Below, one piece after another: positions 1 through 64,000 of a stretch of DNA of 64,000 nt. This DNA is from Lichenibacterium ramalinae (GTDB lineage Bacteria; Pseudomonadota; Alphaproteobacteria; Rhizobiales; Beijerinckiaceae), in the NCBI RefSeq assembly GCF_004137085.1, contig NZ_QYBC01000016.1:1-64000 (forward strand), written 5' to 3'. Below the pieces are notes generated by a model. That model did no database searches. It was not told the origin of the DNA and saw only the letters and a program-made list of their open reading frames with translations. Position 1 is the first letter of the stretch. Each line of letters starts with the position of its first letter. Both the position numbers and the translations under genes were made by a program.

Positions 1-81
1 GCCGGGCGATGACCACCAAACCGAAGCTCGGAAGCGTCGAAACCCGCGGGCCGCCTCAGCAGCGCCGCCGTCGATGAGCGG

Positions 82-111
82 TTTATAGAACCCACCAACC
101 AAGCCCGTCAA
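82..111 (-). promoter_or_regulatory. Sigma-70-like promoter reading out of the left edge
   Basis: On the minus strand a TTGACG -35 box (106-111) is followed after 18 bases by a TATAAA -10 box (82-87). It stands out as AT-rich in very GC-rich DNA. Transcription would run leftward from about position 75 and leave the window, so the gene it serves is not visible. The call rests on the two hexamers and their spacing only. Confidence 0.5.
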
Positions 112-230
112 CGCCGAAATTCACAAAAGTGCAAAAATCGGAGGGCGACCGTCGGAACGCCTCCAGCCCACTCCCCTGCCCCGGCAATCGCCATGGGAAT
201 CGCAGGACTCCCCCTGCCCTGCCCCCGTCC

Positions 231-341
231 CCTCATCCGACCCCGCTGCGCGGGGCCACCTTCTCCCGAAAACGGGAGAAGGGCAGCGCACGACGGTGCC
301 GGCTTCTGCCGCCAAGCGGGAGAAGGGCAGCGCAGGACGGT
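231..341. repeat. REP-like intergenic hairpin repeat
   Basis: A perfect hairpin with arms CCTTCTCCCG (259-268) and CGGGAGAAGG (273-282) follows a smaller one with arms CCCCGC/GCGGGG (241-255). A 25-base segment beginning CGGGAGAAGG recurs 44 bases later (273-297 and 317-341, one mismatch). The same CCTTCTCCC...GGGAGAAGG hairpin appears at 11772-11887, and a weaker CTCCCC/GGGGAG relative lies at 24643-24657. It is a dispersed repeat of unknown function just before the M23 peptidase gene. Confidence 0.7.
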
Positions 342-366
342 TCCGGGTGGACGCCGCACTTGCGCC

Positions 367-2400
367 ATGAAACAGAGGCTGTGTCGGGCCGTCGTGAATG
401 CGGACCGAGGCAGGGGAGCTGACAGGTTGGGGGCCATCGCCAGCGCGGACCATCGGGGGGCCGGCCTCGTCGACATCGGCGTCGAACCTCCGATCCAGAT
501 CGCGGGCCGCCCCCTGCTGGCGCAGGACCGGCGCAACGTGTCGGTCCGCTGGCTGTCGGCCGTGGTCCTCACCGGCATCGCCGGCTCGGGCCTCATCGGC
601 ACCACGGTCTTTGTCGCCATGGACGGCCAGTCCACCGTCGCCCAGGCGCCCGAACTCGTCACGCCGGCGCGCAGCGCCAAGGCGCCCGACACCGGCCTCG
701 TCAAGGGCGACCGGCTGATCCGCTCCGCCGACATCGTGGCCGAGAAACAAAGCTTCAAGACGCCGGTCGCCGTGAAGATCGGCGACAAGCAGATCATCCG
801 CATGCGCGGCTTCACCCACGTTGCCACCACGCTGGCGCTCGCCTCGACGGGCAACGACGACGACGTGCCCGAGTTCAACCCGTTGAAGCTCATGGCGCAA
901 GACGCCAACCCCGCCGAAGCGCCCCCGCCCGACCCAGGGCCGGCGCTGGCCGATGCCGACGTCACCTTCACGACCCGGGACCTGTCGAACATCGAGCCCG
1001 GGCGCTTCGGCGGCTTCCTGTCGACCGACGAGATCCAGGCCCAGGTGGCCGAATCCGCCCGCAGCCTGGCCCAGCCGAACCGCACCCCCCTGGTGCCGCA
1101 GATGCTGCTGATGCGCACCAGCCGCGCCGGCGCCCTGCCGGGGAACGGGCTCGGCTTCGCCGACCCGCAGTTCCCCGCCGCGCCCTTCTCGTCGATCGAG
1201 GTCCACATGGTGGCGGAGAACGTCACCACGGTGCCGCGCTCGGACTCGACCCGCGACCGCGACGCCGCTGAACGGCTGATCGTGTTCCGCCACGGCGACA
1301 GCTTCGACGACCTCCTGCGCAACAACGGCGCGACGCGCGACCAGATCCGCTCCATCGACGCCGCCTTCGCGCCGAAGCGCGGCGAGGCGCCGGTGGCGGA
1401 CGGGCGCCGCATCCGCCTCATGTTCGCGCGGCTCGACGACAGCCGGCAGCGCCAGATCGCCCGGATCTCGGTCTATGCCGACGAGGCGCTCGAGACCACG
1501 ATCGCGCTCGCCGACACGGGCGACTACGTCAAGGTCGCCAATGCCGAGGCGCCCAAGCGCGCGCCCGCCGCCGCCAGCGAGGAGGGCGGGTTCCGGCTCT
1601 ACGACAGCCTCTACGAGACGGCGCTGAAGCAGGACATGCCCAAGCCCCTCATCGACACGCTGGTCCGGGTGTTCGGCAACGACGTCGATTTCCAGCGCTC
1701 GGTCGCCGGCGGCGACAGCTTCGACGCCTTCTACAGCGACGGCGACGACGACGGCGGCCGGTCCGACCTGCTCTACGCCTCCATCACGGTGCGCAACGAG
1801 ACGTTCCGCTACTACCGCTTCGTCACGCCGGACGACAATGCCGTCGACTTCTACGACGAGAACGGGCGCTCGGTGCGCAAGTTCCTCATGCGCTCCCCGG
1901 TGCCCAACGCCCAGATGACCTCGGGCTTCGGGCTGCGCTTCCACCCGATCCTCGGCTATTCGCGCCCCCACACCGGGGTCGACTGGGCGGCGCCGATCGG
2001 CACGCCGATCCTGGCGGCGGGGTCCGGCACGGTGCTCAAGGCCGAGCATTCGTCGAGCTACGGCAACCACGTCGAGATCCAGCACGCCAACGGCTACATC
2101 ACGACCTATTCGCACATGACGGGCTTCGCGCGCGGCATCGCCGACGGCGTGCGGGTGCGCCAGGGCCAGGTGGTGGGATACCTCGGCCAGACCGGCCTCG
2201 CGACCGGCCCGCACCTGCATTACGAGGTCATCGTCAACGGCCATTTCGTCGACCCGATGCGGGTCAAGCTCGCCAGGACCCGCGAGATGGACGGCAAGGT
2301 GCTGGCCGACTTCAAGCGCGAGCGCGACCGCATCGACACGCTGATGGCCGGCGCCCCCAACGCCGTCGCCACCACGCCCGAGAAGCACGCCGAGAACTGA
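367..2400 (+). CDS. M23 family metallopeptidase, membrane anchored
   Basis: A 677-residue probable cell-wall endopeptidase that cleaves peptidoglycan peptides in the periplasm. One membrane segment lies near residues 60-80, so most of the protein is periplasmic. The C-terminal third is a peptidase M23 (LytM) domain: the HTGVD motif near residue 535 and HLHYE near residue 615 supply zinc ligands. The middle region has a short LysM/OapA-like stretch. I chose the ATG at 367 because the frame upstream to 193 only translates the REP-like repeat. The gene is monocistronic, and its specific cross-link target cannot be read from sequence. Confidence 0.88.
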   Translation: MKQRLCRAVVNADRGRGADRLGAIASADHRGAGLVDIGVEPPIQIAGRPLLAQDRRNVSVRWLSAVVLTGIAGSGLIGTTVFVAMDGQSTVAQAPELVTPARSAKAPDTGLVKGDRLIRSADIVAEKQSFKTPVAVKIGDKQIIRMRGFTHVATTLALASTGNDDDVPEFNPLKLMAQDANPAEAPPPDPGPALADADVTFTTRDLSNIEPGRFGGFLSTDEIQAQVAESARSLAQPNRTPLVPQMLLMRTSRAGALPGNGLGFADPQFPAAPFSSIEVHMVAENVTTVPRSDSTRDRDAAERLIVFRHGDSFDDLLRNNGATRDQIRSIDAAFAPKRGEAPVADGRRIRLMFARLDDSRQRQIARISVYADEALETTIALADTGDYVKVANAEAPKRAPAAASEEGGFRLYDSLYETALKQDMPKPLIDTLVRVFGNDVDFQRSVAGGDSFDAFYSDGDDDGGRSDLLYASITVRNETFRYYRFVTPDDNAVDFYDENGRSVRKFLMRSPVPNAQMTSGFGLRFHPILGYSRPHTGVDWAAPIGTPILAAGSGTVLKAEHSSSYGNHVEIQHANGYITTYSHMTGFARGIADGVRVRQGQVVGYLGQTGLATGPHLHYEVIVNGHFVDPMRVKLARTREMDGKVLADFKRERDRIDTLMAGAPNAVATTPEKHAEN

Positions 2401-2502
2401 GGGCCGGTGCCGGTCTCCCCGAAACCCCGAGAAACGTCTCTCGATGGTATCCCGGGGCGTCCCGGCACAGGCCCGATGTCGTCACGGGTTCGGAACGGCC
2501 GC

Positions 2503-3393
2503 TCAGCGCGAGGCTTGCCGCTCCGGCAGCTGTTCCACCTCCACGGTGGCGGTGCGGCCCGGGATCAGCGCCACCCCGTCGGGGACACGGTCCAGCGCGA
2601 TCCGCACCGGCACGCGCTGGGCGAGCCGCACCCAGGTGAAGCTCGGGTTGATGTTGGCGAGCAGGCTCGCTGAAGCGCCGCGCTCCCGGTCCTCGATGCC
2701 GCCCGCGATGCTCTCGACCCGGCCCGCGATGTCGCGGTCCTCGCCCATGAGCCTGACCCGCACGGGGTCGCCCATCCGGATGCGCGGCAGCTTGGTTTCC
2801 TCGAAATAGCCGTCGACATGGAGCGAGGCCGCGTCCACCAGCGCCATGGTGCCGTGGCCGGCCGCCACATAGGTGCCGGGCCGCAGGTCCATGTTGGTGA
2901 TAGTGCCGGTGACGGAGGCGCGCACGTCGGAGCGGGCGAGGTTGAGCCGGGCGAGGTCGCGGTCGGCCAGGGCCTGGTCGGTGGCGGCCTGGGCCTGCTG
3001 CTGGGCGGCCGCGATCTCCTCGCGCTTCTCCTTGGTGACGACGGCGTCGGTGAGCTGGCCGTAGCGGCCGGCGTTGGCGGTCGCGAGGTCGAGCGCGGCC
3101 CTGCGGCTCGCCAGGTTGGCGTCGGCCTCGCGCAGCGCCAGCATGAAGCGGTCGCGGTCGATGCGGAACAGGAGGTCGCCCTGCCGCACCGGCTGGTTGT
3201 CCCGCACCGCGACCTCGCTGACGAGGCCGGACACGTCGGGCGCCACCTCGACGACGTCGGCCCGCACGCGGCCGTCGCGCGTCCAGGGCGCCTCCATGTA
3301 ATAGGTCCAGAGGTGGCCGCCGACCACGGCGGCGGCGAGCACCGCCGCGACAGTGACGGCCATGCGGCCGAGGAGGGCGAGGAGAGCGGTCAT
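2503..3393 (-). CDS. HlyD-family efflux adaptor (AaeA/EmrA-like)
   Basis: A 296-residue periplasmic adaptor of a tripartite-type pump. An N-terminal membrane helix (about residues 9-31) is followed by the biotinyl-lipoyl-like segment, an Ala/Gln-rich alpha-helical hairpin (about 90-150) and a beta-barrel part ending in PGRTATVEVEQLPE. It is the last gene of a leftward unit with MarR, FUSC and DUF1656 genes, the arrangement of the AaeXAB aromatic-acid exporters. Its ATG sits inside the first copy of a 14-bp tandem repeat and no Shine-Dalgarno sequence is evident, so translation may depend on the upstream gene. The substrate is unknown. Confidence 0.85.
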   Translation of the reverse strand: MTALLALLGRMAVTVAAVLAAAVVGGHLWTYYMEAPWTRDGRVRADVVEVAPDVSGLVSEVAVRDNQPVRQGDLLFRIDRDRFMLALREADANLASRRAALDLATANAGRYGQLTDAVVTKEKREEIAAAQQQAQAATDQALADRDLARLNLARSDVRASVTGTITNMDLRPGTYVAAGHGTMALVDAASLHVDGYFEETKLPRIRMGDPVRVRLMGEDRDIAGRVESIAGGIEDRERGASASLLANINPSFTWVRLAQRVPVRIALDRVPDGVALIPGRTATVEVEQLPERQASR

Positions 3394-3446
3394 GGCAGGA
3401 CGTTCATGGCAGGAGAATCACGGCAGGAGAGTCACGGCAGGAGCCC
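3391..3446. repeat. Four tandem 14-bp repeats at a gene junction
   Basis: Four consecutive 14-bp units (starting 3391, 3405, 3419 and 3433) share CAYGGCAGGA on the plus strand. Read on the minus strand each is CTCCTGCCRTGA-like, so the unit containing the stop codon of the DUF1656 gene has been copied up to and including the start codon of the HlyD gene. Confidence 0.85.
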
Positions 3447-3641
3447 GCGGGCGACGGCGGCGGTGCCGCCGAGGAGGATGACGTAGAGGGCGGCGTCGAA
3501 CAGCGCGCGGTGCCACACGACGCGGTAGAACCCGATCCGGCCGAAGACGCGCCGCAGCAGCACGGCGAGCCCGTAGGCCACGAGGCCCCAGACGAGCAGG
3601 TCCGGCACGAAGACCCCGTAGAGGTCGATCTCGTGAGTCAT
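3432..3641 (-). CDS. DUF1656 small membrane protein (AaeX-like)
   Basis: A 69-residue protein with two predicted membrane helices (about residues 11-30 and 47-66) and a basic loop between them. Its size, the DLYGVFVPDLL start and its position between FUSC and HlyD genes match the DUF1656/AaeX family, which accompanies FUSC-HlyD aromatic efflux pumps. The ATG at 3641 overlaps the FUSC stop codon (ATGA), implying translational coupling. Family members have no defined biochemical role. Confidence 0.85.
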   Translation of the reverse strand: MTHEIDLYGVFVPDLLVWGLVAYGLAVLLRRVFGRIGFYRVVWHRALFDAALYVILLGGTAAVARGLLP

Positions 3642-5740
3642 GCGGCGGCCTCCCGGAACGGCGCGGCGAGGGCTGCCGCGGCATAGGGCGGCGCCGCCGG
3701 GAACAGCGCGCGCCGCAGGCCGACGAGGCCCAGCACGGCCTGGCTCGCCGCCCCGCTCGCCGCCGCGACCTCGCCGGCGGGGGAGGCTCCGACAGGGGCG
3801 TCGCCCACCACGGCGCCGAGCGCGGCGTCGAGCTCCGCCAGCAGGGCCGGGTCGGGCGCCAGGGCGGTGCGGGACACATGGCGCGCCAAGCGGTCGAGCA
3901 GCCGGTCGACGGCGGCGCGCGGCCCCGCGGCGAGGCCGTGGCGGGCGCCGCGCAGGTCGACGATGTTGAGCCCGATGCGCGGGGCCGCGAGGGCCCGGCG
4001 GATCGCCGCCCCCTCCCCGGCCGGCAGGGCGGCGAGGCGCGGGGCCGCGAGGCTCAGCCGGTCGAGCATCAGGCCGGCCACGCGGGCGCGGTCGCCCCGC
4101 CCGCGCCCGCGTGCGGCTTCGGCCAGCGTCCGGCCGTCGGCGCGCCCCAGGCGACCGAGCGTGACGGCGGCCCCGACGGCCCGCAGCACCGCCGTCAGCA
4201 CCGCCGCCGACGACAGGCCCACCATGAAGGCGACGCCGGTATTGGCGTAGGCCGTGAAATCGGCCGCGTAGCTGCCCTGCAGTGCCAGCAGCGTGGCGCC
4301 GTTGAAGGCCACCACGAGGCCCTTCCCGGCGGTGGCCGGCACCGCCATCATGACGCCGAAGACCAGGAAGGCCGGGGCCAGCGCCAGCGCCACCATCTCG
4401 AAGTTCGAGGCCAGCGGCAGGATGGCGAAGAGATAGACGCCCATCACGGCGATGGCCACGGCCGACCACACGGTGAACTCCACCAGCGCGGGCGTGGGAT
4501 CGTCGCGGTTGGCGAAGAGCGCCATGGCGGTGGCGGCCATCATGGGGGCCGAGGCCCCGTCCGGCCAGCCGGTGGCGACCCAGAAGCCGGTGTTCAGCAG
4601 CACCGCCACGGCGACGCCGACCGCCGACAGCAGCGGCATCAGCCGGTCGACGTGGCGGGCCGACGCGACCGCCACGGCGGGCGGCGGCACCGCGTCCGAC
4701 GCGCCGCGGCCGGTGGCGATGGTGCGGCGCAGCGCGCGCGAGGCCTCGGCGAGGTCGAGCGTGTCCCGAAGGCGCATCAGCAGGCTCGCCACCAGCATGT
4801 CGTGCCAGCCCGCGGCGGCGTCGAGCCGCGGGGCCGCCGCCGCGAAGCGCGCGCGCAGCGCCGCCGCCGCGGCCGTGTCGCGGGCGATGTCGGCGGGCGC
4901 CGTCGAGGGGGCGGCGGGGCTGATCCAATCGCGCAGGCCGGAGATCGCGGCCGCGACGGCCGGGGACGGCGCGACGTCGCGCAACTCGCCCATCCGGTCG
5001 GCCAGGGAGGACAGCACCGGCAGCATCATGGCCATGCGCAGCCGCAGGGCGCCGAGCGCGGCGGCGCGCTCGCGCAGGCCCGACGTGTCGTAGGCGAGGT
5101 GGGTCGACAGCATGTCGATCTCGGCGAGGTCGCCGGCGAGGCGCGCGAGGTCGGCCTCGACCGCGGCGCCGCCCGACGCGCGCCCGTCGAGCGCGTCGCG
5201 GCCGAGGCGGGCGCCGGCGCCGATCCAGGCATCGACGCGCGCCGCGAGGGTGTCGCCGACGGTGCGGGGCAGCACCAGGGTCGAGACGAGGCTCGAACAC
5301 ACGATGCCGAGCCCGATCGCCTCGGACCGCGCCACCGCCACGTCGAAGATGCCGGAGGGGTCGCCCACGGCCGGAAACCCGATGAGGGCCGCCGTGTAGC
5401 CGCCGAGCAGGAACACGTAGGCGCGCGGGCTGCGGTCGAGCAGGGCGAGGTAGACGCAGAGCCCGACCCAGAGGGCGAGCGCCAGGGTGAGCAGTTCCGG
5501 GGACGCGGCGAGGTTCGGCACCAGCACCACGGCGGCGGTGGCGCCGATGAGCGTGCCGAGCAGGCGGAAGGCCGCCTTGGATCGCGTGGCGCCGGCCAGC
5601 GGGTTCGAGCAGATGTAGACGGTGGCCATGGCCCAGTAGGGGCGCGGCACCGACAGGGCGAAGCCGAGGTAGAGCGCCAGCATGGCGGCCGCGAAGGTCT
5701 TGGCCGCGTAGATCCAGTCGCCCAGCTTCGGCAGCGTCAC
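3638..5740 (-). CDS. FUSC family efflux transporter (AaeB-like)
   Basis: A 700-residue inner-membrane protein of the FUSC (fusaric acid resistance) family. Two blocks of hydrophobic helices (about residues 15-165 and 350-500) each precede a long Ala/Arg-rich cytoplasmic region, the usual duplicated layout. With the HlyD adaptor and the DUF1656 protein it should form a pump for aromatic acids or related drugs. Its start overlaps the MarR stop codon by four bases. A second, unrelated-context FUSC gene lies at 40698-42842. The substrate cannot be inferred. Confidence 0.85.
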   Translation of the reverse strand: MTLPKLGDWIYAAKTFAAAMLALYLGFALSVPRPYWAMATVYICSNPLAGATRSKAAFRLLGTLIGATAAVVLVPNLAASPELLTLALALWVGLCVYLALLDRSPRAYVFLLGGYTAALIGFPAVGDPSGIFDVAVARSEAIGLGIVCSSLVSTLVLPRTVGDTLAARVDAWIGAGARLGRDALDGRASGGAAVEADLARLAGDLAEIDMLSTHLAYDTSGLRERAAALGALRLRMAMMLPVLSSLADRMGELRDVAPSPAVAAAISGLRDWISPAAPSTAPADIARDTAAAAALRARFAAAAPRLDAAAGWHDMLVASLLMRLRDTLDLAEASRALRRTIATGRGASDAVPPPAVAVASARHVDRLMPLLSAVGVAVAVLLNTGFWVATGWPDGASAPMMAATAMALFANRDDPTPALVEFTVWSAVAIAVMGVYLFAILPLASNFEMVALALAPAFLVFGVMMAVPATAGKGLVVAFNGATLLALQGSYAADFTAYANTGVAFMVGLSSAAVLTAVLRAVGAAVTLGRLGRADGRTLAEAARGRGRGDRARVAGLMLDRLSLAAPRLAALPAGEGAAIRRALAAPRIGLNIVDLRGARHGLAAGPRAAVDRLLDRLARHVSRTALAPDPALLAELDAALGAVVGDAPVGASPAGEVAAASGAASQAVLGLVGLRRALFPAAPPYAAAALAAPFREAAA

Positions 5741-6207
5741 GGGCGGGCCTCGGCCGAGGGCCGGTCCGCCACCACGTCATGAGCCGCCGCACGGTCGGCG
5801 ATGCGGGCGAAGACGCGCCGGCTCGCCGCCATGTCGGCGGGGTCGAGGCCGGCGAAGACGGAGGCCCGCAGCGCGTCGAGTTCGGCGCTGAGCCGGTCGG
5901 CCAGGGCGCGGCCCTCGGCCGTCAGGTTGAGGCGCCGCACGCGCCGGTCCGCCCCGTCGGGGTCGCGGCGCAGGAAGCCCGCCGCGCAGAGCTGGTCGAG
6001 CGCCCGCACCAGGGAGGCGGCCTCGATGCCCAGCGCCTCGGCGATCTCGTTCTGCTTGCAGCCGCCGCGGCGCGCGATGAGGACCAGCGGCAGCGCGGTG
6101 GATTCCGACATGCCGTGCGGCCGCACCACGCCGTCGGCGAGCCGGCGCCACTCGCGGGCCGAGCGGAGCAGATCGAGGCAATAGGCCTGGAGGTCCTGGG
6201 TGGGCAT
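5737..6207 (-). CDS. MarR-family transcriptional regulator
   Basis: A 156-residue winged-helix repressor-like protein. The recognition region NEIAEALGIEAASLVRALDQ is followed by the wing with the DGADRRVRRLNLT pattern typical of MarR. It heads the efflux unit and overlaps the FUSC start (ATGA), so it probably controls the pump and itself, responding to an exported compound. I chose the ATG at 6207; a TTG at 6243 would extend into the palindrome taken as its operator. Confidence 0.87.
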   Translation of the reverse strand: MPTQDLQAYCLDLLRSAREWRRLADGVVRPHGMSESTALPLVLIARRGGCKQNEIAEALGIEAASLVRALDQLCAAGFLRRDPDGADRRVRRLNLTAEGRALADRLSAELDALRASVFAGLDPADMAASRRVFARIADRAAAHDVVADRPSAEARP

Positions 6208-6230
6208 GGCGGTTCCGATCCGGAAAGATA

Positions 6231-6252
6231 GATCGTTAGCCAACTATCGATC
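6231..6252. promoter_or_regulatory. Palindromic operator upstream of the MarR gene
   Basis: An inverted repeat GATCGTTAG-CCAA-CTATCGATC (9-bp arms, one mismatch, 4-bp centre) lies 24 bases upstream of the marR ATG. Its size and symmetry suit a MarR dimer. It is the only clear palindrome in the short gap before the efflux unit. Confidence 0.55.
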
Positions 6253-6290
6253 GGGGGGCAAGATCCTCGGTCGTGCCGCGGCCCTGGCCG

Positions 6291-7781
6291 TCACCGACCC
6301 GACGCCACCGCGGCGCGCCACCGGGCCGCATAGGCGTGCAGGTCCGGGAAGAGCCCCGGCCGCGGCGCGACGGGCCTGGGCGCCGCCGCCCTGACCGGCG
6401 CCACGAGCCCGGCCGCGCCGACGCTCGTCCCGGTGCCGCCGGCCGAGGCCCCCACCGGCCGCCCCGTCAGCACCGCCAAAGCCTCGCAGAACAGCGTATT
6501 GGCGGCGAAGGGCCCTTCCACCACGGAAGGCCCGGCGGCACCGAGCAGGTCGAGGCAGGTCGCCGTCATCAGGGCCGCGTAGAGGCTGGCGGCGGCGGTC
6601 CGCTCGGCGGGCGTCAGGGCCGCGGGGTCGGCGGTCCAGCGGCCGGCCCGGTCCGGGAACGGGCCGCTGCCGGGGGCAAAGGTCGGCAGCGCCATGATGC
6701 CGCCCGCCAGCACGGCGGCGAGGGCCGCGCCGTCCGGCACCGCCGCGGTGCCGCCCGTGACGCGGTCGAACTCCCGGCCGCCCATGAAGCGCGCCGAGGG
6801 CACGGGCCGGCGGTAGGCGTCGACGTTGGCCAGCGTGTCGCGGCCGGCCTCCAGGCGCGCCAGGGAGCCGCCGACCGCGAAGCACACCACCCAGGTGCCG
6901 GTCGACACGATGCTGCGCGGCGCCGACCCGCCGTCGAGGTGGGGCAGCAGCGAGGCGTTGGAATCGTGGATGCCGCAGGCGACCGGCAGCGGGCGGCCGA
7001 GGCCGATGCGGTCCGCGATCTCGGGCCGCAGCGGGCCGAGCACGTCGAAGGCCGGGCGGACCGGCGCCATGAGGCCGCGCCAGCCGGCCCGCGCCGGCAG
7101 CGCGGAGAAGCCGTCGCGCGCCGGCGCCCACAGGTCGGTGTGGCAGCCGAGCGAGGTCGGCTCGGTGGCGGCGACGCCGGTGAGGCGCCAGGCCCAATAT
7201 TGCGGATAGGTGACGAAGCTTTCGGCCCGGGCGAAGGCCTCGGGGAAGGTCCGCGCCTGCCAGGCGAGCTGGGCGCCGAGGTTCAGCCCGCCCGGCAGGC
7301 GGGGCGAGAAGCTTTCGGCGAAGGCGGGGCGCAGGGCGTCGTAGGCGGTCGCCATGGCGTCGGGCCCGTCGTGCTCGTAGTCGAGCACCGGCAGGGCGAG
7401 GCCGTCGCCGGCGATGAGGGCGCCCGTGGCGCCGTGGGTGGTGATCGACAGGGCGTCGACCTCCCCGGCGACGTCGGCGAGGCCGTCGACCAGGAAGGCC
7501 GCGATGGCCTCGGTGTCGGCATGGGGATAGGGCCCGTCCGGCCGGACGCGGTTCGGCAGGACCCGGCTCCAAACCTCGTGCCCCAGCGCGGCGTCGACCA
7601 GCACCAGCTTGACGTTGGTCTTGCCGACGTCGAGCACCGCGACGGTGCGGACCTGCCGGGCCGGCTTGCCCGATAGCGGCCCGGTATCCTGCGCCGGCTT
7701 GCCCGGCGCCGTCATGGCCCCCAGCGCCGGCTTGCCCGGTAGCGACCCGGTATCCTGCGCCGGCTTGCCCGGCGCCGTCAT
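6291..7781 (-). CDS. rhaK: L-rhamnulokinase, RhaK type (FGGY family)
   Basis: A 496-residue FGGY carbohydrate kinase that phosphorylates L-rhamnulose. The ATPase fold opens with [16 protein letters not shown], and [13 protein letters not shown] and STGTWVV supply further family motifs. It is the last gene of the leftward rha unit. The ATG at 7781 overlaps the rhaM stop (ATGA). This gives an unusual N-terminal extension of two 22-residue repeats ([12 protein letters not shown]...), so a second in-frame ATG at 7715 is also possible. In Rhizobium leguminosarum RhaK is also needed for rhamnose uptake; that is known of the family, not visible here. Confidence 0.9.
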
Positions 7782-7784
7782 GGC
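7661..7784. repeat. 66-bp tandem duplication at the rhaM/rhaK junction
   Basis: Two near-identical 66-bp units begin at 7661 and 7727; the second matches over 58 bases with two mismatches. Each includes an ATG on the minus strand, and the second also includes the rhaM stop codon. The duplication therefore adds one 22-residue repeat to the RhaK N-terminus. Confidence 0.85.
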
Positions 7785-8125
7785 AGGTGGAACAGGGGTT
7801 CGAGCGGCAGCACGGTGGGCGCGCCCGACGGCTCGGTCTCCATCAGGTCCGCCATATGGGCCCACCAGCGGCGCATCACCGGGTGGTCGTGCAGCGACGC
7901 CATGGCGTGGTCGCGCCGCCGCCACAGCACGGCGAAGAGCGTGTGGGAGGCGGGATCGAGGTGGATGGAATAATCGGCGACGCCGGCCTCGCGCAGCAGC
8001 CGGGCGAGTTCGGGCCACAGGGCGTCGTGGCGGCGCCGGTAATCGTCGGCGCGGCCCGGGTGGAGCCGCATGGCGAAGGCGTGTTTCTCGTGGGTGGCGG
8101 TGTCGAAGGGGCCGACGGCGGTCAT
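7778..8125 (-). CDS. rhaM: L-rhamnose mutarotase
   Basis: A 115-residue protein of the L-rhamnose mutarotase family (RhaM, called RhaU in Rhizobium), which interconverts rhamnose anomers before isomerisation. Family signatures include the [22 protein letters not shown] start region, YSIHLDP and the [11 protein letters not shown] end. It overlaps rhaQ upstream and rhaK downstream by four bases each, so the genes are translationally coupled. Confidence 0.92.
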
Positions 8126-9159
8126 GCGGTCCTCCGGCGGGCCAGGGCGCGCCTGACGAGGATCGGCAGCGCGATCGTGCCGATCAGCATCAGGCCCACG
8201 ACGATCGACATGATGATGCCGGGCACGTTGAGGAGGCCAAGCCCGTAGGTGACGAGGCCCAGCACGATGGCGGCGATGACGACGCCCGGCACCGTGCCGG
8301 AGCCGCCCTGGATGTCGATGCCGCCCAGCACCACGACGGTGACGACGTCGAGTTCCCAGCCGAGCGCGATGGAGGGGCGCGTCGAGCCGAGCCGCCCCGT
8401 CAGCATCACGGCGGCGAGGCCCGCCGCGAGGCCGGTCGCCACGAAGAGCAGCAGCTTGATGCGCTCGACCCGCAGCCCCGAGAACCGCGCCGCGAAGGCG
8501 TTGTTGCCGATGGCCCGCACCGCCCGGCCGAAGGTGGTGCGGTGCAGCACCACGCCGGCCGCCACGGCGAGGACGAGGAAGCTGGCGAATTCGAAGGACA
8601 GCATCTGCCACACGTAGCCCTGGCCGAACCAGGCGAGGCCGGCCGGATAGTCCTTGTAGACGCCGTCGCCGAGCGCGACGTAGCTGAGCCCGCGGTAGAG
8701 GCTCATGGTGCCGACCGTCGCCATGATGGAGGGGAGGCCGAGCCGCGCCACGAGGAGGCCGTTGAAGAGCCCGCAGGCGGCGCCGACGCCGAGCCCGACC
8801 AGGACCAGCACGGGCGTCCCGGCCCCGGCCGCCGCGGCCGCCCCCATGGCCGTGGAGGCGAGCGCCACGGTGCCGCCGACCGACAGGTCGATCTCGCCCG
8901 CCATGACGACGAAGGCCATGGCGAGCGCGATGATGGCCTTCTCGGTGAAGTTGAAGGTGGCGTCGCTGAGGTTCCACAGGTCGAGGAAATAGGGCGAGGC
9001 CAGGGCATCGATGAGGAAGACCGTCGCCGCCACGCCGAGCAGCATGGCTTCCCAGCTCGCCGCGAAGCGCCGCCAGGGCGGCACCAGCCGGTCGGGGATG
9101 GTGCGGGGGCCCGCGCCTTCGGGCGCGGCGCGCGCCGGCGAGGCGGCCTCGAGCGTCAT
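8122..9159 (-). CDS. rhaQ: Rhamnose ABC transporter permease RhaQ
   Basis: A 345-residue inner-membrane permease of the ribose/rhamnose (BPD_transp_2) class, with about eight to ten hydrophobic helices and the [19 protein letters not shown] segment typical of the family. With RhaP it forms the channel energised by RhaT and fed by RhaS. The ATG at 9159 overlaps the rhaP stop codon, and the stop overlaps the rhaM start. Confidence 0.9.
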
Positions 9160-10181
9160 GGCGTGGCTCCGCGATGGGGCCGCAGGATCACCCGGCCGCG
9201 CTTGCGCTCGGCGCGGGCGTTGAGCGCCACGGCCGCGATGATGACGGCGCCCGAGATGGCCATCTGGGCGAAGGGCGACACGTTCACGACCGGCAGGGCG
9301 TTCTTGATGATGCCGAGGAACAGCGCCCCCAGCACGACGCCGGCGACCGAGCCGATGCCGCCGGCGATCGACACGCCGCCGATGACGCAGGCCGCGATGA
9401 CGTCGAGCTCGAAGCCCGAGGCGACGTCCACGTAGGCCACGGCGTAGCGGGCGACCCAGAGATAGCCGCACAGCCCCGCCAGCGCGCCCGAGAAGCAGAA
9501 GGCGAGGAAGCGGGCGCGGCCGGGGTCGAGCCCGGCATAGACGGCGGCCGTCGGGTTGCCGCCGACCGCGTACCAGGCCCGGCCGACGGGCGTGCGGCCG
9601 AAGACGAGGCCCGCCACCCCGACGGCGAGCAGCGCCGTCCAGCTCAGCAGCGGCAGGCCGAGCACCTCGGTGCGCGGCACCGCGAGGAAGCCCGGCGTCA
9701 TCTGGAAGCTGTTGATCCAGGCGCCGCCGGACAGCACGAAGGCGAGGCCGCGGAAGACCGTGAGGGTGCCGAGCGTCACCACGATGGGCGGGATGCCGAC
9801 CTTCCACACCAGGAGGCCGTTGATGGCGCCGAGCGCGAGGCCGAGGCCCAGCGCCACCGCCAGCAGCAGCGCCAGCGGCAGCTCCGGGTGGTGCACGTCG
9901 AGCAGCGCCACCGCCATGCCGGTCAGCGCGACATTGGCGGCGACCGACAGGTCGACGGAGCGCGTCAGGATGACGGCCGCCTGCCCGAGCGCCATGACGA
10001 TCAGGATGGCGGTGTCGTTGAAGGTGTTGCCGAGGCTCGCCGGCCGGACGAAGCCCGGAAAGCGCGCCGCCACGGCGGCGAGCAGCAGCGCGATGGCGGC
10101 GACGAGCAGGAGTTCGCGCCGGGCGAGGAGGCTCCGGAGGTCGAGGCCGTCCGGGGCGGCGGCGGGGCCGACGGCGCTCAA
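9156..10181 (-). CDS. rhaP: Rhamnose ABC transporter permease RhaP
   Basis: A 341-residue integral-membrane permease of the BPD_transp_2 class, paralogous to RhaQ, with the [19 protein letters not shown] signature. No ATG or GTG lies near the upstream gene end. A TTG at 10181 overlaps the rhaT stop (TTGA), matching the four-base overlaps of the rest of the unit, and is the likely start. It pairs with RhaQ in the inner membrane. Confidence 0.88.
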
Positions 10182-11740
10182 GCGACGGCTCCGAGGTTGC
10201 CGGTGGCGGCCGCCACCAGGGTCTCGGGGGTGAGGCCGTGCCGGTCGAAGGTGCCGGCCATGCGGCCCTCCCGCATCACCATCACGCGGTCCGCCATGCC
10301 GAGGATCTCGGGCAGTTCGGACGACACCATCAGCACGGCGAGGCCCTGGCGGGCGAGGTCGGCGACGAGGCCGTGGACGGCGGCCTTGGAGCCGATGTCG
10401 ATGCCCTTGGTGGGCTCGTCGAGGACGATGACTTTCGGCCGGGTGGCGAGCCACTTGCCGATGACGACCTTCTGCTGGTTGCCGCCCGACAGCGTGCCGA
10501 CGGGCTGCGACAGGGAGGCGGCGCGCAGGTCGAAGCGCTCGGCATAATGGCGGGCCAGCGCGAATTCCTCGGCGGCCCGGATGAAGCCGCGGCGCGACAC
10601 GGCGCCGAGGCATCCGAGCGTCGCGTTCTCGACGATCGGCATGGCCAGCACGGCGCCGTGGCGGCCGCGCTCCTCCGGCACGTAGACGAGGCCGGCCCGG
10701 ATGGCGTCGGCGGTGGAGCGGATGCGGAGCGCCCGCCCGTCGAGCGCGACGGTGCCGCGCGAGGGCGCGGTGACGCCGAAGAGCGACTGGCAGAGTTCGG
10801 AGCGGCCCGCGCCCACGAGGCCGTAGACGCCGAGGATCTCGCCGCGGCGCAGCGTGAAGGAGATGTCGTCGAACTCGGTCGGGTGCGAATAGCCCGACAC
10901 CGCCAGCACCTCGTCGCCGATGTCGGACTTCCCCTTGGGGAAGACCTGGTCGACGCTGCGGCCCACCATCATGCGCACCAGCGTGGCATGGTCGACGTCC
11001 TCCATCCGCCCCGCCCCGACGGTGCGGCCGTCGCGGAACACGGCATAGTCGTCGGCGACGCGGTCGAGCTCCTCGAACTTGTGGGAGATGAACAGGATGG
11101 CCTTGCCCTGCCCCTTCAGCCGCTCCACCACACGGAACAGGTCCTCGACCTCCTTGTGGGACAGGGCCGCGGTGGGCTCGTCCATGATGACGATCTCGCT
11201 GTCGACCGACAGGGCGCGGGCGATGGCGACGAGGTGGCGCTGGGCGATCGACAGGTCCTTCAGCCGCGTCGAGGGCCGGATCGGCGCGTCGATGCCGTAG
11301 AGCAGCGCGGCCGAGCGCGCCCGGATGGCGGGCCAGTCGACGAGGCCGAACCGGGTGCGCGGCGCGTGGCCGAGATAGATGTTCTCCGCCACCGTCAGCT
11401 CGTCGAACAGCACGGTTTCCTGGTGGATGGCGGTGATGCGGGCCGCCTGGGCGGCCTCGGGCCCGGCGAAGGCGATCCGCTCGCCCCCGATGAGGATCTC
11501 GCCGGCGTCGGGGCGGTAGATGCCGGTGAGGATCTTGACCAGCGTCGACTTGCCGGCGCCGTTCTCGCCGACCAGCGCGGTGACGCGGCCGGGCCGCAGC
11601 GCCAGTTCCACCCCGTCGAGCGCCTTGACGCCGGGGAAATGCTTGCAGATGCCGCGCAGTTCGAGCAGCGGCGCCGGAAGCCGAGCCGCGGCGGCGGCGC
11701 CGGGCGGGGCCGGCGGGACGAACTTCAGGACGGAGGACAA
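10178..11740 (-). CDS. rhaT: Rhamnose ABC transporter ATP-binding protein RhaT
   Basis: A 520-residue tandem ABC ATPase of the sugar (RbsA/RhaT) class. The first domain has GENGAGKSTLVK, LSIAQRHLVAIARA and IMDEPTAAL. The second has a degenerate Walker A (GLVGAGRSELCQ), the signature LSGGNQQKV and VLDEPTKGID. I prefer the TTG at 11740, which has a GGGAG ribosome site ten bases upstream. A longer frame to 11842 would translate the REP-like hairpin and lacks family similarity there. Confidence 0.88.
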   Translation of the reverse strand: MSSVLKFVPPAPPGAAAAARLPAPLLELRGICKHFPGVKALDGVELALRPGRVTALVGENGAGKSTLVKILTGIYRPDAGEILIGGERIAFAGPEAAQAARITAIHQETVLFDELTVAENIYLGHAPRTRFGLVDWPAIRARSAALLYGIDAPIRPSTRLKDLSIAQRHLVAIARALSVDSEIVIMDEPTAALSHKEVEDLFRVVERLKGQGKAILFISHKFEELDRVADDYAVFRDGRTVGAGRMEDVDHATLVRMMVGRSVDQVFPKGKSDIGDEVLAVSGYSHPTEFDDISFTLRRGEILGVYGLVGAGRSELCQSLFGVTAPSRGTVALDGRALRIRSTADAIRAGLVYVPEERGRHGAVLAMPIVENATLGCLGAVSRRGFIRAAEEFALARHYAERFDLRAASLSQPVGTLSGGNQQKVVIGKWLATRPKVIVLDEPTKGIDIGSKAAVHGLVADLARQGLAVLMVSSELPEILGMADRVMVMREGRMAGTFDRHGLTPETLVAAATGNLGAVA

Positions 11741-11771
11741 GGGCGCGAGACTCCCGGGATGGGTGCGCTGT

Positions 11772-11887
11772 CCTTCTCCCGCATGGCGGGAGAAGGTGCC
11801 CGGCAGGGCGGATGAGGGGATGGGGCGCGACGGTCCCGTCATCCGGCCCCGCCATGCAGGGCCACCTTCTCCCGCGAGGGGAGAAGG
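11772..11887. repeat. REP-like hairpin pair between rhaS and rhaT
   Basis: Two perfect stem-loops flank a GC-rich core: CCTTCTCCCGC/GCGGGAGAAGG (11772-11796) and CCTTCTCCC/GGGAGAAGG (11865-11887). They belong to the same repeat family as 231-341. Placed after the binding-protein gene within an operon, such hairpins commonly lower downstream expression or protect the upstream mRNA; that role is inferred. Confidence 0.7.
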
Positions 11888-11904
11888 GCGCGGCGTCGAG
11901 CGCG

Positions 11905-12897
11905 TCAGAACACCTTGGCGAAGGTGTCGACGTTGGAGCTGTCGTAGACGAAGGGGTCCGCCATGGCGCCCTCGGTGCCGGCGTCGAGCTTCAGCTGCCC
12001 CATCCGCCCCATGGGGAGTGCGGCGCCGGGCTCGGCCTTGGCGCCCTTGACGAGGTCGTAGGCGAGATAGGCGGCCGAATAGCCGAGGTCGATCGGGTTC
12101 CAGATGGCGAAGTTCTTGGTGGCGCCGGAATGCACCGCCCCCGCCATCTCGGAGGGCAGACCGAGGCCGGTGACGAAGACCTGGCCGATCTTGCCGGCGT
12201 CCTTCACGGCCTGGGCCGCCGCCACGATGCCGACGGAGGTGGGCGCCACGATCACCTTCACGTCGGGGTGGGTCTGCAGCAGGCCCTGGGTTTCGCGGTA
12301 GCTCTTGTCCGACAGGTCGTCGCCGTAGACGGTCGCCACGATGTCGAGGCCGGGATACTTCGGCAGGGCCTTCTTCATCTCGCCGATCCAGGTGTTCTGG
12401 TTCGTCGAGGTGGCGGTGGCCGACAGGATGGCGACCTTGCCCTTGCCGCCCGGCAGGGCGTCGGTGGCGAGCTTGTCCAGCATATTGCCGATGAGTTCGT
12501 TGGACGAGGGGTTGAGGTGCAGCATCCGCCCCTCGGCGGCGACGGCGGAATCCCAGGAGATGACCTTGATGCCCCGGCCCATGGCCTTCTTGAGGGCCGG
12601 CGCGACGGCGTCCTTGTCGTTGGCCGAGATCGCGATGGCGTCGACCTTCTGCGAGATCAGCGCATTGATGACCTCGATCTGGCCCTCGGCGGTGGTGCTG
12701 GTGGGGCCCGTGTAGACGATCTTCACGCCGCCGATCGCCTTGGCGGCCTCCTCGGCCCCCTTGTCGGCGGCCTCGAAGAAGCCGTTGCCGAGCGATTTCG
12801 CCACGAGGGCGATGCGGATGTCGGCCGCCTGCGCGGCCGTGGCCAGCATCGCGCCGGCCAGCGCCGTCGACAGCGCCAGGGTTCTCAAAAGCGTCAT
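11905..12897 (-). CDS. rhaS: Rhamnose ABC transporter substrate-binding protein RhaS
   Basis: A 330-residue periplasmic binding protein of the Peripla_BP_4 (ribose-type) class. A signal peptide (about residues 1-24, ending AAQAAD) precedes IRIALVAKSLGNGFF, and the usual two-lobe motifs follow (DAIAISANDKDAVAP, VKVIVAPTSVG). It delivers L-rhamnose to RhaPQ. It begins 55 bases after the rhaR stop with a ribosome site in GGAGGATACC, and is followed by REP-like hairpins before rhaT. Confidence 0.92.
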   Translation of the reverse strand: MTLLRTLALSTALAGAMLATAAQAADIRIALVAKSLGNGFFEAADKGAEEAAKAIGGVKIVYTGPTSTTAEGQIEVINALISQKVDAIAISANDKDAVAPALKKAMGRGIKVISWDSAVAAEGRMLHLNPSSNELIGNMLDKLATDALPGGKGKVAILSATATSTNQNTWIGEMKKALPKYPGLDIVATVYGDDLSDKSYRETQGLLQTHPDVKVIVAPTSVGIVAAAQAVKDAGKIGQVFVTGLGLPSEMAGAVHSGATKNFAIWNPIDLGYSAAYLAYDLVKGAKAEPGAALPMGRMGQLKLDAGTEGAMADPFVYDSSNVDTFAKVF

Positions 12898-12952
12898 GGT
12901 ATCCTCCCGTTCGTTGGTCCGTCCTCGGTCGCCGCCGCGCTCTCCGGCGCGG

Positions 12953-13765
12953 TCAGGCGATCGAGGCTGATGGGTTGTGATCGCGCCCCCGCAGCGGGTC
13001 GGCGACGATGAGGTCGATCCCGGCGGCCGCCACCATGCGGCGGTCCTCGTCGGCGATGCGATGGTCGGTGACGATGCGGGTGGCGCGGGCGAGCGGCGCC
13101 AGGATCATCGAGGACTGGGCGCGGAACTTGCTCGAATCGACCAGGAGCACGAGCTCGTCCGCCTGGCGCATCAGCCGCTGCTCGGACGAGATGATGAGCG
13201 CGTCCCGCTCCATGATGCCGAGCGCCGAGACGCCCTGCGCCCCCATGAACATGCGCCGCGCGCGGAAATGCACGGTCCCGTCGTCCTCGAAGGGGCTCAG
13301 GATGATGTTCTGCTCGCGGTAGACGGAGCCCGACGGCAGGAACACCGTGCAGGCCGAATGGCGCAGCAGGTGCTCGGCCACCGAGAAGGAATTGGTCAGC
13401 ACCTGCAGCTTCAGCCGGTCCATGGCGTGGACCATCTGGAACGTGGTGGTGCCGCCGTTGACGATGATGGCGTCGCCCTCGGCGCAGAGCGCCACGGCGG
13501 CCCGCGCGATGGCGCGCTTCTCGAGGAGGTTCGGCACCGCGCCGGCCGCGCCCGCGGGCGTGCCGAGCGCCACGAGGTTCGGCGGCTGGAGCGCTTCCGC
13601 GCCGCCGCGCAGCTTGCGCAACCGCCCCTGCCCGGCGAGCGCCGCGAGGTCGCGCCGCACCGTGGCCTCCGACCCGCCCGTCGCCCGGGCGAAATCCGCC
13701 ACCGTGCCGACGGCCCGGGCGCTCAGCAGATCCAAGATGATGCGGTGGCGTTCGCGCTCGTGCAT
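12953..13765 (-). CDS. rhaR: DeoR-family regulator RhaR
   Basis: A 270-residue DeoR/GlpR-type regulator. The N-terminal helix-turn-helix (about residues 6-60) contains VADFARATGGSEATVRRDL and LRKLRGGAEA. A C-terminal sugar-phosphate sensor of the isomerase-like fold follows, with IIVNGGTTTFQM and LLVDSSKF. It is the first gene of the leftward rha unit and faces rhaD, as in Rhizobium leguminosarum. The ATG at 13765 has a GGAGGA site; the GTG at 13780 would bury that site. Confidence 0.9.
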   Translation of the reverse strand: MHERERHRIILDLLSARAVGTVADFARATGGSEATVRRDLAALAGQGRLRKLRGGAEALQPPNLVALGTPAGAAGAVPNLLEKRAIARAAVALCAEGDAIIVNGGTTTFQMVHAMDRLKLQVLTNSFSVAEHLLRHSACTVFLPSGSVYREQNIILSPFEDDGTVHFRARRMFMGAQGVSALGIMERDALIISSEQRLMRQADELVLLVDSSKFRAQSSMILAPLARATRIVTDHRIADEDRRMVAAAGIDLIVADPLRGRDHNPSASIA

Positions 13766-13816
13766 CGTTTCCTCCGACACCGAACCTAGGCCGCTTTCCC
13801 CGATCCCGTCAACAAG

Positions 13817-13834
13817 TTCGATCAGTTTCGATCA
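13817..13834. promoter_or_regulatory. Direct repeats, candidate RhaR operator
   Basis: TTCGATCA occurs twice exactly ten bases apart (13817-13824 and 13827-13834), one helical turn. A related TGTTGATCG lies at 13879-13887, overlapping the rhaD promoter. DeoR-family proteins bind such spaced repeats. The assignment to RhaR rests on position. Confidence 0.45.
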
Positions 13835-13870
13835 TGCTGCGCCGCAGTATTGATTGCTGCGGGCGCGTTG

Positions 13871-13899
13871 TTGACATGTGTTGATCGCTTCTGGAATAA
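13871..13899 (+). promoter_or_regulatory. Promoter for rhaD-rhaI
   Basis: A consensus -35 TTGACA (13871-13876) and GAATAA (13894-13899) are separated by 17 bases, about 65 bases before the rhaD start. The spacer contains a TTGATCG resembling the upstream repeats, so a repressor bound there would block polymerase. Confidence 0.6.
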
Positions 13900-13964
13900 G
13901 TTGCGCCAATGAGGTGCGGCTGGCGTGGAACGCGGCCCGCGCGACCGATCCCGGGGAGGACATG

Positions 13965-16061
13965 ATGGCGGATGCGGACAGCCGGCTGCTGGAGGACCGC
14001 TGGGACGAGGCGAAGGCGGCCGGCCTCGACGAGCCCGGGCTCCTGCTCTACCGCTCGAACCTGCTCGGCGCCGACAAGCGCATCACCAACTACGGCGGGG
14101 GCAACACCTCAGCCAAGGTGACGGAGCGCGACCCGCTGACCGGGCGGCCCGTCGAGGTGCTCTGGGTCAAGGGTTCGGGCGGCGACGTCGGCACGATGGG
14201 GCGCGACGGCTTCGCCACGCTCTACCGCGACAAGCTCGACAGCCTGCGCGACATCTACCGCGGACCCGAGCACGAGGACGAGATGGTGGGCTACCTGCCC
14301 CACTGCACCTTCGCGCTGAACCCGCGCGCCGCCTCGATCGACACGCCGCTGCACGCCTACCTGCCCTATCGGCACGTCGACCACATGCATCCCGACGCCG
14401 TCATCGCCATCGCGGCGACGCGCGACAGCCGGGCGCTGACGCGGCGCATCTACGGCGAGGAGATCGGCTGGCTGCCGTGGCGCCGCCCCGGCTTCGAGCT
14501 CGGGCTCATGCTGTCGCGCTTCGCCGCCGAGAACCCGCAGGCCAGGGGCGTCGTGCTGGAAAGCCACGGGCTCTTCACCTGGGGCGAGGAGTCCCGCGCC
14601 TGCTACGAGACCACGCTGCGCATCATCAACAAGGCCATCGCCTGGTTCGAGGCCGAGACGGCCGGAAGGCCCGCCTTCGGCGGCGCCCGCACGGCGAGCC
14701 TGCCGGCGGAGGAGCGCCGCGCCGTGGCGGCGCGGCTGATGCCGGAGATCCGCGCCCGCATCGGCACGGAGGAGCGCAAGGTCGGCCACTTCGAGGACGG
14801 GCCGGCGGTACTCGACTTCGTCAACGGGCGCGACATGCCGGCCCTGGCGGCGCTGGGCACGAGCTGCCCGGACCATTTCCTGCGCACCAAGATCCGCCCG
14901 CTGGTGCTGGACTTCGACCCCGCGACCGGCGTCGACGCCGTGGTGGCGGGGCTCGACCGCGCCGTCGCCGACTACCGCGCCGGCTACGCCGCCTATTATG
15001 AACGGTGCCGCCACCCCGATAGCCCCGCCATGCGCGACGGCAATGCCGTGGTCTACCTCGTGCCGGGCGTCGGCATGATCACCTTCGCGCGCGACAAGGC
15101 GACGGCGCGGATCGCGGCCGAGTTCTACGCCAATGCCATCAACGTGATGCGCGGCGCCGCGGCGGTCGACACCTATGTGGGCCTGCCCGAGCAGGAAGCC
15201 TTCGACATCGAATATTGGCTTTTGGAGGAGGCCAAGCTCCAGCGCATGCCCAAGCCCAAGAGCCTCGCGGGCCGGGTCGGCCTCGTGACGGGCGGGGCCG
15301 GCGGCATCGGCCGGGCCGTGGCGGCCAGGATGATGGCGGACGGCGCCTGCGTGGTGCTGGCCGACATCGACGCCGAGGCCCTGGCGGAGACGCAGGCGGA
15401 GTTCGCCCGGCATTACGGCGCCGACCAGGTCCGCTCCGTGCTGTTCGACGTCACCGACGAGGCCGCCGTGGCGCGCGGCTTCACCGAGGCGGTGGCGGAG
15501 TTCGGCGGGCTCGACGTGCTGGTGTCCAACGCCGGCATCGCTTCCTCGGAGCCGGTGGAGACCACCACGGTCGCCATGTGGGACCGCAACATGGACATCC
15601 TGGCCAAGGGCTATTTCCTCGTGTCGCGCGAGGCCTTCCGGCTGATGCGGCGCCAGAAGCTCGGCGGCGCGCTGGTCTTCGTGGCCTCCAAGAACGGGCT
15701 CGCGGCCTCGCCGGGCGCCTCGGCCTATTGCACCGCCAAGGCGGCCGAGATCCATCTCGCCCGCTGCCTCGCCCTCGAGGGCGCCGACGCCAGCATCCGG
15801 GTCAACGTCGTCAACCCCGACGCGGTGCTGCGCGGCTCCAAGATCTGGACCGGCGCGTGGCGCGAGCAGCGCGCCGCCGCCTACAGCATGGAGCCCGACG
15901 CGCTGGAGGACCATTACCGCAAGCGCTCCATGCTCAAGCGCTCGGTGCTGCCCGAGGACATCGCCGAGGCGGTGTATTTCCTGGCCTCCGACCTGTCGGC
16001 GAAATCCACCGGCAACATCATCAACGTCGACGCCGGCAACGCCCAGTCCTTCACGCGCTGA
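13965..16061 (+). CDS. rhaD: Bifunctional rhamnulose-1-phosphate aldolase/lactaldehyde dehydrogenase
   Basis: A 698-residue fusion. The N-terminal class II aldolase domain (about residues 20-420) cleaves rhamnulose-1-phosphate to dihydroxyacetone phosphate and L-lactaldehyde. The C-terminal short-chain dehydrogenase (about 430-698) has GLVTGGAGGIGRAVA and the catalytic YCTAK, and oxidises the aldehyde. Length and layout match the RhaD family of rhizobia. Two in-frame ATGs lie at 13962 and 13965; the second has better spacing from the GGAGG at 13955-13959. It is followed 56 bases later by rhaI. Confidence 0.92.
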   Translation: MADADSRLLEDRWDEAKAAGLDEPGLLLYRSNLLGADKRITNYGGGNTSAKVTERDPLTGRPVEVLWVKGSGGDVGTMGRDGFATLYRDKLDSLRDIYRGPEHEDEMVGYLPHCTFALNPRAASIDTPLHAYLPYRHVDHMHPDAVIAIAATRDSRALTRRIYGEEIGWLPWRRPGFELGLMLSRFAAENPQARGVVLESHGLFTWGEESRACYETTLRIINKAIAWFEAETAGRPAFGGARTASLPAEERRAVAARLMPEIRARIGTEERKVGHFEDGPAVLDFVNGRDMPALAALGTSCPDHFLRTKIRPLVLDFDPATGVDAVVAGLDRAVADYRAGYAAYYERCRHPDSPAMRDGNAVVYLVPGVGMITFARDKATARIAAEFYANAINVMRGAAAVDTYVGLPEQEAFDIEYWLLEEAKLQRMPKPKSLAGRVGLVTGGAGGIGRAVAARMMADGACVVLADIDAEALAETQAEFARHYGADQVRSVLFDVTDEAAVARGFTEAVAEFGGLDVLVSNAGIASSEPVETTTVAMWDRNMDILAKGYFLVSREAFRLMRRQKLGGALVFVASKNGLAASPGASAYCTAKAAEIHLARCLALEGADASIRVNVVNPDAVLRGSKIWTGAWREQRAAAYSMEPDALEDHYRKRSMLKRSVLPEDIAEAVYFLASDLSAKSTGNIINVDAGNAQSFTR

Positions 16062-16117
16062 GCGCCGCGGTCGCCTCCCCCGTCGGCGGGGGAGGACCAG
16101 CCTCACAGGAGACCCCG

Positions 16118-17410
16118 ATGTCCGGCCTGCCCATCGATCCCGGCGTCGTCGCGCACCACAACGAGCCCCGTGCGGCGGCGCTGGCCGAGGATTACGACGC
16201 GCTCGGCGCCCGCCTGGCCCGGCGGGGCATCGACATCGCCGCCGTGACCGCCAAGGTGGCGGGCTTCACGGTGGCGGTCCCCTCCTGGGGCGTCGGCACC
16301 GGGGGGACGCGCTTCGCCCGCTTCCCCGGCGAGGGCGAGCCGCGCGGCATCGCCCAGAAACTGCAGGACTGCGCCGTCATCCAGCAGCTCGGCCGGGCGA
16401 CGCCGCGCGTGTCGCTGCATATCCCCTGGGACCGCGCCCCGGCCGCCGAGCTCCGGGACCGGGCCGGGGCGCTGGGCCTCGGCTTCGACGCGATGAACTC
16501 CAACACGTTCCAGGACCATCCCGACGAGCCCGCCCACCGCCTGTCCTATCGCTTCGGCTCGCTGAGCCACACCGACCCGGCCGTGCGCGCCCAGGCGGTG
16601 GCGCACAACGTCGAGTGCATCGAGATCGGCCGCGCCCTCGGCTCCAGGGCGCTCACGGTGTGGATCGGCGACGGTTCCAACTTCCCCGGGCAGAGCCACA
16701 TGGGCCGGGCCTTCGAGCGCTACCTCGGCGCCATGGGCGAGATCTACGCGGCGCTGCCGGAGGACTGGCGGCTGTTCTCCGAGCACAAGATGTACGAGCC
16801 GGCCTTCTACGCCACCGTGGTGCAGGACTGGGGCACGAGCCTCCTCGCCGCCCAGGCGCTCGGCCCCAAGGCGGCCTGCCTCGTCGACCTCGGCCACCAC
16901 GCGCCGAACGTCAACATCGAGATGATCGTGTCGCGCCTCGCCCACGCGGGCAAGCTCGGCGGCTTCCACTTCAACGACTCGAAATACGGCGACGACGACC
17001 TCGACGCGGGCGCCATCGACCCGTTCCGGCTGTTCCTGGTGTTCAACGAGCTCGTCGACCTCGACGGGCCAGGCTTCGATCCCGCCTATATGATCGACCA
17101 GTCCCACAACGTGACCGACCCGATCGAGAGCCTGATCCGCTCCGCCGACGAGATCCGCCGCGCCTACGCCCAGGCGTTGCTGGTCGACCGGACGGCGCTG
17201 GCGGGGTTCCAGGACGACAACGACCCGCTGATGGCCTCCGAGGTGCTGAAGGCGGGGTTCCGCGCCGACGTCGACCCGATCCTGGCCCGGGCCCGGCTTG
17301 ACGCGGGCGGCGCCATCGACCCGATCGGCGCCTACCGGGTCAGCCGCTACCGGGCGCGGGTCGCGGCGGAACGCCCGGCGGTGCGCGGCGGGGGCGGCGG
17401 CATCACCTGA
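16118..17410 (+). CDS. rhaI: L-rhamnose isomerase
   Basis: A 430-residue TIM-barrel sugar isomerase that converts L-rhamnose to L-rhamnulose. Conserved pieces include WIGDGSNFPGQ, SEHKMYEPAFY, VDLGHHAPNVNIEMIV and FHFNDSKYGDDDLDAG, whose Glu, Asp and His residues hold the metal ions. An AGGAGA ribosome site precedes the ATG. It is the second gene of the rightward rha unit and is of the rhizobial type rather than the E. coli RhaA type. Confidence 0.92.
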   Translation: MSGLPIDPGVVAHHNEPRAAALAEDYDALGARLARRGIDIAAVTAKVAGFTVAVPSWGVGTGGTRFARFPGEGEPRGIAQKLQDCAVIQQLGRATPRVSLHIPWDRAPAAELRDRAGALGLGFDAMNSNTFQDHPDEPAHRLSYRFGSLSHTDPAVRAQAVAHNVECIEIGRALGSRALTVWIGDGSNFPGQSHMGRAFERYLGAMGEIYAALPEDWRLFSEHKMYEPAFYATVVQDWGTSLLAAQALGPKAACLVDLGHHAPNVNIEMIVSRLAHAGKLGGFHFNDSKYGDDDLDAGAIDPFRLFLVFNELVDLDGPGFDPAYMIDQSHNVTDPIESLIRSADEIRRAYAQALLVDRTALAGFQDDNDPLMASEVLKAGFRADVDPILARARLDAGGAIDPIGAYRVSRYRARVAAERPAVRGGGGGIT

Positions 17411-17459
17411 GGGACGGAGTCGGGCGCGATGTGTCGACGACGTCGACCGCGGGCTGAAA

Positions 17460-17484
17460 GCGGTCTCGCCTTCGGCGAATCCGC
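17460..17484 (+). terminator. Hairpin after rhaI
   Basis: Arms GCGGTCTCGCC and GGCGAATCCGC (two mismatches) enclose a TTC loop between the convergent rhaI and DUF2442 genes. A shorter perfect palindrome, GTCGACGACGTCGAC (17433-17447), lies just before it. There is no T-run, so termination is inferred from position and stem strength. Confidence 0.4.
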
Positions 17485-17530
17485 TCCAGCTCGAAGGTGG
17501 GAGCCGTGTCGGCGACAGGTTGATGGTTGA

Positions 17531-18217
17531 TCAGGGCTCGTGCCCCGTCCCCACCGCAAGGCGATCTACGCCACCCTGCACACGGTCGGCGCGCTCACGC
17601 GTGTCCTTGACGGGATCGAGCATCTCGCGCGCCACGTCGTCGCGACCACGGCGTTCGAGCGTGCCGAACGGAACGCGTGCGTCTCGATCGCTCGGCAGTG
17701 TCGCCGCCCCGTGCGAAACCGCCCGTCGGTCCAGCGCCGGTGCGACGGGCTTCCTCTGCAGCTGGAGGTCCATCAACGCGCACGCCAGGGCGATGTAACG
17801 GGGCACGCTCCGACCGGCCGCGTAGTATCCGGCCAGCCGCTTGCTGATGCCGAGTTCGGCCGCGATGCGGTCGAAGGTGAAGCCATGCCGCGTCATGAAT
17901 TCCGAGAAGTCGGCTGCCGTCATCGACTCCTCGGCGAGATCGAGGACGGAGGTCGCCGCCATGTCGACATCACCGTCTCCCCAGGCGATGGCGGTGCCCT
18001 CATCGATCGCGCGGACCGTGGCCATGAGCCGACGGTCGTCCCGCAAGGGGGCGTAGAACTTCAGGCGGAAGATCAGTGGGGCAAGGTCGACGGCGTCCGT
18101 TCGGCCGTCGCGGGTCGCGGCGTCCCAGGTCACGGCGACCTCGTACCCGTCGTTGAACGAGACGGACCGGATGCGCGGCAGGGCCTTGCCGACGGTCACG
18201 ACGTCAGTCGCGCTCAT
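17531..18217 (-). CDS. DUF2442 protein with C-terminal helix-turn-helix
   Basis: A 228-residue protein. The N-terminal region (about residues 15-90) reads as DUF2442: SFNDGYEVAVTWDAATRDGR, VDLAPLIF, LRDDRRLMATVRAIDEGTAIAW. Residues about 105-140 carry a helix-turn-helix, FDRIAAELGISKRLAGYYAAG. The last 80 residues are basic and unrecognised. Its start overlaps the end of a DUF4160 gene, the usual partner of DUF2442 in toxin-antitoxin-like pairs, so it probably represses the pair by binding the palindrome at 18460-18480. The function of the family is not established. Confidence 0.7.
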   Translation of the reverse strand: MSATDVVTVGKALPRIRSVSFNDGYEVAVTWDAATRDGRTDAVDLAPLIFRLKFYAPLRDDRRLMATVRAIDEGTAIAWGDGDVDMAATSVLDLAEESMTAADFSEFMTRHGFTFDRIAAELGISKRLAGYYAAGRSVPRYIALACALMDLQLQRKPVAPALDRRAVSHGAATLPSDRDARVPFGTLERRGRDDVAREMLDPVKDTRERADRVQGGVDRLAVGTGHEP

Positions 18218-18439
18218 CGAGGCTTCTCCATCTCCGTTCGAGCAGATCGAGGTTCTGACCGGCCCAAGACAGGGCCATCGTCAGATCGCGACGGTCGAAC
18301 TCACCCTGGAGCACCTGGAGGTCGGCCAACCTCACCATGACGTCGACCCCGGCCCCTTCACGTGGAAGTGCGGGGGAGCATGATCGTCCGCATCCATGCA
18401 GATCTTCAAAGCGTGCGTGAGCTGGTGGATGGTCGGCAA
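18204..18439 (-). pseudogene. DUF4160 gene broken by a one-base frameshift
   Basis: From a TTG at 18439 the frame reads MPTIHQLTHALKICMDADDH and then APPHFHVKG, the hallmark of DUF4160 N-termini. It stops at 18332-18334. The family's second half (VDVMVRLADLQVLQGEF... to LDLLERRW) continues in another frame to a stop at 18204. Adding one G to the four-G run at 18353-18356 joins them as HVKGAGVDV, matching the family. Either the gene is inactivated or the run was miscounted in sequencing. It overlaps the DUF2442 start by 14 bases. Confidence 0.7.
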
Positions 18440-18459
18440 GACCCGATGATCCCACCAAC

Positions 18460-18480
18460 ATCATGCACGACGTGCATGAT
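18460..18480. promoter_or_regulatory. Perfect 21-bp palindrome, candidate operator
   Basis: ATCATGCACG and its exact complement flank a single central base, 20 bases upstream of the DUF4160 start. On the minus strand a TGTAAT -10-like hexamer lies directly before it, so a bound protein would sit at the transcription start. The HTH-bearing DUF2442 protein of the same unit is the likely binder. Confidence 0.6.
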
Positions 18481-18632
18481 TACAAGTCGACACCTCTGAC
18501 GCGTCGGCGCTTCCACTCGGGCCGCGCAGGCCGGTCGAGACCCCGACCCTGGCGCTCGACCTCCAGACTGCGAAAGCTCGACGGGACCCGCTGACCGACG
18601 GGGCCGTGTCGGTTCCCCTCCGCCCCGCCGCG

Positions 18633-19313
18633 TCACGCCACCCGGACGGGCGTCTCGGGGAAGCTCAGCTGCTCGCGGGCGCGCCAGTCGTGGGTGACGT
18701 AGTTGAGGATCACCGAGCGGCGCACGCCCGCGATGGGGCGCTTCTCGAAGCCGTGCCAGGTGTCGGCGCCCGGCACGAAGATCATCGCGGAATTGCGGAG
18801 GAAGGGCGAGGCGCCGACATGCTCCTCCTTGGAGGCGTAGATGTCGGTCCCGAGCGTCTCGTGGCCCGGCCCCTGCGACAGGTAGATCAGGCAGGTGAAC
18901 TTCTTGACGCCGAGGTCGGTGTGGGGCTCGAGCCAGAAGCCGTCGATGTCCTGGGCGTATTCGAGCCGCAGGAACGTGTCGTCGAGCGGCGCGTCGAAGG
19001 CGCGGGCGATCTCGCTCACGACGTCGGTGGCCTGCAGCGCTTCGGCGACGCGGCCCATCACGGGGTGCTCGGCATTGGTGGGCGTGTCGAAGTAGCGCCG
19101 CTTGTCGTTGTGGAGTTCGCGCTTGCCCGACACGCCGTCGAGGCTCGGCGCCCCGAACGGCAGGTCCGCCAGTTCGTCGGCGACGGCGGCCGGGAACAGG
19201 CCGTCGACGAGGGAATAGGGATAGGGCCGATCGAAGCCGCGCCGCGCCCTCACGCTGGCCAGGACCGCCGCCTTGATGTCGTCGACGCTCGCGGTGCCGC
19301 TGCTGGAAGCCAT
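18633..19313 (-). CDS. 2OG-Fe(II) dioxygenase family protein
   Basis: A 226-residue protein with the double-stranded beta-helix iron site: His131 and Asp133 (EPHTDLGVK), His187 (TWHGFE) and an Arg near 198 for 2-oxoglutarate. Such enzymes hydroxylate small molecules, proteins or nucleic acids using oxygen. It has no operon partner, and both neighbours are unrelated, so the substrate is unknown. The ATG at 19313 is clear and the length is normal for small stand-alone members. Confidence 0.8.
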   Translation of the reverse strand: MASSSGTASVDDIKAAVLASVRARRGFDRPYPYSLVDGLFPAAVADELADLPFGAPSLDGVSGKRELHNDKRRYFDTPTNAEHPVMGRVAEALQATDVVSEIARAFDAPLDDTFLRLEYAQDIDGFWLEPHTDLGVKKFTCLIYLSQGPGHETLGTDIYASKEEHVGASPFLRNSAMIFVPGADTWHGFEKRPIAGVRRSVILNYVTHDWRAREQLSFPETPVRVA

Positions 19314-19466
19314 GGAAAGGTCTCGCGCTCGGGGGCCTTCCGCAGGGGAAAGCCGGGGTTCGGGAGTGCCGCGGCCCCCCGGATGGGGCCGGCACGGGTC
19401 GGCGGCAACCTAGAACCGGCGCCGGGGCATCGCAAGGCCGGACGGGACGGGGCAGCCGCGCGATCC

Positions 19467-19494
19467 TTGCGAGGCCGCGGGCCCGTTCCTATAC
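19467..19494 (+). promoter_or_regulatory. Candidate trxB promoter
   Basis: TTGCGA (19467-19472) and CTATAC (19489-19494) are 16 bases apart and lie about 50 bases before the trxB start. They are the best promoter-like hexamers in the gap. The match is moderate. Confidence 0.4.
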
Positions 19495-19542
19495 CAAGCC
19501 GGACGCGGCCGCCCGCCGGCCGGCCCACTCCCCGGTAGCCCC

Positions 19543-20544
19543 ATGCCCGACACCCATGCCGTCAAGACGCTGATCATCGGGGCCGGCCCGGCCGGCTACA
19601 CGGCCGCCGTCTACGCGGCCCGTGCCGGGCTCGAGCCCGTGGTCATCCAGGGCCTGCAACCCGGCGGCCAGCTGACCATCACGACCGACGTCGAGAACTG
19701 GCCGGGCGAGATCTCCATCCAGGGCCCGGACCTCACGGACCGGATGGCGCGCCAGGCCGAGCACGCGGGCGCGCGGCTCGTCTTCGACCTCGTGACCGAC
19801 ATCGACGTGGCACGCCGCCCCTTCCGGGTCGCGACGGACGGCGGCGACACCTACCTCGCCGATACCGTCATCATCGCCACCGGCGCCCAGGCGAAATGGC
19901 TCGGGCTCGACAGCGAGCGCGCCTTCATGGGGGCGGGGGTGAGCGGCTGCGCGGTCTGCGACGGCGCCTTCTTCCGCAACAAGCAGGTCGTGGTGGTGGG
20001 GGGCGGCAACACCGCCGTGGAGGACGCCCTCTACCTCACCCACCACGCGAGCCGCGTCACGCTGGTGCACCGGCGCGACCACCTGCGCGCCGAGAAGATC
20101 CTGCAGACGCGGCTCTTCAAGCACCCCAAGGTCGAGGTGCTGTGGAACCACGCCGTCGACGAGATCGTCGGCGAGGGCACGCCGGCCCGCGTCACCGGCG
20201 TCAGGCTGCGCGACACCGTCACGGGCGGGCTCGCCACGCGCGCCACCGACGGCGTTTTCGTGGCGATCGGCCACTCGCCCGCCACCGCGGTCTTCCAGGG
20301 CAAGGTGCCGATGGACCGCGAGGGCTACATCCTGACCCGGCCCGACAGCACCGCCACCGACATCCCCGGCCTCTTCGCGGCGGGGGACGTGAAGGACAAG
20401 ATCTACCGCCAGGCCGTGACAGCCGCCGGCATGGGCTGCATGGCGGCGCTCGAAGCCGAGAAGTTCCTCGCCGAGCACAGCGCCGATCCCGAGGTCCGGG
20501 CCGAGGAGGCGCGCGAGCCGATGATGATCGGCGCCTGGGAATGA
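19543..20544 (+). CDS. trxB: Thioredoxin-disulfide reductase
   Basis: A 333-residue FAD/NADPH flavoenzyme that reduces thioredoxin in the cytoplasm. The FAD motif GAGPAGYTAAVYAARAG is near residue 14, the redox pair is Cys136-Ala-Val-Cys139, and the NADPH motif VVGGGNTAVEDAL follows. The C-terminal FAD motif GLFAAGDVKDKIYRQ is also present. Length is slightly above usual because of a C-terminal tail. A LysR regulator follows, as in many rhizobia. Confidence 0.95.
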   Translation: MPDTHAVKTLIIGAGPAGYTAAVYAARAGLEPVVIQGLQPGGQLTITTDVENWPGEISIQGPDLTDRMARQAEHAGARLVFDLVTDIDVARRPFRVATDGGDTYLADTVIIATGAQAKWLGLDSERAFMGAGVSGCAVCDGAFFRNKQVVVVGGGNTAVEDALYLTHHASRVTLVHRRDHLRAEKILQTRLFKHPKVEVLWNHAVDEIVGEGTPARVTGVRLRDTVTGGLATRATDGVFVAIGHSPATAVFQGKVPMDREGYILTRPDSTATDIPGLFAAGDVKDKIYRQAVTAAGMGCMAALEAEKFLAEHSADPEVRAEEAREPMMIGAWE

Positions 20545-20699
20545 CCGTCCCGCCCGCCGCGGTCGCGGCCTTCCGCGGCTGCAACCCGATTGATGGTGGC
20601 GCTTCCCCTGGGTTCGGTGGATAGTGGACGCTCTGCCCTCCCTTGGCGACGCCCTGCGACGCCCGACAATGGAAGGGTGGAGCCATCCGGGAGGCGACG

Positions 20700-21593
20700 G
20701 TGGATTGGGACAAGTTGCGGGTTTTCCAGGCGGCCGCGGATGCCGGGTCCTTCACCCACGCGGGTCAGGTGCTCAACCTCAGCCAATCCGCGGTCAGCCG
20801 TCAGATCAGCGCGCTCGAGACCGAACTCGAGACGCCGCTGTTCCATCGCCATGCCCGCGGGCTCATCCTGACCGAGCAGGGCGAACTGCTGTTCCGCACC
20901 GTCCAGGACGTGATGCTGAAGCTCGATGCGGTGCGCAGCCACCTCACCGACAGCCGCGAGAAGCCGCACGGCGACCTGCGCATCACCACGACGTTCGCGC
21001 TCGGCACCAACTGGCTGTCGCCGCGGCTCGGCGAGTTCCTCGACCTCTACCCCGACATCAAGCTGCAGGTGATCCTCACCGACGAGGAACTCGACCTCGG
21101 CATGCGGGAGGCCGACATCGGCCTGCGCCTGCGCGAGCCCGTGCAGCCCGACCTCATCCGGCGCCGGCTCTTCACCGTGCACTACCACGCCTACGCGTCG
21201 CCGAGCTATCTCAAGCGCCACGGCCAGCCCAAGACCCTCGACGACCTCGGCAAGCACCGCCTGATCGGCTACAGCGGCTCGCCGTCGAACTACCTCGTGT
21301 CGCTGCTGAACTCGCTGCAGGCGGCCGGGCGGGACGCCAAATCCCTCCGCTCCTCGACGGTGACGTTCAACAACATGGTGGCGAGCCACCACGCCGTGCA
21401 GAGCGGCGCCGGCATCGGGGTCCTGCCCGACTATCTCGCCGATGCCGACAGCGGCCTCGTGCAGATCCTGCCACACGTCGACATGCCGGAACTCGACTGC
21501 TACTTCGTCTATCCCGAAGAGCTGAAGAGCGTGGCGCGCGTGCAGGTGCTGCGCGACTTCCTCGTCGCCAACGCGCAACGCTGGCGCTTCTGA
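20700..21593 (+). CDS. LysR-family regulator, VtlR/LsrB-like
   Basis: A 297-residue LysR regulator: N-terminal helix-turn-helix (about residues 3-62, SFTHAGQVLNLSQSAVSRQI) and an effector-binding domain. The start DWDKLRVFQAAADAGSFTHA, the FHRHARGLILTEQGELLFRT segment and the position directly after trxB match VtlR of Brucella and LsrB of Sinorhizobium and Agrobacterium as I recall them. Those control small RNAs, envelope and oxidative-stress functions. The GTG at 20700 has a GGGAGG site five bases upstream; an ATG-like extension to 20643 has none. Confidence 0.82.
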   Translation: MDWDKLRVFQAAADAGSFTHAGQVLNLSQSAVSRQISALETELETPLFHRHARGLILTEQGELLFRTVQDVMLKLDAVRSHLTDSREKPHGDLRITTTFALGTNWLSPRLGEFLDLYPDIKLQVILTDEELDLGMREADIGLRLREPVQPDLIRRRLFTVHYHAYASPSYLKRHGQPKTLDDLGKHRLIGYSGSPSNYLVSLLNSLQAAGRDAKSLRSSTVTFNNMVASHHAVQSGAGIGVLPDYLADADSGLVQILPHVDMPELDCYFVYPEELKSVARVQVLRDFLVANAQRWRF

Positions 21594-21609
21594 CCGACAG
21601 GGCGCCGCG

Positions 21610-22377
21610 GTGGACAGGATCGCGGTGCTGTCCGACATCCACGGCAATCTGCCGGCCCTCGAAGCCGTGCTGGCCGATGTGGCGGCGGCCCAGGTCGACC
21701 TCGTCGTCCTGAACGGCGACCTCGCCGACGGCCCGTTCCCGACCGAAACGCTCGACCGGCTCGCCGCGCTCGGCGACCACGCGGTCTGGCTGCGCGGCAA
21801 CGGCGACCGCTGGCTCGTCGAAGCGCGCGCCGGACGATACCGGCACGCCGATCCCGACACGGACGCCATCGTCCAATGGGCCGCGGCGCGCATCACCGAG
21901 GCCCAGCGCGACCGGCTCGCCGCCCTGCCCCTGGTCCGCACCCTCACACTCGAGCGGCGCGGCTCCGTCGGGATCTGCCACGCCACGGCGCGCAGCGACG
22001 ACGAGATGCTCCTGGTGGATGCCACGCTGGACCATGCGGCGGCCGCCTTCGCCGCCATCGATGCCGAGACCGTCGTGGTCGGGCATTGCCACATGCCCTA
22101 CGACCGGCTGATCGATCGCCGCCGCCTCGTCAACGCCGGCTCGGTCGGCATGCCCTACGGCCATGCAGGGGCCTCCTGGGCCCTGGTCGGCGCCGACATC
22201 GTCCTGCGCCGCACGCCCTACAACCGCGAGGCCGCGGCGGCGCGCATCGTGGCCAGCGGCATGCCAGGTGCGGCGGCATTCGCCGCCACCTATGTGCTGG
22301 CCTCGCCGAGCGACGCCGAGGCGATGGCCGCCTTTCGTGCCATCGTCCGCGACCAGCAGGCCCGCCCCGCCCCGTGA
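21610..22377 (+). CDS. Metallophosphoesterase family protein
   Basis: A 255-residue calcineurin-like phosphoesterase. The metal-binding motifs are in order: DIHGN (residue 9 on), NGDLADG, GNGD and GHCHMPY. Members hydrolyse phosphomonoesters or cyclic nucleotides, and the substrate here is not evident. It starts with GTG 16 bases after the LysR gene and is probably co-transcribed with it. Confidence 0.85.
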   Translation: MDRIAVLSDIHGNLPALEAVLADVAAAQVDLVVLNGDLADGPFPTETLDRLAALGDHAVWLRGNGDRWLVEARAGRYRHADPDTDAIVQWAAARITEAQRDRLAALPLVRTLTLERRGSVGICHATARSDDEMLLVDATLDHAAAAFAAIDAETVVVGHCHMPYDRLIDRRRLVNAGSVGMPYGHAGASWALVGADIVLRRTPYNREAAAARIVASGMPGAAAFAATYVLASPSDAEAMAAFRAIVRDQQARPAP

Positions 22378-22497
22378 CAGGACGGCCGATGCCGCGCCCC
22401 GCCATCACGAGGACGTGAGGAGACAAGGGCCGAAAAGAGGCAGCTAATCTCGCCGTGACGGTCGCAAGCAAATGCGACCGCATCGGAGGGAACGGCC

Positions 22498-22665
22498 ATG
22501 CTCCTGGTCGCCACGACACCGTTCAGCGGATTGCTGGAACTGTTCGTCGCCGTGCCGCTCGGCATCGTCTGCAGCATCTACGGGACCGAATACGCGTCGA
22601 CACTGCGCGGCCGACGGCGTCGACAGCGCAGGTCGCACCCCGGCGACGGCCACGGCCAAGCCTGA
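22498..22665 (+). CDS. Small membrane protein, 55 residues
   Basis: An unrecognised small protein. A strong GGAGG site (22485-22489) precedes the ATG. Residues 11-28 form one hydrophobic helix (GLLELFVAVPLGIVCSIYG), and the tail from residue 38 is a basic run rich in Arg. That topology places the basic tail in the cytoplasm. The ribosome site and the helix support it as a real gene. Confidence 0.55.
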   Translation: MLLVATTPFSGLLELFVAVPLGIVCSIYGTEYASTLRGRRRRQRRSHPGDGHGQA

Positions 22666-22725
22666 CCAGAGTGCGGCATAGCCCCCGTCCCGCGGCGGCG
22701 GAACGCGAGGCGATGCGGGGCCCGT

Positions 22726-23007
22726 TCAGTGCCGGCAGGCCTTGTCGAGTTCGGCCGCGAGGTCGAAGCCGGCGAAGAGCGTGCCGGCCTTGAACTTGAA
22801 GCTGGGCTTCAGCGGGATGGGGCCGGCCGCGGGCTGCAGCGTCATGGCCTGGGTGGCGTTCCAGGACCCGTCGGCATTGGCGTGGAACATGGAGCACGGC
22901 ATGTCGTAGACATCCTTGGTGCCGGCGGCCGGGGCGGGCGCGGCCTGCTGCGCCGAGGCCACGGCGGGCAGGAGGAGCAACGCCGCGGCGAAGAACATGC
23001 GGGTCAT
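22726..23007 (-). CDS. Small exported hypothetical protein
   Basis: A 93-residue protein with a signal peptide (about residues 1-19, cleavage after VASA) and a mature part of about 74 residues. This contains a Cys near 38 and another near 91 that could form a disulfide. An Ala/Pro-rich linker follows the signal. No family is recognised. It converges with the small membrane protein upstream on the map and has no evident partner. Confidence 0.65.
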   Translation of the reverse strand: MTRMFFAAALLLLPAVASAQQAAPAPAAGTKDVYDMPCSMFHANADGSWNATQAMTLQPAAGPIPLKPSFKFKAGTLFAGFDLAAELDKACRH

Positions 23008-23180
23008 GGTGAGGATCCGTCGAGATTGCTGGACTGCCTCCCTTATGCCGCAAGTCGCGCGTCGCCTCCAGAGGTCAAGTGCCGGCCCGAGGGTCAGCCG
23101 GTCGCCCGTGAGCCAGCCACATCCGGCCGGGACCGAACCCCGGCGTCTCGCGCGCGAGCCTCCCGCCCTGCCCCGGTCCC

Positions 23181-24602
23181 CTACCCCGCCGCCCCGCCGT
23201 AGATCCGCATCATGATGGCGTCGATGGCGGCGGTGTCGTCGCCCGCCATGCCGTCCATGGCGGCCATGCGGCCCACCACGGTCGAGGCGATCCGCTCCTC
23301 GACGGTCTCCTCGGCGTAGAGGTAGTGGATCACGGCCTTCTCGCCGTCGCGGTGGCAGCGCCCCTCGATCTGGCCGAGCTGGATGGCGCTGTGGCGCATG
23401 TCGTGGACGAGCAGCGCGCGGGTGCGCGCCCCGCCCGGCAACTCGTTGGCGTGGAGCGAGATGGATTCCGTGACGGTGAAGACCACGGCGTCGAGCGCGC
23501 CGGTCTGGAAGGCGACGCGGGTCGCCTCGTTGGCGTCGCCGCCGTTGCGCCCGTCGATGGTGCCGACGCTCCAGCCCCGCGCCCGCAGCGTGTCGGCCAG
23601 CATGGAGGCGGTCTCGAGATAGGCGACCGACACCGCCACGGCCTGGCCCTGGTCGAGCCGTTCCTCGGCGACGTCGGCCGTGCCGGCGATGCGGAGCAGG
23701 CTCGCCTTCTGGCGGAAGCGCAGGTCGGCGGCCCAGCCGACCGGGCGGCGCGTCGAGCCCCCGAGCAGCCCGAGTTCGCGCCGGAAGTCGCGCCAGGTCG
23801 CGTCGTAGAGGCGCCGCTCGGCGGGGGTCAGGGCCGTCGGGGCGAGGTCGCGCTGCACTTCGGGCCAGCCCGCCACCTCCTCCGGGCGGCGGCGCAGGCC
23901 GACGGCATCGGGACCCCGGTACAGCAGGGCCGCCATGGCGGCGCGGTCGCGGTCGTTCGGCGCCCAGCGCCAGTTGGTCCAGCGCCCCTTGGCGCCGCCG
24001 ATGCCGAGGCGGCGCATCAGCTCGCGGTAGCCGGCGAGCGAGGGCGGCGGCGCGTCCGGGCCGTAGGCGAGCAGGCGGCCGAGATAGGAGAGCTCGTGCG
24101 GCGACTGGCCGGCCGTGGCGCTGAGGTAGACGACGAAATCGGCCGCATCCGCGACGGTGCGGCAGCTCATGCTCTGCTGGCTGTAGGGGTTGCGCAGGCG
24201 GTGGCTCTCGTCGAACACCACGATGGGCCAGGTGCGGCGGGGCACGCCGCCGCGGGCGAGCTCGTTGTTCACCGCGCGGGCGGATTTCCGCGTGGTCTTC
24301 TCCGGCAGGGCCAGCAGGGCCTTGGAACGCTCGTAGTTGGTGAGCGTCACGTCCTTGGGGGCGAGGCCGGCGCGCGCGATGGTCCGGCGCCACTGCGGCA
24401 GCGCTCCTTTGGGGGCGACGATCAGCACCTCGCGCTCCGGCATGGCCGCCACGGCGGACCAGACCGACAGCGTCTTGCCGAGGCCCGTGAGGTCGCCGAG
24501 CAGGAAGCCCGGCCGTCCGGCGGCCCGGGCCGCCAGGATGGCGTCGCGCGCCACGGACTGATGCGGTCGCGGCACGAAGAGGTCGGTCGTGTCGGGGGTC
24601 AC
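23181..24602 (-). CDS. SNF2-type DEAD/DEAH-box helicase
   Basis: A 473-residue two-domain superfamily 2 ATPase. Motif I is GDLTGLGKTLS (near residues 36-46), motif II FDESHRLRN, motif III LSATAG, and motif VI QIEGRCHRDGEK near residue 420. The short length and lack of accessory domains resemble phage- and plasmid-borne SNF2-like helicases, but no phage gene is near. A GTG at 24602 is the only start before the first conserved motif; its ribosome site is weak. The role is not inferable beyond nucleic-acid-dependent ATPase. Confidence 0.75.
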   Translation of the reverse strand: MTPDTTDLFVPRPHQSVARDAILAARAAGRPGFLLGDLTGLGKTLSVWSAVAAMPEREVLIVAPKGALPQWRRTIARAGLAPKDVTLTNYERSKALLALPEKTTRKSARAVNNELARGGVPRRTWPIVVFDESHRLRNPYSQQSMSCRTVADAADFVVYLSATAGQSPHELSYLGRLLAYGPDAPPPSLAGYRELMRRLGIGGAKGRWTNWRWAPNDRDRAAMAALLYRGPDAVGLRRRPEEVAGWPEVQRDLAPTALTPAERRLYDATWRDFRRELGLLGGSTRRPVGWAADLRFRQKASLLRIAGTADVAEERLDQGQAVAVSVAYLETASMLADTLRARGWSVGTIDGRNGGDANEATRVAFQTGALDAVVFTVTESISLHANELPGGARTRALLVHDMRHSAIQLGQIEGRCHRDGEKAVIHYLYAEETVEERIASTVVGRMAAMDGMAGDDTAAIDAIMMRIYGGAAG

Positions 24603-24678
24603 GCGGGGTGTCGCCTGCAGCGGGGACGGCGGGCGGTCCCGTCTCCCCGGAGGGGAGAGGGGCGGCGCACGGCGGCGT

Positions 24679-25596
24679 TCACACCGTCGGGATGGGCTTC
24701 GTCGGCCCGGAGCCGACGTAGCGCCGCACCATCTCGCCGCAGAACTCCGCGAATTTCGCCGGGTCCTTCGGCGCCGAGGTGTGGTGGGGCTCGATGCCCT
24801 CCTCCTCGGGGGTGAAGCAGAACGTGACGGTGGTGTCGAAGGGCTCCAGCGCCCGCACCATCCGGTCGAACCAGCGCTCGGCGTCGGGCCGCAGCCAGTC
24901 GGCCCAGGACAGGCCCGTGCGCAGGTAGGTGACGCCGAGCCGCTTCATCCATTCCACGGCGTCGTCGAGCCGGTGGTCCTCGAAGTGGAACCACTGGCAC
25001 AGGCCCATGGCGGGCGCCACGGCGGCGAAATGCTCGGCCGCCAGCTTGGGCGTGCCGTCCTGGCGCAGCAGCCCCATGGCGAAGTGCCGGTAGTAGGAGG
25101 AGCCCTCCGCCTCCTTGTGGCGCGTCGTGGCCTCCCATTCCTTCGGCAGGTCGTAGAGCGAGTACCAATGGATGCGGGGCGCCTGCCCGACGAGGAGTTC
25201 GGCGGTGCGCTTCAGGCCCCAGTCCTGCACCTCCTCGGCCCCGAAGGTCGAGACGCCGACCTCCGACACCCAAACGGGCAGGTCCGTCACGGCGCGGATC
25301 TCGGCGATCTTCGCCGGCCAGTCGTTCAGGGCCCACAGGTTCCAGTCGAGCGGGAAGCCGTGCACGGCGACGGCGTCGAGGTGGTCGAGCACGCCGCGCG
25401 ACGCCAGCATCTGCACCCAGGTCGCGTCGATCGGCGACATGCCGCCGAGCACGCGCGGCAGGTGGGCGTTCTCGGCCCGGATGGCCTTCGCCGCCAGGAC
25501 CACCATCTCGGAGAACTTCACCCAGCCGGGGTCGACCACCGGGTCCCAGTGGGACTTGTTGTTGGGCTCGTTCCAGATCATCGCGGCTTCGATCAT
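24679..25596 (-). CDS. Glycoside hydrolase, clan GH-A (GH39-like)
   Basis: A 305-residue TIM-barrel glycosidase-like protein. WNEPNN near residues 8-13 carries the probable acid/base Glu, and WVSEVGVSTFG carries the probable nucleophile. There is no signal peptide, so it acts in the cytoplasm. It is the last gene of the six-gene inositol cassette and its ATG overlaps the methyltransferase stop (ATGA). The barrel's first strands seem shortened compared with full GH39 enzymes, so it could be a regulatory or processing homologue. The substrate is unknown. Confidence 0.65.
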   Translation of the reverse strand: MIEAAMIWNEPNNKSHWDPVVDPGWVKFSEMVVLAAKAIRAENAHLPRVLGGMSPIDATWVQMLASRGVLDHLDAVAVHGFPLDWNLWALNDWPAKIAEIRAVTDLPVWVSEVGVSTFGAEEVQDWGLKRTAELLVGQAPRIHWYSLYDLPKEWEATTRHKEAEGSSYYRHFAMGLLRQDGTPKLAAEHFAAVAPAMGLCQWFHFEDHRLDDAVEWMKRLGVTYLRTGLSWADWLRPDAERWFDRMVRALEPFDTTVTFCFTPEEEGIEPHHTSAPKDPAKFAEFCGEMVRRYVGSGPTKPIPTV

Positions 25597-26354
25597 CGGG
25601 CGGGTCCTTTCGCGGGATAGGCGGCCTCGACGAAGGGCCCGCGCGTCGTCCGGCGGCACAGGAACACTTCGGGGTCGGGGTTCGCCAGGATGTCAAAGCC
25701 CGACGAGCGCAGCATGGCGGCCGAGCAGGCGCGGTTGGGCGCCCACCAGTTCGTCGGGTCGGCCGAATAGTCCCGCTCGATGAAATGCATTTTCGGGTAT
25801 CCGGGCGCGTCGAAGTGGGACTGCTCGGTGAAGGGATAGTCGGGCGCGACCTCGGCGACCGCGTCCGAGCCGCGCTGCATCGACTGGAACAGCATGAGGT
25901 CGGAGGCGACGTTCTCCCAGATGAGGTCGAGCGCCAGCAGCGGGTGGCGCAGATGGTAGAGCACCCCCATGAAGACCACGAGGTCGAAGCGCTCGCCGAG
26001 CGCCCCGACGTCGTAGACCGACATCTGCCGGAACTCGATGCCGTCGACGCCCAGCGTTTCGGCCGCGAAGCGCGCCTGGGCGAGGTAGTCGGCGTCGAAG
26101 TCGATGCCGAGCACGCGGGACGCGCCGCGGCGCCGCATCTCGATGGCGTAGAAGCCGCCGTTGCAGCCGATGTCGAGCACGCTCTTGCCGGTGAGGTCCT
26201 CGGGCAGCACGTGGGCGAAGCCGCGGAACTTCACGCCCGGGTAGTCGCCGAGGAAATGCCCGGGCGCCGTCCAGACACCGTGGCCGAGATCCATGTTGTG
26301 GAACCAGGGGCCGAGCGCATCGGCGCGGGCGCGCAGCGCGGAAACATCCGTCAT
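25593..26354 (-). CDS. SAM-dependent methyltransferase (TIGR04290-like)
   Basis: A 253-residue class I methyltransferase. The SAM-binding motif LDIGCNGGFYAIEM is near residue 60, and IDFDADYLAQAR and FMGVLYHLRHPLLALD follow. It resembles the TIGR04290 family, which I recall as part of a conserved gene cassette with glycosyltransferase and nucleotidyltransferase genes. It is coupled by ATGA overlaps to both neighbours. The acceptor is probably the sugar or inositol product of the cassette. Confidence 0.75.
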   Translation of the reverse strand: MTDVSALRARADALGPWFHNMDLGHGVWTAPGHFLGDYPGVKFRGFAHVLPEDLTGKSVLDIGCNGGFYAIEMRRRGASRVLGIDFDADYLAQARFAAETLGVDGIEFRQMSVYDVGALGERFDLVVFMGVLYHLRHPLLALDLIWENVASDLMLFQSMQRGSDAVAEVAPDYPFTEQSHFDAPGYPKMHFIERDYSADPTNWWAPNRACSAAMLRSSGFDILANPDPEVFLCRRTTRGPFVEAAYPAKGPAR

Positions 26355-27103
26355 CGTGTGGTGTCGTCCTCTGTCGCGGCCGTTCCCTGTCCCAGCAGCC
26401 GCATGGCGGCGCGGTAGCCGTTGAACGTGCCGGTGTCGACGTAGCTTTCGCCGGTCCTGACGCCGAGCGCCCGGCCGCCGGCCGCGAGGTAGCTGTTGAC
26501 CAGCGTGCCGAAATACTCGTCCTGCCGCTCGCGCTCGAGCCACAGCGCGTGCAGGGCGTGGAACACCGCGCCCGGCATCTTGAAGGCGCCCCAGATCCAG
26601 CGGGACGCGGCGTCGGCGCGCTTCACCTGGATCTCGCGCACGCGCCCGTCCTCCTCCAGCACCACGGCGTCGAAGAGCTCGGGCCTGTCGACCGGGAACA
26701 GCAGGAAGGAGAGCACGTCGTCCGGCAGGGCCGAGAAGCCGGCCTTGGGGAACCACACCGTATCGGGCAGGCCGACGATCACGGGCTCGTGGGGCCCGAC
26801 GAGGGGGGCGGCGCGGAACACCGCGTCGCAGAGGCCGCTCGGCCGCGGCTGCACCACGTAGGCGAGGTGCGCGCCCGCGTAATCGGCGCCGTAATAGGCC
26901 AGGATGTCGTGCTTGCCGGGCGAGATCACCATGCAGATCCGGTCGGCGCCGCCCAGCACCATGCGGTCGAGCAGGTATTCGCTCACCGCGCAGGGCCGCT
27001 CGACGCCGCCGTCGTGCCGGCTGCCCACGGGCAGCAGCTCCTTCGAGAAGGCCAGCGGCTGGATGCGGCTGCCCCGGCCCGCGGCCGGCACGATGCCCCA
27101 CAT
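26351..27103 (-). CDS. Sugar-phosphate nucleotidyltransferase-like protein
   Basis: A 250-residue protein of the NTP_transferase (RmlA/GalU-like) fold. The N-terminal VPAAGRGSRIQPLAFSKELL supplies the nucleotide loop and catalytic Lys. GLPDTVWFP and VDTGTFNGY correspond to conserved metal and sugar-binding strands. It would activate a sugar or inositol phosphate as an NDP derivative. A GGGGAGG site lies before the ATG, and the glycosyltransferase stop is two bases upstream. The lack of a C-terminal helix bundle suggests a monomeric short form. Confidence 0.72.
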   Translation of the reverse strand: MWGIVPAAGRGSRIQPLAFSKELLPVGSRHDGGVERPCAVSEYLLDRMVLGGADRICMVISPGKHDILAYYGADYAGAHLAYVVQPRPSGLCDAVFRAAPLVGPHEPVIVGLPDTVWFPKAGFSALPDDVLSFLLFPVDRPELFDAVVLEEDGRVREIQVKRADAASRWIWGAFKMPGAVFHALHALWLERERQDEYFGTLVNSYLAAGGRALGVRTGESYVDTGTFNGYRAAMRLLGQGTAATEDDTTR

Positions 27104-27105
27104 GG

Positions 27106-28182
27106 TTAGCCTCCCCGCGCCGCCGCCACGGCGGCCTCGAAATCATGCGCGCGGTGGTCCGACGTGTGTTCGCCGAGCACCCGCGCCCGGCCCGCCGCCC
27201 CGATGCGGGCGAGTTCCGCGTCGGTGAGGTCGACAGCCGCCAGGGCGTCCCCGGTGCCGCGGGCCACGATCAGTTCGGAGCCCGGCGCGAAGAACGTGTC
27301 GAGCCCCGCCCAGGCGTCGGTGAGGATGGGGGCGCCGCAGGCCGCCGCCTCGAAGAGCCGCCCCGAGGGGCACCAGCCCATCGCCGCCATGGCCTGCCGG
27401 GTGACGTTGAGGGTGAGGCGCCCGGACGAGAAGAAGGCCGGATGGTCCGGCGGGGGCAGGTGGCGGACGAAGAAGATGTTGTCGGTCCAGGGGAAGTCGG
27501 CCGGATATTGCGCGCCGCCGATGAGGAACTTCGCGCCCGGCCGCATCCGGGCCGGCTGGATGAAGAGCGCGTCCAGCGCCGCCTGCCGGTCCGCCGCATA
27601 GGTGCCGAGGTAGGACAGGTCGGTGGCGAACCGCGGTTCGCGCGGCACCGGGCGGTGCAGTTCGGGGTCGACGTGGCCGTAGAGCGGCGCCACGCGGCGG
27701 GCGCCGAGCCGCGTCCTCAGCGCGTCGAGCGCCGGGCCGCCCGTGTAGCTCAGCACGAGGTCGTAGCCGGCGAAGCCGTCCGGCCCCACATAGGCGGGGC
27801 GCCGGTCCTCGGCCCCGTCGAGCGCCGCCAGCGTCACGGGCGTGTCGAGGTCGTAGAAGACGCGCAGCGCGCGGGGAGCGTCGAGCACGGCGCGCTCGGC
27901 GTCGGGCGCGTCCGGGCAATAGGAGGTGACCAGGGCGACATCGGCCTCGGCCACCTCGCGGGCGGCCCGCGCCGCGACGGCGCCCCAGTCCGGGTAGAGC
28001 ACGAGGTCGCCGCCCGGGATGGCGTGGAGGTCGCGGTTGTCGCGGTAGTAATCGGTGTCGCGCTCGAAGAAGACGACGGCGTGGCCGCGCCGGATCAGCG
28101 CCTTGAGCAGGCCCCGCCACAGCGTCGCGTGGCCGTTGCCCCAGGACGACGAGATCGTGAGGCCGAAGACCACGATCTTCAC
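27106..28182 (-). CDS. Glycosyltransferase, CgeB-like (GT-B fold)
   Basis: A 358-residue retaining glycosyltransferase. It begins IVVFGLTISSSWGNGHATLW and has the C-terminal donor region GRLFEAAACGAPILTDAWAG near residue 285, typical of CgeB-type enzymes. The GTG at 28182 overlaps the phosphatase stop (GTGA). Donor and acceptor are unknown; the neighbouring nucleotidyltransferase may make its donor. Confidence 0.75.
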   Translation of the reverse strand: MKIVVFGLTISSSWGNGHATLWRGLLKALIRRGHAVVFFERDTDYYRDNRDLHAIPGGDLVLYPDWGAVAARAAREVAEADVALVTSYCPDAPDAERAVLDAPRALRVFYDLDTPVTLAALDGAEDRRPAYVGPDGFAGYDLVLSYTGGPALDALRTRLGARRVAPLYGHVDPELHRPVPREPRFATDLSYLGTYAADRQAALDALFIQPARMRPGAKFLIGGAQYPADFPWTDNIFFVRHLPPPDHPAFFSSGRLTLNVTRQAMAAMGWCPSGRLFEAAACGAPILTDAWAGLDTFFAPGSELIVARGTGDALAAVDLTDAELARIGAAGRARVLGEHTSDHRAHDFEAAVAAARGG

Positions 28183-28772
28183 GCCGCGACCTCGTTGAGC
28201 CGGACGACGCGCATGTAGTCGCCGTAGACGTGCAGCGTCGTCACCGAGGCGGGGTCGACGACGAGGTGGTCGTGGCGGTCGAGCGACAGGCCCAGCGCCG
28301 CCATGACGACGGCCTTGACGACGTCGGAATGGGTGACGAGCGCCACGGTCTCGTCGCGATCCGTCGCGGCGAGGCGGCCGACGAGGCCGAGGGCCCGGGC
28401 CTGCACGGCCGCCATGCCCTCGCCGTCCGGCATGGCGCAGGTGGCGCGCTCGCTGTTCCAGCGCTGCCACAGCGGGTCGTCGGGAAGCTTGGCGAAATCG
28501 GCGCCCGTCCAGGCGCCGCAGTCGATCTCGTTGATCTCCTCGGCCGTCTCGACCGCGACGCCGGCCCGCGCCGCCACGATGGCGGCGGTTTCCCGCGTGC
28601 GCTCCAGCGGGCTCGACAGGATGCGGGCGATGCCGCGGCCCGCCAGCGCTTCGGCCAGGCGCTCCGCCTCGGCCCGGCCTTCTGCGCTCAGCACCACGCC
28701 CGCCATGCGGCCGGCGAGCACGCGGCCCAGCAGGCCGTGGCTGGCGTGGCGGACGAGGAGCAGCGTCAGCAC
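28179..28772 (-). CDS. Histidine phosphatase family protein
   Basis: A 197-residue member of the phosphoglycerate mutase-like phosphatases. The phosphohistidine motif LLVRHASHG lies near residues 6-14. SPLERTRETA and VTHSDVVKAVV supply the other phosphate-binding residues. It starts with GTG ten bases after the inositol-phosphate synthase stop and overlaps the glycosyltransferase start. In this setting it could dephosphorylate inositol phosphate or a sugar phosphate. Confidence 0.8.
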   Translation of the reverse strand: MLTLLLVRHASHGLLGRVLAGRMAGVVLSAEGRAEAERLAEALAGRGIARILSSPLERTRETAAIVAARAGVAVETAEEINEIDCGAWTGADFAKLPDDPLWQRWNSERATCAMPDGEGMAAVQARALGLVGRLAATDRDETVALVTHSDVVKAVVMAALGLSLDRHDHLVVDPASVTTLHVYGDYMRVVRLNEVAA

Positions 28773-28782
28773 GGCGGCAGGG

Positions 28783-29862
28783 TCACGCGGTGCCCGCCAT
28801 GAAGCGCTCGGTGCGGTCCCGCGCTTCCTCGTCGGTGAACTGGCGCGGCGGCGACTTCATGAAGTAGCTCGACGGGCCGATCAGCGCGCCGCCGATGCCG
28901 CGGTCGAGCCCGAGCTTGGCGCAGCGGACCGCGTCGATGACGACGCCGGCGGAATTGGGCGAGTCCCACACTTCGAGCTTGAGCTCGATGTTCAGCGGCA
29001 CGTTGCCGAAGCCCGTGCCTTCCAGCCGGATGTGCGCCCATTTGCGGTCCGTCAGCCAGGGCACGTAGTCGCTCGGGCCGACGTGGATGTTGTCGGGGTC
29101 GAGCGGCACGTCGAACTGGCTGGACACCGCCTGCGTCTTCGAGATCTTCTTCGATTCCAGGCGGTCGCGCTCCAGCATGTTCTGGAAGTCGGAATTGCCG
29201 CCGAAGTTCAGCTGGTAGGTCCGGTCGAGGCGGATGCCGCGGTCGCGCAGGAGGTTGACCAGCGTGCGGTGCACGATGGTGGCGCCGACCTGGCTCTTGA
29301 TGTCGTCGCCGACGATCGGCAGCCCGGCCTCGGCGAAGCGCTTCTCCCAGACGGGGTTCGACGCGATGAACACCGGCATGCAGTTCACGAAGGCGCAGCC
29401 CGCCTCGAGCGCCCGCTCGGCGTAAAATTCCGCGGCGGCCTGCGAGCCCACCGGCAGGTAGCAGACGAGGACGTCGACGCGGCTGTCCCGCAGCACGGCC
29501 GTGACGTCGGCGGGGGGCGCGTCCGACTCGGGCACGACGTCGCGCAGGTAGCGGCCGAGGCCGTCGAGCGTCGGGCCGCGCTCGACCCGCACGCCGGTCG
29601 GCTTTACGGCGGCGAAGCGCTCGGTGTTGTTGGGGGCGGCGAGCAACGCGTCGGCGAGGTCGAGCCCGACCTTGGCGGCCGACACGTCGAAGGCCGCCGC
29701 CGGCACGACGTCGCCGATGTGGTAGCCGCCGACCTCGACGTTCATGAGGCCCGGTACCGGCGCGTTGGACGAGGCGTCCTTGTAGAATTCGAGACCCTGC
29801 ACGAGGGACGAGGCGCAGTTGCCGACCCCGACGATGCCGATGCGAAGCTGCTTCTGTCCCAA
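28783..29862 (-). CDS. ino1: Inositol-3-phosphate synthase
   Basis: A 359-residue NAD-dependent synthase that isomerises glucose-6-phosphate to myo-inositol phosphate. The Rossmann motif [19 protein letters not shown] opens the protein, and the length matches the short actinobacterial/archaeal type rather than the eukaryotic one. I chose the TTG at 29862 (AGGGA site seven bases upstream). A longer frame to 29997 has no family similarity. It heads the six-gene leftward cassette. Confidence 0.85.
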
Positions 29863-29887
29863 TGTCCGATCCCTGTGATGCCAGCGC

Positions 29888-29916
29888 TGCTTAGGACGGA
29901 ACGCGGCGGTTTGCAA
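29888..29916 (-). promoter_or_regulatory. Candidate promoter of the inositol cassette
   Basis: On the minus strand TTGCAA (29911-29916) and TAAGCA (29888-29893) are 17 bases apart and lie about 25 bases before the ino1 start. The -10 match is weak. Confidence 0.35.
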
Positions 29917-30074
29917 AGCGGCCCCGTCCTCCACGGCGGTGGACGGGTGAACGGGTCGCAGGGCCTGGCCGGCCCGGCGCGCGGACCATCTTGCCATGGT
30001 TCAAGTCTTCTTAAGGCCCCTGGTGTCATTTGGCACCGTGGTCCGGCGCGTGGTGGCGGGACGGGGCGAGGCTG

Positions 30075-31169
30075 ATGGTGTCGAGTCGAGGCGTTTCGGC
30101 CGCGGTCTGCGTGATGGTCGGCCTGTGCTGCGTGGTCAGCGTCCTCCGGGACCAGGGACGGCAGGACGGCGCCGCCGTGGCGGTGACGATCGCGCCGGCG
30201 GAAGCGCCGGCTCAGGGATCGGAACCCGCCCCCGCACCGGCGCGGCCGCCGCAGGAGCCCGCCCGGGCCGCCGCCGCCACCGCCGCCGCCCCGGCCGCCC
30301 CGGCCGCCGACGTCGACACGGAGCTTCCCACGGGCTCGATCGCGCCGGGCTCGGCCCTGCATGTGCCGAACCCCGCCGCCTATGCCGATGCCGCCAGGGC
30401 GGGGTCCTCGCTGGTCGTCACGGGGGCCGAGGCCATCAACTATCTCGCCGGCAACACGCTGCGGCGGGAAACGCCGGGGGAACCGCTCCACTTCACCTAT
30501 TTCGCCTCGCGCGGCGTGATGGGCGAGGGCGACGAGCGCGGCTTCACGGCCCGGCGCTGGAGCCGCGAGAACCCCGAACTGTGCGAGGCCGGCCCCGGCG
30601 GCGGCACGCTGTGCCGGAGCGTGACGATCCTGCTCGACGGCAAGTACGAGTTCCCCGGCGCACGGCTCGGCACCGTGACGCTCGGCGCCGCGGGCGGCAC
30701 GGCTCCCACCACTGCCGTGCTGGTCAAGGGCAATGCCGTGCATTTCCCCGAGCACATCCCCCTGCTCGACAGCAGCGTGGGCCTGGCGGAGGACGGGGCA
30801 TCGGCCCCCGCCAGGGCCAGGGCGGGCGATCCCGTCGAGGCCCTCGTCGGCCGGCCCGCGGCCGTGACGGGCGAGGGCGACGCGCGGGACCGGCTCATCG
30901 TCTTCTACGCGAAGGACAACCGGCGCCTGGAACTCCGGCAGGTCCAGGAGGGGGACGGCAAGGCCGTCGAGGTGAAGATGGGTCACTGGCGCGCCGCCAA
31001 GGGCAACCTGTGCCAGTCGCGCCTCGCCGGCGACGCGGCCCAGAGCTGCTTCAAGGTCGAACAGCTCGCCGGCGGCGCCGTGCGGCTCGTCCCGGCCGGC
31101 AAGACCGGCGAGGCCGAGACGCTGACACCGCTGACCGAGACCGGCGCCCGCGTGGTGGCGCAGGACTGA
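30075..31169 (+). CDS. Membrane-anchored hypothetical protein
   Basis: A 364-residue protein with one N-terminal helix (about residues 6-24). An Ala/Pro-rich linker (about 30-90) and a folded periplasmic region follow. The region contains two Cys pairs, near residues 170-180 (NPELCEAG, TLCRS) and 315-330 (NLCQSRLAG, QSCFK). No family is recognised. I chose the ATG at 30075 because of the GGGCGAGG before it and the membrane helix right after it; the frame extends upstream to 30030. It faces away from ino1 and has no downstream partner on its strand. Confidence 0.65.
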   Translation: MVSSRGVSAAVCVMVGLCCVVSVLRDQGRQDGAAVAVTIAPAEAPAQGSEPAPAPARPPQEPARAAAATAAAPAAPAADVDTELPTGSIAPGSALHVPNPAAYADAARAGSSLVVTGAEAINYLAGNTLRRETPGEPLHFTYFASRGVMGEGDERGFTARRWSRENPELCEAGPGGGTLCRSVTILLDGKYEFPGARLGTVTLGAAGGTAPTTAVLVKGNAVHFPEHIPLLDSSVGLAEDGASAPARARAGDPVEALVGRPAAVTGEGDARDRLIVFYAKDNRRLELRQVQEGDGKAVEVKMGHWRAAKGNLCQSRLAGDAAQSCFKVEQLAGGAVRLVPAGKTGEAETLTPLTETGARVVAQD

Positions 31170-31238
31170 CGACCACCGCGGGCCGCCGCCCGGGACGCCA
31201 TCTCGGCGACCGCCGAGGGGCGACGGCGGGGGCGGTGT

Positions 31239-32531
31239 TCAGCGCCCGGGTCCGCCGCCCGACCCGCCACCGCCACCAGGGCCGCCCGACCCGCCACCGC
31301 CACCAGGGCCGCCCGACCCGCCACCGCCACCAGGGCCGCCCGGCCCACCAGGGCCACCAGGGCCGCCCGGCCCGCCGCCGCGCCCGGGGCCGCCCGGCGG
31401 GCCACCGCGGCCGCCGTCGACGGCCCCGCGGGGCCCCTCCGGCGCACCCGGTCGCTCCGGTCCGCCGATGCCCCCGGGTCGCCCGTCACCCTCGCGTCCG
31501 GGAGGGCCCCCCGGGCGGCCTGGACCGCCGTCGCCGCGCCCCGACCCGCGCGTGTCGCGCTCGACGCGCAGGGATTCCGCGTCGAGCCTCCCGGCCGGCC
31601 CGGGTCGCGCCACCACGACGGCCCGAACCGCGCCGTCGGGATCCAGCGCGTCCAACGCGGTCCCGGAGGCGGCGACGGCGAGCCCGGAGCCGAGTTGCAG
31701 CCCTTCGGGCGCGCGGGCCACATAGGCTTCGAGCGAGAGCCTGTCGGCCGCCGCGAAGGGCACGCGGGGCTCCACCGTCACCGAGGCGGCCCGGAAGGCG
31801 CCCCCGGCGAACCGCCCCACCAGCGTCACCTCCCGCCCGAGCAGCGCCGGCGCCACCCCCAGGATGCGGGTGCCGCCGATCGCGAGGCCGCCCGCGGGCC
31901 CGGCCGCGACGGGGCCGCGCAGCCGCGCAGCGCCGCGCGGCCGCCGCTCGACGAGGCTCGCCACGACGACGCCGTCGGGACGGCGCAACCCGCCGACGGC
32001 GAGGATGTCGCCGGGCCGGTGCGGCGGCAGGGCCACGCCCTCGCCGACCAGGATGCGCTGCCCCAGAACCGTGAGGCTTCCGGCCGCGCCGGCCTCGACG
32101 GGCCCCACCACCTCGCTGTGAACGACGATGGCGCGCGTCGCCAGCACGCCGCCGCGCTGCCGCGCCAGCACGCGGACGACGTGGCCGATCCGCAGGTCCT
32201 GCAGCGTCGCCGGCCGGCCGTCGATCGACACCCGCACCCGCGGCGGGAAGGTGACGCGCAGGTCGTTGACCACGATGCTGCCGAACCGCCGGATGGTCCC
32301 GATGACGCCGGTGCCGCCGATGCCACGGTCCTGGCCCAGCGTTTCCGATGGGTCGATCGGCACCGCGCCGGTGCCGCCGAGCCCGCGGTCGGGCGTGCCG
32401 GACCCCGGTGCCGGCGAGCCCTGTGCCGGCCGAGCCTGTGCCAGGGCGTCGCCGATCCGGAAGGCGGCGCCGTTGAGCAGCAGCGCCGCGAAGGCGCGCC
32501 GCGACGGGCCGTGGGGCCGCGACCCGGTCAA
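31239..32531 (-). CDS. DUF5666 domain protein with Gly-rich tail
   Basis: A 430-residue protein. The N-terminus has a weak signal or tether (about residues 10-30, RRAFAALLLNG). Repeated OB-like DUF5666 modules follow (for example VRVSIDGRPATLQDLRIGHVVRVL and VGPVEAGAAGSLTVLGQRIL). The last 90 residues are a disordered Gly/Pro tail with three GGPGGGGGS units. The TTG at 32531 overlaps the stop of the DUF6502 gene (TTGA), so the two are coupled. An extracytoplasmic role is likely but unproven. Confidence 0.72.
   Translation of the reverse strand: MTGSRPHGPSRRAFAALLLNGAAFRIGDALAQARPAQGSPAPGSGTPDRGLGGTGAVPIDPSETLGQDRGIGGTGVIGTIRRFGSIVVNDLRVTFPPRVRVSIDGRPATLQDLRIGHVVRVLARQRGGVLATRAIVVHSEVVGPVEAGAAGSLTVLGQRILVGEGVALPPHRPGDILAVGGLRRPDGVVVASLVERRPRGAARLRGPVAAGPAGGLAIGGTRILGVAPALLGREVTLVGRFAGGAFRAASVTVEPRVPFAAADRLSLEAYVARAPEGLQLGSGLAVAASGTALDALDPDGAVRAVVVARPGPAGRLDAESLRVERDTRGSGRGDGGPGRPGGPPGREGDGRPGGIGGPERPGAPEGPRGAVDGGRGGPPGGPGRGGGPGGPGGPGGPGGPGGGGGSGGPGGGGGSGGPGGGGGSGGGPGR
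31261..31341. repeat. Three 27-bp repeats coding GGPGGGGGS
   Basis: Exact 27-bp units begin at 31261, 31288 and 31315. On the minus strand each encodes Gly-Gly-Pro followed by a Gly5-Ser stretch. They sit in the C-terminal tail of the DUF5666 protein and resemble a flexible linker. Confidence 0.85.
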
Positions 32532-33400
32532 GCGCCGTCCTCCGGGGGGCGGGGCGCGGCGGTGCCCTCGGCCTCGCCGGGCGGCGGCAATTCCTCGGCG
32601 AAGACGTAGACGCCGAAGTTCCAGCGCCACCGGCCGCCGGCATCCGATTCGCAGGCGCGGTGGGCCTGCCGGTTGGCAGCCGTCAGCGCGTCCATGGCGA
32701 GGGCGCGCGAGCGCCGTTCGAGGTCCGCGGCGACGGCCTCCGACAGGCCGTCGTAGTGGACGGCCCGCTCGAGGAAGCGCGGCGTCTCCGCCGAGATGTT
32801 GGCCACGGCCGATGCCACGTGGTCGTGCAGGTTGCGGCCGAAATAGTAGAGCTGCTGTTCGTCGCCGCCCTGGGGCACGAAGGCACGGTCGAGCAGCGTG
32901 ACGACATCGTCGGCGTCCAGCACGGCGAGCCGCCTGTCGATCCATTCGTCGAGCACGGCGCGCGGGCGCACGTCCCGCGTGACGGAGGCGACCAGCGCCT
33001 CGAAGGAGGGCCGTCCGGCCGGTGCCACGCGGGGCAGCGGCAGCGGCAGGCCGGCCTCGTCCGTCGTGTCCCGGTCGGCGAGCCAGCGCGCCAGGATGCG
33101 GCTCGTGCGCGACAGGGCAGCCGGGACGGCGTTCACCGGGGCCCCGGCCCCGCGCAGTCGGCGGACCTCCTTGCGGTGGATGCCGGTCAGCAGGCTGACG
33201 CGGCTGTCCGTCTGTTCCTTGCCGGGCAGGGAGAAGTCGTGCTCGGCCACATTGACGTAGAGCTCCCGCAACATGTCGCACAGCGCCGGAAAGGTGATGC
33301 CGCGCCGCACGAGGAGCCGGACCAGGGGCCGCAGCACCCGCAGCAACGCCGCCTGCAGCCTGCTGGTGTCGAGGGGGACGTCTTTGGGCATCTGGGGCAC
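32528..33400 (-). CDS. DUF6502 family protein, probable regulator
   Basis: A 290-residue cytoplasmic protein. Residues about 20-85 read as a winged-helix-like DNA-binding region (GITFPALCDMLRELYVNVAE, TDSRVSLLTGIHRKEVRRLR). The remainder is an unrecognised helical domain. DUF6502 genes are commonly next to DUF5666 genes, as here. Two matching palindromes lie 50-100 bases upstream, which fits autoregulation. The ATG at 33400 is well placed. Confidence 0.7.
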   Translation of the reverse strand: MPQMPKDVPLDTSRLQAALLRVLRPLVRLLVRRGITFPALCDMLRELYVNVAEHDFSLPGKEQTDSRVSLLTGIHRKEVRRLRGAGAPVNAVPAALSRTSRILARWLADRDTTDEAGLPLPLPRVAPAGRPSFEALVASVTRDVRPRAVLDEWIDRRLAVLDADDVVTLLDRAFVPQGGDEQQLYYFGRNLHDHVASAVANISAETPRFLERAVHYDGLSEAVAADLERRSRALAMDALTAANRQAHRACESDAGGRWRWNFGVYVFAEELPPPGEAEGTAAPRPPEDGA

Positions 33401-33450
33401 GGCGCCATCTTAGGGCGAGCCTCGGCGACGTTCAATGCAGCAGCCTCATT

Positions 33451-33471
33451 GTGTGGGAATAAATCCCACAC
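33451..33471. promoter_or_regulatory. Palindrome 1, candidate DUF6502 operator
   Basis: Perfect 8-bp arms GTGTGGGA and TCCCACAC enclose ATAAA. The inner core GTGGGA-N5-TCCCAC recurs at 33480-33496. The site is AT-rich in a GC-rich setting and lies between the divergent DUF6502 and small membrane protein genes. Confidence 0.65.
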
Positions 33472-33479
33472 GGCTTGAC

Positions 33480-33496
33480 GTGGGAAATATTCCCAC
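33480..33496. promoter_or_regulatory. Palindrome 2, candidate DUF6502 operator
   Basis: GTGGGAA-ATA-TTCCCAC is a perfect inverted repeat whose core equals that of the site at 33451-33471, with centres 27 bases apart. A TTGACG (33475-33480) overlaps its left end and could be a -35 box for the rightward gene. Confidence 0.65.
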
Positions 33497-33527
33497 TTAG
33501 GGCGGTCGTATGATCCAAGAGGCCGCC

Positions 33528-33803
33528 ATGCACACCCCCGCCGCCGCATCACCGACGACCGCTGGCTTCGGCCCCGGCGATGCCCTGGCGTCGCTCGGCG
33601 CCACGCAGCGGGCCTGCCTCGGGCGCGGGCTGAGCCTTGTCCTGATCCTGGCGCTCGCCTGCGTGACGCTGGTCTATGCGCCGCTGCTCGGCCGCCCGGA
33701 CGGCACGACCGCCGGGGGTGCCGCGATCCGCGTGGCGCATGAGGCGACGACCGGCCCTCGCCCTTCCACCCGCACGGGCGCGCGCCCCCGCAAAAAAGCG
33801 TGA
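33528..33803 (+). CDS. Small membrane protein, divergent from DUF6502
   Basis: A 91-residue protein with one strong helix (about residues 36-55, GLSLVLILALACVTLVYAPLL) and a basic tail ending RPRKKA. No family is recognised. The ATG at 33528 has an AAGAGG site five bases upstream, better than the ATG at 33510. It shares the twin-operator region with the DUF6502 gene, so it may be co-regulated. Confidence 0.55.
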   Translation: MHTPAAASPTTAGFGPGDALASLGATQRACLGRGLSLVLILALACVTLVYAPLLGRPDGTTAGGAAIRVAHEATTGPRPSTRTGARPRKKA

Positions 33804-33907
33804 GCGTGACCGCAGTGGGCGCAAACCGAACCCTTCCGAGCGGCGTTGTCGCAGCGACGGCGACGGGGGCTCATGCGAGCAGGTCCGCGCCTCGCGCGGA
33901 GTGCCCC

Positions 33908-34168
33908 ATGTCCATCATCTACACGATCATCATCGGCTTCCTGGCCGGCGTCATCGCCAAGTTCCTGATGCCCGGCCCCAACGAGCCCGGCGGCTTCATC
34001 CTGACCACGATCCTCGGCATCGTCGGCGCCTTCGTGGCCACCTATCTCGGCCAGGCGATCGGCTGGTACGGCCCCAACCAAGGCGCCGGCTTCATCGGGG
34101 CGATCGTCGGCGCCATCGTCGTGCTGTTCATCTACGGCTTCTTCGCCCGGCGCTCGACGACCCTGTGA
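33908..34168 (+). CDS. GlsB/YeaQ/YmgE family membrane protein
   Basis: An 86-residue protein of three membrane helices with the family's glycine pattern: MSIIYTIIIGFLAGVIAKFL, GFILTTILGIVGAFVATYLG and GFIGAIVGAIVVLFIYGFF. These stress-associated envelope proteins have no defined activity. The ATG at 33908 starts the first helix; an upstream frame extension to 33800 is not hydrophobic and is dropped. Confidence 0.88.
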   Translation: MSIIYTIIIGFLAGVIAKFLMPGPNEPGGFILTTILGIVGAFVATYLGQAIGWYGPNQGAGFIGAIVGAIVVLFIYGFFARRSTTL

Positions 34169-34180
34169 TGCGGGGTCACG

Positions 34181-34211
34181 GCGGCGCGGCGGCCGGGTGC
34201 CGCCGCGCCGC
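34181..34211. terminator. Strong hairpin between convergent genes
   Basis: Perfect 13-bp arms GCGGCGCGGCGGC and GCCGCCGCGCCGC enclose CGGGT, between the stops at 34168 (+) and 34218 (-). It can serve both strands. No T-run follows. Confidence 0.6.
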
Positions 34212-34217
34212 TGCGCC

Positions 34218-34424
34218 TCAGTTCCGCTGGCCGGCGAGGGCCGCCTTCATCGGGCAATAGCCGGTGGCGCCGCGATAAGCCAAGGCGGCGCCGCCCGCGA
34301 GGGCGAGCAGGCTCAGCACCATGTTGGGGCGCGGCTTGGCGGCGGCGGCGGCCAGGAACACGCCGATGCCGGTGGAGATGGCGCGTTCGGTGAGGGACAG
34401 CTCGCCGGCGGGATGGTGCGTCAT
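34218..34424 (-). CDS. DUF2892-like small membrane protein
   Basis: A 68-residue protein. ERAISTGIGVFLAA (near residue 13), a second helix with GGAALAYRGATGYCPMKAAL, and the conserved TGYCP match the DUF2892 membrane domain, also found attached to rhodanese domains. The Cys is conserved in that family. It stands alone on the minus strand. Confidence 0.75.
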   Translation of the reverse strand: MTHHPAGELSLTERAISTGIGVFLAAAAAKPRPNMVLSLLALAGGAALAYRGATGYCPMKAALAGQRN

Positions 34425-34598
34425 GGTGGGGGTGCTCCGGATGCGCCCCCGGAGGCGGGCGGCGTCTCGCTCACCGTAACGGTCGGGACCCGGGCCAGTT
34501 CCCGCCACGCCCCCAGCCCCCCGGCCCCCGTGATGCCTTGCCGCGCATGGCGGCCCGCGCCACGTCCGGGGCCCTGCCCCGCTGCCCGGAAGCCCGAA

Positions 34599-35120
34599 TT
34601 GAACCTCACCTGGATCACCCCCTCCCTCGCGATCGGCGGCCGCCTGTCGGACGACGAGGCCGCCCGCCTCGCCGCCGCCGAGGGGGTCGGCGCCGTCGTC
34701 GACCTCCGCAGCGAGGCCGTCGACGAGCGCGCCATCCTGGCCGCCCAGGGCATCGCCTTCCTGCATCTGCCGACCGACGACCATGCCGCCATCACGCCCG
34801 CCATGCTGGAAGCCGGCGTGGACTTCGTGGCGGCGCAGCGGGCATCGGGGCGGCGCGTCCTGGTCCATTGCGAGCACGGCATCGGCCGCTCGGCCACGCT
34901 GGCCCTGGCGGCGCTGGTCGACGGCGGGCTCGCCCCCCTGGAGGCCTTGGAACTCGCCAAGGACCGGCGCGACCGCGTGTCGCCCAGCCCCGCCCAGTAC
35001 GGCTGCTGGCGGGACTGGCTCGACGCACGGCGCCGGCGCGGCGGCGTCGCCTGGGACGTGCCGGACTTCGACAGCTTCGCCGCCATCGCCTACCGCCACC
35101 TCGGGGCCGCGGCGCCGTGA
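34599..35120 (+). CDS. Dual-specificity phosphatase-like protein
   Basis: A 173-residue member of the cysteine phosphatase superfamily. The P-loop VHCEHGIGRSAT places the nucleophile Cys91 and the phosphate-binding Arg97, with a possible general-acid Asp at 60 or 61 (PTDDHA). A TTG start with a GGAAG site is used, since the upstream frame has no similarity. Its stop overlaps the start of the PRTase-kinase gene (GTGA), a tight functional link. Confidence 0.78.
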   Translation: MNLTWITPSLAIGGRLSDDEAARLAAAEGVGAVVDLRSEAVDERAILAAQGIAFLHLPTDDHAAITPAMLEAGVDFVAAQRASGRRVLVHCEHGIGRSATLALAALVDGGLAPLEALELAKDRRDRVSPSPAQYGCWRDWLDARRRRGGVAWDVPDFDSFAAIAYRHLGAAAP

Positions 35121-36862
35121 TCGTCTACGGCAAGGCGGGCGCACCCGTCGCGGTGGCGGCGGCGCTGGCGGAGGTCGGCGCCTGGATCGCCGAAGCCCTC
35201 GCGCCGGCGCCGGCCATCGCCCGCCATGGCGCCTGGGTGTCGGCCCTGGTGGCGGCCGGCGGGTTGGCCCAGGGCCTCGCCGATGCCGGGGCCGAGGCGG
35301 GCGAGGCCGCCGCCCTGGCCCTCGCCGAAGCGCTCGCGGCCGTCATGGGCCGGTCGTGGGAGTCCGGCCTGGCCCGCCTGCCGGCCGAAACCCCTGCCCC
35401 GGTGGCCGCGGCCCTGTCCGCGCTGGAGCGCCTCGCCCCGGCGCTGCCGGCCACGGTCGAGATCCGGCGCACCGAGGGCTTCGCGCATTACGCCGTCTAT
35501 CCCGAGGGCTTCTGGCAGGCGGCGGCGCGGATCGAGGCGCCGGTCCCCACCCGCGTGCTCGGCATCCGCTCGATCGGCGCCACCCTGGCGGCCTGCGCGG
35601 CGGCGGCGCTCGGGGCCCCGCCGCCCGTCACGGTCCGGCCGGAAGGCCATCCGTTCGCCCGCGTCGTCGTGCCCGGGGCGGCGGCGGCCGCCGTCCTGCG
35701 GGAGGGGGCGGACGCCGTGTGGGCCGTGGTCGACGAGGGGCCGGGCCTGTCGGGCAGTTCCTTCGGGGCCGCCGCCGAAGCCCTCGGCCGCGCGGGCGTG
35801 CCCCCCGGGCGCATCGTGCTGGTGCCGAGCCACGCGGGGGAACCCGGCGCCATGGCGGGCGAGGCCCAGCGCCGGCTCTGGTCGCGGACCCGCCGGGCGG
35901 TGGCGACGGGCGAAGCGCTGTGGGGACCGGACGCCGGCCCCGGCCGGCGCCTCGCCGACTGGGTCGGCGACCTCACGGGCCCGCTGCGCGCGCCGCCCGA
36001 GGACGTGGCGGGGGGCGCGTGGCGCCGCCACCGCTACGCCGACACGGCCGAGTGGCCCGCGGCCGACCGCCAGAACGAGCGCCGCAAATACCTGCTGGAA
36101 GGCGCCGAAGCCCGCGTCCTGCTGCGGTTCACCGGGCTCGGCAGCTTCGGCCGCGCCAAGTTCGCGCGCGCCCGGGCCCTCGCGGCCGCCGGCTTCGGCC
36201 TCGCGCCGCTGGCGTGGCGGCACGGCTTCCTGGCGGAAGCCTGGCGCGGCGACCTTAGGCCGCTGGACGGGGCGGCGCTCGACCGCCCGGCCCTGCTCCG
36301 CCGCACTGCCGCCTACCTGGCCTTCCGGGCCCGCGCCTTCCCGGCCGCGCCCCACGACGGCGCCGCGCCCGACGCGCTTCTGGCCATGGCCCGGGCCAAT
36401 GCCGCCGAAGCTTTGGGCGACGCTGCCGCCGAAGGCATCGCGCGCTGGGCCGGGCGGATGCCGGCCCTCGCGGCGGCGGCCCATCCGGTGGCGGTCGACG
36501 GACGGCTCGCCCCGCACGAGTGGCTGCGGGACGATGCGGGCCGCCTCGTGAAGACGGATGCGCTCGACCATTGCTGTAGCCACGACCTCGTCGGCTGCCA
36601 GGACATCGCCTGGGACGTCGCCGGCGCCGCGGTCGAATACGGCCTGTCGCCGGAGGAGACGGAAGCGCTGCGCGACGCCGTCGCGCGCGGCGCCGGCCGG
36701 CCCTGCGACCCCGGCCTGCTCGCCTTCTTCGGCGTCGCCTATCCGGCCTTCCGCATCGGCGCGCTCACCATGGCGCTCGGGCGGGAAACGGGCGCGGAGG
36801 CGGACCGCCTCGGCACCGCCCTGTCCGTCGCGACCGCGGCGCTGCGCCGGGCCCTCGGTTGA
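35117..36862 (+). CDS. Phosphoribosyltransferase-kinase-like fusion protein
   Basis: A 581-residue protein in two parts. Residues about 120-250 carry a phosphoribosyltransferase fold with VLGIRSIGATLA (147-158) and the PRPP loop VVDEGPGLSGSS (204-215). Residues about 325-580 resemble an aminoglycoside-phosphotransferase/kinase fold: LRFTGLGSFGRAKFARARAL, DGRLAPHEW (461-469), VKTDALDH (478-485) and GCQDIAWDVAGAAVE (493-507). The DxxxxHEW and DIAWD patterns match APH catalytic and metal sites loosely. A start GTG overlaps the phosphatase stop. I know no characterised protein with this order; the function is unknown. Confidence 0.65.
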   Translation: MIVYGKAGAPVAVAAALAEVGAWIAEALAPAPAIARHGAWVSALVAAGGLAQGLADAGAEAGEAAALALAEALAAVMGRSWESGLARLPAETPAPVAAALSALERLAPALPATVEIRRTEGFAHYAVYPEGFWQAAARIEAPVPTRVLGIRSIGATLAACAAAALGAPPPVTVRPEGHPFARVVVPGAAAAAVLREGADAVWAVVDEGPGLSGSSFGAAAEALGRAGVPPGRIVLVPSHAGEPGAMAGEAQRRLWSRTRRAVATGEALWGPDAGPGRRLADWVGDLTGPLRAPPEDVAGGAWRRHRYADTAEWPAADRQNERRKYLLEGAEARVLLRFTGLGSFGRAKFARARALAAAGFGLAPLAWRHGFLAEAWRGDLRPLDGAALDRPALLRRTAAYLAFRARAFPAAPHDGAAPDALLAMARANAAEALGDAAAEGIARWAGRMPALAAAAHPVAVDGRLAPHEWLRDDAGRLVKTDALDHCCSHDLVGCQDIAWDVAGAAVEYGLSPEETEALRDAVARGAGRPCDPGLLAFFGVAYPAFRIGALTMALGRETGAEADRLGTALSVATAALRRALG

Positions 36863-37001
36863 TGCCGCGCCGCCGGGACGACACCCTCCGTAGAACTTTA
36901 CCGAGGCCGCCGCGTTTGCCCGGATCTTGCATCGCCGGCTCGATCTCGCCCCTCGCGCGGCAGGGGCGAGCCTGCCCACCGGCCACCGGGGAGAACCCGC
37001 C

Positions 37002-37898
37002 ATGAAGATCCGCTGTGGATACGACCTCTCCTATTATTGCCCGCAGGCCGTGGCGATGCAGTTCCTGCTGAGCGTGCATCCGACGCGCGAACGGGACCTC
37101 GTGACCGACCAGGTCATGCGCACCGACCCCTACCTGCCGAGCCGGGTGGTGCTGGACCATTTCGGCAACCGCCTGACGCGCATCATGGTGCCGCCCGGGG
37201 AGATCAAGCTGTCGGCCGACTTCGTCATCGAGGACAGCGGCCTGCCCGACGTGGTCGACTGGGACGCCCAGGAGGTGCCGATCGACCGCCTGCCGGACGA
37301 CGTGCTCATCTACCTGATGGGCAGCCGCTACGCCGACACGGACCTGCTCGGCGACATCGCCTGGCAGCTCTTCGGCGGCACGCCGCGCGGCTGGGGCCGC
37401 GTCCAGGCCATCGTCGACTACGTGCACAACCGGCTCCGCTTCGACTACCAGCTCGCCCGCAACACCCGCACGGCCAGCGAGGGGCACCAGGAACAGGTCG
37501 GCGTCTGCCGGGACTTCGCCCACCTCGCCGTCTCGCTGTGCCGCTGCATGAACATCCCGGCGCGCTATTGCACGGGCTACCTCGGCGACATCGGCGTGCC
37601 GAAGGTGCCGGACCCGATGGACTGGAGCGCCTGGTTCGAGGTCTATCTCAGCGGCAAGTGGTACACGTTCGACGCCCGCCACAACCGTCCGCGCATCGGC
37701 CGCATCGTGATGGCGCGGGGCCGCGATGCGACCGATGTCGCCATCTCGACGGCCTTCGGGCCCGCCATCCTCGGCCGCTTCGACGTCATCACCGACGAGG
37801 TCGACGAGCAGACGGTGCACCGCCACAGCTATTCGGGGCAGTTCCCGTCGAGCCGGATGGACGGCGAGCAGCCCATGCCGGTGCTGTCGCGCGGCTGA
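37002..37898 (+). CDS. Transglutaminase-like domain protein
   Basis: A 298-residue protein. The catalytic Cys lies in QVGVCRDFAHLAVSLCR near residue 166; the His is in the WFEVYLSGKWYTFDARHN region and an Asp follows. The N-terminal beta-domain (about 1-110) is typical of the bacterial transglutaminase-like group. Such proteins are probably proteases or amide-bond enzymes of unknown substrate. It precedes a paralogue at 38111, though 212 bases separate them. The GGGGAG site before the ATG decides the start. Confidence 0.78.
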   Translation: MKIRCGYDLSYYCPQAVAMQFLLSVHPTRERDLVTDQVMRTDPYLPSRVVLDHFGNRLTRIMVPPGEIKLSADFVIEDSGLPDVVDWDAQEVPIDRLPDDVLIYLMGSRYADTDLLGDIAWQLFGGTPRGWGRVQAIVDYVHNRLRFDYQLARNTRTASEGHQEQVGVCRDFAHLAVSLCRCMNIPARYCTGYLGDIGVPKVPDPMDWSAWFEVYLSGKWYTFDARHNRPRIGRIVMARGRDATDVAISTAFGPAILGRFDVITDEVDEQTVHRHSYSGQFPSSRMDGEQPMPVLSRG

Positions 37899-38110
37899 AC
37901 GGGGCGGCCGCGGCAGGTCCCGCGGCGGCTCCCGCGGCGGGTCCCGCGCTTCCGGCATCTTCCCGGATCGCTTGATTTGCGTTAGGGGCTAAACCCTTCG
38001 GCTGCCCGCGCCCACACTGGGGCCGCGCGGCGGCCGGGGTGCCGCAGGGGCATCATGGACCGGACATCCGTCCGCGATCCGTCCCCCGCAGGCCTTTGCA
38101 CGGACATCGG

Positions 38111-39091
38111 ATGACGGTTCTCTCGGTTCGGCACATCACCAGGTACGAGTACAAGGCGCCGGTACGGTTCGGCGAGCATCGGCTGATGTTCCGTCCGCGC
38201 GACAGCTACGACCAGCGGCTGATCTCGTCCGAGATGCGGATCACGCCCGAGCCCAAGCGCGTGCGCTGGTTCCACGACGTCTTCGGCAACTGCGTGGCGG
38301 TGGCGAGTTTCGGCAGCGAGGCGCCCATCCTCACCTTCGATACCCGCATCGTGCTCGACCACACGCCGTCGAACGCCCCCGATTTCATGATCGAGGACTA
38401 CGCCAAGACCTATCCCTTCACCTACGGGGCCGAGGAGCGGCCCGACATCTCCCGGCTGATCGAGCGCCAGTACCTCGACCCCGAGCACCAGCTCGACCGA
38501 TGGGTCCGCCGCTTCGTGCGCTACGGCCAGCGCACCGACACGGGGGAACTCCTGATGACGCTCACCTATGCCATCAAGGAGAGCTTCACCTATTCGAAGC
38601 GCTTCGAGCGCGGCACGCAGGACCCGCTGCTGACGCTGAGCAGCGGCAAGGGCACCTGCCGGGACTTCGCCGTGCTGATGATGGAGGCCGTGCGGGCGCT
38701 GGGCTTCGCGGCCCGCTTCGTGTCGGGCTACCTCTACGTGCCGAGCGAGAACGGCGCCGAACATCTCGGCGGCGGCAACACCCATGCGTGGTGCCAGGTC
38801 TACCTGCCGGGTGCCGGCTGGGTGGAGTTCGACCCCACCAACGGCATCGTGGGCAACCGCGACCTCATCCGGGTCGCGGTGGCGCGCGATCCGCGGCAGG
38901 CAATCCCCCTGCAGGGCAGCTATTTCGGCAATGCCGCCGACTATGTCGGCATGACGGTCTCGGTCGACGTGCAGGAGATCGAGGCCCCGGCCGCCATCAA
39001 TGGGCCCGGCAGCCGCCCGGCGGAACGGAGCCACGGCGACGGCCTGGCCGGCGCCGACCCCAAGGCCCAGACCCAACTCCAACAGGCGTGA
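38111..39091 (+). CDS. Transglutaminase-like domain protein
   Basis: A 326-residue paralogue of the preceding gene. The N-terminal domain TVLSVRHITRYEYKAPVRFG is followed by a transglutaminase core with Cys in GKGTCRDFAVLMMEAVRALG and His in NTHAWCQVYLPGAGWVEFDP. The acidic C-terminus is unconserved. These families often accompany alpha-E and ATP-grasp proteins, but none is nearby. The cytoplasmic location is inferred from the lack of a signal peptide. Confidence 0.82.
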   Translation: MTVLSVRHITRYEYKAPVRFGEHRLMFRPRDSYDQRLISSEMRITPEPKRVRWFHDVFGNCVAVASFGSEAPILTFDTRIVLDHTPSNAPDFMIEDYAKTYPFTYGAEERPDISRLIERQYLDPEHQLDRWVRRFVRYGQRTDTGELLMTLTYAIKESFTYSKRFERGTQDPLLTLSSGKGTCRDFAVLMMEAVRALGFAARFVSGYLYVPSENGAEHLGGGNTHAWCQVYLPGAGWVEFDPTNGIVGNRDLIRVAVARDPRQAIPLQGSYFGNAADYVGMTVSVDVQEIEAPAAINGPGSRPAERSHGDGLAGADPKAQTQLQQA

Positions 39092-39096
39092 GGATC

Positions 39097-39125
39097 GCCG
39101 GCCCGTGCGGTGAGCGCGGGCCGGC
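39097..39125. terminator. Hairpin between convergent genes
   Basis: Arms GCCGGCCCG (39097-39105) and CGGGCCGGC (39117-39125) enclose an 11-base loop between the transglutaminase gene (+) and the TPR lipoprotein gene (-). It may terminate both. Confidence 0.55.
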
Positions 39126-39149
39126 TTCCGAGGAAGCCCTGCCCTGACC

Positions 39150-40067
39150 TCAGGCGCGGCCCATGCGGGACAGGCCATCGTTGGCGGTGCGGTTGTCGGG
39201 GTTGATGGTCTTGGCCCGGGCGTAGGATTCCTGCGCCTTGGCGCGGTTGCCGAGCTTCTCGTAGTCGACGCCCAGGCCCGCCCAGGCATCGGCGTTCTTG
39301 GCGTCGACGTTGAGGGCGGCGTTGTAGTCCTCGACGGCCTGCTCGTACTTGCCCTGCGCCGTCAGGCTCTGGGCACGGGCCTGGTAGGGCGCCGCCGCGA
39401 AGGGGTCGCGGTCGATGGCATTGTCGAAATCCGTCACGGCAGCGGCCTGCTCGCCGCGCTTCTGATGGATGAGGCCGCGGGCGTGGAAGGCCTGGGCGCC
39501 CTGCTGCCCCTCGGAATTGAGCTTGATGGCCTGGTCGAGGTCCGACATGGCGCCGTCGAGGTTGCCCTGCACGCGCAGCAGGTTGCCGCGGCCGAGATAG
39601 GCGGCCGCATGGTTCGGGTTGGCCTGGAGCGCGTGGTTGAAGTCGGCGAGGGCGAGGTCGTTGCGGCCCGTCTGCCGGTAGGCGAGGGCGCGGTTGGTGT
39701 AGGCGGCGGCATTGTTGGGGTCGATCTGCACCGCCTTGGTGAAGTCCCCCACCGCCTTGTCGAAGTCGCCCTGGCGGGCATAGGCGGCACCGCGGGTGTT
39801 GAAGGCCTCGGGGTCGTGCGGGTTGCGAGACACCACGTCCGACAGCGAGGCCAGGTTCACCGACGTGTCCTTCGAACGCGGCGTCACCTCGGCGACGCCG
39901 AGCCCCACCGTTCCGACGGAATTGGCCGTCTCGCAGCCTGCGAGGCCGAGGCCGACCAGCACGACCAGCGGCAGGGCGGCACGTCGCAGGGTGACGACGC
40001 GGGGGCGCGAAGCCTGGCCGACGGGGTCGGGACCGCGGTATCTCATCACCTTCGTCATCGCGCGCAT
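39150..40067 (-). CDS. TPR-repeat lipoprotein
   Basis: A 305-residue protein. A basic start and hydrophobic stretch lead to the lipobox LAGC (Cys45). About six tetratricopeptide repeats follow from residue 80 (for example AFNTRGAAYARQGDFDKAVG and AAYTNRALAYRQTGRNDLAL). It is an envelope scaffold of unknown partner, loosely like NlpI. Several ATGs are possible (40067, 40058 and 40046); an AGGTGA site favours 40067. Confidence 0.8.
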   Translation of the reverse strand: MRAMTKVMRYRGPDPVGQASRPRVVTLRRAALPLVVLVGLGLAGCETANSVGTVGLGVAEVTPRSKDTSVNLASLSDVVSRNPHDPEAFNTRGAAYARQGDFDKAVGDFTKAVQIDPNNAAAYTNRALAYRQTGRNDLALADFNHALQANPNHAAAYLGRGNLLRVQGNLDGAMSDLDQAIKLNSEGQQGAQAFHARGLIHQKRGEQAAAVTDFDNAIDRDPFAAAPYQARAQSLTAQGKYEQAVEDYNAALNVDAKNADAWAGLGVDYEKLGNRAKAQESYARAKTINPDNRTANDGLSRMGRA

Positions 40068-40307
40068 GTCACCTGAAGCAAAGCCGTCCGCTCGTCGGGG
40101 CCGTAAGGCCATGAATGTAGGTCCAATGCGGCTCAACTGGGACGCCGCCAAAGAAAACCCACACTGTTGCAGAACCGCCTCACCGGTGGCCAGGAACGGC
40201 GGCCGGGTCAGGGGGCCATGACCGGCGTGAAGCACCGCCGGCCCGGCAGTCTTAGCGCCAATAGAGTTGACACCGCGTAAACCGGCGCCGCTCCGGTGCC
40301 ACGACCG

Positions 40308-40670
40308 TCAACCCTTCGTGCAGCCGCAGGTCGGCGTGCCGCTGCCGTCGGCGTCGACGCAATCGGCCGTCTCGCCGACGCGACAGCTCGCCGTGCATTG
40401 CTGGTCGCGCAGCGCGTTGGTGGCCCGGCACACCAGGCCGGGCCCACCCTCGAGCTTGCGCTGGAACTGGGCGCCCGGAAGAAAGCCGGCGCCCCCGCTG
40501 TCGCTCTGCAGGGGCGGGTCCTGGTCGTCGGGCGTCGGCGCGGCCGGCACGGCCTGGACGGGCGCTCTATGGGCCGGGGCGGGCCGGGGCACGGTCGATT
40601 GGGCCAGGGCCGTCGAGGCCAGGGCGAAGCCGCACAGCATGGAGACCAGCACCGGCTTCATCACGCGCAT
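40308..40670 (-). CDS. Cys-rich exported hypothetical protein
   Basis: A 120-residue protein. A signal peptide (about residues 1-24, ending ASTALAQ) is followed by a Pro/Ala-rich stretch. A C-terminal part with six Cys (LVCRAT, QQCTASC, ADCVDADG, TCGCTKG) suggests three disulfides. No family is recognised. The ATG at 40670 has an AGGGAGAGG site; ATG 40685 lies inside that site. It follows the second FUSC gene closely on the same strand. Confidence 0.62.
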   Translation of the reverse strand: MRVMKPVLVSMLCGFALASTALAQSTVPRPAPAHRAPVQAVPAAPTPDDQDPPLQSDSGGAGFLPGAQFQRKLEGGPGLVCRATNALRDQQCTASCRVGETADCVDADGSGTPTCGCTKG

Positions 40671-40697
40671 CGCCCTCTCCCTCATCCCGTCCCACGC

Positions 40698-42842
40698 TCA
40701 ACGGCCGCCGCGGCCCGCGGTTGCGGTTGCGGACGCCGCCAAGGCCGGCCCACGCTCGGACACGATGTCGCCCAGCACCTCGACGACGCGGCCGACCCGG
40801 GCCAGCGTGCCGGAAGGCGGGGCCGGCGGCGGCCCGGCGGGGCGGCTTCCGGCCGCATCGGCGAGCCGGTCCAGCGCCTCGGGCACCCAGCGGCTCCACG
40901 CCTCCCACCCCCCGTCCGCCAGGCCTTCGCCGGCCCGCGTGTCGTGCTGGAGCGTGAGCAGTGCCCCGCCGAGGCGGCGCAGCCCGGCATCGGCCGCCAT
41001 GGTGGCTTCGAGCGTCTGGCGGTGCGCCCGCCCGGGCTCCTGCAGGGCCCGCGACAGCGAGGCTTCGAGGTTGTTGCTGGCGACGCCGGCGGCGCGGCGG
41101 GCGGCTTCGAGCGCGGCGGGGTCGTCCGACCCCGCCCGGGCCGCGAAGACGGCGGCGGCGTAGCCCGCATGGGCCCGCAATGCGTCGGCGAGGCCCCGGG
41201 CGGTGCGGTCGGGCTCCCAGCTCGGCCACAGCAGCGTGCAGGCGAGCACCGCCGCCACCCCGCCCCCCACCGTGTAGAGCGTCCGCATCGTGGCAATGAG
41301 CCATTCCGCGTGGCCCGGCTCGGCGACGTCGAACAGGATGACGACGAGCGGCGTCAGGCAGGCGATATAGGCACCGTAGCTGACCTGGCGCACCGAGAAG
41401 CCGATCACCGACAGCGGCACCATCAGCAGCGAATCGACGAGCGGCGTCTGGGGAAAGAAGGCCAGGAGGCCGCCGAGCAGCGCGCCCAGCAGCGTGCCGC
41501 CGATGCGCTCCAGCGCCCGCTGCCACGTGGCGGCGAAATAGGGCTGCATGGTGAGGGCGACCGTGATGGTGAGCCAATGCGCGTAGACGCTCCACCAGGT
41601 GAGCGAGACCGCGACAGCCGCCACGGTCAGCACCGCCGCCCGCACGGCGTGGCGCAGGATGGCGGAGGACCAGGTGAGGTTGGCCCGCAGCGGCGCCGTC
41701 CAGGCGTCGAGGCCGGCGCCCCGGGGCGGTGCCGGGTCCGGCAGGGCGAGGCCGGCATCCTCGGCCCGCAGGCGGTCGGCGATGCGCAGCCGGTCGGCCA
41801 GCACGGCGGCGAGGTCGCCGAGGGCGGGGTGGCCGGCGGCGGCGGCGACGAGGCGCCCCAGCGCCGGCTCGATGCCCCGCTCCCGACGGCCCTCGGGCCG
41901 CGCCGCGAGGTCGAGCAGCGGGCGCAGGCGGCGCAGCAGCCGGCGGGCGGCCCCGGTGGTGGCCGGGTCCTCGGCATGTTCCAGCGTGTCGGACAGGGCG
42001 ATCAGGGCGCCGAAGATCCGGTCCTGATCCTCGACGGCGAGGAGGTTGCGGGCCACCACCGACCCGGCCAGGCCCTGGGGCCGGGCCACGGTCAGGAGCA
42101 CGCCCCGGGTCTCCTCCAGGGCATCGCGCAGGGCGCGGCGGTGCGCCCGGGCATGGGCCTCGAACTCGGCCCGGCCGAGGGATCTCCCTTTCCCCGCCCC
42201 CGGCCCGGCGGGGTCGGCGGGCGCGAGCAGGTCGCCGAGGTCGCGGGCGAAGGCCGCCAGCAGGCGCCAGTTCTGCGCCACCAAGCGGCTTCCCGCCCGT
42301 TCGGGATGGATGCGCCAGATGCCCACCGTCATCAGCACGGCCCAGGCGCCGCCGACGAGGAAGGCGACGAACAGGACCCCGGCCTCGGCGGGCGGGATGG
42401 CCCGGTCGACGGCCAGGGCCAGCACCACGGTGAGGACGTTGCCGACCGCCATGGCGCGGGCGCCCCAGACGCGGGCCATGGAATTGCAGAACACCACGAG
42501 GCCGGACAGCGGCAGCAGCAGCGGCAGGCCGAACCCGTGCAGCAGGCCGAGCCCGCTCCACAGCACCGCGGCCAGCAGCGTGAAGGTGAGGAGCGCCGGC
42601 ACCCGGTCGCGCAGCGCGCCGCCGACGTCGCAGAAACAGGTGAGGTTGGCGGCGAAGGCGACGAAGAGCAGCGCGGGCGACTGCACCCAGATGTTCGCCA
42701 CCAGCACGGCGCCGGACGCGACGGCGGCCCGCAGGCCCTCGGCGATGCTGATGCCGGTGAGGTCGAGCCCCACCGGGAGCTTGCGCAGGTCGGCGCCGGG
42801 GGCCCGCAGCGTGCCGCGGCGGATCCTCGGCATCGGGGGCAT
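40698..42842 (-). CDS. FUSC family membrane protein
   Basis: A 714-residue inner-membrane protein with two blocks of helices (about residues 25-175 and 365-510) each followed by an Ala/Arg-rich cytoplasmic region, the duplicated FUSC layout. It is distinct from the pump at 3638-5740 and has no HlyD or DUF1656 partner. It begins five bases after the PAP2 stop, suggesting co-transcription with an envelope phosphatase. The substrate is unknown. Confidence 0.78.
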   Translation of the reverse strand: MPPMPRIRRGTLRAPGADLRKLPVGLDLTGISIAEGLRAAVASGAVLVANIWVQSPALLFVAFAANLTCFCDVGGALRDRVPALLTFTLLAAVLWSGLGLLHGFGLPLLLPLSGLVVFCNSMARVWGARAMAVGNVLTVVLALAVDRAIPPAEAGVLFVAFLVGGAWAVLMTVGIWRIHPERAGSRLVAQNWRLLAAFARDLGDLLAPADPAGPGAGKGRSLGRAEFEAHARAHRRALRDALEETRGVLLTVARPQGLAGSVVARNLLAVEDQDRIFGALIALSDTLEHAEDPATTGAARRLLRRLRPLLDLAARPEGRRERGIEPALGRLVAAAAGHPALGDLAAVLADRLRIADRLRAEDAGLALPDPAPPRGAGLDAWTAPLRANLTWSSAILRHAVRAAVLTVAAVAVSLTWWSVYAHWLTITVALTMQPYFAATWQRALERIGGTLLGALLGGLLAFFPQTPLVDSLLMVPLSVIGFSVRQVSYGAYIACLTPLVVILFDVAEPGHAEWLIATMRTLYTVGGGVAAVLACTLLWPSWEPDRTARGLADALRAHAGYAAAVFAARAGSDDPAALEAARRAAGVASNNLEASLSRALQEPGRAHRQTLEATMAADAGLRRLGGALLTLQHDTRAGEGLADGGWEAWSRWVPEALDRLADAAGSRPAGPPPAPPSGTLARVGRVVEVLGDIVSERGPALAASATATAGRGGR

Positions 42843-42847
42843 GCGGG

Positions 42848-43564
42848 TCAGGGTGCGGGGCAAGCGGCCTCTCGGGCTCCGGATCGGGACGGGGGCTCTG
42901 CAACGACCGGGCCAGGGACCTGCGCGTGGAAGGCCGGGGCCACCAGCGCCAGCGCGCCGAGCCCGCAGGCGCCGCCGAGGTAGAGGCCCGCCACCATGTC
43001 GCCGACGAAATGGTAGTCGGCGCCGTACAGCCCCACAAGCACCAGGGCCACCGGCAGGGCGACCAGGGCGCGCCAGCGCGGCCAGCGCATCCACAGCACG
43101 GTGGCCGGCGCCGTCACCAGGGTGGTGTGGCCGGACGGGAAGGAGGCCCAGCCCCGGCCGCCGTGGAACGGGAAGAAGCCGTAGGCGCCGTCCCGGATCC
43201 AGGACGGGTTATGCTCGACCCAGGTTTCGGGCCAGAGGCGGCCGAAGGCGTATTTCAGCTGGTCTTTGAGCACGATGGCGACGAGCGTGGCGAGGCAGCA
43301 GGCGAGGAGCGTGCGGCCCAGGGCGCCCGGGCGCCACCCCAAGAGGGCGGCGAGGCCCGCGACCGCCACGCCCAGGGCGGCCAGCGGCGGGATGGGGTCG
43401 ACGATATGGGTGAGGGCGTCGAAGACCGCGGTGCGGCCTGCGACGTCGGCGTGGCTGAGGCTCGCCGCCCCGCGGTCGACGTAGCCCACGCAGAGCAGCA
43501 CCAGGAGCGGGCAGGACAGGACGACGATGGAGATGCGGGATCCGGAAAAGGGCTTGGCCGGCAT
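42848..43564 (-). CDS. PAP2 family phosphatase
   Basis: A 238-residue membrane phosphatase. Six hydrophobic helices carry the three PAP2 motifs: KYAFGRLWPE, SFPSGHTTL and GADYHFVGDMVAG (second catalytic His). Members dephosphorylate phosphatidic acid or undecaprenyl pyrophosphate in the periplasm. It is followed by the FUSC gene. The ATG at 43564 precedes the first helix. Confidence 0.82.
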   Translation of the reverse strand: MPAKPFSGSRISIVVLSCPLLVLLCVGYVDRGAASLSHADVAGRTAVFDALTHIVDPIPPLAALGVAVAGLAALLGWRPGALGRTLLACCLATLVAIVLKDQLKYAFGRLWPETWVEHNPSWIRDGAYGFFPFHGGRGWASFPSGHTTLVTAPATVLWMRWPRWRALVALPVALVLVGLYGADYHFVGDMVAGLYLGGACGLGALALVAPAFHAQVPGPVVAEPPSRSGAREAACPAP

Positions 43565-43665
43565 CGTGGAGTTCCCGAACGGAGCGGCGCCGGCCCCGTG
43601 GCGGGTCGGCAGGGCGAGGTTGCGACCGGCCCCGCCCCCTGTCCCACCACCTCGCGCCGTCACAT

Positions 43666-45936
43666 TCAATCCAGCAGCATCGACACCTGGACGGCGCCGG
43701 TGTTGCGCAGCACCCGCAACGCGGCATGGTCGCCCACCTGGCGGAGCGTGACGTCCACCTTGGCGTCCTCGAAGCCGAGGTCGCGCAGGGTGATCTCGTC
43801 GGCGAAGGGCGGCAGGCGCGGGTTGCGGAAGCGGATGGCCCGGGTGGCGGGGTCGAACTCCAGCCCGAGGCAGGCCTGGAGCAGTAGGAAGGGCGTCGCC
43901 GCCGCCCAGGCCTGCGGCGCGCAGGCGACGGGGTAGAGGGTCGGGGCCGCGCCCGCCCGGCGGCGGAAGCCGCAGAAGAGTTCGGGCAGGCGGCGCGAAT
44001 CGAAGTAGTTCGAGGCGGCGAAGAGCGCCTCGAAGATGCGCTCGGCCTCCGCCATCAGCCCGTAGCGCGCCAGCCCCCAGACGATCAGGGAATTGTCGTG
44101 CGGCCAGATCGAGCCGTTGTGGTAGCTCATCGGGTTGTAGCGCGGCTCCCCCACCGCCACCGTGCGCACGCCCCATCCCGACAGGAACTTCGGCTTGACG
44201 ACCTCGGCGGCGATCCGGGCGGCGCGCTCGGGCCGGGCGATGCCGGTCCACAGCACATGGGCGGCGTTGGAGGTGCGGACGCGGCATGGGCGCTTCTCGC
44301 CGTCGAGCGCGATGGCGTACATGTCGATCTCGTCGCACCAGAAGGCGGCGTCGAACTTGTCCCGCATGGCTTCGGCCTGGGCCTTCAGCGCGGCGGCACC
44401 GGCGCCGTCGCCGAGCGCCGCCGCCATGCCGGCCCCGTGGTGGCGCGCCGCGTAAGCGTAGCCCTGCACCTCGACCAGCGCGATCGGCCCCTCGGCGAGG
44501 CGGCCGTCGCTGTGGAACACCGCGTCGTGGCTGTCCTTCCAGCCCTGGTTCTGCAGGCCCTTCTCGTCGGCCCTGGCATATTCGAGGAAGCCGTCGCCGT
44601 CCCGGTCGCCGGGCCCGTCCATCCAGGCGAAGCCCAGCTCGATGGCCGGCCACAGGTCGCGGATCGTGGCGAGGTCGCCGGTGCGCTCGAGGTAGAGCCC
44701 GGCCAGCACGATGAAGAGCGGCGTCGAGTCGATCGAGCCGTAATAGAGGCCGAAGGGGATCTCGTTCAGCGACGCCATCTCGCCGCCCCGCATCTCGTGC
44801 AGGATCTTGCCGGGCTCGGCATCGGCCGCCGGATCGAAGCCCTTGGCCTGGAAATGCGCCAGGCGGGCCAGGACGCCCTTGGCGACCTTCGGGTCCATCC
44901 ACAGCATCTGGATGGCCGTGATGATGCCGTCGCGCCCGAAGGTCGTCGAGTACCAGGGGATGCCCGCATAGGGGTAGAGGCCCTGCGGGGTGTCGGTGAC
45001 CAGCATGTAGGCGTCGGCCGTCGAGCGGCACATCACCTCGTTGAAGATCTCGTTGGAGGACTGCACCGTGACGACGCCGCGGGTGAGGACCTTCTCCTGG
45101 CGGTTCGCCGCCATCAGCCCCTGCCGGAACCCGACCTGCCGGGCCTGGGCGACGCCCGAACATTCGGCCGCGAAGGTGATGGTGCGGGACGCCCCGGCCG
45201 CGAGCGACACGTCGAAGGTGGCGGCGCCGTGGACCAGCCGGTCCGGCGCCGGCTCGAACCGCAGCACGGCCCGGCGCTCCATCGCGTCGAGGCCCGTGTA
45301 GGTGTAGGCGACCGAGTCGCCCGCCACCGCTTCCGTCATCGTGCCGCGCTTCTCGCGGCGCATGCCGCGCGCCTCGAACAGGTCCGAGAAGTCGCAGCCG
45401 AAGACGAAGCTCAGCGTGAAGTCGAGCGGATCGGCGCCGTGGTTCGACACGTGGATGCGCTGGTGGGCGGAGCCGCCCCACAGATAGGTGGTGCGCACCA
45501 CATGCACGGTGTCCTTGGCCATCACGATGTGGCCGTCGCGGTAGATGTCCGGGTTGGTGAGGTCGACCGTGAAGGTCAGGTTGTCGTCGCGCACGCCCGA
45601 GCCGAGCAGCAGCGGCTGGGTCCCGGCCAGCAGCATCTCGAAACGCGACAGGTAGCGGGTGTCGTGATCGAACAGGCCGTCGGGCCCACCCGCCGAAGCG
45701 CCGATGTCGCCGAACCCGTCGATCACCGCGAAGGTATCGGCGTGTTTCAGCGTGTGGCGCGGCCGGGCGGCGGATTCGGTCGCCGGGATGTAGAAGGGGG
45801 TCGTCTGGGTCGGATCGGCAGCCGGCCCGCCCGCGGCCTCGCGGGACGGCTCGCCACCGGACCGGGGTTTGGCCCCCGAGGCGTTACCACCCGAGGCGTC
45901 GCCACCCAAATCGTCATTGCCCAAATCGTCGGTCAT
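43666..45936 (-). CDS. Amylo-alpha-1,6-glucosidase (glycogen debranching family)
   Basis: A 756-residue protein. The N-terminal GDE_N_bis domain (about residues 60-290, with HDTRYLSRFEMLL) and a six-hairpin barrel (about 300-700, with WYSTTFGRDGIITAIQML) match bacterial debranching-type glucosidases. The first 40 residues are a Gly/Asp-rich tail made of short repeats. It sits upstream of a GT4 gene, next to trehalose genes, so it may trim alpha-glucan. It could also be a GH133-like enzyme with another substrate. Confidence 0.82.
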   Translation of the reverse strand: MTDDLGNDDLGGDASGGNASGAKPRSGGEPSREAAGGPAADPTQTTPFYIPATESAARPRHTLKHADTFAVIDGFGDIGASAGGPDGLFDHDTRYLSRFEMLLAGTQPLLLGSGVRDDNLTFTVDLTNPDIYRDGHIVMAKDTVHVVRTTYLWGGSAHQRIHVSNHGADPLDFTLSFVFGCDFSDLFEARGMRREKRGTMTEAVAGDSVAYTYTGLDAMERRAVLRFEPAPDRLVHGAATFDVSLAAGASRTITFAAECSGVAQARQVGFRQGLMAANRQEKVLTRGVVTVQSSNEIFNEVMCRSTADAYMLVTDTPQGLYPYAGIPWYSTTFGRDGIITAIQMLWMDPKVAKGVLARLAHFQAKGFDPAADAEPGKILHEMRGGEMASLNEIPFGLYYGSIDSTPLFIVLAGLYLERTGDLATIRDLWPAIELGFAWMDGPGDRDGDGFLEYARADEKGLQNQGWKDSHDAVFHSDGRLAEGPIALVEVQGYAYAARHHGAGMAAALGDGAGAAALKAQAEAMRDKFDAAFWCDEIDMYAIALDGEKRPCRVRTSNAAHVLWTGIARPERAARIAAEVVKPKFLSGWGVRTVAVGEPRYNPMSYHNGSIWPHDNSLIVWGLARYGLMAEAERIFEALFAASNYFDSRRLPELFCGFRRRAGAAPTLYPVACAPQAWAAATPFLLLQACLGLEFDPATRAIRFRNPRLPPFADEITLRDLGFEDAKVDVTLRQVGDHAALRVLRNTGAVQVSMLLD

Positions 45937-46081
45937 GTCGCGGCAAGCGTCCCGGTCAGGAGGGAGGGGCGGAGGCCGGCGTCCGCGATCCGCGCCGCAT
46001 CGCGCGGTCCCGGCCCGCCGGCCCGCGCGGGTCGGCGCGGCGGCGGAAAGTGGCGACGTGCCGGCCCGTCGGGCGGCCGTC

Positions 46082-47218
46082 TCACTGCGCGATGTCGGGC
46101 CGCGATCTCATGAGGCCGCCGAGTTCGGCGAGCGGACGGCGGGCGTCGCGGCCCGAGGCGATGAGGGCCGAGGACCCGTCGAGGTCGGCCAGGGCGACCT
46201 GCTTCTTGTAGAGGTCGACATAGTCGTGGGCCATGCGCTCGACCGTGAAGCGTTCCTCGAAGCGGCGGCGCACCTTGCGCCGGTCCATCGCCAGGACCTG
46301 CGGCACGGCCGCGATCGCCTCCTCCATGGAGCCGACGATGCGGCCCGTGATGCCGTCCTCGAGCACTTCGGGGACGGAGCCGTGGCGGAAGCCCAGGACC
46401 GGCGTACCACAGGCCATGGCCTCGATCATCACGAGGCCGAAGGGCTCCGGCCAGTCGATGGGGAACAGCAGGGCGCGGGCTTCGCCGAGGAACTTGGTCT
46501 TGCCGCGCTCGTCCACCTCGCCGATGAACTCGACGTCGCCGCCCTCGTCGAGCAGCGGCTTGATCTCCGTCTCGAAATATTTGCGGTCGGCGTTGTCGAC
46601 CTTGGCGGCGATCTTCAGCGGGATGCCCAGCGCCCGGGCGATCTTGATGGCACGGTCGGGCCGCTTCTCGGAGGAGATGCGCCCCAGGAAGGCCAGGTAG
46701 CCGCCGCGCGGGTCGTAGGACGGGCGGTGCAGGTCGATCGGCAGGCCGTGCAGGACCGTGCCGGCGAAATTGGAATCGGGGATCGGGGCGCGCTGCGCGT
46801 TCGAGATCGACACGAGCGGCATCTCGTTGAAGGCCCGGTAGAAAGGCCACAGGTCCGGCAGGTCCTGCCGGCCGTGCAGCGTCGTCAGGGTCTTGTTCGG
46901 CATGCCGCGGAACAGCGGAAAGTGGAACATGTCGACGTGGAAGTGGAGGACGTCGAAGGCTCCGGCGAGGCGCCGGGTCTGTTCCGCCATCATCAGCGTG
47001 TGGGGCAGGTAGTCCCGCATCGTGTCCGACAGCCGGATGGCTTCCGTCGTGCACGGGACGAGGTTGGCGGCCGTGATGGAATCGCCGCTGGCGAACAGCG
47101 TGACGTCGTGGCCCTGCCGCACCAGTTCTTCCGTCAGCCACGACACGATGCGCTCGGTGCCACCGTAGAGGCGGGGCGGAACGCTCTCCATCAGCGGGGC
47201 GATTTGGGCGATTCTCAT
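46082..47218 (-). CDS. Glycosyltransferase family 4 protein
   Basis: A 378-residue retaining GT-B enzyme. It begins MRIAQIAPLMESVPPRLYGG and has the donor-binding motif EPFGLVMIEAMACGTPVLGF near residue 270. LGRISSEKRPDRAIK lies near 195. It is likely to use UDP- or ADP-glucose and may extend alpha-glucan or a glycoconjugate alongside the debranching enzyme. The ATG at 47218 is certain because the upstream frame is repetitive DNA. Confidence 0.85.
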   Translation of the reverse strand: MRIAQIAPLMESVPPRLYGGTERIVSWLTEELVRQGHDVTLFASGDSITAANLVPCTTEAIRLSDTMRDYLPHTLMMAEQTRRLAGAFDVLHFHVDMFHFPLFRGMPNKTLTTLHGRQDLPDLWPFYRAFNEMPLVSISNAQRAPIPDSNFAGTVLHGLPIDLHRPSYDPRGGYLAFLGRISSEKRPDRAIKIARALGIPLKIAAKVDNADRKYFETEIKPLLDEGGDVEFIGEVDERGKTKFLGEARALLFPIDWPEPFGLVMIEAMACGTPVLGFRHGSVPEVLEDGITGRIVGSMEEAIAAVPQVLAMDRRKVRRRFEERFTVERMAHDYVDLYKKQVALADLDGSSALIASGRDARRPLAELGGLMRSRPDIAQ

Positions 47219-47306
47219 GCTGGCGATTCCGTGCTCGAGATCGACGGGCGTCCAGTCTGCGGAACGCCACCCTTGGCGCGATGGTTCCGCACCGCACCAT
47301 GGCGGC

Positions 47307-47372
47307 GCGACCGAAGCGCGCGCTTGGAGCGACCGAAGCGCGCATTTGGCGCGACCGAAGCACGCGTCCCGG
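47307..47372. repeat. Three tandem 22-bp repeats
   Basis: GCGACCGAAGCGCGC begins units at 47307, 47329 and 47351 with an exact 22-bp period and few mismatches. They lie 100-160 bases upstream of the GT4 start and about 150 bases before otsB. Confidence 0.8.
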
Positions 47373-47375
47373 CCC

Positions 47376-47404
47376 GCCGGCGGCGGGGGCCGCCCGCCGC
47401 CGGC
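47376..47404. repeat. Perfect 12-bp inverted repeat
   Basis: GCCGGCGGCGGG and CCCGCCGCCGGC enclose a five-base loop directly after the 22-bp repeats. It could terminate transcription entering from either side, or bind a protein. Confidence 0.65.
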
Positions 47405-47519
47405 GCCACCTTGGGCTTGGCCTTGGAACTTCCCCGTCCCGGGCCACGTTCTCCTCGGTCGACAGGGCGTCGGCGGGCGTTTCCGCGTCATCGATAGTGC
47501 CTCAACGCGAGCCCCCGCC

Positions 47520-48257
47520 ATGGTCCCCGAGCCTCCGCCGCACGATGCCTGCCTGTTTCTCGACGTCGACGGCACGCTGATCGACATCGCGCCGACGCCC
47601 GATGCCGTGGATGTCCCGCCGAGCCTCGTGGCGGCGTTGCAGCGGGCGGAGCGTGCGCTCGACGGGGCGCTCGCCCTGGTCAGCGGACGCAGCATCGACC
47701 AGCTCGACCGGCTCTTCGCCCCGCTCAGCCTCAAGGCCAGCGGCGCGCACGGCGCGGAGTTCCGCTTCGGCGACGGCGACGCCCGCTGGGCCAAGGCCGC
47801 GCCGATCCCGGCTCCGGTGTTCGACGAGCTGCGGGCGCTGCTGCGCAATTTCCCGGCCTCGCTCGTCGAGGACAAGGGCTTCTCCTACGCGGTGCATTAC
47901 CGGGCGGCGCCGGACACGGGCCCGCGCCTGCACGAAGCCCTCGGCGGCTTCCTCGCCGCCAGGCCCGGCCTCGGCCTCGCCATCCTGCCGGGCCATTGCG
48001 TCTACGAGCTGAAGCGCCCGGACATCGACAAGGGCGCCGCCATCGCGGACTTCATGGACCGCGCGCCCTTCGCCGGGCGCCGCCCCGTGTTCATCGGCGA
48101 CGACGTGACCGACGCGCCGGGCTTCCTCGCCGTCCGGGCCCGCGGCGGGCTCGCCTATTCGGTCGGCCGGGTCTTTCCGGGCGTGGTCGGCACCTTCGCG
48201 GAGCCGGCCGCCGTGCGGCATTGGCTGGCCGGCATCGGCCGACCGGAGACCGCATGA
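47520..48257 (+). CDS. otsB: Trehalose-6-phosphate phosphatase
   Basis: A 245-residue HAD phosphatase that releases trehalose from trehalose-6-phosphate. Motif I is FLDVDGTLIDI (nucleophile Asp), motif II has SGRSIDQLD, and motif IV FIGDDVTDAPGF. The cap residues HGAEFRFG and the length match OtsB. Its stop overlaps the GH15 start (ATGA). The ATG at 47520 lies next to the divergent spacer. Confidence 0.92.
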   Translation: MVPEPPPHDACLFLDVDGTLIDIAPTPDAVDVPPSLVAALQRAERALDGALALVSGRSIDQLDRLFAPLSLKASGAHGAEFRFGDGDARWAKAAPIPAPVFDELRALLRNFPASLVEDKGFSYAVHYRAAPDTGPRLHEALGGFLAARPGLGLAILPGHCVYELKRPDIDKGAAIADFMDRAPFAGRRPVFIGDDVTDAPGFLAVRARGGLAYSVGRVFPGVVGTFAEPAAVRHWLAGIGRPETA

Positions 48258-50038
48258 CCGCCCCCCGCAACATGGACTATGCCCTGATCGGCAACAGCCA
48301 CGTCGCCGCCATGATCGACACCAACGCCCGCATCGTGTGGTGGTGCGCGCCGCGCTTCGATTCCGATCCGGTGTTCTCCAAGCTGCTGGCGGGCGACGAG
48401 GAGAAGGGCTTCACCGACGTGGTCCTGGCCGACCAGGTGTCGGCCAGCGCCGCCTACCTGCGCAACACCGCCATCGTCGAGACGGTCCTCACCGACGCGG
48501 ACGGCGGCGTGGTGCGGGTCACGGATTTCGCGCCGCACTTCAAGCAATACGAGCGGATCTTCCGCCCCGCGCAGATCGTGCGGCGCATCGAGCCCCTGGC
48601 GGGCCTGCCGCGGATCGCCATCCGGGTCCGCCCCACCTACGACTACGGGTGCCCCGTCACCGAGCGGGCGCTGGGCTCGAACCACATCCGCTATTCGGGT
48701 GGCGAGCACGTGATGCGGCTCAGCACCGATGCGCCGCTGTCCTACATCGAGCAGGAAACGTCCTTCGCGCTGACGCGCCCCCTCACCCTGATCTTCGGCC
48801 CCGACGAGCCCTTCCGCTCGTCGCTGGAGAACACCGGCCGGGAGTTCCTCGAAAGAACACGGGACTTCTGGCTCGACTGGACGCGCTACCTCGCCCTGCC
48901 CTTCGAGTGGCAGGCCGCCGTGGCCCGGGCCGCCATCACGCTGAAGCTCTGCGCCTACGAGGAGACGGGCGCCATCATCGCCGCCCATACGACGTCGCTG
49001 CCCGAATCCGAAGGGTCCAGCCGCAACTGGGATTACCGCTACTGCTGGGTGCGCGACGCCTTCTTCGTGGTCCACGCCCTGAACCGGCTCGGCGCCACCC
49101 AGACGATGGAATCCTACATCAACTACACGACCAACATCGCCTTCGACCAGGCCCCCCACCTCAAGCCCGTGCACAGCATCATCCCGGGGACGCCCCTGCC
49201 CGAGCGGATCGCGCCGAACCTCAGGGGCTTCCGCAACCACGCGCCCGTCCGCGTCGGCAACGACGCCGTGAACCAGGTGCAGCACGACGGCTACGGCTCC
49301 GTCGTCATGGCGGCATCCCAGATGTTCGTCGACGAGCGTCTGCCCAAGATGGGCGACGAGGCCCTGTTCCGCCGCCTCGAGATGCTGGGCCGGCAGGCCG
49401 CCCGCTACGCCTTCGCGCCCGATGCCGGCCTGTGGGAGTTCCGCGGCCGGCAGCATACCCACACCTATTCGGCGGTCCTGTGCTGGGCGGCCTGCGACCG
49501 CCTCGGCCGCATCGCGCGGCGCATGGGCCTCGCGCCCGAGACCGCCGCCTGGGGCGCCGAGGCGGCCCGCATCAAGGAGCGCATCCTGGCGGAATCGTGG
49601 AGCGAGGAGCGCCAGGCCATCGTCGGCGCCTGGGGCCTGCCGCAGCTCGACGCCAGCGTGCTGCTGCTGCCCGAGATCGGCTTCATCGACGCGCAGGACC
49701 CCCGCTTCATCGCGACGCTGGAGCGCATCGGCGAGGAACTGATGCGCGACGGCCGCGTCATGCGGTACACGGTCGCCGATGATTTCGGCTTTCCCGACAC
49801 AGCCTTCCTGGTTTGCAACTTCTGGTACATTGACGCCCTGGCACAGGTCGGTAGGGTGGAAGAGGCGCGCGAGCGCTTCGACGATGTGCTGAACCACCGC
49901 AACGCGTTCGGCATCCTGTCCGAAGATCTCCACGCCGCCACCGGGGAACTGTGGGGCAACTTTCCACAGACCTATTCGATGGCGGGCATCATCAACTCGG
50001 CGATGCGGCTGTCGCAAAGCTGGGAGGACCGTTGGTGA
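48254..50038 (+). CDS. Glycoside hydrolase family 15 protein, possible trehalase
   Basis: A 594-residue protein. An N-terminal beta-sandwich (about residues 5-250, YALIGNSHVAAMIDTNARIV) precedes an (alpha/alpha)6 barrel with RNWDYRYCWVRDAFF. The acid Glu lies in DAGLWEFRG and the second Glu in ATGELWGNFPQTYS. This type is often found between otsB and otsA, and some GH15 members are trehalases, so hydrolysis of trehalose is plausible. Glucoamylase activity is the alternative. Four-base overlaps with otsB and otsA couple translation. Confidence 0.85.
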   Translation: MTAPRNMDYALIGNSHVAAMIDTNARIVWWCAPRFDSDPVFSKLLAGDEEKGFTDVVLADQVSASAAYLRNTAIVETVLTDADGGVVRVTDFAPHFKQYERIFRPAQIVRRIEPLAGLPRIAIRVRPTYDYGCPVTERALGSNHIRYSGGEHVMRLSTDAPLSYIEQETSFALTRPLTLIFGPDEPFRSSLENTGREFLERTRDFWLDWTRYLALPFEWQAAVARAAITLKLCAYEETGAIIAAHTTSLPESEGSSRNWDYRYCWVRDAFFVVHALNRLGATQTMESYINYTTNIAFDQAPHLKPVHSIIPGTPLPERIAPNLRGFRNHAPVRVGNDAVNQVQHDGYGSVVMAASQMFVDERLPKMGDEALFRRLEMLGRQAARYAFAPDAGLWEFRGRQHTHTYSAVLCWAACDRLGRIARRMGLAPETAAWGAEAARIKERILAESWSEERQAIVGAWGLPQLDASVLLLPEIGFIDAQDPRFIATLERIGEELMRDGRVMRYTVADDFGFPDTAFLVCNFWYIDALAQVGRVEEARERFDDVLNHRNAFGILSEDLHAATGELWGNFPQTYSMAGIINSAMRLSQSWEDRW

Positions 50039-51450
50039 GCCGACTGGTCATCGTATCGAACCGCGTCACCGTGCCGGAGCCCGGCCAGCCGCAGCCGCCC
50101 GGCGGCCTCGCCGTGGCCGTGCATGCGGCGTTGAAATCCCGGCCGGGCCTCTGGTTCGGCTGGAGCGGCAAGGTGGACGACGGCGCCGCCGTCGAGCCGC
50201 AGACGGTGCAGCGCGACAACGTCACCTACGTGGTCACGGACCTGTCGACCGCCGACTTCCAGGAATATTACAACGGCTTCGCCAACCGGGTGTTGTGGCC
50301 GATCCTCCATTACCGGGTGGACCTCGCGGAGTTCAACCGGTCGGACCTGACCGGCTACCTGCGGGTCAACGGCCTCTTCGCCGACCACCTGAGCAAGTTG
50401 CTGAAGCCCGACGACGTGATCTGGGTGCACGACTACCACCTGATCCCGCTGGCGCGGGAGCTGCGGTCGCGCGGCTTCGACAACCCGATCGGCTTCTACC
50501 TCCACATCCCCTGCCCGCCCGCCGACCTGCTCTTCACGATCCCCAAGCAGGAGCAGAGCATCGGGGCGCTGTCGCACTACGACCTCGTCGGCTTCCAGAC
50601 CGAGAACGACCGCAACAACTACGGCCGCTACCTCGCCATGACGGGCGCGCACCAGGGCCGCGACGGCACCTCCTACGCGCTCGACGGCCGGGTGGTGCGG
50701 ATCGGCGCCTTCCCGGTGGGGATCGAGACCAAGGACTATGCCGCGACGGCGGTGACGGCGGTCGACTCGCATTTCACACGCGAGTTCAAGGAAAGCCTGC
50801 AGGGCCGCAAGCTCGTGGTCGGGGTCGACCGGCTCGACTATTCCAAGGGCATCGTCCACCGCGTCGAGGGCTACCGGCACTTCCTGGAAACGGCGCCGGA
50901 CTGGCGCAACCGCGTCACCTACCTCCAGGTCACGCCCAAGAGCCGCTCCGACATCCCGGAATACAACGACATGTCGGACGACGTGAACCGGCTGGTAGGG
51001 TCGGTGAACGGCGAGTTCGGCGAGGCCGCCTGGACGCCCATCCGCTACGTCAACCGGTCCTATCCCCGCACCGCGCTGGCGGGCATCTTCCGCGTCGCCG
51101 CCGCCGCTCTGGTGACGCCGCTGCGCGACGGCATGAACCTCGTCGCCAAGGAATATGTCGCGTCCCAGGACGGCGAGGATCCCGGCGTGCTGATCCTATC
51201 GCAGTTCGCCGGCGCCGCCGCCGAGCTCGACACCGCCCTGATCGTCAACCCGCACGAGACGGAGGGCATGGCCCAGGCGATGCGGGTCGCCCTGGAGATG
51301 CCGCTCGACGAGCGCCAGGCGCGGTTCAAGGTGATGTTCGAGCGCATCTCGCGCAACGACATCGACCGCTGGGCCGAGACGTTCCTGGCCAAGCTGTCGG
51401 AAACGCGCCGCTCCTTCCTCATCGGCCAGCTCCGCTCGCTCTTCACCTGA
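50035..51450 (+). CDS. otsA: Trehalose-6-phosphate synthase
   Basis: A 471-residue GT20 enzyme that joins UDP-glucose and glucose-6-phosphate. It shows [60 protein letters not shown] and [14 protein letters not shown]. The GTG at 50035 overlaps the GH15 stop (GTGA). With otsB it supplies trehalose, an osmotic and desiccation protectant. Confidence 0.93.
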
Positions 51451-51618
51451 GCGGGGCGGCGAAACCGCGGGGGTGCGGGGGACGCTTGGAAAGTCGATGA
51501 GGTTGCTGGCGTTTTCGGGCCGGCGCGATCCTCGCGCAAGCATCGCCGCCTAGGGTCCGGGGAGAGGGGTGGCGCGACCGCCACCCGCCCCCCGCGACCC
51601 TGCAGCCAGGTGCCACCG

Positions 51619-51912
51619 ATGTCGTTCGACGAAGCCGTCTCGCCCGCCGACCCGGCCCCCCACCTCGGCGCCCTCATGGACATCCCGCTGTCGGTGCAGG
51701 TCGTGCTCGGCGGCACCACCATGCCGGTCGCCAACCTGATGAAGCTCGGCCGCGGCGCCGTGATCCCGCTCGACCACCGCGTCGGCCAGCCGGTCGACAT
51801 CGTGGTCAACGGCCGGGTCATCGCCCGCGGCGACATGACGGTGATCGAGGGCGAGAGCGAGCGGCTCGGCGTCTCGCTGACCGAGATCGTCGGTCAGGCC
51901 GCGAAGCTCTGA
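51619..51912 (+). CDS. fliN: Flagellar motor switch protein FliN
   Basis: A 97-residue C-ring protein made of one SpoA domain (about residues 20-90, [35 protein letters not shown]). With FliM and FliG it forms the rotor switch. The ATG at 51619 follows an AGG site. fliG starts 16 bases after its stop. fliM is on the other strand at 57767-58690, not upstream as usual. Confidence 0.88.
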
Positions 51913-51928
51913 CGCGGGACCGCAGGCC

Positions 51929-52936
51929 ATGTCCACCGCCATCGCGGCCTTCAACGACCACCGGACCCTGAGCGGGCCCGAGAAGGTCGCGGCCCTGCTG
52001 CTCGCCATGGGCAAGCCGCTGGCGAGCCGCCTCCTCAAGCATTTCGACCCCGCCGAACTCAAGATCATCACGCGGTCGGCGGCGGCGCTCGGCGCCGTGC
52101 CCATCACGGCGCTCGAAACCCTGGTCGAGGAGCTGGCGCAGCAGTTCTCGCGCGGGGTCGACCTGCGCGGCACCGCCGCCGAGGTCGAAAGCCTGCTCGG
52201 CAGCGTGCTGCCGCCCGACCAGGTGGCCGAGATCATGTCGGACGTGCTGGGCTCGTCCAACTCGTCCACCTGGGTGCGCCTGTCCGGCCTGCCGGAGACG
52301 GACCTCGCCGCCTATATCGGCAAGGAGCACCCCCAGACCGCGGCCCTGATCCTCGCCCGCCTGACCCCGGAAGCCGCCGCCAAGACGCTGGCGCTGCTGC
52401 CGCGCGAGCTGCGCAACGCCCTCACGCGCCGCATGCTCGGCCTGCGGCCGGTCAGCGAGGCCACGATCAAGATCCTGGAGAACAAGCTGCGCGACGACCT
52501 GCTCAACGGCAGCCCGCGCGATGCCGGCTCCAACACGCAGGGGCGCGTCGCCGACATCCTCAACCGCATGGAGCCGGAACAGGCCGAGGACGTGCTGTCC
52601 TCCATCGCCGAAGCCAAGCCCATCGACGTGGCGGCCGTGCGCTCGAAGATGTTCAGCTTCAACGACATCGTGAACCTGCCGCAGAAGTCCAAGAGCGTGC
52701 TCTTCGACCGCGTGTCGACGGAACAGATCACCATGGCGCTGCGCGGTACCGATACGGTCTTCCGCGACGTCGTGCTGTCGGCGGTGGGCGCCCGCGCCCG
52801 TCGCCTCATCGAGAACGAGCTCAACGGCGACGGCGGCTCCGCCAAGGAGATCGCGGCGGCCCGCCGGGCCATCTCCACGACGGTGCTGCAACTCGTGGCG
52901 CTGGGCGAGATCGAGCTCCACGCCGAGGCCGCCTGA
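51929..52936 (+). CDS. fliG: Flagellar motor switch protein FliG
   Basis: A 335-residue rotor protein with the N-, middle and C-terminal armadillo-like domains. GPEKVAALLLAMGKPLASRL marks the first, EHPQTAALILARL (PQTAA motif) the middle, and MFSFNDIVNLPQKSKSVLFD with charged rotor residues the third. It lies between fliN and flhB on the same strand. Length is normal. Confidence 0.92.
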   Translation: MSTAIAAFNDHRTLSGPEKVAALLLAMGKPLASRLLKHFDPAELKIITRSAAALGAVPITALETLVEELAQQFSRGVDLRGTAAEVESLLGSVLPPDQVAEIMSDVLGSSNSSTWVRLSGLPETDLAAYIGKEHPQTAALILARLTPEAAAKTLALLPRELRNALTRRMLGLRPVSEATIKILENKLRDDLLNGSPRDAGSNTQGRVADILNRMEPEQAEDVLSSIAEAKPIDVAAVRSKMFSFNDIVNLPQKSKSVLFDRVSTEQITMALRGTDTVFRDVVLSAVGARARRLIENELNGDGGSAKEIAAARRAISTTVLQLVALGEIELHAEAA

Positions 52937-52969
52937 GATGGCCGCCTCCGACCGGCAGGGTGATCCCCG

Positions 52970-54070
52970 ATGAGCGACACGGACGACGACGATTCGAAAC
53001 AGTTCGAGCCGACGGAGAAGAAGCTCAACGAGGCGGCCGAACGGGGCGACGTGCCCGTCTCGCGCGAGGCGGCGCTGCTCGGCGCCCTGGGCGCCATGCT
53101 GGCGGTGTGTTCCCTCACGCTGCGGGACGGCGCCGCCCGCCTCGCCGACACGCTGGCCCATCTGTTCGAGGATCCGGCCCGCTGGCGGCTCCGCAACGGC
53201 GCGGATGCGGCGGAGCTCATCGGCCTGCTGCTCGGCGCGTCCGCCCAGTTCGTGGTGCCGATCTTCGTCATCTTCCTCGTGGCGGGGCTCGCCGTCTCCT
53301 TCGCCCAGAACGCCCCCTCGGTGGCGCTCGACCGGATCGCCCCCAAGCTCAGCAAGATCTCGCCGGCCGCGGGGCTGTCGCGGCTGATCGGCAAGAAGGG
53401 CGCCGTCGAGTTCCTGAAGAGCGTGTTCAAGCTCCTCGCCATGGGCCTCGTCGCCGCGCTGGTGCTCAACGCCGAGCGCGGCACCGTGGCCGACACGCTG
53501 TTCGTGTCGCCCGCCGTCATCCCGGACCGCATCCTGTCGCTGCTGGTCAAGCTGCTGTCGGGGGTGACGGCCGCCTTCCTGATCGTCGCCGTCGCCGATT
53601 ACGCCTGGACGAAGATCAGCTGGCGCAAGCGCATGATGATGACGCGCCAGGAGGTCAAGGACGAGCACAAGCAGAACGAGGGCGACCCCCACATGAAGGC
53701 CAAGCGCCGCTCCCTGGCGCTGGACCGCCGCCGCCGGCGCATGATGGCCGACGTCCCCCGCGCCACGCTGGTCATCGCCAACCCGACGCATTTCTCCATC
53801 GCGCTGCGCTACAAGCGCGAAGAGGGCGGCGCCCCCGTGGTCATCGCCAAAGGCCAGGACCTCCTGGCCCTGCGGATCCGGGAGATCGCCGCGGAAAACG
53901 GCATCGCCGTGGTCGAAAACAAGCCCCTCGCAAGGTCCATGTACGACCTTGTCGAGGTCGGCGAACTGATCCCGCCCGAGTTCTACAAGGCTGTCGCCGA
54001 AGTGATCCACTACATCCAGACGCGCGACAAGAGCCGCCCGACATCCCCTGCCTCGACGGTGCTGCATTGA
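52970..54070 (+). CDS. flhB: Flagellar export protein FlhB
   Basis: A 366-residue export-gate protein. Four membrane helices (about residues 40-210) precede a cytoplasmic domain with the self-cleaving NPTH motif (ANPTHFSIALRYKR). PTEKKLNEAAERGDVPVSREA opens the protein. It controls the substrate switch. Its stop overlaps the next start (TTGA). Confidence 0.92.
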   Translation: MSDTDDDDSKQFEPTEKKLNEAAERGDVPVSREAALLGALGAMLAVCSLTLRDGAARLADTLAHLFEDPARWRLRNGADAAELIGLLLGASAQFVVPIFVIFLVAGLAVSFAQNAPSVALDRIAPKLSKISPAAGLSRLIGKKGAVEFLKSVFKLLAMGLVAALVLNAERGTVADTLFVSPAVIPDRILSLLVKLLSGVTAAFLIVAVADYAWTKISWRKRMMMTRQEVKDEHKQNEGDPHMKAKRRSLALDRRRRRMMADVPRATLVIANPTHFSIALRYKREEGGAPVVIAKGQDLLALRIREIAAENGIAVVENKPLARSMYDLVEVGELIPPEFYKAVAEVIHYIQTRDKSRPTSPASTVLH

Positions 54071-54546
54071 CCTATGTTGCCGAATCCGACGACAGCGCCT
54101 ACGCGGCTGTTCTGGCCGACAACCTCCGCGAGGTCGCGGCGGACCTGCGCACGATCGACACCGTCGATCTCGTCAGTTTCATCCGCTTCGGCTCCTTCGG
54201 CGCCATCGAGGATCTCGTCCAGTCGTCGGCCGAGCTGTTCTTCAAGCACGGCACGCTCGTCTCGGCCTGGACGGCCGGCGTCGACCTCGCCTGGGACAGC
54301 CTGCCGCTGGTGACGCTGGGCCTGGAGTTCCGCCACCCCGTGGTGTCGGTCTTCTTCGACCTGCTGCTCGGGGCCCGGGGCGGCGACGTCGCCGTGAAGG
54401 CGGTGATCTTCGAGGAGCCCGTGTCCGACAGGGCCACGGCGCTCGGCCTTCTCGCCCGGGCCATCGGGGAAGCCCGCCTGCCGCGCCGCGCCACCGGCCG
54501 CGGGGCGCGGGTGCCGGCCCCGCAATCCAGGCTGCTGCCGCGATGA
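54067..54546 (+). CDS. Hypothetical protein coupled to flhB
   Basis: A 159-residue soluble protein, largely helical, with TIDTVDLVSFIRFGSFGAIE near residue 30 and a basic C-terminus. No family is recognised. A TTG start overlaps the flhB stop, and its stop overlaps the PilZ start, so it is translated with the export operon. A role in motor or export control is inferred from position only. Confidence 0.6.
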   Translation: MTYVAESDDSAYAAVLADNLREVAADLRTIDTVDLVSFIRFGSFGAIEDLVQSSAELFFKHGTLVSAWTAGVDLAWDSLPLVTLGLEFRHPVVSVFFDLLLGARGGDVAVKAVIFEEPVSDRATALGLLARAIGEARLPRRATGRGARVPAPQSRLLPR

Positions 54547-54959
54547 CGCGGCCCCCGGTCGTCGCCGCCCACAAGATCGGAACGGCCGGCGCGTCCCATG
54601 ACGGTTTCACCTATGCGGTGATCGCCGAGCCCGCCGGGACCGGCGACCGCCGCGCCGCCGTCCGCCGGCGCACGCGCCTGCGCTCCGGCAAGGTGATGGG
54701 GGCCGACGGGCAGTTCGTCGTGGAATGCCTCCTCGCCAACCGGTCGAGCCAGGGCGGCCTGCTGCGCCTGTCGACGGCGCTGGCGCTGCCCGACGACATC
54801 CTGGTCTACGACGACCAGAGCGGCGACCTCCTCGCCGCCACGATCATCTGGCGGCGGGACCGCGACTTCGGCTTCCGCTTCGCCACGACCGAGCGCACGC
54901 CGCGGTTCCAGGCGATCGCCGACAACATGCGGCGCAAGTACTACGCGGTGCGGGGCTGA
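54543..54959 (+). CDS. PilZ-domain protein
   Basis: A 138-residue protein with a single PilZ-like domain: the RRRTRLR segment near residue 42 and NRSSQGG near 67 resemble the RxxxR and [DN]xSxxG c-di-GMP-binding motifs. A beta-rich core follows (TIIWRRDRDFGFRF). It may brake or tune the motor in response to c-di-GMP. It is the last gene of the rightward export unit. Confidence 0.65.
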   Translation: MTRPPVVAAHKIGTAGASHDGFTYAVIAEPAGTGDRRAAVRRRTRLRSGKVMGADGQFVVECLLANRSSQGGLLRLSTALALPDDILVYDDQSGDLLAATIIWRRDRDFGFRFATTERTPRFQAIADNMRRKYYAVRG

Positions 54960-55283
54960 CGGGCAGCACCGGTTCGGCACCCCGCCGCCATCCCCGGTCG
55001 CGGCGGCGGCGCGGCTCCTCGGCCGGCCCTGTCGAGCCCCGATGACGGGCGGCGCGGGGCGAGGCCCAGGCGGGGGCCCCATCGGCCGGGACGGCCGCGG
55101 CTCTCAACGTCCGCCATACGCCGCGATGCGCCCCGACCAGGGTGGGCCGCCCCCTGTCGGACATATCGCCTCGCGCCCCCGTCCATGGCGGGACGCGGCA
55201 CCGTGCGGCGGGTCCGGCATCCCGGTCTGAAAGGCCCGGGCGGCCCGGTAGCGCGCCGCTGTGGGTCCGGAGGGGCGCCGGCA
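54960..55283. other. Gap between convergent genes, nothing identified
   Basis: This 324-bp stretch separates the stops of the PilZ gene (+) and the 185-residue gene (-). It is GC-rich, with overlapping frames on both strands that have no ribosome sites or family similarity. I see no clear hairpin terminator or promoter. Confidence 0.5.
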
Positions 55284-55841
55284 TCACCGGATGAAGTCGC
55301 GGGCCTCGTCCATGCTGGCGAAGATGCGCGTGCCGAGCAGCGTGTCGACCTCCACCGACCCGTCGGGCAGGATCGTGTAGTTGCGTCCCGCCGCGGCGGG
55401 ACGCTCCGGCGCCGGGGCGCGGTCGTGGCCACCGTGGCCGCCGTGGGCGCCGTGGGCGGCATAGGCGGCGTGGACGCGCTCGGATGCATGCGGCACCGCC
55501 ACGACGGGGTCGTCCGCATCGTCGGGCTCCGGCATGGGCACGGGGCGGGCGCCGAGGGAGCGCTGCAGCACGGCGTCGAAGAACCGGTTCAGCGCCCCGA
55601 AGCCCTCCTTCAGCCCGCCGAGCAGAGCGAGGCCGAGGCCGGTCAGCACCAGCAGTTGCGCCAAGGTGGCGATGTCGGACTTCAGCGCCAGCACCGCCAC
55701 GAGGCTGCCGGGCTGCAGCTGGGCGTTGCTGAGCAGGAGGTCGGCGACCAGCACCAGCCAGCCGACCACGACCATGACGAGGCCGAAGGTGACGAAGCGA
55801 TGGCGCGGCTGCGCTCGGCCCGGCGTTGGGAAATCCGACAT
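55284..55841 (-). CDS. Membrane protein with His/Gly-rich segment
   Basis: A 185-residue protein. Two membrane helices (about residues 16-38 and 58-78) precede a cytoplasmic or periplasmic tail with HGAHGGHGGHDRA near residue 130 and an acidic C-terminus ending EARDFIR. No family is recognised. The His-rich part could bind metal. It is the last gene of the leftward flagellar block, separated from the fliL-like gene by 91 bases. Confidence 0.6.
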   Translation of the reverse strand: MSDFPTPGRAQPRHRFVTFGLVMVVVGWLVLVADLLLSNAQLQPGSLVAVLALKSDIATLAQLLVLTGLGLALLGGLKEGFGALNRFFDAVLQRSLGARPVPMPEPDDADDPVVAVPHASERVHAAYAAHGAHGGHGGHDRAPAPERPAAAGRNYTILPDGSVEVDTLLGTRIFASMDEARDFIR

Positions 55842-55932
55842 CGATCGTTCAGCTCCGCCCCGTCCTCCGCCGGACGCTTCCCGCCTTTTGCGGCCGGTGG
55901 GGCGCCGTTGTAAAGCCGGCGATGGGCGCGCC

Positions 55933-56385
55933 TCAGCCGCCCTTGTTCGCGTCCTTGTCGATGTAGGAGAAGTTCTCGATCAGGACATCCTTGATGAGCG
56001 GCACGCCCAGGCGGTCGTTGGTGGACTTCACCAATGCGGCCGTCAGCTTCTTCAGGTCGTAGCGCTCGACGTGGTCGGGATCGAAGGACGTGTCCGAGTA
56101 GAGGGCGCGGAAGGCCTCGTCGAGCAGGAAGACGTCGGGCTGCACCTGCAAGGTCTTGGCCAGGTTGCCGTCCTGGGTATAGACGAACTGGGCCGCCACG
56201 TAGCCGCGCAGCGCGCCGCCCGTGACCAGCGGCACGTTGATGACGCGGGTCTTCTGGGTCTGCAGCACCACCGGGACGGTGGCGGCCTTGGCGGGATCCG
56301 TCGCACCCGGCAGGTAGAGCGCCACCCCGTAGGCGGCGCCGAGCGCCACCACCACGACCCAGAGCCCGGCGAGCAGCAGCTTCAC
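55933..56385 (-). CDS. FliL-like flagellar membrane protein
   Basis: A 150-residue protein: one N-terminal helix (about residues 3-28) and a periplasmic domain with RVINVPLVTGGALRGYVAAQ and PLIKDVLIENFSYIDKD at the end. This topology and ending resemble FliL, which supports the stator. Similarity is limited, so a generic flagellar-associated protein is possible. It overlaps the FlgN-like stop (ATGA). Confidence 0.5.
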   Translation of the reverse strand: MKLLLAGLWVVVVALGAAYGVALYLPGATDPAKAATVPVVLQTQKTRVINVPLVTGGALRGYVAAQFVYTQDGNLAKTLQVQPDVFLLDEAFRALYSDTSFDPDHVERYDLKKLTAALVKSTNDRLGVPLIKDVLIENFSYIDKDANKGG

Positions 56386-56825
56386 GACCGGCCCGCCGTC
56401 GCCGAATAGGTGCCGTCGGAGTCGGCGTCCTGCAGGGTCTGGGCGATGATCTCGGCTATCTCGCGGACGGCGAAGAGCTGGGTCCCGAGCACGGCCCGGT
56501 TGCGCTCGAGCCGCCCGGCGAAGCGCGCCAGCCTGTCGCGGATCTCCGCCCGCGGGCCGGCCGCGGCCGCGGCCTTGAGGGCCCGGCTCATCTCCAGCAG
56601 GCCCTGGCGCTTGCGGTTGCCGAGTTCCGTCATGTCGGCGGGCAGGTTGCGGGTGAGCGCCTCGGTCTCGGCCTCGACCACGCCTTCGACGCGGTCCACC
56701 ACGGCGATGAAGGCCATGACGACGGCCGGCGTCGCGGCTTCGGGCGCCGGCGCGGCGGGGGAGGCGGCGCGGCGCCGCGTGGTGCCGAAGATGCTGCCCA
56801 GCGCCTGCCCCTGTCCCTTGGTCAT
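56382..56825 (-). CDS. FlgN-like export chaperone
   Basis: A 147-residue helical protein. The middle and C-terminal helices (VVMAFIAVVDRVEGVVEAET, LGNRKRQGLLEMSRALKAAA, AVREIAEIIAQTLQDADSDG) follow the FlgN pattern of a long coiled coil, and the DGTYS ending is common in alphaproteobacterial homologues as I recall. It would hold hook-associated proteins before export. The assignment rests on length, helices and neighbours. Confidence 0.5.
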   Translation of the reverse strand: MTKGQGQALGSIFGTTRRRAASPAAPAPEAATPAVVMAFIAVVDRVEGVVEAETEALTRNLPADMTELGNRKRQGLLEMSRALKAAAAAGPRAEIRDRLARFAGRLERNRAVLGTQLFAVREIAEIIAQTLQDADSDGTYSATAGRS

Positions 56826-56962
56826 CGATCGGTCCTTCAAAGGGTGTGGTGGCGGGCGTCCCCGGCGGGAACGGCGCGGCACGTCGCTCAGGCGAGGCCG
56901 CGCGCCCGAGCTTGGCGGCCCTGGCTGGCTCGGGGCTGACGCGGGTCCGGGGCCGAGGCGGG

Positions 56963-57544
56963 TCAGCCGTCGGCGCGGCGCGGCGACGGCGCGGCGACGG
57001 CCGCCGAAGCGGCGAGGTCCGGCGCGCGAGCGGCCGGAGCGTCGTGGCCCGTCGGGCTTCCGGGGATCGTCGGGCTGCCGGGCACCGCCGGTGCGGCGGC
57101 CCCGGCGGTGCCCGGCCCGTGCGCCTTCTCGATCATCCTGGCGATGCCGATGCGGCCGGATTTCGCCAGCTGGTCGGCGAGCTGCTCGGCCATCATGGAG
57201 CGGTAGGCGTCGCCCGAGGCGGCACCGCCGTAGAGGGCGTCGTCCTTCGGCAGCATCTCCTGCACGAAGGTCTGCAGCAGGACGGCCTCGAACTTCCTGT
57301 AGGGCGACATGGCCTGGACCGAGCCGCCCGCATGGGGCGTGTAGGTGGTGGGCGGCGCCGCGCCCACGCCGCCCGGCGACCAGGACTTGTGGCCGGCACC
57401 GGCCAGCAGCGTCGCGAAGTCCACGCTCTCGCCGCCCGACGACGTCGCCATCGTGTTGAGCTTGCTGGTGGCGGCCTGCAGCCGCTGCGGATCGGCCGCC
57501 TGGGCGACGTCGAGGATGATGTCGGAGGGAGGGGCGATGGACAC
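56963..57544 (-). CDS. FlgJ-like rod-binding protein
   Basis: A 193-residue protein with a rod-binding (FlgJ N-terminal type) domain around residues 75-140: PYRKFEAVLLQTFVQEMLPK and SMMAEQLADQLAKSGRIGIA. It lacks the muramidase half of enterobacterial FlgJ, as is usual in rhizobia. The GTG at 57544 follows an AGGTG site. The C-terminal 50 residues are Pro/Ala-rich and unconserved. It lies between fliM and the FlgN-like gene. Confidence 0.75.
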   Translation of the reverse strand: MSIAPPSDIILDVAQAADPQRLQAATSKLNTMATSSGGESVDFATLLAGAGHKSWSPGGVGAAPPTTYTPHAGGSVQAMSPYRKFEAVLLQTFVQEMLPKDDALYGGAASGDAYRSMMAEQLADQLAKSGRIGIARMIEKAHGPGTAGAAAPAVPGSPTIPGSPTGHDAPAARAPDLAASAAVAAPSPRRADG

Positions 57545-57643
57545 GTGACGACACCTCGAACGGCGGACGCGGCGCCGCGGGGACGAGACTGCGCCGGGCG
57601 TCTTGCCGGAGGCTTGCCGTCCGGCGGGGCCCTGCCGGGAGAC

Positions 57644-57794
57644 CACGCCGCCGGCGTGACGGGGCCGACGATGTCACGCCGCCGGCGTGACGGGGCCGAC
57701 GATGTCACGCCGCCGGCGTGAGGGGAACGACGATGTCACGCCGCCGGCGTGAGGGGAACGACGATGTCACGCCGCCGGCGTGACGGGGCCGACG
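57644..57794. repeat. Five tandem 31-bp palindromic repeats
   Basis: Units begin at 57644, 57675, 57706, 57737 and 57768. Each holds CACGCCGCCGGCGTG (7-bp arms around one base; all but the first extend to 8-bp arms) plus a spacer ending GACGATGT. Spacer variants CGGGGCC and GGGGAAC alternate. The last unit is the coding 3' end of fliM including its stop codon. Confidence 0.9.
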
Positions 57795-58690
57795 GGTTCG
57801 TCGACCCGCACCGTGTAGTGGCCGGCCGATTGGCCGAGGTCGCAGCGGAACAGGGTGCGTCCCTCGCAGACCAGGCGCACGTCCGTCGCGGCGTCGCGCG
57901 GCAGTGTCAGGAGCTGTCCCACCTGCAGGGCGGCGAGGGCGCCGAGCGTCATGCGATCGAGCTCCACCATGGCCGACAGGCTCATGGGGGCGCGGGACAG
58001 CTGGCTTTCGAGCCGCTCGGACCAGCGGGGGTCGGTGTTGGCGGGCTCGTCGGCGGGCAGCACGGCCAACTGGTCGACGAAGCCGTCCAGCGCCGCGCGG
58101 GCGACCAGCAGGTCGATCTCCGCCACCTGTCCGAGCGTCTTCAGCCGCAGCGTCGCCACCACCACGGCGGCGTTGGGCCGGCCCAGGAAGGCGAGGTCCG
58201 GCTTGGCCTGCACGCGGTCGAAGGGGAAGGCCGAGGGCAGCACCTCGGCGAAGCCAACCTTCAGGGCCTCGGAGGCCTGCATGGCCACGACTTCGGCGAT
58301 GCGCCGCTCGACCGCGGTGAGCGGCCCCTCCGACGCGGCGTCGAGTTCGTCGCCGCCGCCGAACAGCGCCTCCACCACCGTGGACACGAAGGTCCGGTCG
58401 AAGAGCAGGCCCACCGTGGTGCCCCACCCCGGCGCGTCGAGCACGGCGAAGACGGCGTCGCGGCCTCGGCGATGCGGCAGGCTCGCCACGCGGGTCTCGG
58501 CGAGGCCGCCGACCAGGAAGGCGGCCGGCGTCGCCGTCAGGGCGGCGAAGCCTTCGGTCCAGGCCGAGGCGGCGAGCGTCATGGCCTCGCCGAAGAGCGG
58601 GATGCGCTCGCCCAGGCCCGGGGTGCCGCGGTCGAACCACCGGCGCGGGGGCGCGGCGGGCGAGGCCAGCGGGGTCGACAGGGCGGTCAC
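57767..58690 (-). CDS. fliM: Flagellar motor switch protein FliM
   Basis: A 307-residue C-ring protein. The middle CheC-like domain (about residues 40-215, with DLLVARAALDGFVDQL) and C-terminal SpoA domain (ALAALQVGQLLTLPRDAATD, VRLVCEGRTLFRCDLGQ) match FliM. The N-terminal CheY-binding peptide is not obvious. The GTG at 58690 is one base after the motA stop. The end is repeated as 31-bp units downstream. Confidence 0.82.
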   Translation of the reverse strand: MTALSTPLASPAAPPRRWFDRGTPGLGERIPLFGEAMTLAASAWTEGFAALTATPAAFLVGGLAETRVASLPHRRGRDAVFAVLDAPGWGTTVGLLFDRTFVSTVVEALFGGGDELDAASEGPLTAVERRIAEVVAMQASEALKVGFAEVLPSAFPFDRVQAKPDLAFLGRPNAAVVVATLRLKTLGQVAEIDLLVARAALDGFVDQLAVLPADEPANTDPRWSERLESQLSRAPMSLSAMVELDRMTLGALAALQVGQLLTLPRDAATDVRLVCEGRTLFRCDLGQSAGHYTVRVDEPVGPVTPAA

Positions 58691-58691
58691 G

Positions 58692-59573
58692 TCAGGCCGC
58701 CTTCTTGGCGGGCGCGTCGGCACCGCCGCCCATGGTCTCGTTCTCGACCTCGTCGATCGACGGCCGGTCGTAGGCCGAGATGGTCTTGCGCCCGTGTTCC
58801 AGCGCGATGAGCGGCACGGCGCCGTTCATGAAGGCGAGCAGCGACTGCTTGATGATGACGTAGAGCCGGGCGCGCTTGTCGCGCGTCACCTTCACCTTGG
58901 TGGCCAGCGGCCCCACGAGGCCGTAGCTGAGGAAGATGCCGGCGAAGGTGCCGACCAGAGCGGCGCCGATGAGCTCGCCCAGCACTTCCGGCGGCTGGTC
59001 GAGCGAGCCCATGGCATGCACGATGCCGAGCACCGCCGCCACGATGCCGAGGGCCGGCAGGCCGTCGGCCGTGTTCTGCAGCGCCTGGTAGGGCTTCAGC
59101 TTGTCCCGCATGATCGTGTTGATCTCCTCGTCCATGAGGGACTCGATCTCGTGCGAGCGGGCGTTGCCGATCATGATGAGGCGGCAATAGTCGCAGATGA
59201 AGGCCGTCATGTCCTTGTCGGCCAGCACCTTCGGATATTTGAGGAAGAAGGCGGATTCGGCGGGGTTGTCGATGTGGCCCTCGACCTCGTTGCGGGCGTT
59301 GCCGCGCAGTTCCTTCATCAGCGTGTACATGATGCCGAGCAGGTCGAGGTAGTCGCGGCCCTTCGGGGTCTTGCCCATGATGGCCTGGCCGATGGCCTTG
59401 CCGGTGTCCTTGATGGTGGAAAGCGGGTTGGCCACGATGAAGGTGCCGAGCGCCATGCCGCAGATGATGATGAGCTCGTAGGGCTGCCAGATCACCGCGA
59501 GATGGCCGCCGGCCGCCACGTAGCCGCCGATCATGCAGCCCAGCGCCACGGTGATGCCGATGAAGAAGCTCAA
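58692..59573 (-). CDS. motA: Flagellar motor protein MotA
   Basis: A 293-residue stator subunit with four membrane helices (about residues 3-20, 33-50, 170-190 and 202-222). The proline-bearing loop has [17 protein letters not shown] and the cytoplasmic loop conserved charges. It should form the proton channel with MotB, which is not in the window. A TTG at 59573 with GGAGG seven bases upstream is the start; it gives [19 protein letters not shown] as the first helix. Confidence 0.9.
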
Positions 59574-60051
59574 GGGGTTGCCTCCGGTGGGCAGCGTGCC
59601 CGGGCGCGGCGCGCCGGGCCTGGACCGGAAGGGTCCCGGCTGTCCGCCATCAATCCACCAGGGGCGCCTTGCGCGGGGCTGGCCCGGGACGCCCGCCACC
59701 GGCGCGCCGGCCGCGCGCCGTCGGTGACGGCCTGCGGACTGCTGGAACGCGCCTCCGAAGCGCCCGCCATGCTGATGGAGCGCTGCCGCCGGCCGAGCGG
59801 GACCTCGCCGACGCGGCGGTCCAGGGCCGGGTCGCCCTCGCCGGGCAGCCGGCGACGGAACCGCACGACGAGGTCGTGACCTCCTTCGGCACCGGCTCGG
59901 GGGCGCATCCGGCGCTCGAACCGCCGGCACTGAGCGACACCGGCGCGGGGCGGCGCCCGCCACCAGCCTCGGGCAAGTCCACGCCGCGAGGGTGAAACGG
60001 AAGGCTGGCTCTCTCCCGACCGGCCGCTCCCATCCGCCGAGGGCCGGGACC
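59574..60051. other. Divergent spacer, nothing identified
   Basis: This 478-bp gap separates motA (-) and the DUF1217 gene (+). Frames of about 110 residues run on both strands but have no ribosome site, hydrophobic segment or family resemblance. I find no consensus promoter of the sigma-54 or sigma-70 type. Flagellar promoters for both directions should lie here. Confidence 0.5.
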
Positions 60052-60915
60052 GTGATCTCCACCACTGCCGCTTATCTCGCGGTCGCCAACAACCTGTCCC
60101 GCCAGCAGGCCGCGACCGCCTCGCAAGGCGACGTGAAGAACGCGACGGACTACTACCTGGCCAACATCGGCAAGGTGCAGACGGTCGGCCAGTTCGTCAA
60201 CAACTATCAGTTGTTCTCCTATGCCATGAAGGCCTTCGGGCTCAGCGACATGACCTATGCCAAGGGCCTCATGACGAAGGTCCTCAACGGCGGCGTCACG
60301 AGCAGTTCGGCCCTGGCCAACACGCTGAGCGACCCGCGCTACAAGGCCTTCGCGACCGCGTTCAACTTCGCCGCCAACGGCACGTCGACCACCACGAGCA
60401 CGGCCGCCACCACGGGGACGACGGCGAAATACGTCGAGCAGACGCTGGAGGACAACCAGGGCAAGACCAACCAGGGCGTGTCGAACGCGCTCTACTTCAG
60501 CCGCCACGCCTCGTCCATCACCTCGGTCTACGGGCTGCTGGCCGATTCCACGATGCTGAGCGTGGTCGAGACCGCCTACGGCATCTCGTCGACCCTCGGC
60601 CAGAGCGACATCGACACCCAGGCGGCGGTGCTGACCAGGGTCGTGCCCATCGCCGACCTGCAGGACGAGAGCAAGGTCGCCAAGATCATCTCGCGCTACA
60701 CGGCGCAGTACGACGTCTCGACATCGGCGAGCGCCACCAACGTGCTGCTGGCCGACACGTCGGACGCCACGACCTCCATCCTCGACGCCGCCAACGGCAT
60801 CGGCAGCACGGTGGCGGCCGATTCCGTGCTGAACCTCTTCGATACGACCGCGGCCCAGTCCGGCGTCAGCTCCAATCTGCTGCTGAGCCTCGCCAAGCTG
60901 CACAAGGGGGGCTGA
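60052..60915 (+). CDS. DUF1217 flagellar protein
   Basis: A 287-residue protein starting [20 protein letters not shown]. The rest is Ala/Ser/Thr-rich helices with [20 protein letters not shown] and regular SSSA/NTL patterns. DUF1217 proteins occur next to flgF in rhizobia, as here. The function is unknown, and hook or rod structure is suspected. I chose the GTG at 60052 as the start. It precedes flgF by seven bases. Confidence 0.72.
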
Positions 60916-60922
60916 GCGGGCC

Positions 60923-61648
60923 ATGCAGTCGAACTTCTACGTCGGCCTATCGGGGCAGATGACGGTCGAGCGCCGGCTCACCACCATCGCGCAGAACATC
61001 GCCAACATGAACACGGCCGGCTACAAGGCCGAGGGCGTGACCTTCGACACGCTGCTGTCGCAGACCGGCGACACGCCCGTCGCCTTCAGCGCGGAAGGAT
61101 CGAGCTTCATCGATCGCTCGGGCGGCGAGCGCACCAAGACCGACAACCCCCTCGACGTCGCCGTCCAGGGCTCCGCCTGGTTCGGCGTGAAGACGCCCCA
61201 GGGCGTCGTCTACACCCACGACGGCCGCATGAAGATGTCGCCCACCGGGCAGCTCCTCTCGGTCAACGACAACCCCATCCTCGACGCGGGCGGCACCGGC
61301 CTCATCCTCGACCCGTCCGCCGGGCCGCCCACGATCGCCGCCGACGGCATGATCACCCAGAACGGCGCCCAGGTCGGCGCCATCGGGCTCTTCGCCATCG
61401 ACCCCGCCGCCAAGCTGACGCGGGGACCCGATTCCGGCGTCATCCCGGACCGGGCCGCGACGCCGATCCTCGACTTCACCTCGGCGGGCGTCATCCAGGG
61501 CTTCGTCGAGAATTCCAACGTCAACCCGGTGCTGGAGATCACCAAGCTCATCAGCGTGCAGCACAGCCTCGACGGCGTGACGCAGGCGAACCAGACCGCC
61601 GACACGACGCTGCAGGACGCCATCAAGGCGCTGGGGAGCCCGTCGTGA
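60923..61648 (+). CDS. flgF: Flagellar basal-body rod protein FlgF
   Basis: A 241-residue proximal rod protein. The N-terminal rod motif LTTIAQNIANMNTAGYKAEG (near residue 22) and the C-terminal ENSNVNPVLEITKLISVQHS are present. DNPLDVAVQGSAWFGVKTPQ is the central family motif. Its stop overlaps the fliI GTG. Confidence 0.88.
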   Translation: MQSNFYVGLSGQMTVERRLTTIAQNIANMNTAGYKAEGVTFDTLLSQTGDTPVAFSAEGSSFIDRSGGERTKTDNPLDVAVQGSAWFGVKTPQGVVYTHDGRMKMSPTGQLLSVNDNPILDAGGTGLILDPSAGPPTIAADGMITQNGAQVGAIGLFAIDPAAKLTRGPDSGVIPDRAATPILDFTSAGVIQGFVENSNVNPVLEITKLISVQHSLDGVTQANQTADTTLQDAIKALGSPS

Positions 61649-62973
61649 ACCGGCTCGCCCGGCTCGGCGCCGCCGTGCGCGGCACGATGGCGTCGGAGTC
61701 GCTCGTGCGCTGCACCGGCACGGTCGCCACCGTGTCGCCGACCGCCTACCGGGTGTCCGGCCTGTCGCCCTTCGTCCGGCTCGGCGACGCCGTCGCCTTC
61801 GCGGGCGAGAGCGGCGAGCAGATGGGCGAGGTCGTGCGGGTGGAGCGCACCGGCGTCACCGTCAAGCCCTTCGGCGTGGGCGGCGACGCGCGGCTCGGCC
61901 TCAAGGTCCGCCGGGTCGGGGCGCTGCGCTTCTCGCCCGACCCGTGCTGGCGCGGCCGGGTCATCGACGCCCTGTGCCGCCCCGTCGACGGCCTCGGCGC
62001 CCTGCCGCCCGGCCGCACGTCCGTCACCGCCGACGCCGACCCGCCCGCCGCGCTGAAACGCGCCCGGGTGAAGGGCGCGCTGAAGACCGGCGTCAAGGCG
62101 ATCGACATCTTCTGCCCCATCTGCCCGGGGCAGCGCATCGGCATCTTCGCGGGCTCGGGCGTCGGCAAGTCGACGCTGCTCGCCATGCTGGCCGAGGCCA
62201 AGGGGTTCGACACCGTGGTGATCGCGCTGGTGGGCGAGCGCGGCCGCGAGGTGCGCGAGTTCATCGAGGAATCGCTCGGCGCCAACCGGGCGCGGGCCGT
62301 CACCGTGGTGGCGACCGGCGACGAGAGCCCCATGATGCGGCGCCTCGCCCCCAAGACCGCCATGGCCATCGCGGAATGGTTCCGCGACCGCGGCGACGCC
62401 GTGCTGCTCATCGTCGACAGCGCGACCCGCTACGCCCATGCGGCGCGCGACGTGGCGCTGGCGGCGGGGGAGCCGGCGGTGGCGCGCGGCTACGCGCCCT
62501 CGGTCTTCTCCGACCTGCCGAAGCTGCTCGAGCGCGCCGGGCCCGGGCTCGAGGGCTCGGGGTCCATCACCGGCATCTTCTCGGTGCTGGTCGACGGCGA
62601 CGACCACAACGACCCCGTGGCGGACACGATCCGCGGCACGCTCGACGGCCACATCGTGCTCGACCGCCGCATCGCCGCGCAGGGCCGCTACCCCGCCATC
62701 GACCTCGGCGTGTCGCTGTCGCGCCTCGCCCACCAGGTGTGGACGCCCGAACAGCGCGTGCTGGTGGGCAAGCTGCGCGAACTCATCGGCCGCTTCGAGG
62801 AAACGCGCGACCTGCGCGCCATGGGGGCCTACCGGCCCGGCAGCGACCCCGACCTCGACCAGGCGGTGCTGATGGTGCCCCGCATCTACGACGCGCTGGT
62901 CCAATCCCCCGGCGTCAAGCCCAGCGAGGACGCCTTCCGCGACCTCGCCACCGCCCTGCAGAAGCCGAAGTGA
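61645..62973 (+). CDS. fliI: Flagellum-specific ATPase FliI
   Basis: A 442-residue export ATPase of the F1-beta type. Walker A is FAGSGVGKSTLL (about residue 170), and Walker B is LLIVDSATRYAHA with the catalytic region VALVGERGREVREFI. It powers chaperone release in export with FlhB. The GTG at 61645 overlaps the flgF stop. Another gene starts nine bases after it. Confidence 0.92.
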   Translation: MNRLARLGAAVRGTMASESLVRCTGTVATVSPTAYRVSGLSPFVRLGDAVAFAGESGEQMGEVVRVERTGVTVKPFGVGGDARLGLKVRRVGALRFSPDPCWRGRVIDALCRPVDGLGALPPGRTSVTADADPPAALKRARVKGALKTGVKAIDIFCPICPGQRIGIFAGSGVGKSTLLAMLAEAKGFDTVVIALVGERGREVREFIEESLGANRARAVTVVATGDESPMMRRLAPKTAMAIAEWFRDRGDAVLLIVDSATRYAHAARDVALAAGEPAVARGYAPSVFSDLPKLLERAGPGLEGSGSITGIFSVLVDGDDHNDPVADTIRGTLDGHIVLDRRIAAQGRYPAIDLGVSLSRLAHQVWTPEQRVLVGKLRELIGRFEETRDLRAMGAYRPGSDPDLDQAVLMVPRIYDALVQSPGVKPSEDAFRDLATALQKPK

Positions 62974-62981
62974 GGACCTCC

Positions 62982-63653
62982 ATGCCGCTGCGTCCCGCAC
63001 AGCCGCGCACAGCCGCCCACCTGCGCCTCGTGACGCCCGCCCCGGCCGCCATCTCGTCCCTGCGCCCGAGGGCCCCGTCCCGCCCCGCCCTCCCGGGCCC
63101 GCGGGGGGTCGGCGACTGGGCCTGGCACGGGCTCGGCGTCGGCGTCGCCACCGCCTCGGCGGGCTTCGCCGCCTATGCGCTGGTCTTCTCGACGGGGGAG
63201 GTCGTGCCGTCCGGCAACTTCAACATCTTCGCCCGCTACGACCGCATCTACCAGGGCCCCGCGGCGCGGCGGGGCGGGGCGCCCGACACCGCGACGGCGG
63301 CGGCGCCCGAGGCGGCTTCGCCCGACGCCACGCGCCGCGACCTCGCCAAATCCGACGCCGTGGACTTCACCCCGACGGGCTCGCTCGCCGGCAGCCCCGA
63401 CCAGGCGCCCGGCGACGGCCGGCCCGAGACGCCGGGCGGCGGGCGGGGCGGCGCCGAAGGCCGCCTGCTGCCGAACTTCAAGCTGCGCGACGTCTTCGAC
63501 GGCAAGGCGCTGGTCGAGTCCCGCTCCAGCCTTTCGGTGGTCAAGCCGGGCTCGGTGCTGGAGGGCGCCGGCGAGGTCCTGTCCATCGAGAAGCGCGGCG
63601 AGCACTGGGTGGTGTTGACCCAGAACGGCCTCATCGCGGCCCAGCGCCGCTGA
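62982..63653 (+). CDS. Hypothetical membrane-anchored protein after fliI
   Basis: A 223-residue protein with one membrane helix (about residues 50-70, HGLGVGVATASAGFAAYALV). A Pro/Ala-rich linker and a C-terminal folded part follow (LRDVFDGKALVESRS, GEVLSIEKRGEHWVVLTQNG). The fold is not recognised. It starts with a TGAGGA site right after fliI, so it probably belongs to the flagellar unit. Confidence 0.62.
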   Translation: MPLRPAQPRTAAHLRLVTPAPAAISSLRPRAPSRPALPGPRGVGDWAWHGLGVGVATASAGFAAYALVFSTGEVVPSGNFNIFARYDRIYQGPAARRGGAPDTATAAAPEAASPDATRRDLAKSDAVDFTPTGSLAGSPDQAPGDGRPETPGGGRGGAEGRLLPNFKLRDVFDGKALVESRSSLSVVKPGSVLEGAGEVLSIEKRGEHWVVLTQNGLIAAQRR

Positions 63654-63877
63654 CCCCCACGCGGCGCAGTCGGCGTCGCCTCGGCGGTCCCGCGCCGATG
63701 GCCGTGCCGGCGTTTCGGGGCCGGCGGGCATTTTGCCGGCGCGGCCGCGCTGCCCAGTGACGCGGGGCCGGAACCTGGGCGGGCGTCGGCGTTTGACACC
63801 GTGTCGCGCCGGCCGGCGGGGCGGCGTGCCACCGGAGCGTCGCCGTCCGGCGGCGCCTTGGAGGAGACGACCGCCCG

Positions 63878-64000
63878 ATGACCGCCCCCCTCGACCCGGC
63901 CGCCCTGCGCCGCATCTTCCCGCTCCAGGACTATGCGGCCCTGGGCGAAGGCCGCTCCGTGGCCCTGGTGGGGCCCGACGGGGCGGTGGCCTGGTGGTGC
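63878..64000 (+). CDS. GH15-like glycosidase, cut by right edge
   Basis: The first 41 residues, ALVGPDGAVAWWC at the end, resemble the N-terminus of GH15-type enzymes (compare the protein at 48254, NSHVAAMIDTNARIVWWC). GGAGGAG lies before the ATG. The rest is beyond the window, so the family is tentative. Confidence 0.6.
   Translation, partial: MTAPLDPAALRRIFPLQDYAALGEGRSVALVGPDGAVAWWC

Follow-up and report, generated by a model that had tools for sequence, protein, structure and literature searches.

The gene pair and its surroundings

The window, by which we mean the whole stretch of 64,000 nucleotides that was analysed, encodes on its forward strand a dual-specificity (DSP) type phosphatase, here called A, followed by B, a putative fusion of a phosphoribosyltransferase (PRTase) half and a kinase-fold half (Table 1). 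An earlier note on this DNA had described a Cys-dependent phosphatase and a gene for a 581-residue fusion protein at 34599..36862, and both genes were confirmed there. The neighbouring module lies on the minus strand from 29997 to 24679, at a distance of 4.6 kb from A.

Table 1. Positions of the A-B pair, its internal features and the genes of the neighbouring module in the window
Feature	Position	Strand	Description
Gene A	34599..35120 (stop included)	+	DSP-type phosphatase, 173 aa, TTG start
Gene B	35117..36862	+	PRTase and kinase-fold fusion (predicted), 581 aa, GTG start
GTGA overlap between the stop of A and the start of B	35117..35120	+	Common to both frames
B, putative PRTase core	35474..35980	+	About residues 120-288, borders approximate; PRPP-loop-like VDEGPGLSGSSF at 205-216
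B, kinase-fold region	36014..36859	+	About residues 300-581, borders approximate
Inositol-phosphate synthase (INO1)	28783..29997	-	PF01658, E 1.3e-35; within 8 kb in 48/80 relatives
Histidine phosphatase (HPHOS)	28191..28766	-	PF00300, E 2.8e-43; 48/80 loci; borders are those of the tblastn match
Glycosyltransferase	27139..28131	-	PF13524, E 6e-38; relative in 33/80 loci; borders are those of the tblastn match
Sugar nucleotidyltransferase-like protein	26351..27103	-	PF00483, E 2.5e-8; 10/80 loci
TIGR04290-family methyltransferase	25602..26399	-	TIGR04290, E 7e-110, above cut-off at 25656-26336; 31/80 loci
Glycosyl-hydrolase-like protein	24679..25659	-	39/80 loci; labelled beta-xylosidase in S. 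meliloti

Distribution and family status of B

Among 84,980 species genomes scanned, 158 stretches came up as candidates; tblastn confirmed a relative of B in 103 of them, and 80 of these were kept. The B alignment comprises 58 sequences, that of the window included. B has one match in its own genome and is present in 5 of 199 genomes drawn evenly from the window's order, in 3 of 142 from its class, and in 13 of 60 genomes of its family, one of the latter by a partial match (E 4.9e-16). Among plasmid records 90 carry it, Sinorhizobium accounting for 66, and Sinorhizobium meliloti has its copies on pSymB, that of strain 1021 at 253401-255086.

The window protein has no NCBIfam family and gave no match in a Pfam search, and no Pfam family was found across the 58 aligned members scanned singly, the eight families that appeared each having a single matching member, at best with E 0.0093. 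Against the sequences in the PDB, B returned a single match that is not credible (E 0.16), and the 58-sequence profile returned nothing at E 10. B could not be placed in a catalogued phage family, as no PHROG matched at E 0.1, nor in a known defence system, as PADLOC gave only PDC-M40C (E 0.038, residues 44-94). By sequence it is not a plain member of a PRTase or APH family either, since family, PDB and hhalign searches came up empty: neither PRTase families nor APH or choline kinase families were detected at E 0.1 in the 58 members, and hhalign of B against four APH-family proteins of its own genome gave a probability below 5%.

Predicted folds of the two halves of B

The AlphaFold2 model of B has a pLDDT of 93.3 and a pTM of 0.93, and residues 1-300 modelled alone reached a pLDDT of 92.1. 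The fold search with residues 1-300 yielded a best E of 8.4e-3 and nothing at E<=1e-3, so the PRTase domain of the earlier note is recovered as a weak match to the PRTase fold. Among the best 50 of 293 matches, 47 are PRTases or PRPP synthetases, counting as PRTases the entries 2dy0 (twice), 1wd5, 4rad, 7rh8 and 3qw4; the others are 3ke3 and 7kma (twice). The PRPP-loop-like motif VDEGPGLSGSS occupies residues 205-215, is longer than the classic PRPP motif, and combines an acidic pair with small and hydroxyl residues between a strand (201-205) and a helix (214-225) of the model. Residues D206-G210 and S212-S215 are invariant in 58/58 sequences, and RSIG (151-154), N-terminal of the loop, is nearly invariant in the same alignment. 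When the B profile was compared with eight PRTase_2 proteins the PRPP loops aligned, in a weak match (E 1.2e-4, probability 55%). PRTase_2 (PF15609) belongs to Ter-linked operons, with TerD, ATP-grasp and HAD proteins as neighbours, whereas B has an additional kinase-fold domain and other neighbours: PF15609 is unmatched in the 58 B members at E 0.1 and has no match in the window's genome, and in Pfam scans of representative neighbours none of TerD, ATP-grasp and HAD came up as a main match.

With the full B model, Foldseek found 26 PDB matches at E<=1e-3. Judged by their titles, these are choline/ethanolamine kinases or other small-molecule kinases and phosphotransferases, with the exception of 8jsu (TvaE), which has an uninformative title. 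The best is the choline kinase LicA (4r77; E 7.4e-7, TM by target 0.57), and the M. loti entry 3dxq is another choline kinase/APH-like protein of this fold. The C-terminal half had been described as a kinase-like (APH-type) domain; a known non-kinase family was considered in its place, and the half matches kinase folds. Its invariant residues are D461, K479, D481, D484, H485, H489, D490 and GCQDIAWD at 493-500. In a register set by visual alignment to the strand pattern (469-471, 477-479), the HGD-LHP-xN site reads D-x-R-L-x-x-x-E in B: position 463, where the catalytic Asp of HGD is expected, is R in 79/81 sequences and K in 2/81, position 468, where the Asn of HGDxxxxN is expected, is E in 79/81 and K in 2/81, D481 takes the expected position of the DFG Asp, and the invariant D461 stands two residues before R463. 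Unlike the choline kinase/APH-like proteins whose fold it shares, and with which it has no sequence match, B thus apparently has its HGD Asp replaced by Arg or Lys; in an alternative register D461 may be the catalytic Asp. At the apparent beta-3 Lys, 73/81 sequences have K and 8/81 have R, the window protein being among the latter. The C-terminal half is kinase-like in predicted fold; ordinary kinase activity is uncertain, and it may not be a conventional kinase.

An inositol and glycoside module beside B

The neighbours of B were clustered and representatives of the recurring clusters alone were scanned for families. At least one of INO1, HPHOS, the methyltransferase and the glycosyl-hydrolase-like gene is present in 50/80 loci and none in 30/80, some of the stretches that lack a core module gene ending early at contig ends. 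Three glycosyltransferase queries found relatives in 33, 37 and 38 of 80 loci, and epimerase relatives occur in 43/80; GFO/IDH/MocA and zinc-type dehydrogenases recur as well. In S. meliloti R14 the B homologue on pSymB, annotated as a 'hypothetical protein', adjoins genes for inositol-3-phosphate synthase, a histidine phosphatase and a 'beta-xylosidase', and in Roseomonas mucosa it follows an INO1-phosphatase-glycosyltransferase run. The window copy of the glycosyl-hydrolase-like protein has no Pfam match at E 1e-3; two of its relatives weakly match PF11790, below the cut-off. For an HPHOS representative the nearest family is MSMEG_4193 (177 bits, cut-off 204), with a further resemblance to the alpha-ribazole phosphatase CobC (TIGR03162; 120.6 bits, below the cut-off of 162.9). 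CobC strips the 5-phosphate from a PRTase product.

The association with INO1 extends beyond the immediate neighbourhood. For the 32 loci that have no INO1 nearby, PF01658 was found elsewhere in 29 of the 31 genomes searched (that of locus L031 was left out), so that INO1 occurs in 77/79 B loci or genomes, against PF01658 in 42/199 genomes of the window's order; Fisher's test on 29/31 versus 37/194 gives p 5e-16, a statistic that ignores phylogeny and compares two different draws. TIGR04290 was above its cut-off in 15/199 genomes of the order sample, and all five B genomes of that sample have both PF01658 and TIGR04290, on the contig of B and within about 10 kb. B is absent from 10 of the 15 TIGR04290 genomes, so it can be no more than accessory to that module.

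We also considered EcfG-like control of B, using the motif GGAAC-N15-18-CGTT. Nine of 79 loci, all of Rhizobiaceae, have it in the 300 bp upstream of B, at similar sites 232-256 bp upstream; INO1 starts 0.1-0.2 kb upstream of B in those nine loci, so the sites are probably conserved INO1 coding sequence, and such control was rejected. Upstream of INO1 the motif occurs in 3/48 cases, and the window site points away from A.

Neighbours of this kind would also suit an exopolysaccharide or lipopolysaccharide locus in which B is an accessory that decorates a surface glycan with ribofuranosyl or phosphoribosyl groups, inositol being incidental. Epimerases, glycosyltransferases, a pyruvyl transferase (cluster C13, in 12 loci) and a PMT_2 protein after B in locus L034 are consistent with it, as is the location of the S. 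meliloti copies on pSymB, a replicon rich in polysaccharide genes. We consider it unlikely, as INO1 is present for 77/79 against 42/199 in the order and flippase and polymerase families were absent among the neighbours covered by the general family scan.

Gene A and the case for a signalling circuit

The phosphatase domain of the earlier note was upheld, with A matching DSPc (PF00782) at E 6.8e-14 and 52.2 bits, above the Pfam cut-off of 33.5. The signature HC(X5)R is formed by C91 to R97 and reads HCEHGIGR in the window protein, and HCxxGIGR is kept in 11/11 aligned orthologues. A is also above the cut-offs of PF22785 (Tc-R-P), PF22784 (PTP-SAK) and PF22741 (PTP-NADK), three DSP families that are conflict-linked, with scores lower than that of DSPc. 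Its match to PF14566, a family of inositol hexakisphosphate phosphatases, is below the cut-off (E 6e-4).

The earlier note had seen in the combination of transferase, kinase and phosphatase a signal or base-modification circuit, which would here mean signalling, conflict or nucleotide modification through a PRTase-made modified nucleotide signal switched by the kinase and the phosphatase. The domain set itself and the remote resemblance to PRTase_2, a family that in Ter systems has been linked with a proposed nucleoside-like metabolite, agree with such a circuit. Some chance is left to it by the DSP subfamily matches of A together with PF20706 (GT4-conflict), which the glycosyltransferase beside B in locus L019 passes, and the TIGR04290 methyltransferase weakly resembles the tRNA enzyme CmoB (E 4e-19, below cut-off). 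Against it, the top score of A is DSPc and that of the L019 glycosyltransferase is Glyco_transf_4, PADLOC yields no model for A and only the PDC-M40C match for B, and most of the recurring neighbours identified among the scanned representatives are sugar or inositol enzymes. The context, with inositol-phosphate synthase, glycosyltransferases, sugar epimerases, a methyltransferase and a glycosidase-like protein, does not favour signalling, and we regard a circuit of this type as very improbable.

Coupling of B to phosphatases

Seven of the 80 relatives have an orthologue of A immediately upstream of B, namely L046 and L070 (Myxococcota), L048 and L079 (Comamonadaceae and Sphaerotilaceae) and L051, L053 and L059 (alphaproteobacterial families). 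Ten further stretches came from the window's GTDB family, five of them copies of contigs already in the B set, and the pair recurs in three of the ten: L089, from the same genus, L092 and L093. In L090, also from the window's genus, B stands beside the whole module with no DSP in its 19-kb stretch. From the stop of A to the start of B, with start codons chosen by script, the distance is -4 nt in the window and L089, -1 in L046, L053, L059, L070 and L079, +2 in L048, +13 in L051 and -17 in L092 and L093. The joint production that had been proposed from the GTGA overlap is thus supported by overlap or near-abutment in 11 loci, the window included, and the recurrence of this arrangement in 10 other loci, with 103 tblastn-confirmed relatives of B, indicates that the pairing exceeds chance. 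On the question of whether the pair is conserved the answer is divided: it does occur elsewhere, but in only the 7/80 relatives and 3/10 further stretches given above.

A search for A at E<=1e-15 that covered 42 of the 80 B-bearing genomes found it in five, exactly those where it adjoins B, and among the 199 order genomes it was found at that limit in one, the window's own. By inspection the pair occupies at least five separate places on the tree; the single change that the tree assigns to the DSP label concerns DSP versus downstream histidine phosphatase rows only and is silent on gains and losses of the pair. The A-B pair is genuine, though an optional feature of B loci.

In seven other loci (L005, L007, L010, L011, L021, L031 and L065) a histidine phosphatase, assigned by Pfam in L007 and by tblastn to the L007 protein in the other six, lies directly downstream of B, overlapping it by 4 nt in four loci and separated from it by 17-23 nt in three. 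None of the seven has the module HPHOS in its locus stretch. DSP and histidine phosphatases have different folds, and since B is coupled to one or the other, dephosphorylation would seem to be part of the same reaction sequence as B. At least one of the three phosphatases (DSP, downstream histidine phosphatase or HPHOS) is found in 59/80 loci, and 21/80 have none in the stretch. The DSP is not a simple replacement of HPHOS, as both are present in the window, L051, L053 and L059.

Only two INO1-bearing loci have no HPHOS in the stretch, L048 and L079, and both are DSP loci, an observation that would also fit a system of inositol phosphate control in which the kinase-fold half is the main catalyst and phosphorylates inositol or a sugar, with the PRTase-like half as a regulatory sensor of nucleotides or PRPP and the phosphatase counteracting or trimming this phosphorylation. 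Of the two structural matches that to the kinase fold is the stronger, its nearest folds are small-molecule kinases, and the association with INO1 suits such a substrate. The HGD-type Asp is, however, apparently R or K in 81/81 sequences in the inferred register, the APH families have no sequence match, and an invariant PRPP-loop motif is unexpected in a mere sensor; a kinase-driven system of this sort appears improbable to us.

A possible biosynthetic function

The interpretation that we tentatively prefer, as a real possibility short of an expectation, is that A and B form a biosynthetic unit in which B phosphoribosylates an inositol-containing acceptor of glycoside type and the phosphatase trims the product. 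The PRTase half would take 5-phosphoribose from PRPP and attach it to an acceptor supplied by the INO1/glycosyltransferase module, which could be inositol, an inositol phosphate or an inositol glycoside; the kinase-fold half would bind this acceptor and perhaps phosphorylate or otherwise activate it; the coupled phosphatase would then strip a phosphate to leave a ribosylated product. We infer PRPP as the donor, and likewise the acceptor, the order of the steps and the activity of the kinase half, whereas the computations themselves show both predicted folds, the invariant loop motif, the coupling to a phosphatase of DSP or histidine type and the link with INO1. The proposal draws on the model of B, its kinase and PRTase folds, the alignment of its loop with PRTase_2 and the association with INO1, on the two forms of phosphatase coupling (DSP upstream in 11 loci, histidine phosphatase downstream in 7), on the lack of HPHOS in the stretches of those 7 and the presence of a DSP in both INO1-bearing loci that have no HPHOS, and on the likeness of HPHOS to CobC together with the sub-cut-off PF14566 match of A. 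Against it stand the 21/80 loci with no phosphatase, the 30/80 with no core module gene, the 10/15 TIGR04290 genomes that lack B, the co-occurrence of DSP and HPHOS, the absence of a DSP from L090, the weak match to the PRTase fold, and the conflict-linked hints from A and PF20706.

The proposed chemistry would have a parallel in butirosin and ribostamycin biosynthesis, where the PRTase and phosphatase BtrL/BtrP carry out ribosylation. The two systems would share a PRPP-dependent phosphoribosyl transfer to a cyclitol-derived acceptor followed by removal of the 5-phosphate; they differ in the fused kinase-fold domain of B and in its phosphatase, which is of DSP or histidine type. The INO1/MshA route to mycothiol is similar in that one INO1 from the B loci matches TIGR03450 (E 1.7e-161, 537 bits; cut-off 638, which it does not reach) and two neighbouring glycosyltransferases weakly match MshA, below its cut-off. 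It differs in that no MshB, MshC or MshD model was found among the neighbours covered by the general scan, and in the methyltransferase, glycosidase-like and PRTase parts that B loci add. No title describing the fusion or the cluster was found in a literature search that covered few subscription papers and used S. meliloti locus tags guessed from a coordinate; the one matching passage of PMC12542648 concerns another locus, and word searches of PMC8406287 and PMC6599016 gave nothing.

B is a conserved protein, present in at least 80 loci, that has no relative by sequence in Pfam or the PDB nor, for the window protein, in NCBIfam; its carriers include S. meliloti, which serves as a model among legume symbionts. 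If the biosynthetic function proposed here is true, PRPP chemistry would be tied to an inositol-linked glycoside pathway. A more far-reaching version, which we consider somewhat unlikely, is that Proteobacteria, S. meliloti with its pSymB among them, and Myxococcota have in B a so far undescribed family of enzymes, which use PRPP to ribosylate a glycoside based on inositol. The conserved D-x-R arrangement in place of the HGD Asp of the kinase fold would serve a transfer other than ordinary phosphorylation, and interchangeable phosphatases of different folds would finish the product. The altered kinase site of B would be a possible case of new chemistry for the kinase fold.

Genes flanking the phosphatase and fusion genes

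The phosphatase gene and the gene for the phosphoribosyltransferase and kinase-fold fusion stand among the features listed in the table, including a YgaP-like TM protein of 68 aa, whose gene begins about 53 bp on from a GGAAC-N16-CGTT site that bears a likeness to the EcfG general-stress promoter motif. Neighbour-gene clustering placed the two transglutaminase-like genes, which follow the fusion gene in succession, in no cluster in common with genes at the loci of its 80 relatives.

Features around the phosphatase and fusion genes in the window
Feature	Position	Coordinates	Strand	Family match
DUF6502 protein	between inositol module and gene pair	32528-33400	-	PF20112, E 3.1e-31
Transglycosylase-associated protein	5' of phosphatase gene	33800-34168	+	PF04226, E 1.8e-15
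YgaP-like TM protein	5' of phosphatase gene	34221-34424	-	PF11127, E 5.7e-8
GGAAC-N16-CGTT	5' of YgaP-like protein gene	34478-34502	-	
Transglutaminase-like protein, first	3' of fusion gene	37002-37898	+	PF01841
Transglutaminase-like protein, second	3' of fusion gene	38039-39091	+	PF01841

A GFO/IDH/MocA and zinc-type dehydrogenase pair was present among the neighbours at five loci of fusion relatives (L039, L042, L049, L058, L078). At another such locus, L080, the relative of the GFO/IDH/MocA dehydrogenase scored 98.5 bits against inositol 2-dehydrogenase, far under the cut-off of 355.

Inositol module and the fusion gene

The window's own genome carries a second inositol-phosphate synthase match beyond the window (C64:246934-247251). 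In eight genomes (G145, G151, G195, G232, G251, G295, G310, G333), TIGR04290, over its cut-off, and PF01658 lay within 4 kb of each other on one contig, and searches of these same genomes for the fusion gene gave no match; thus, the inositol module occurs in genomes without the fusion gene.
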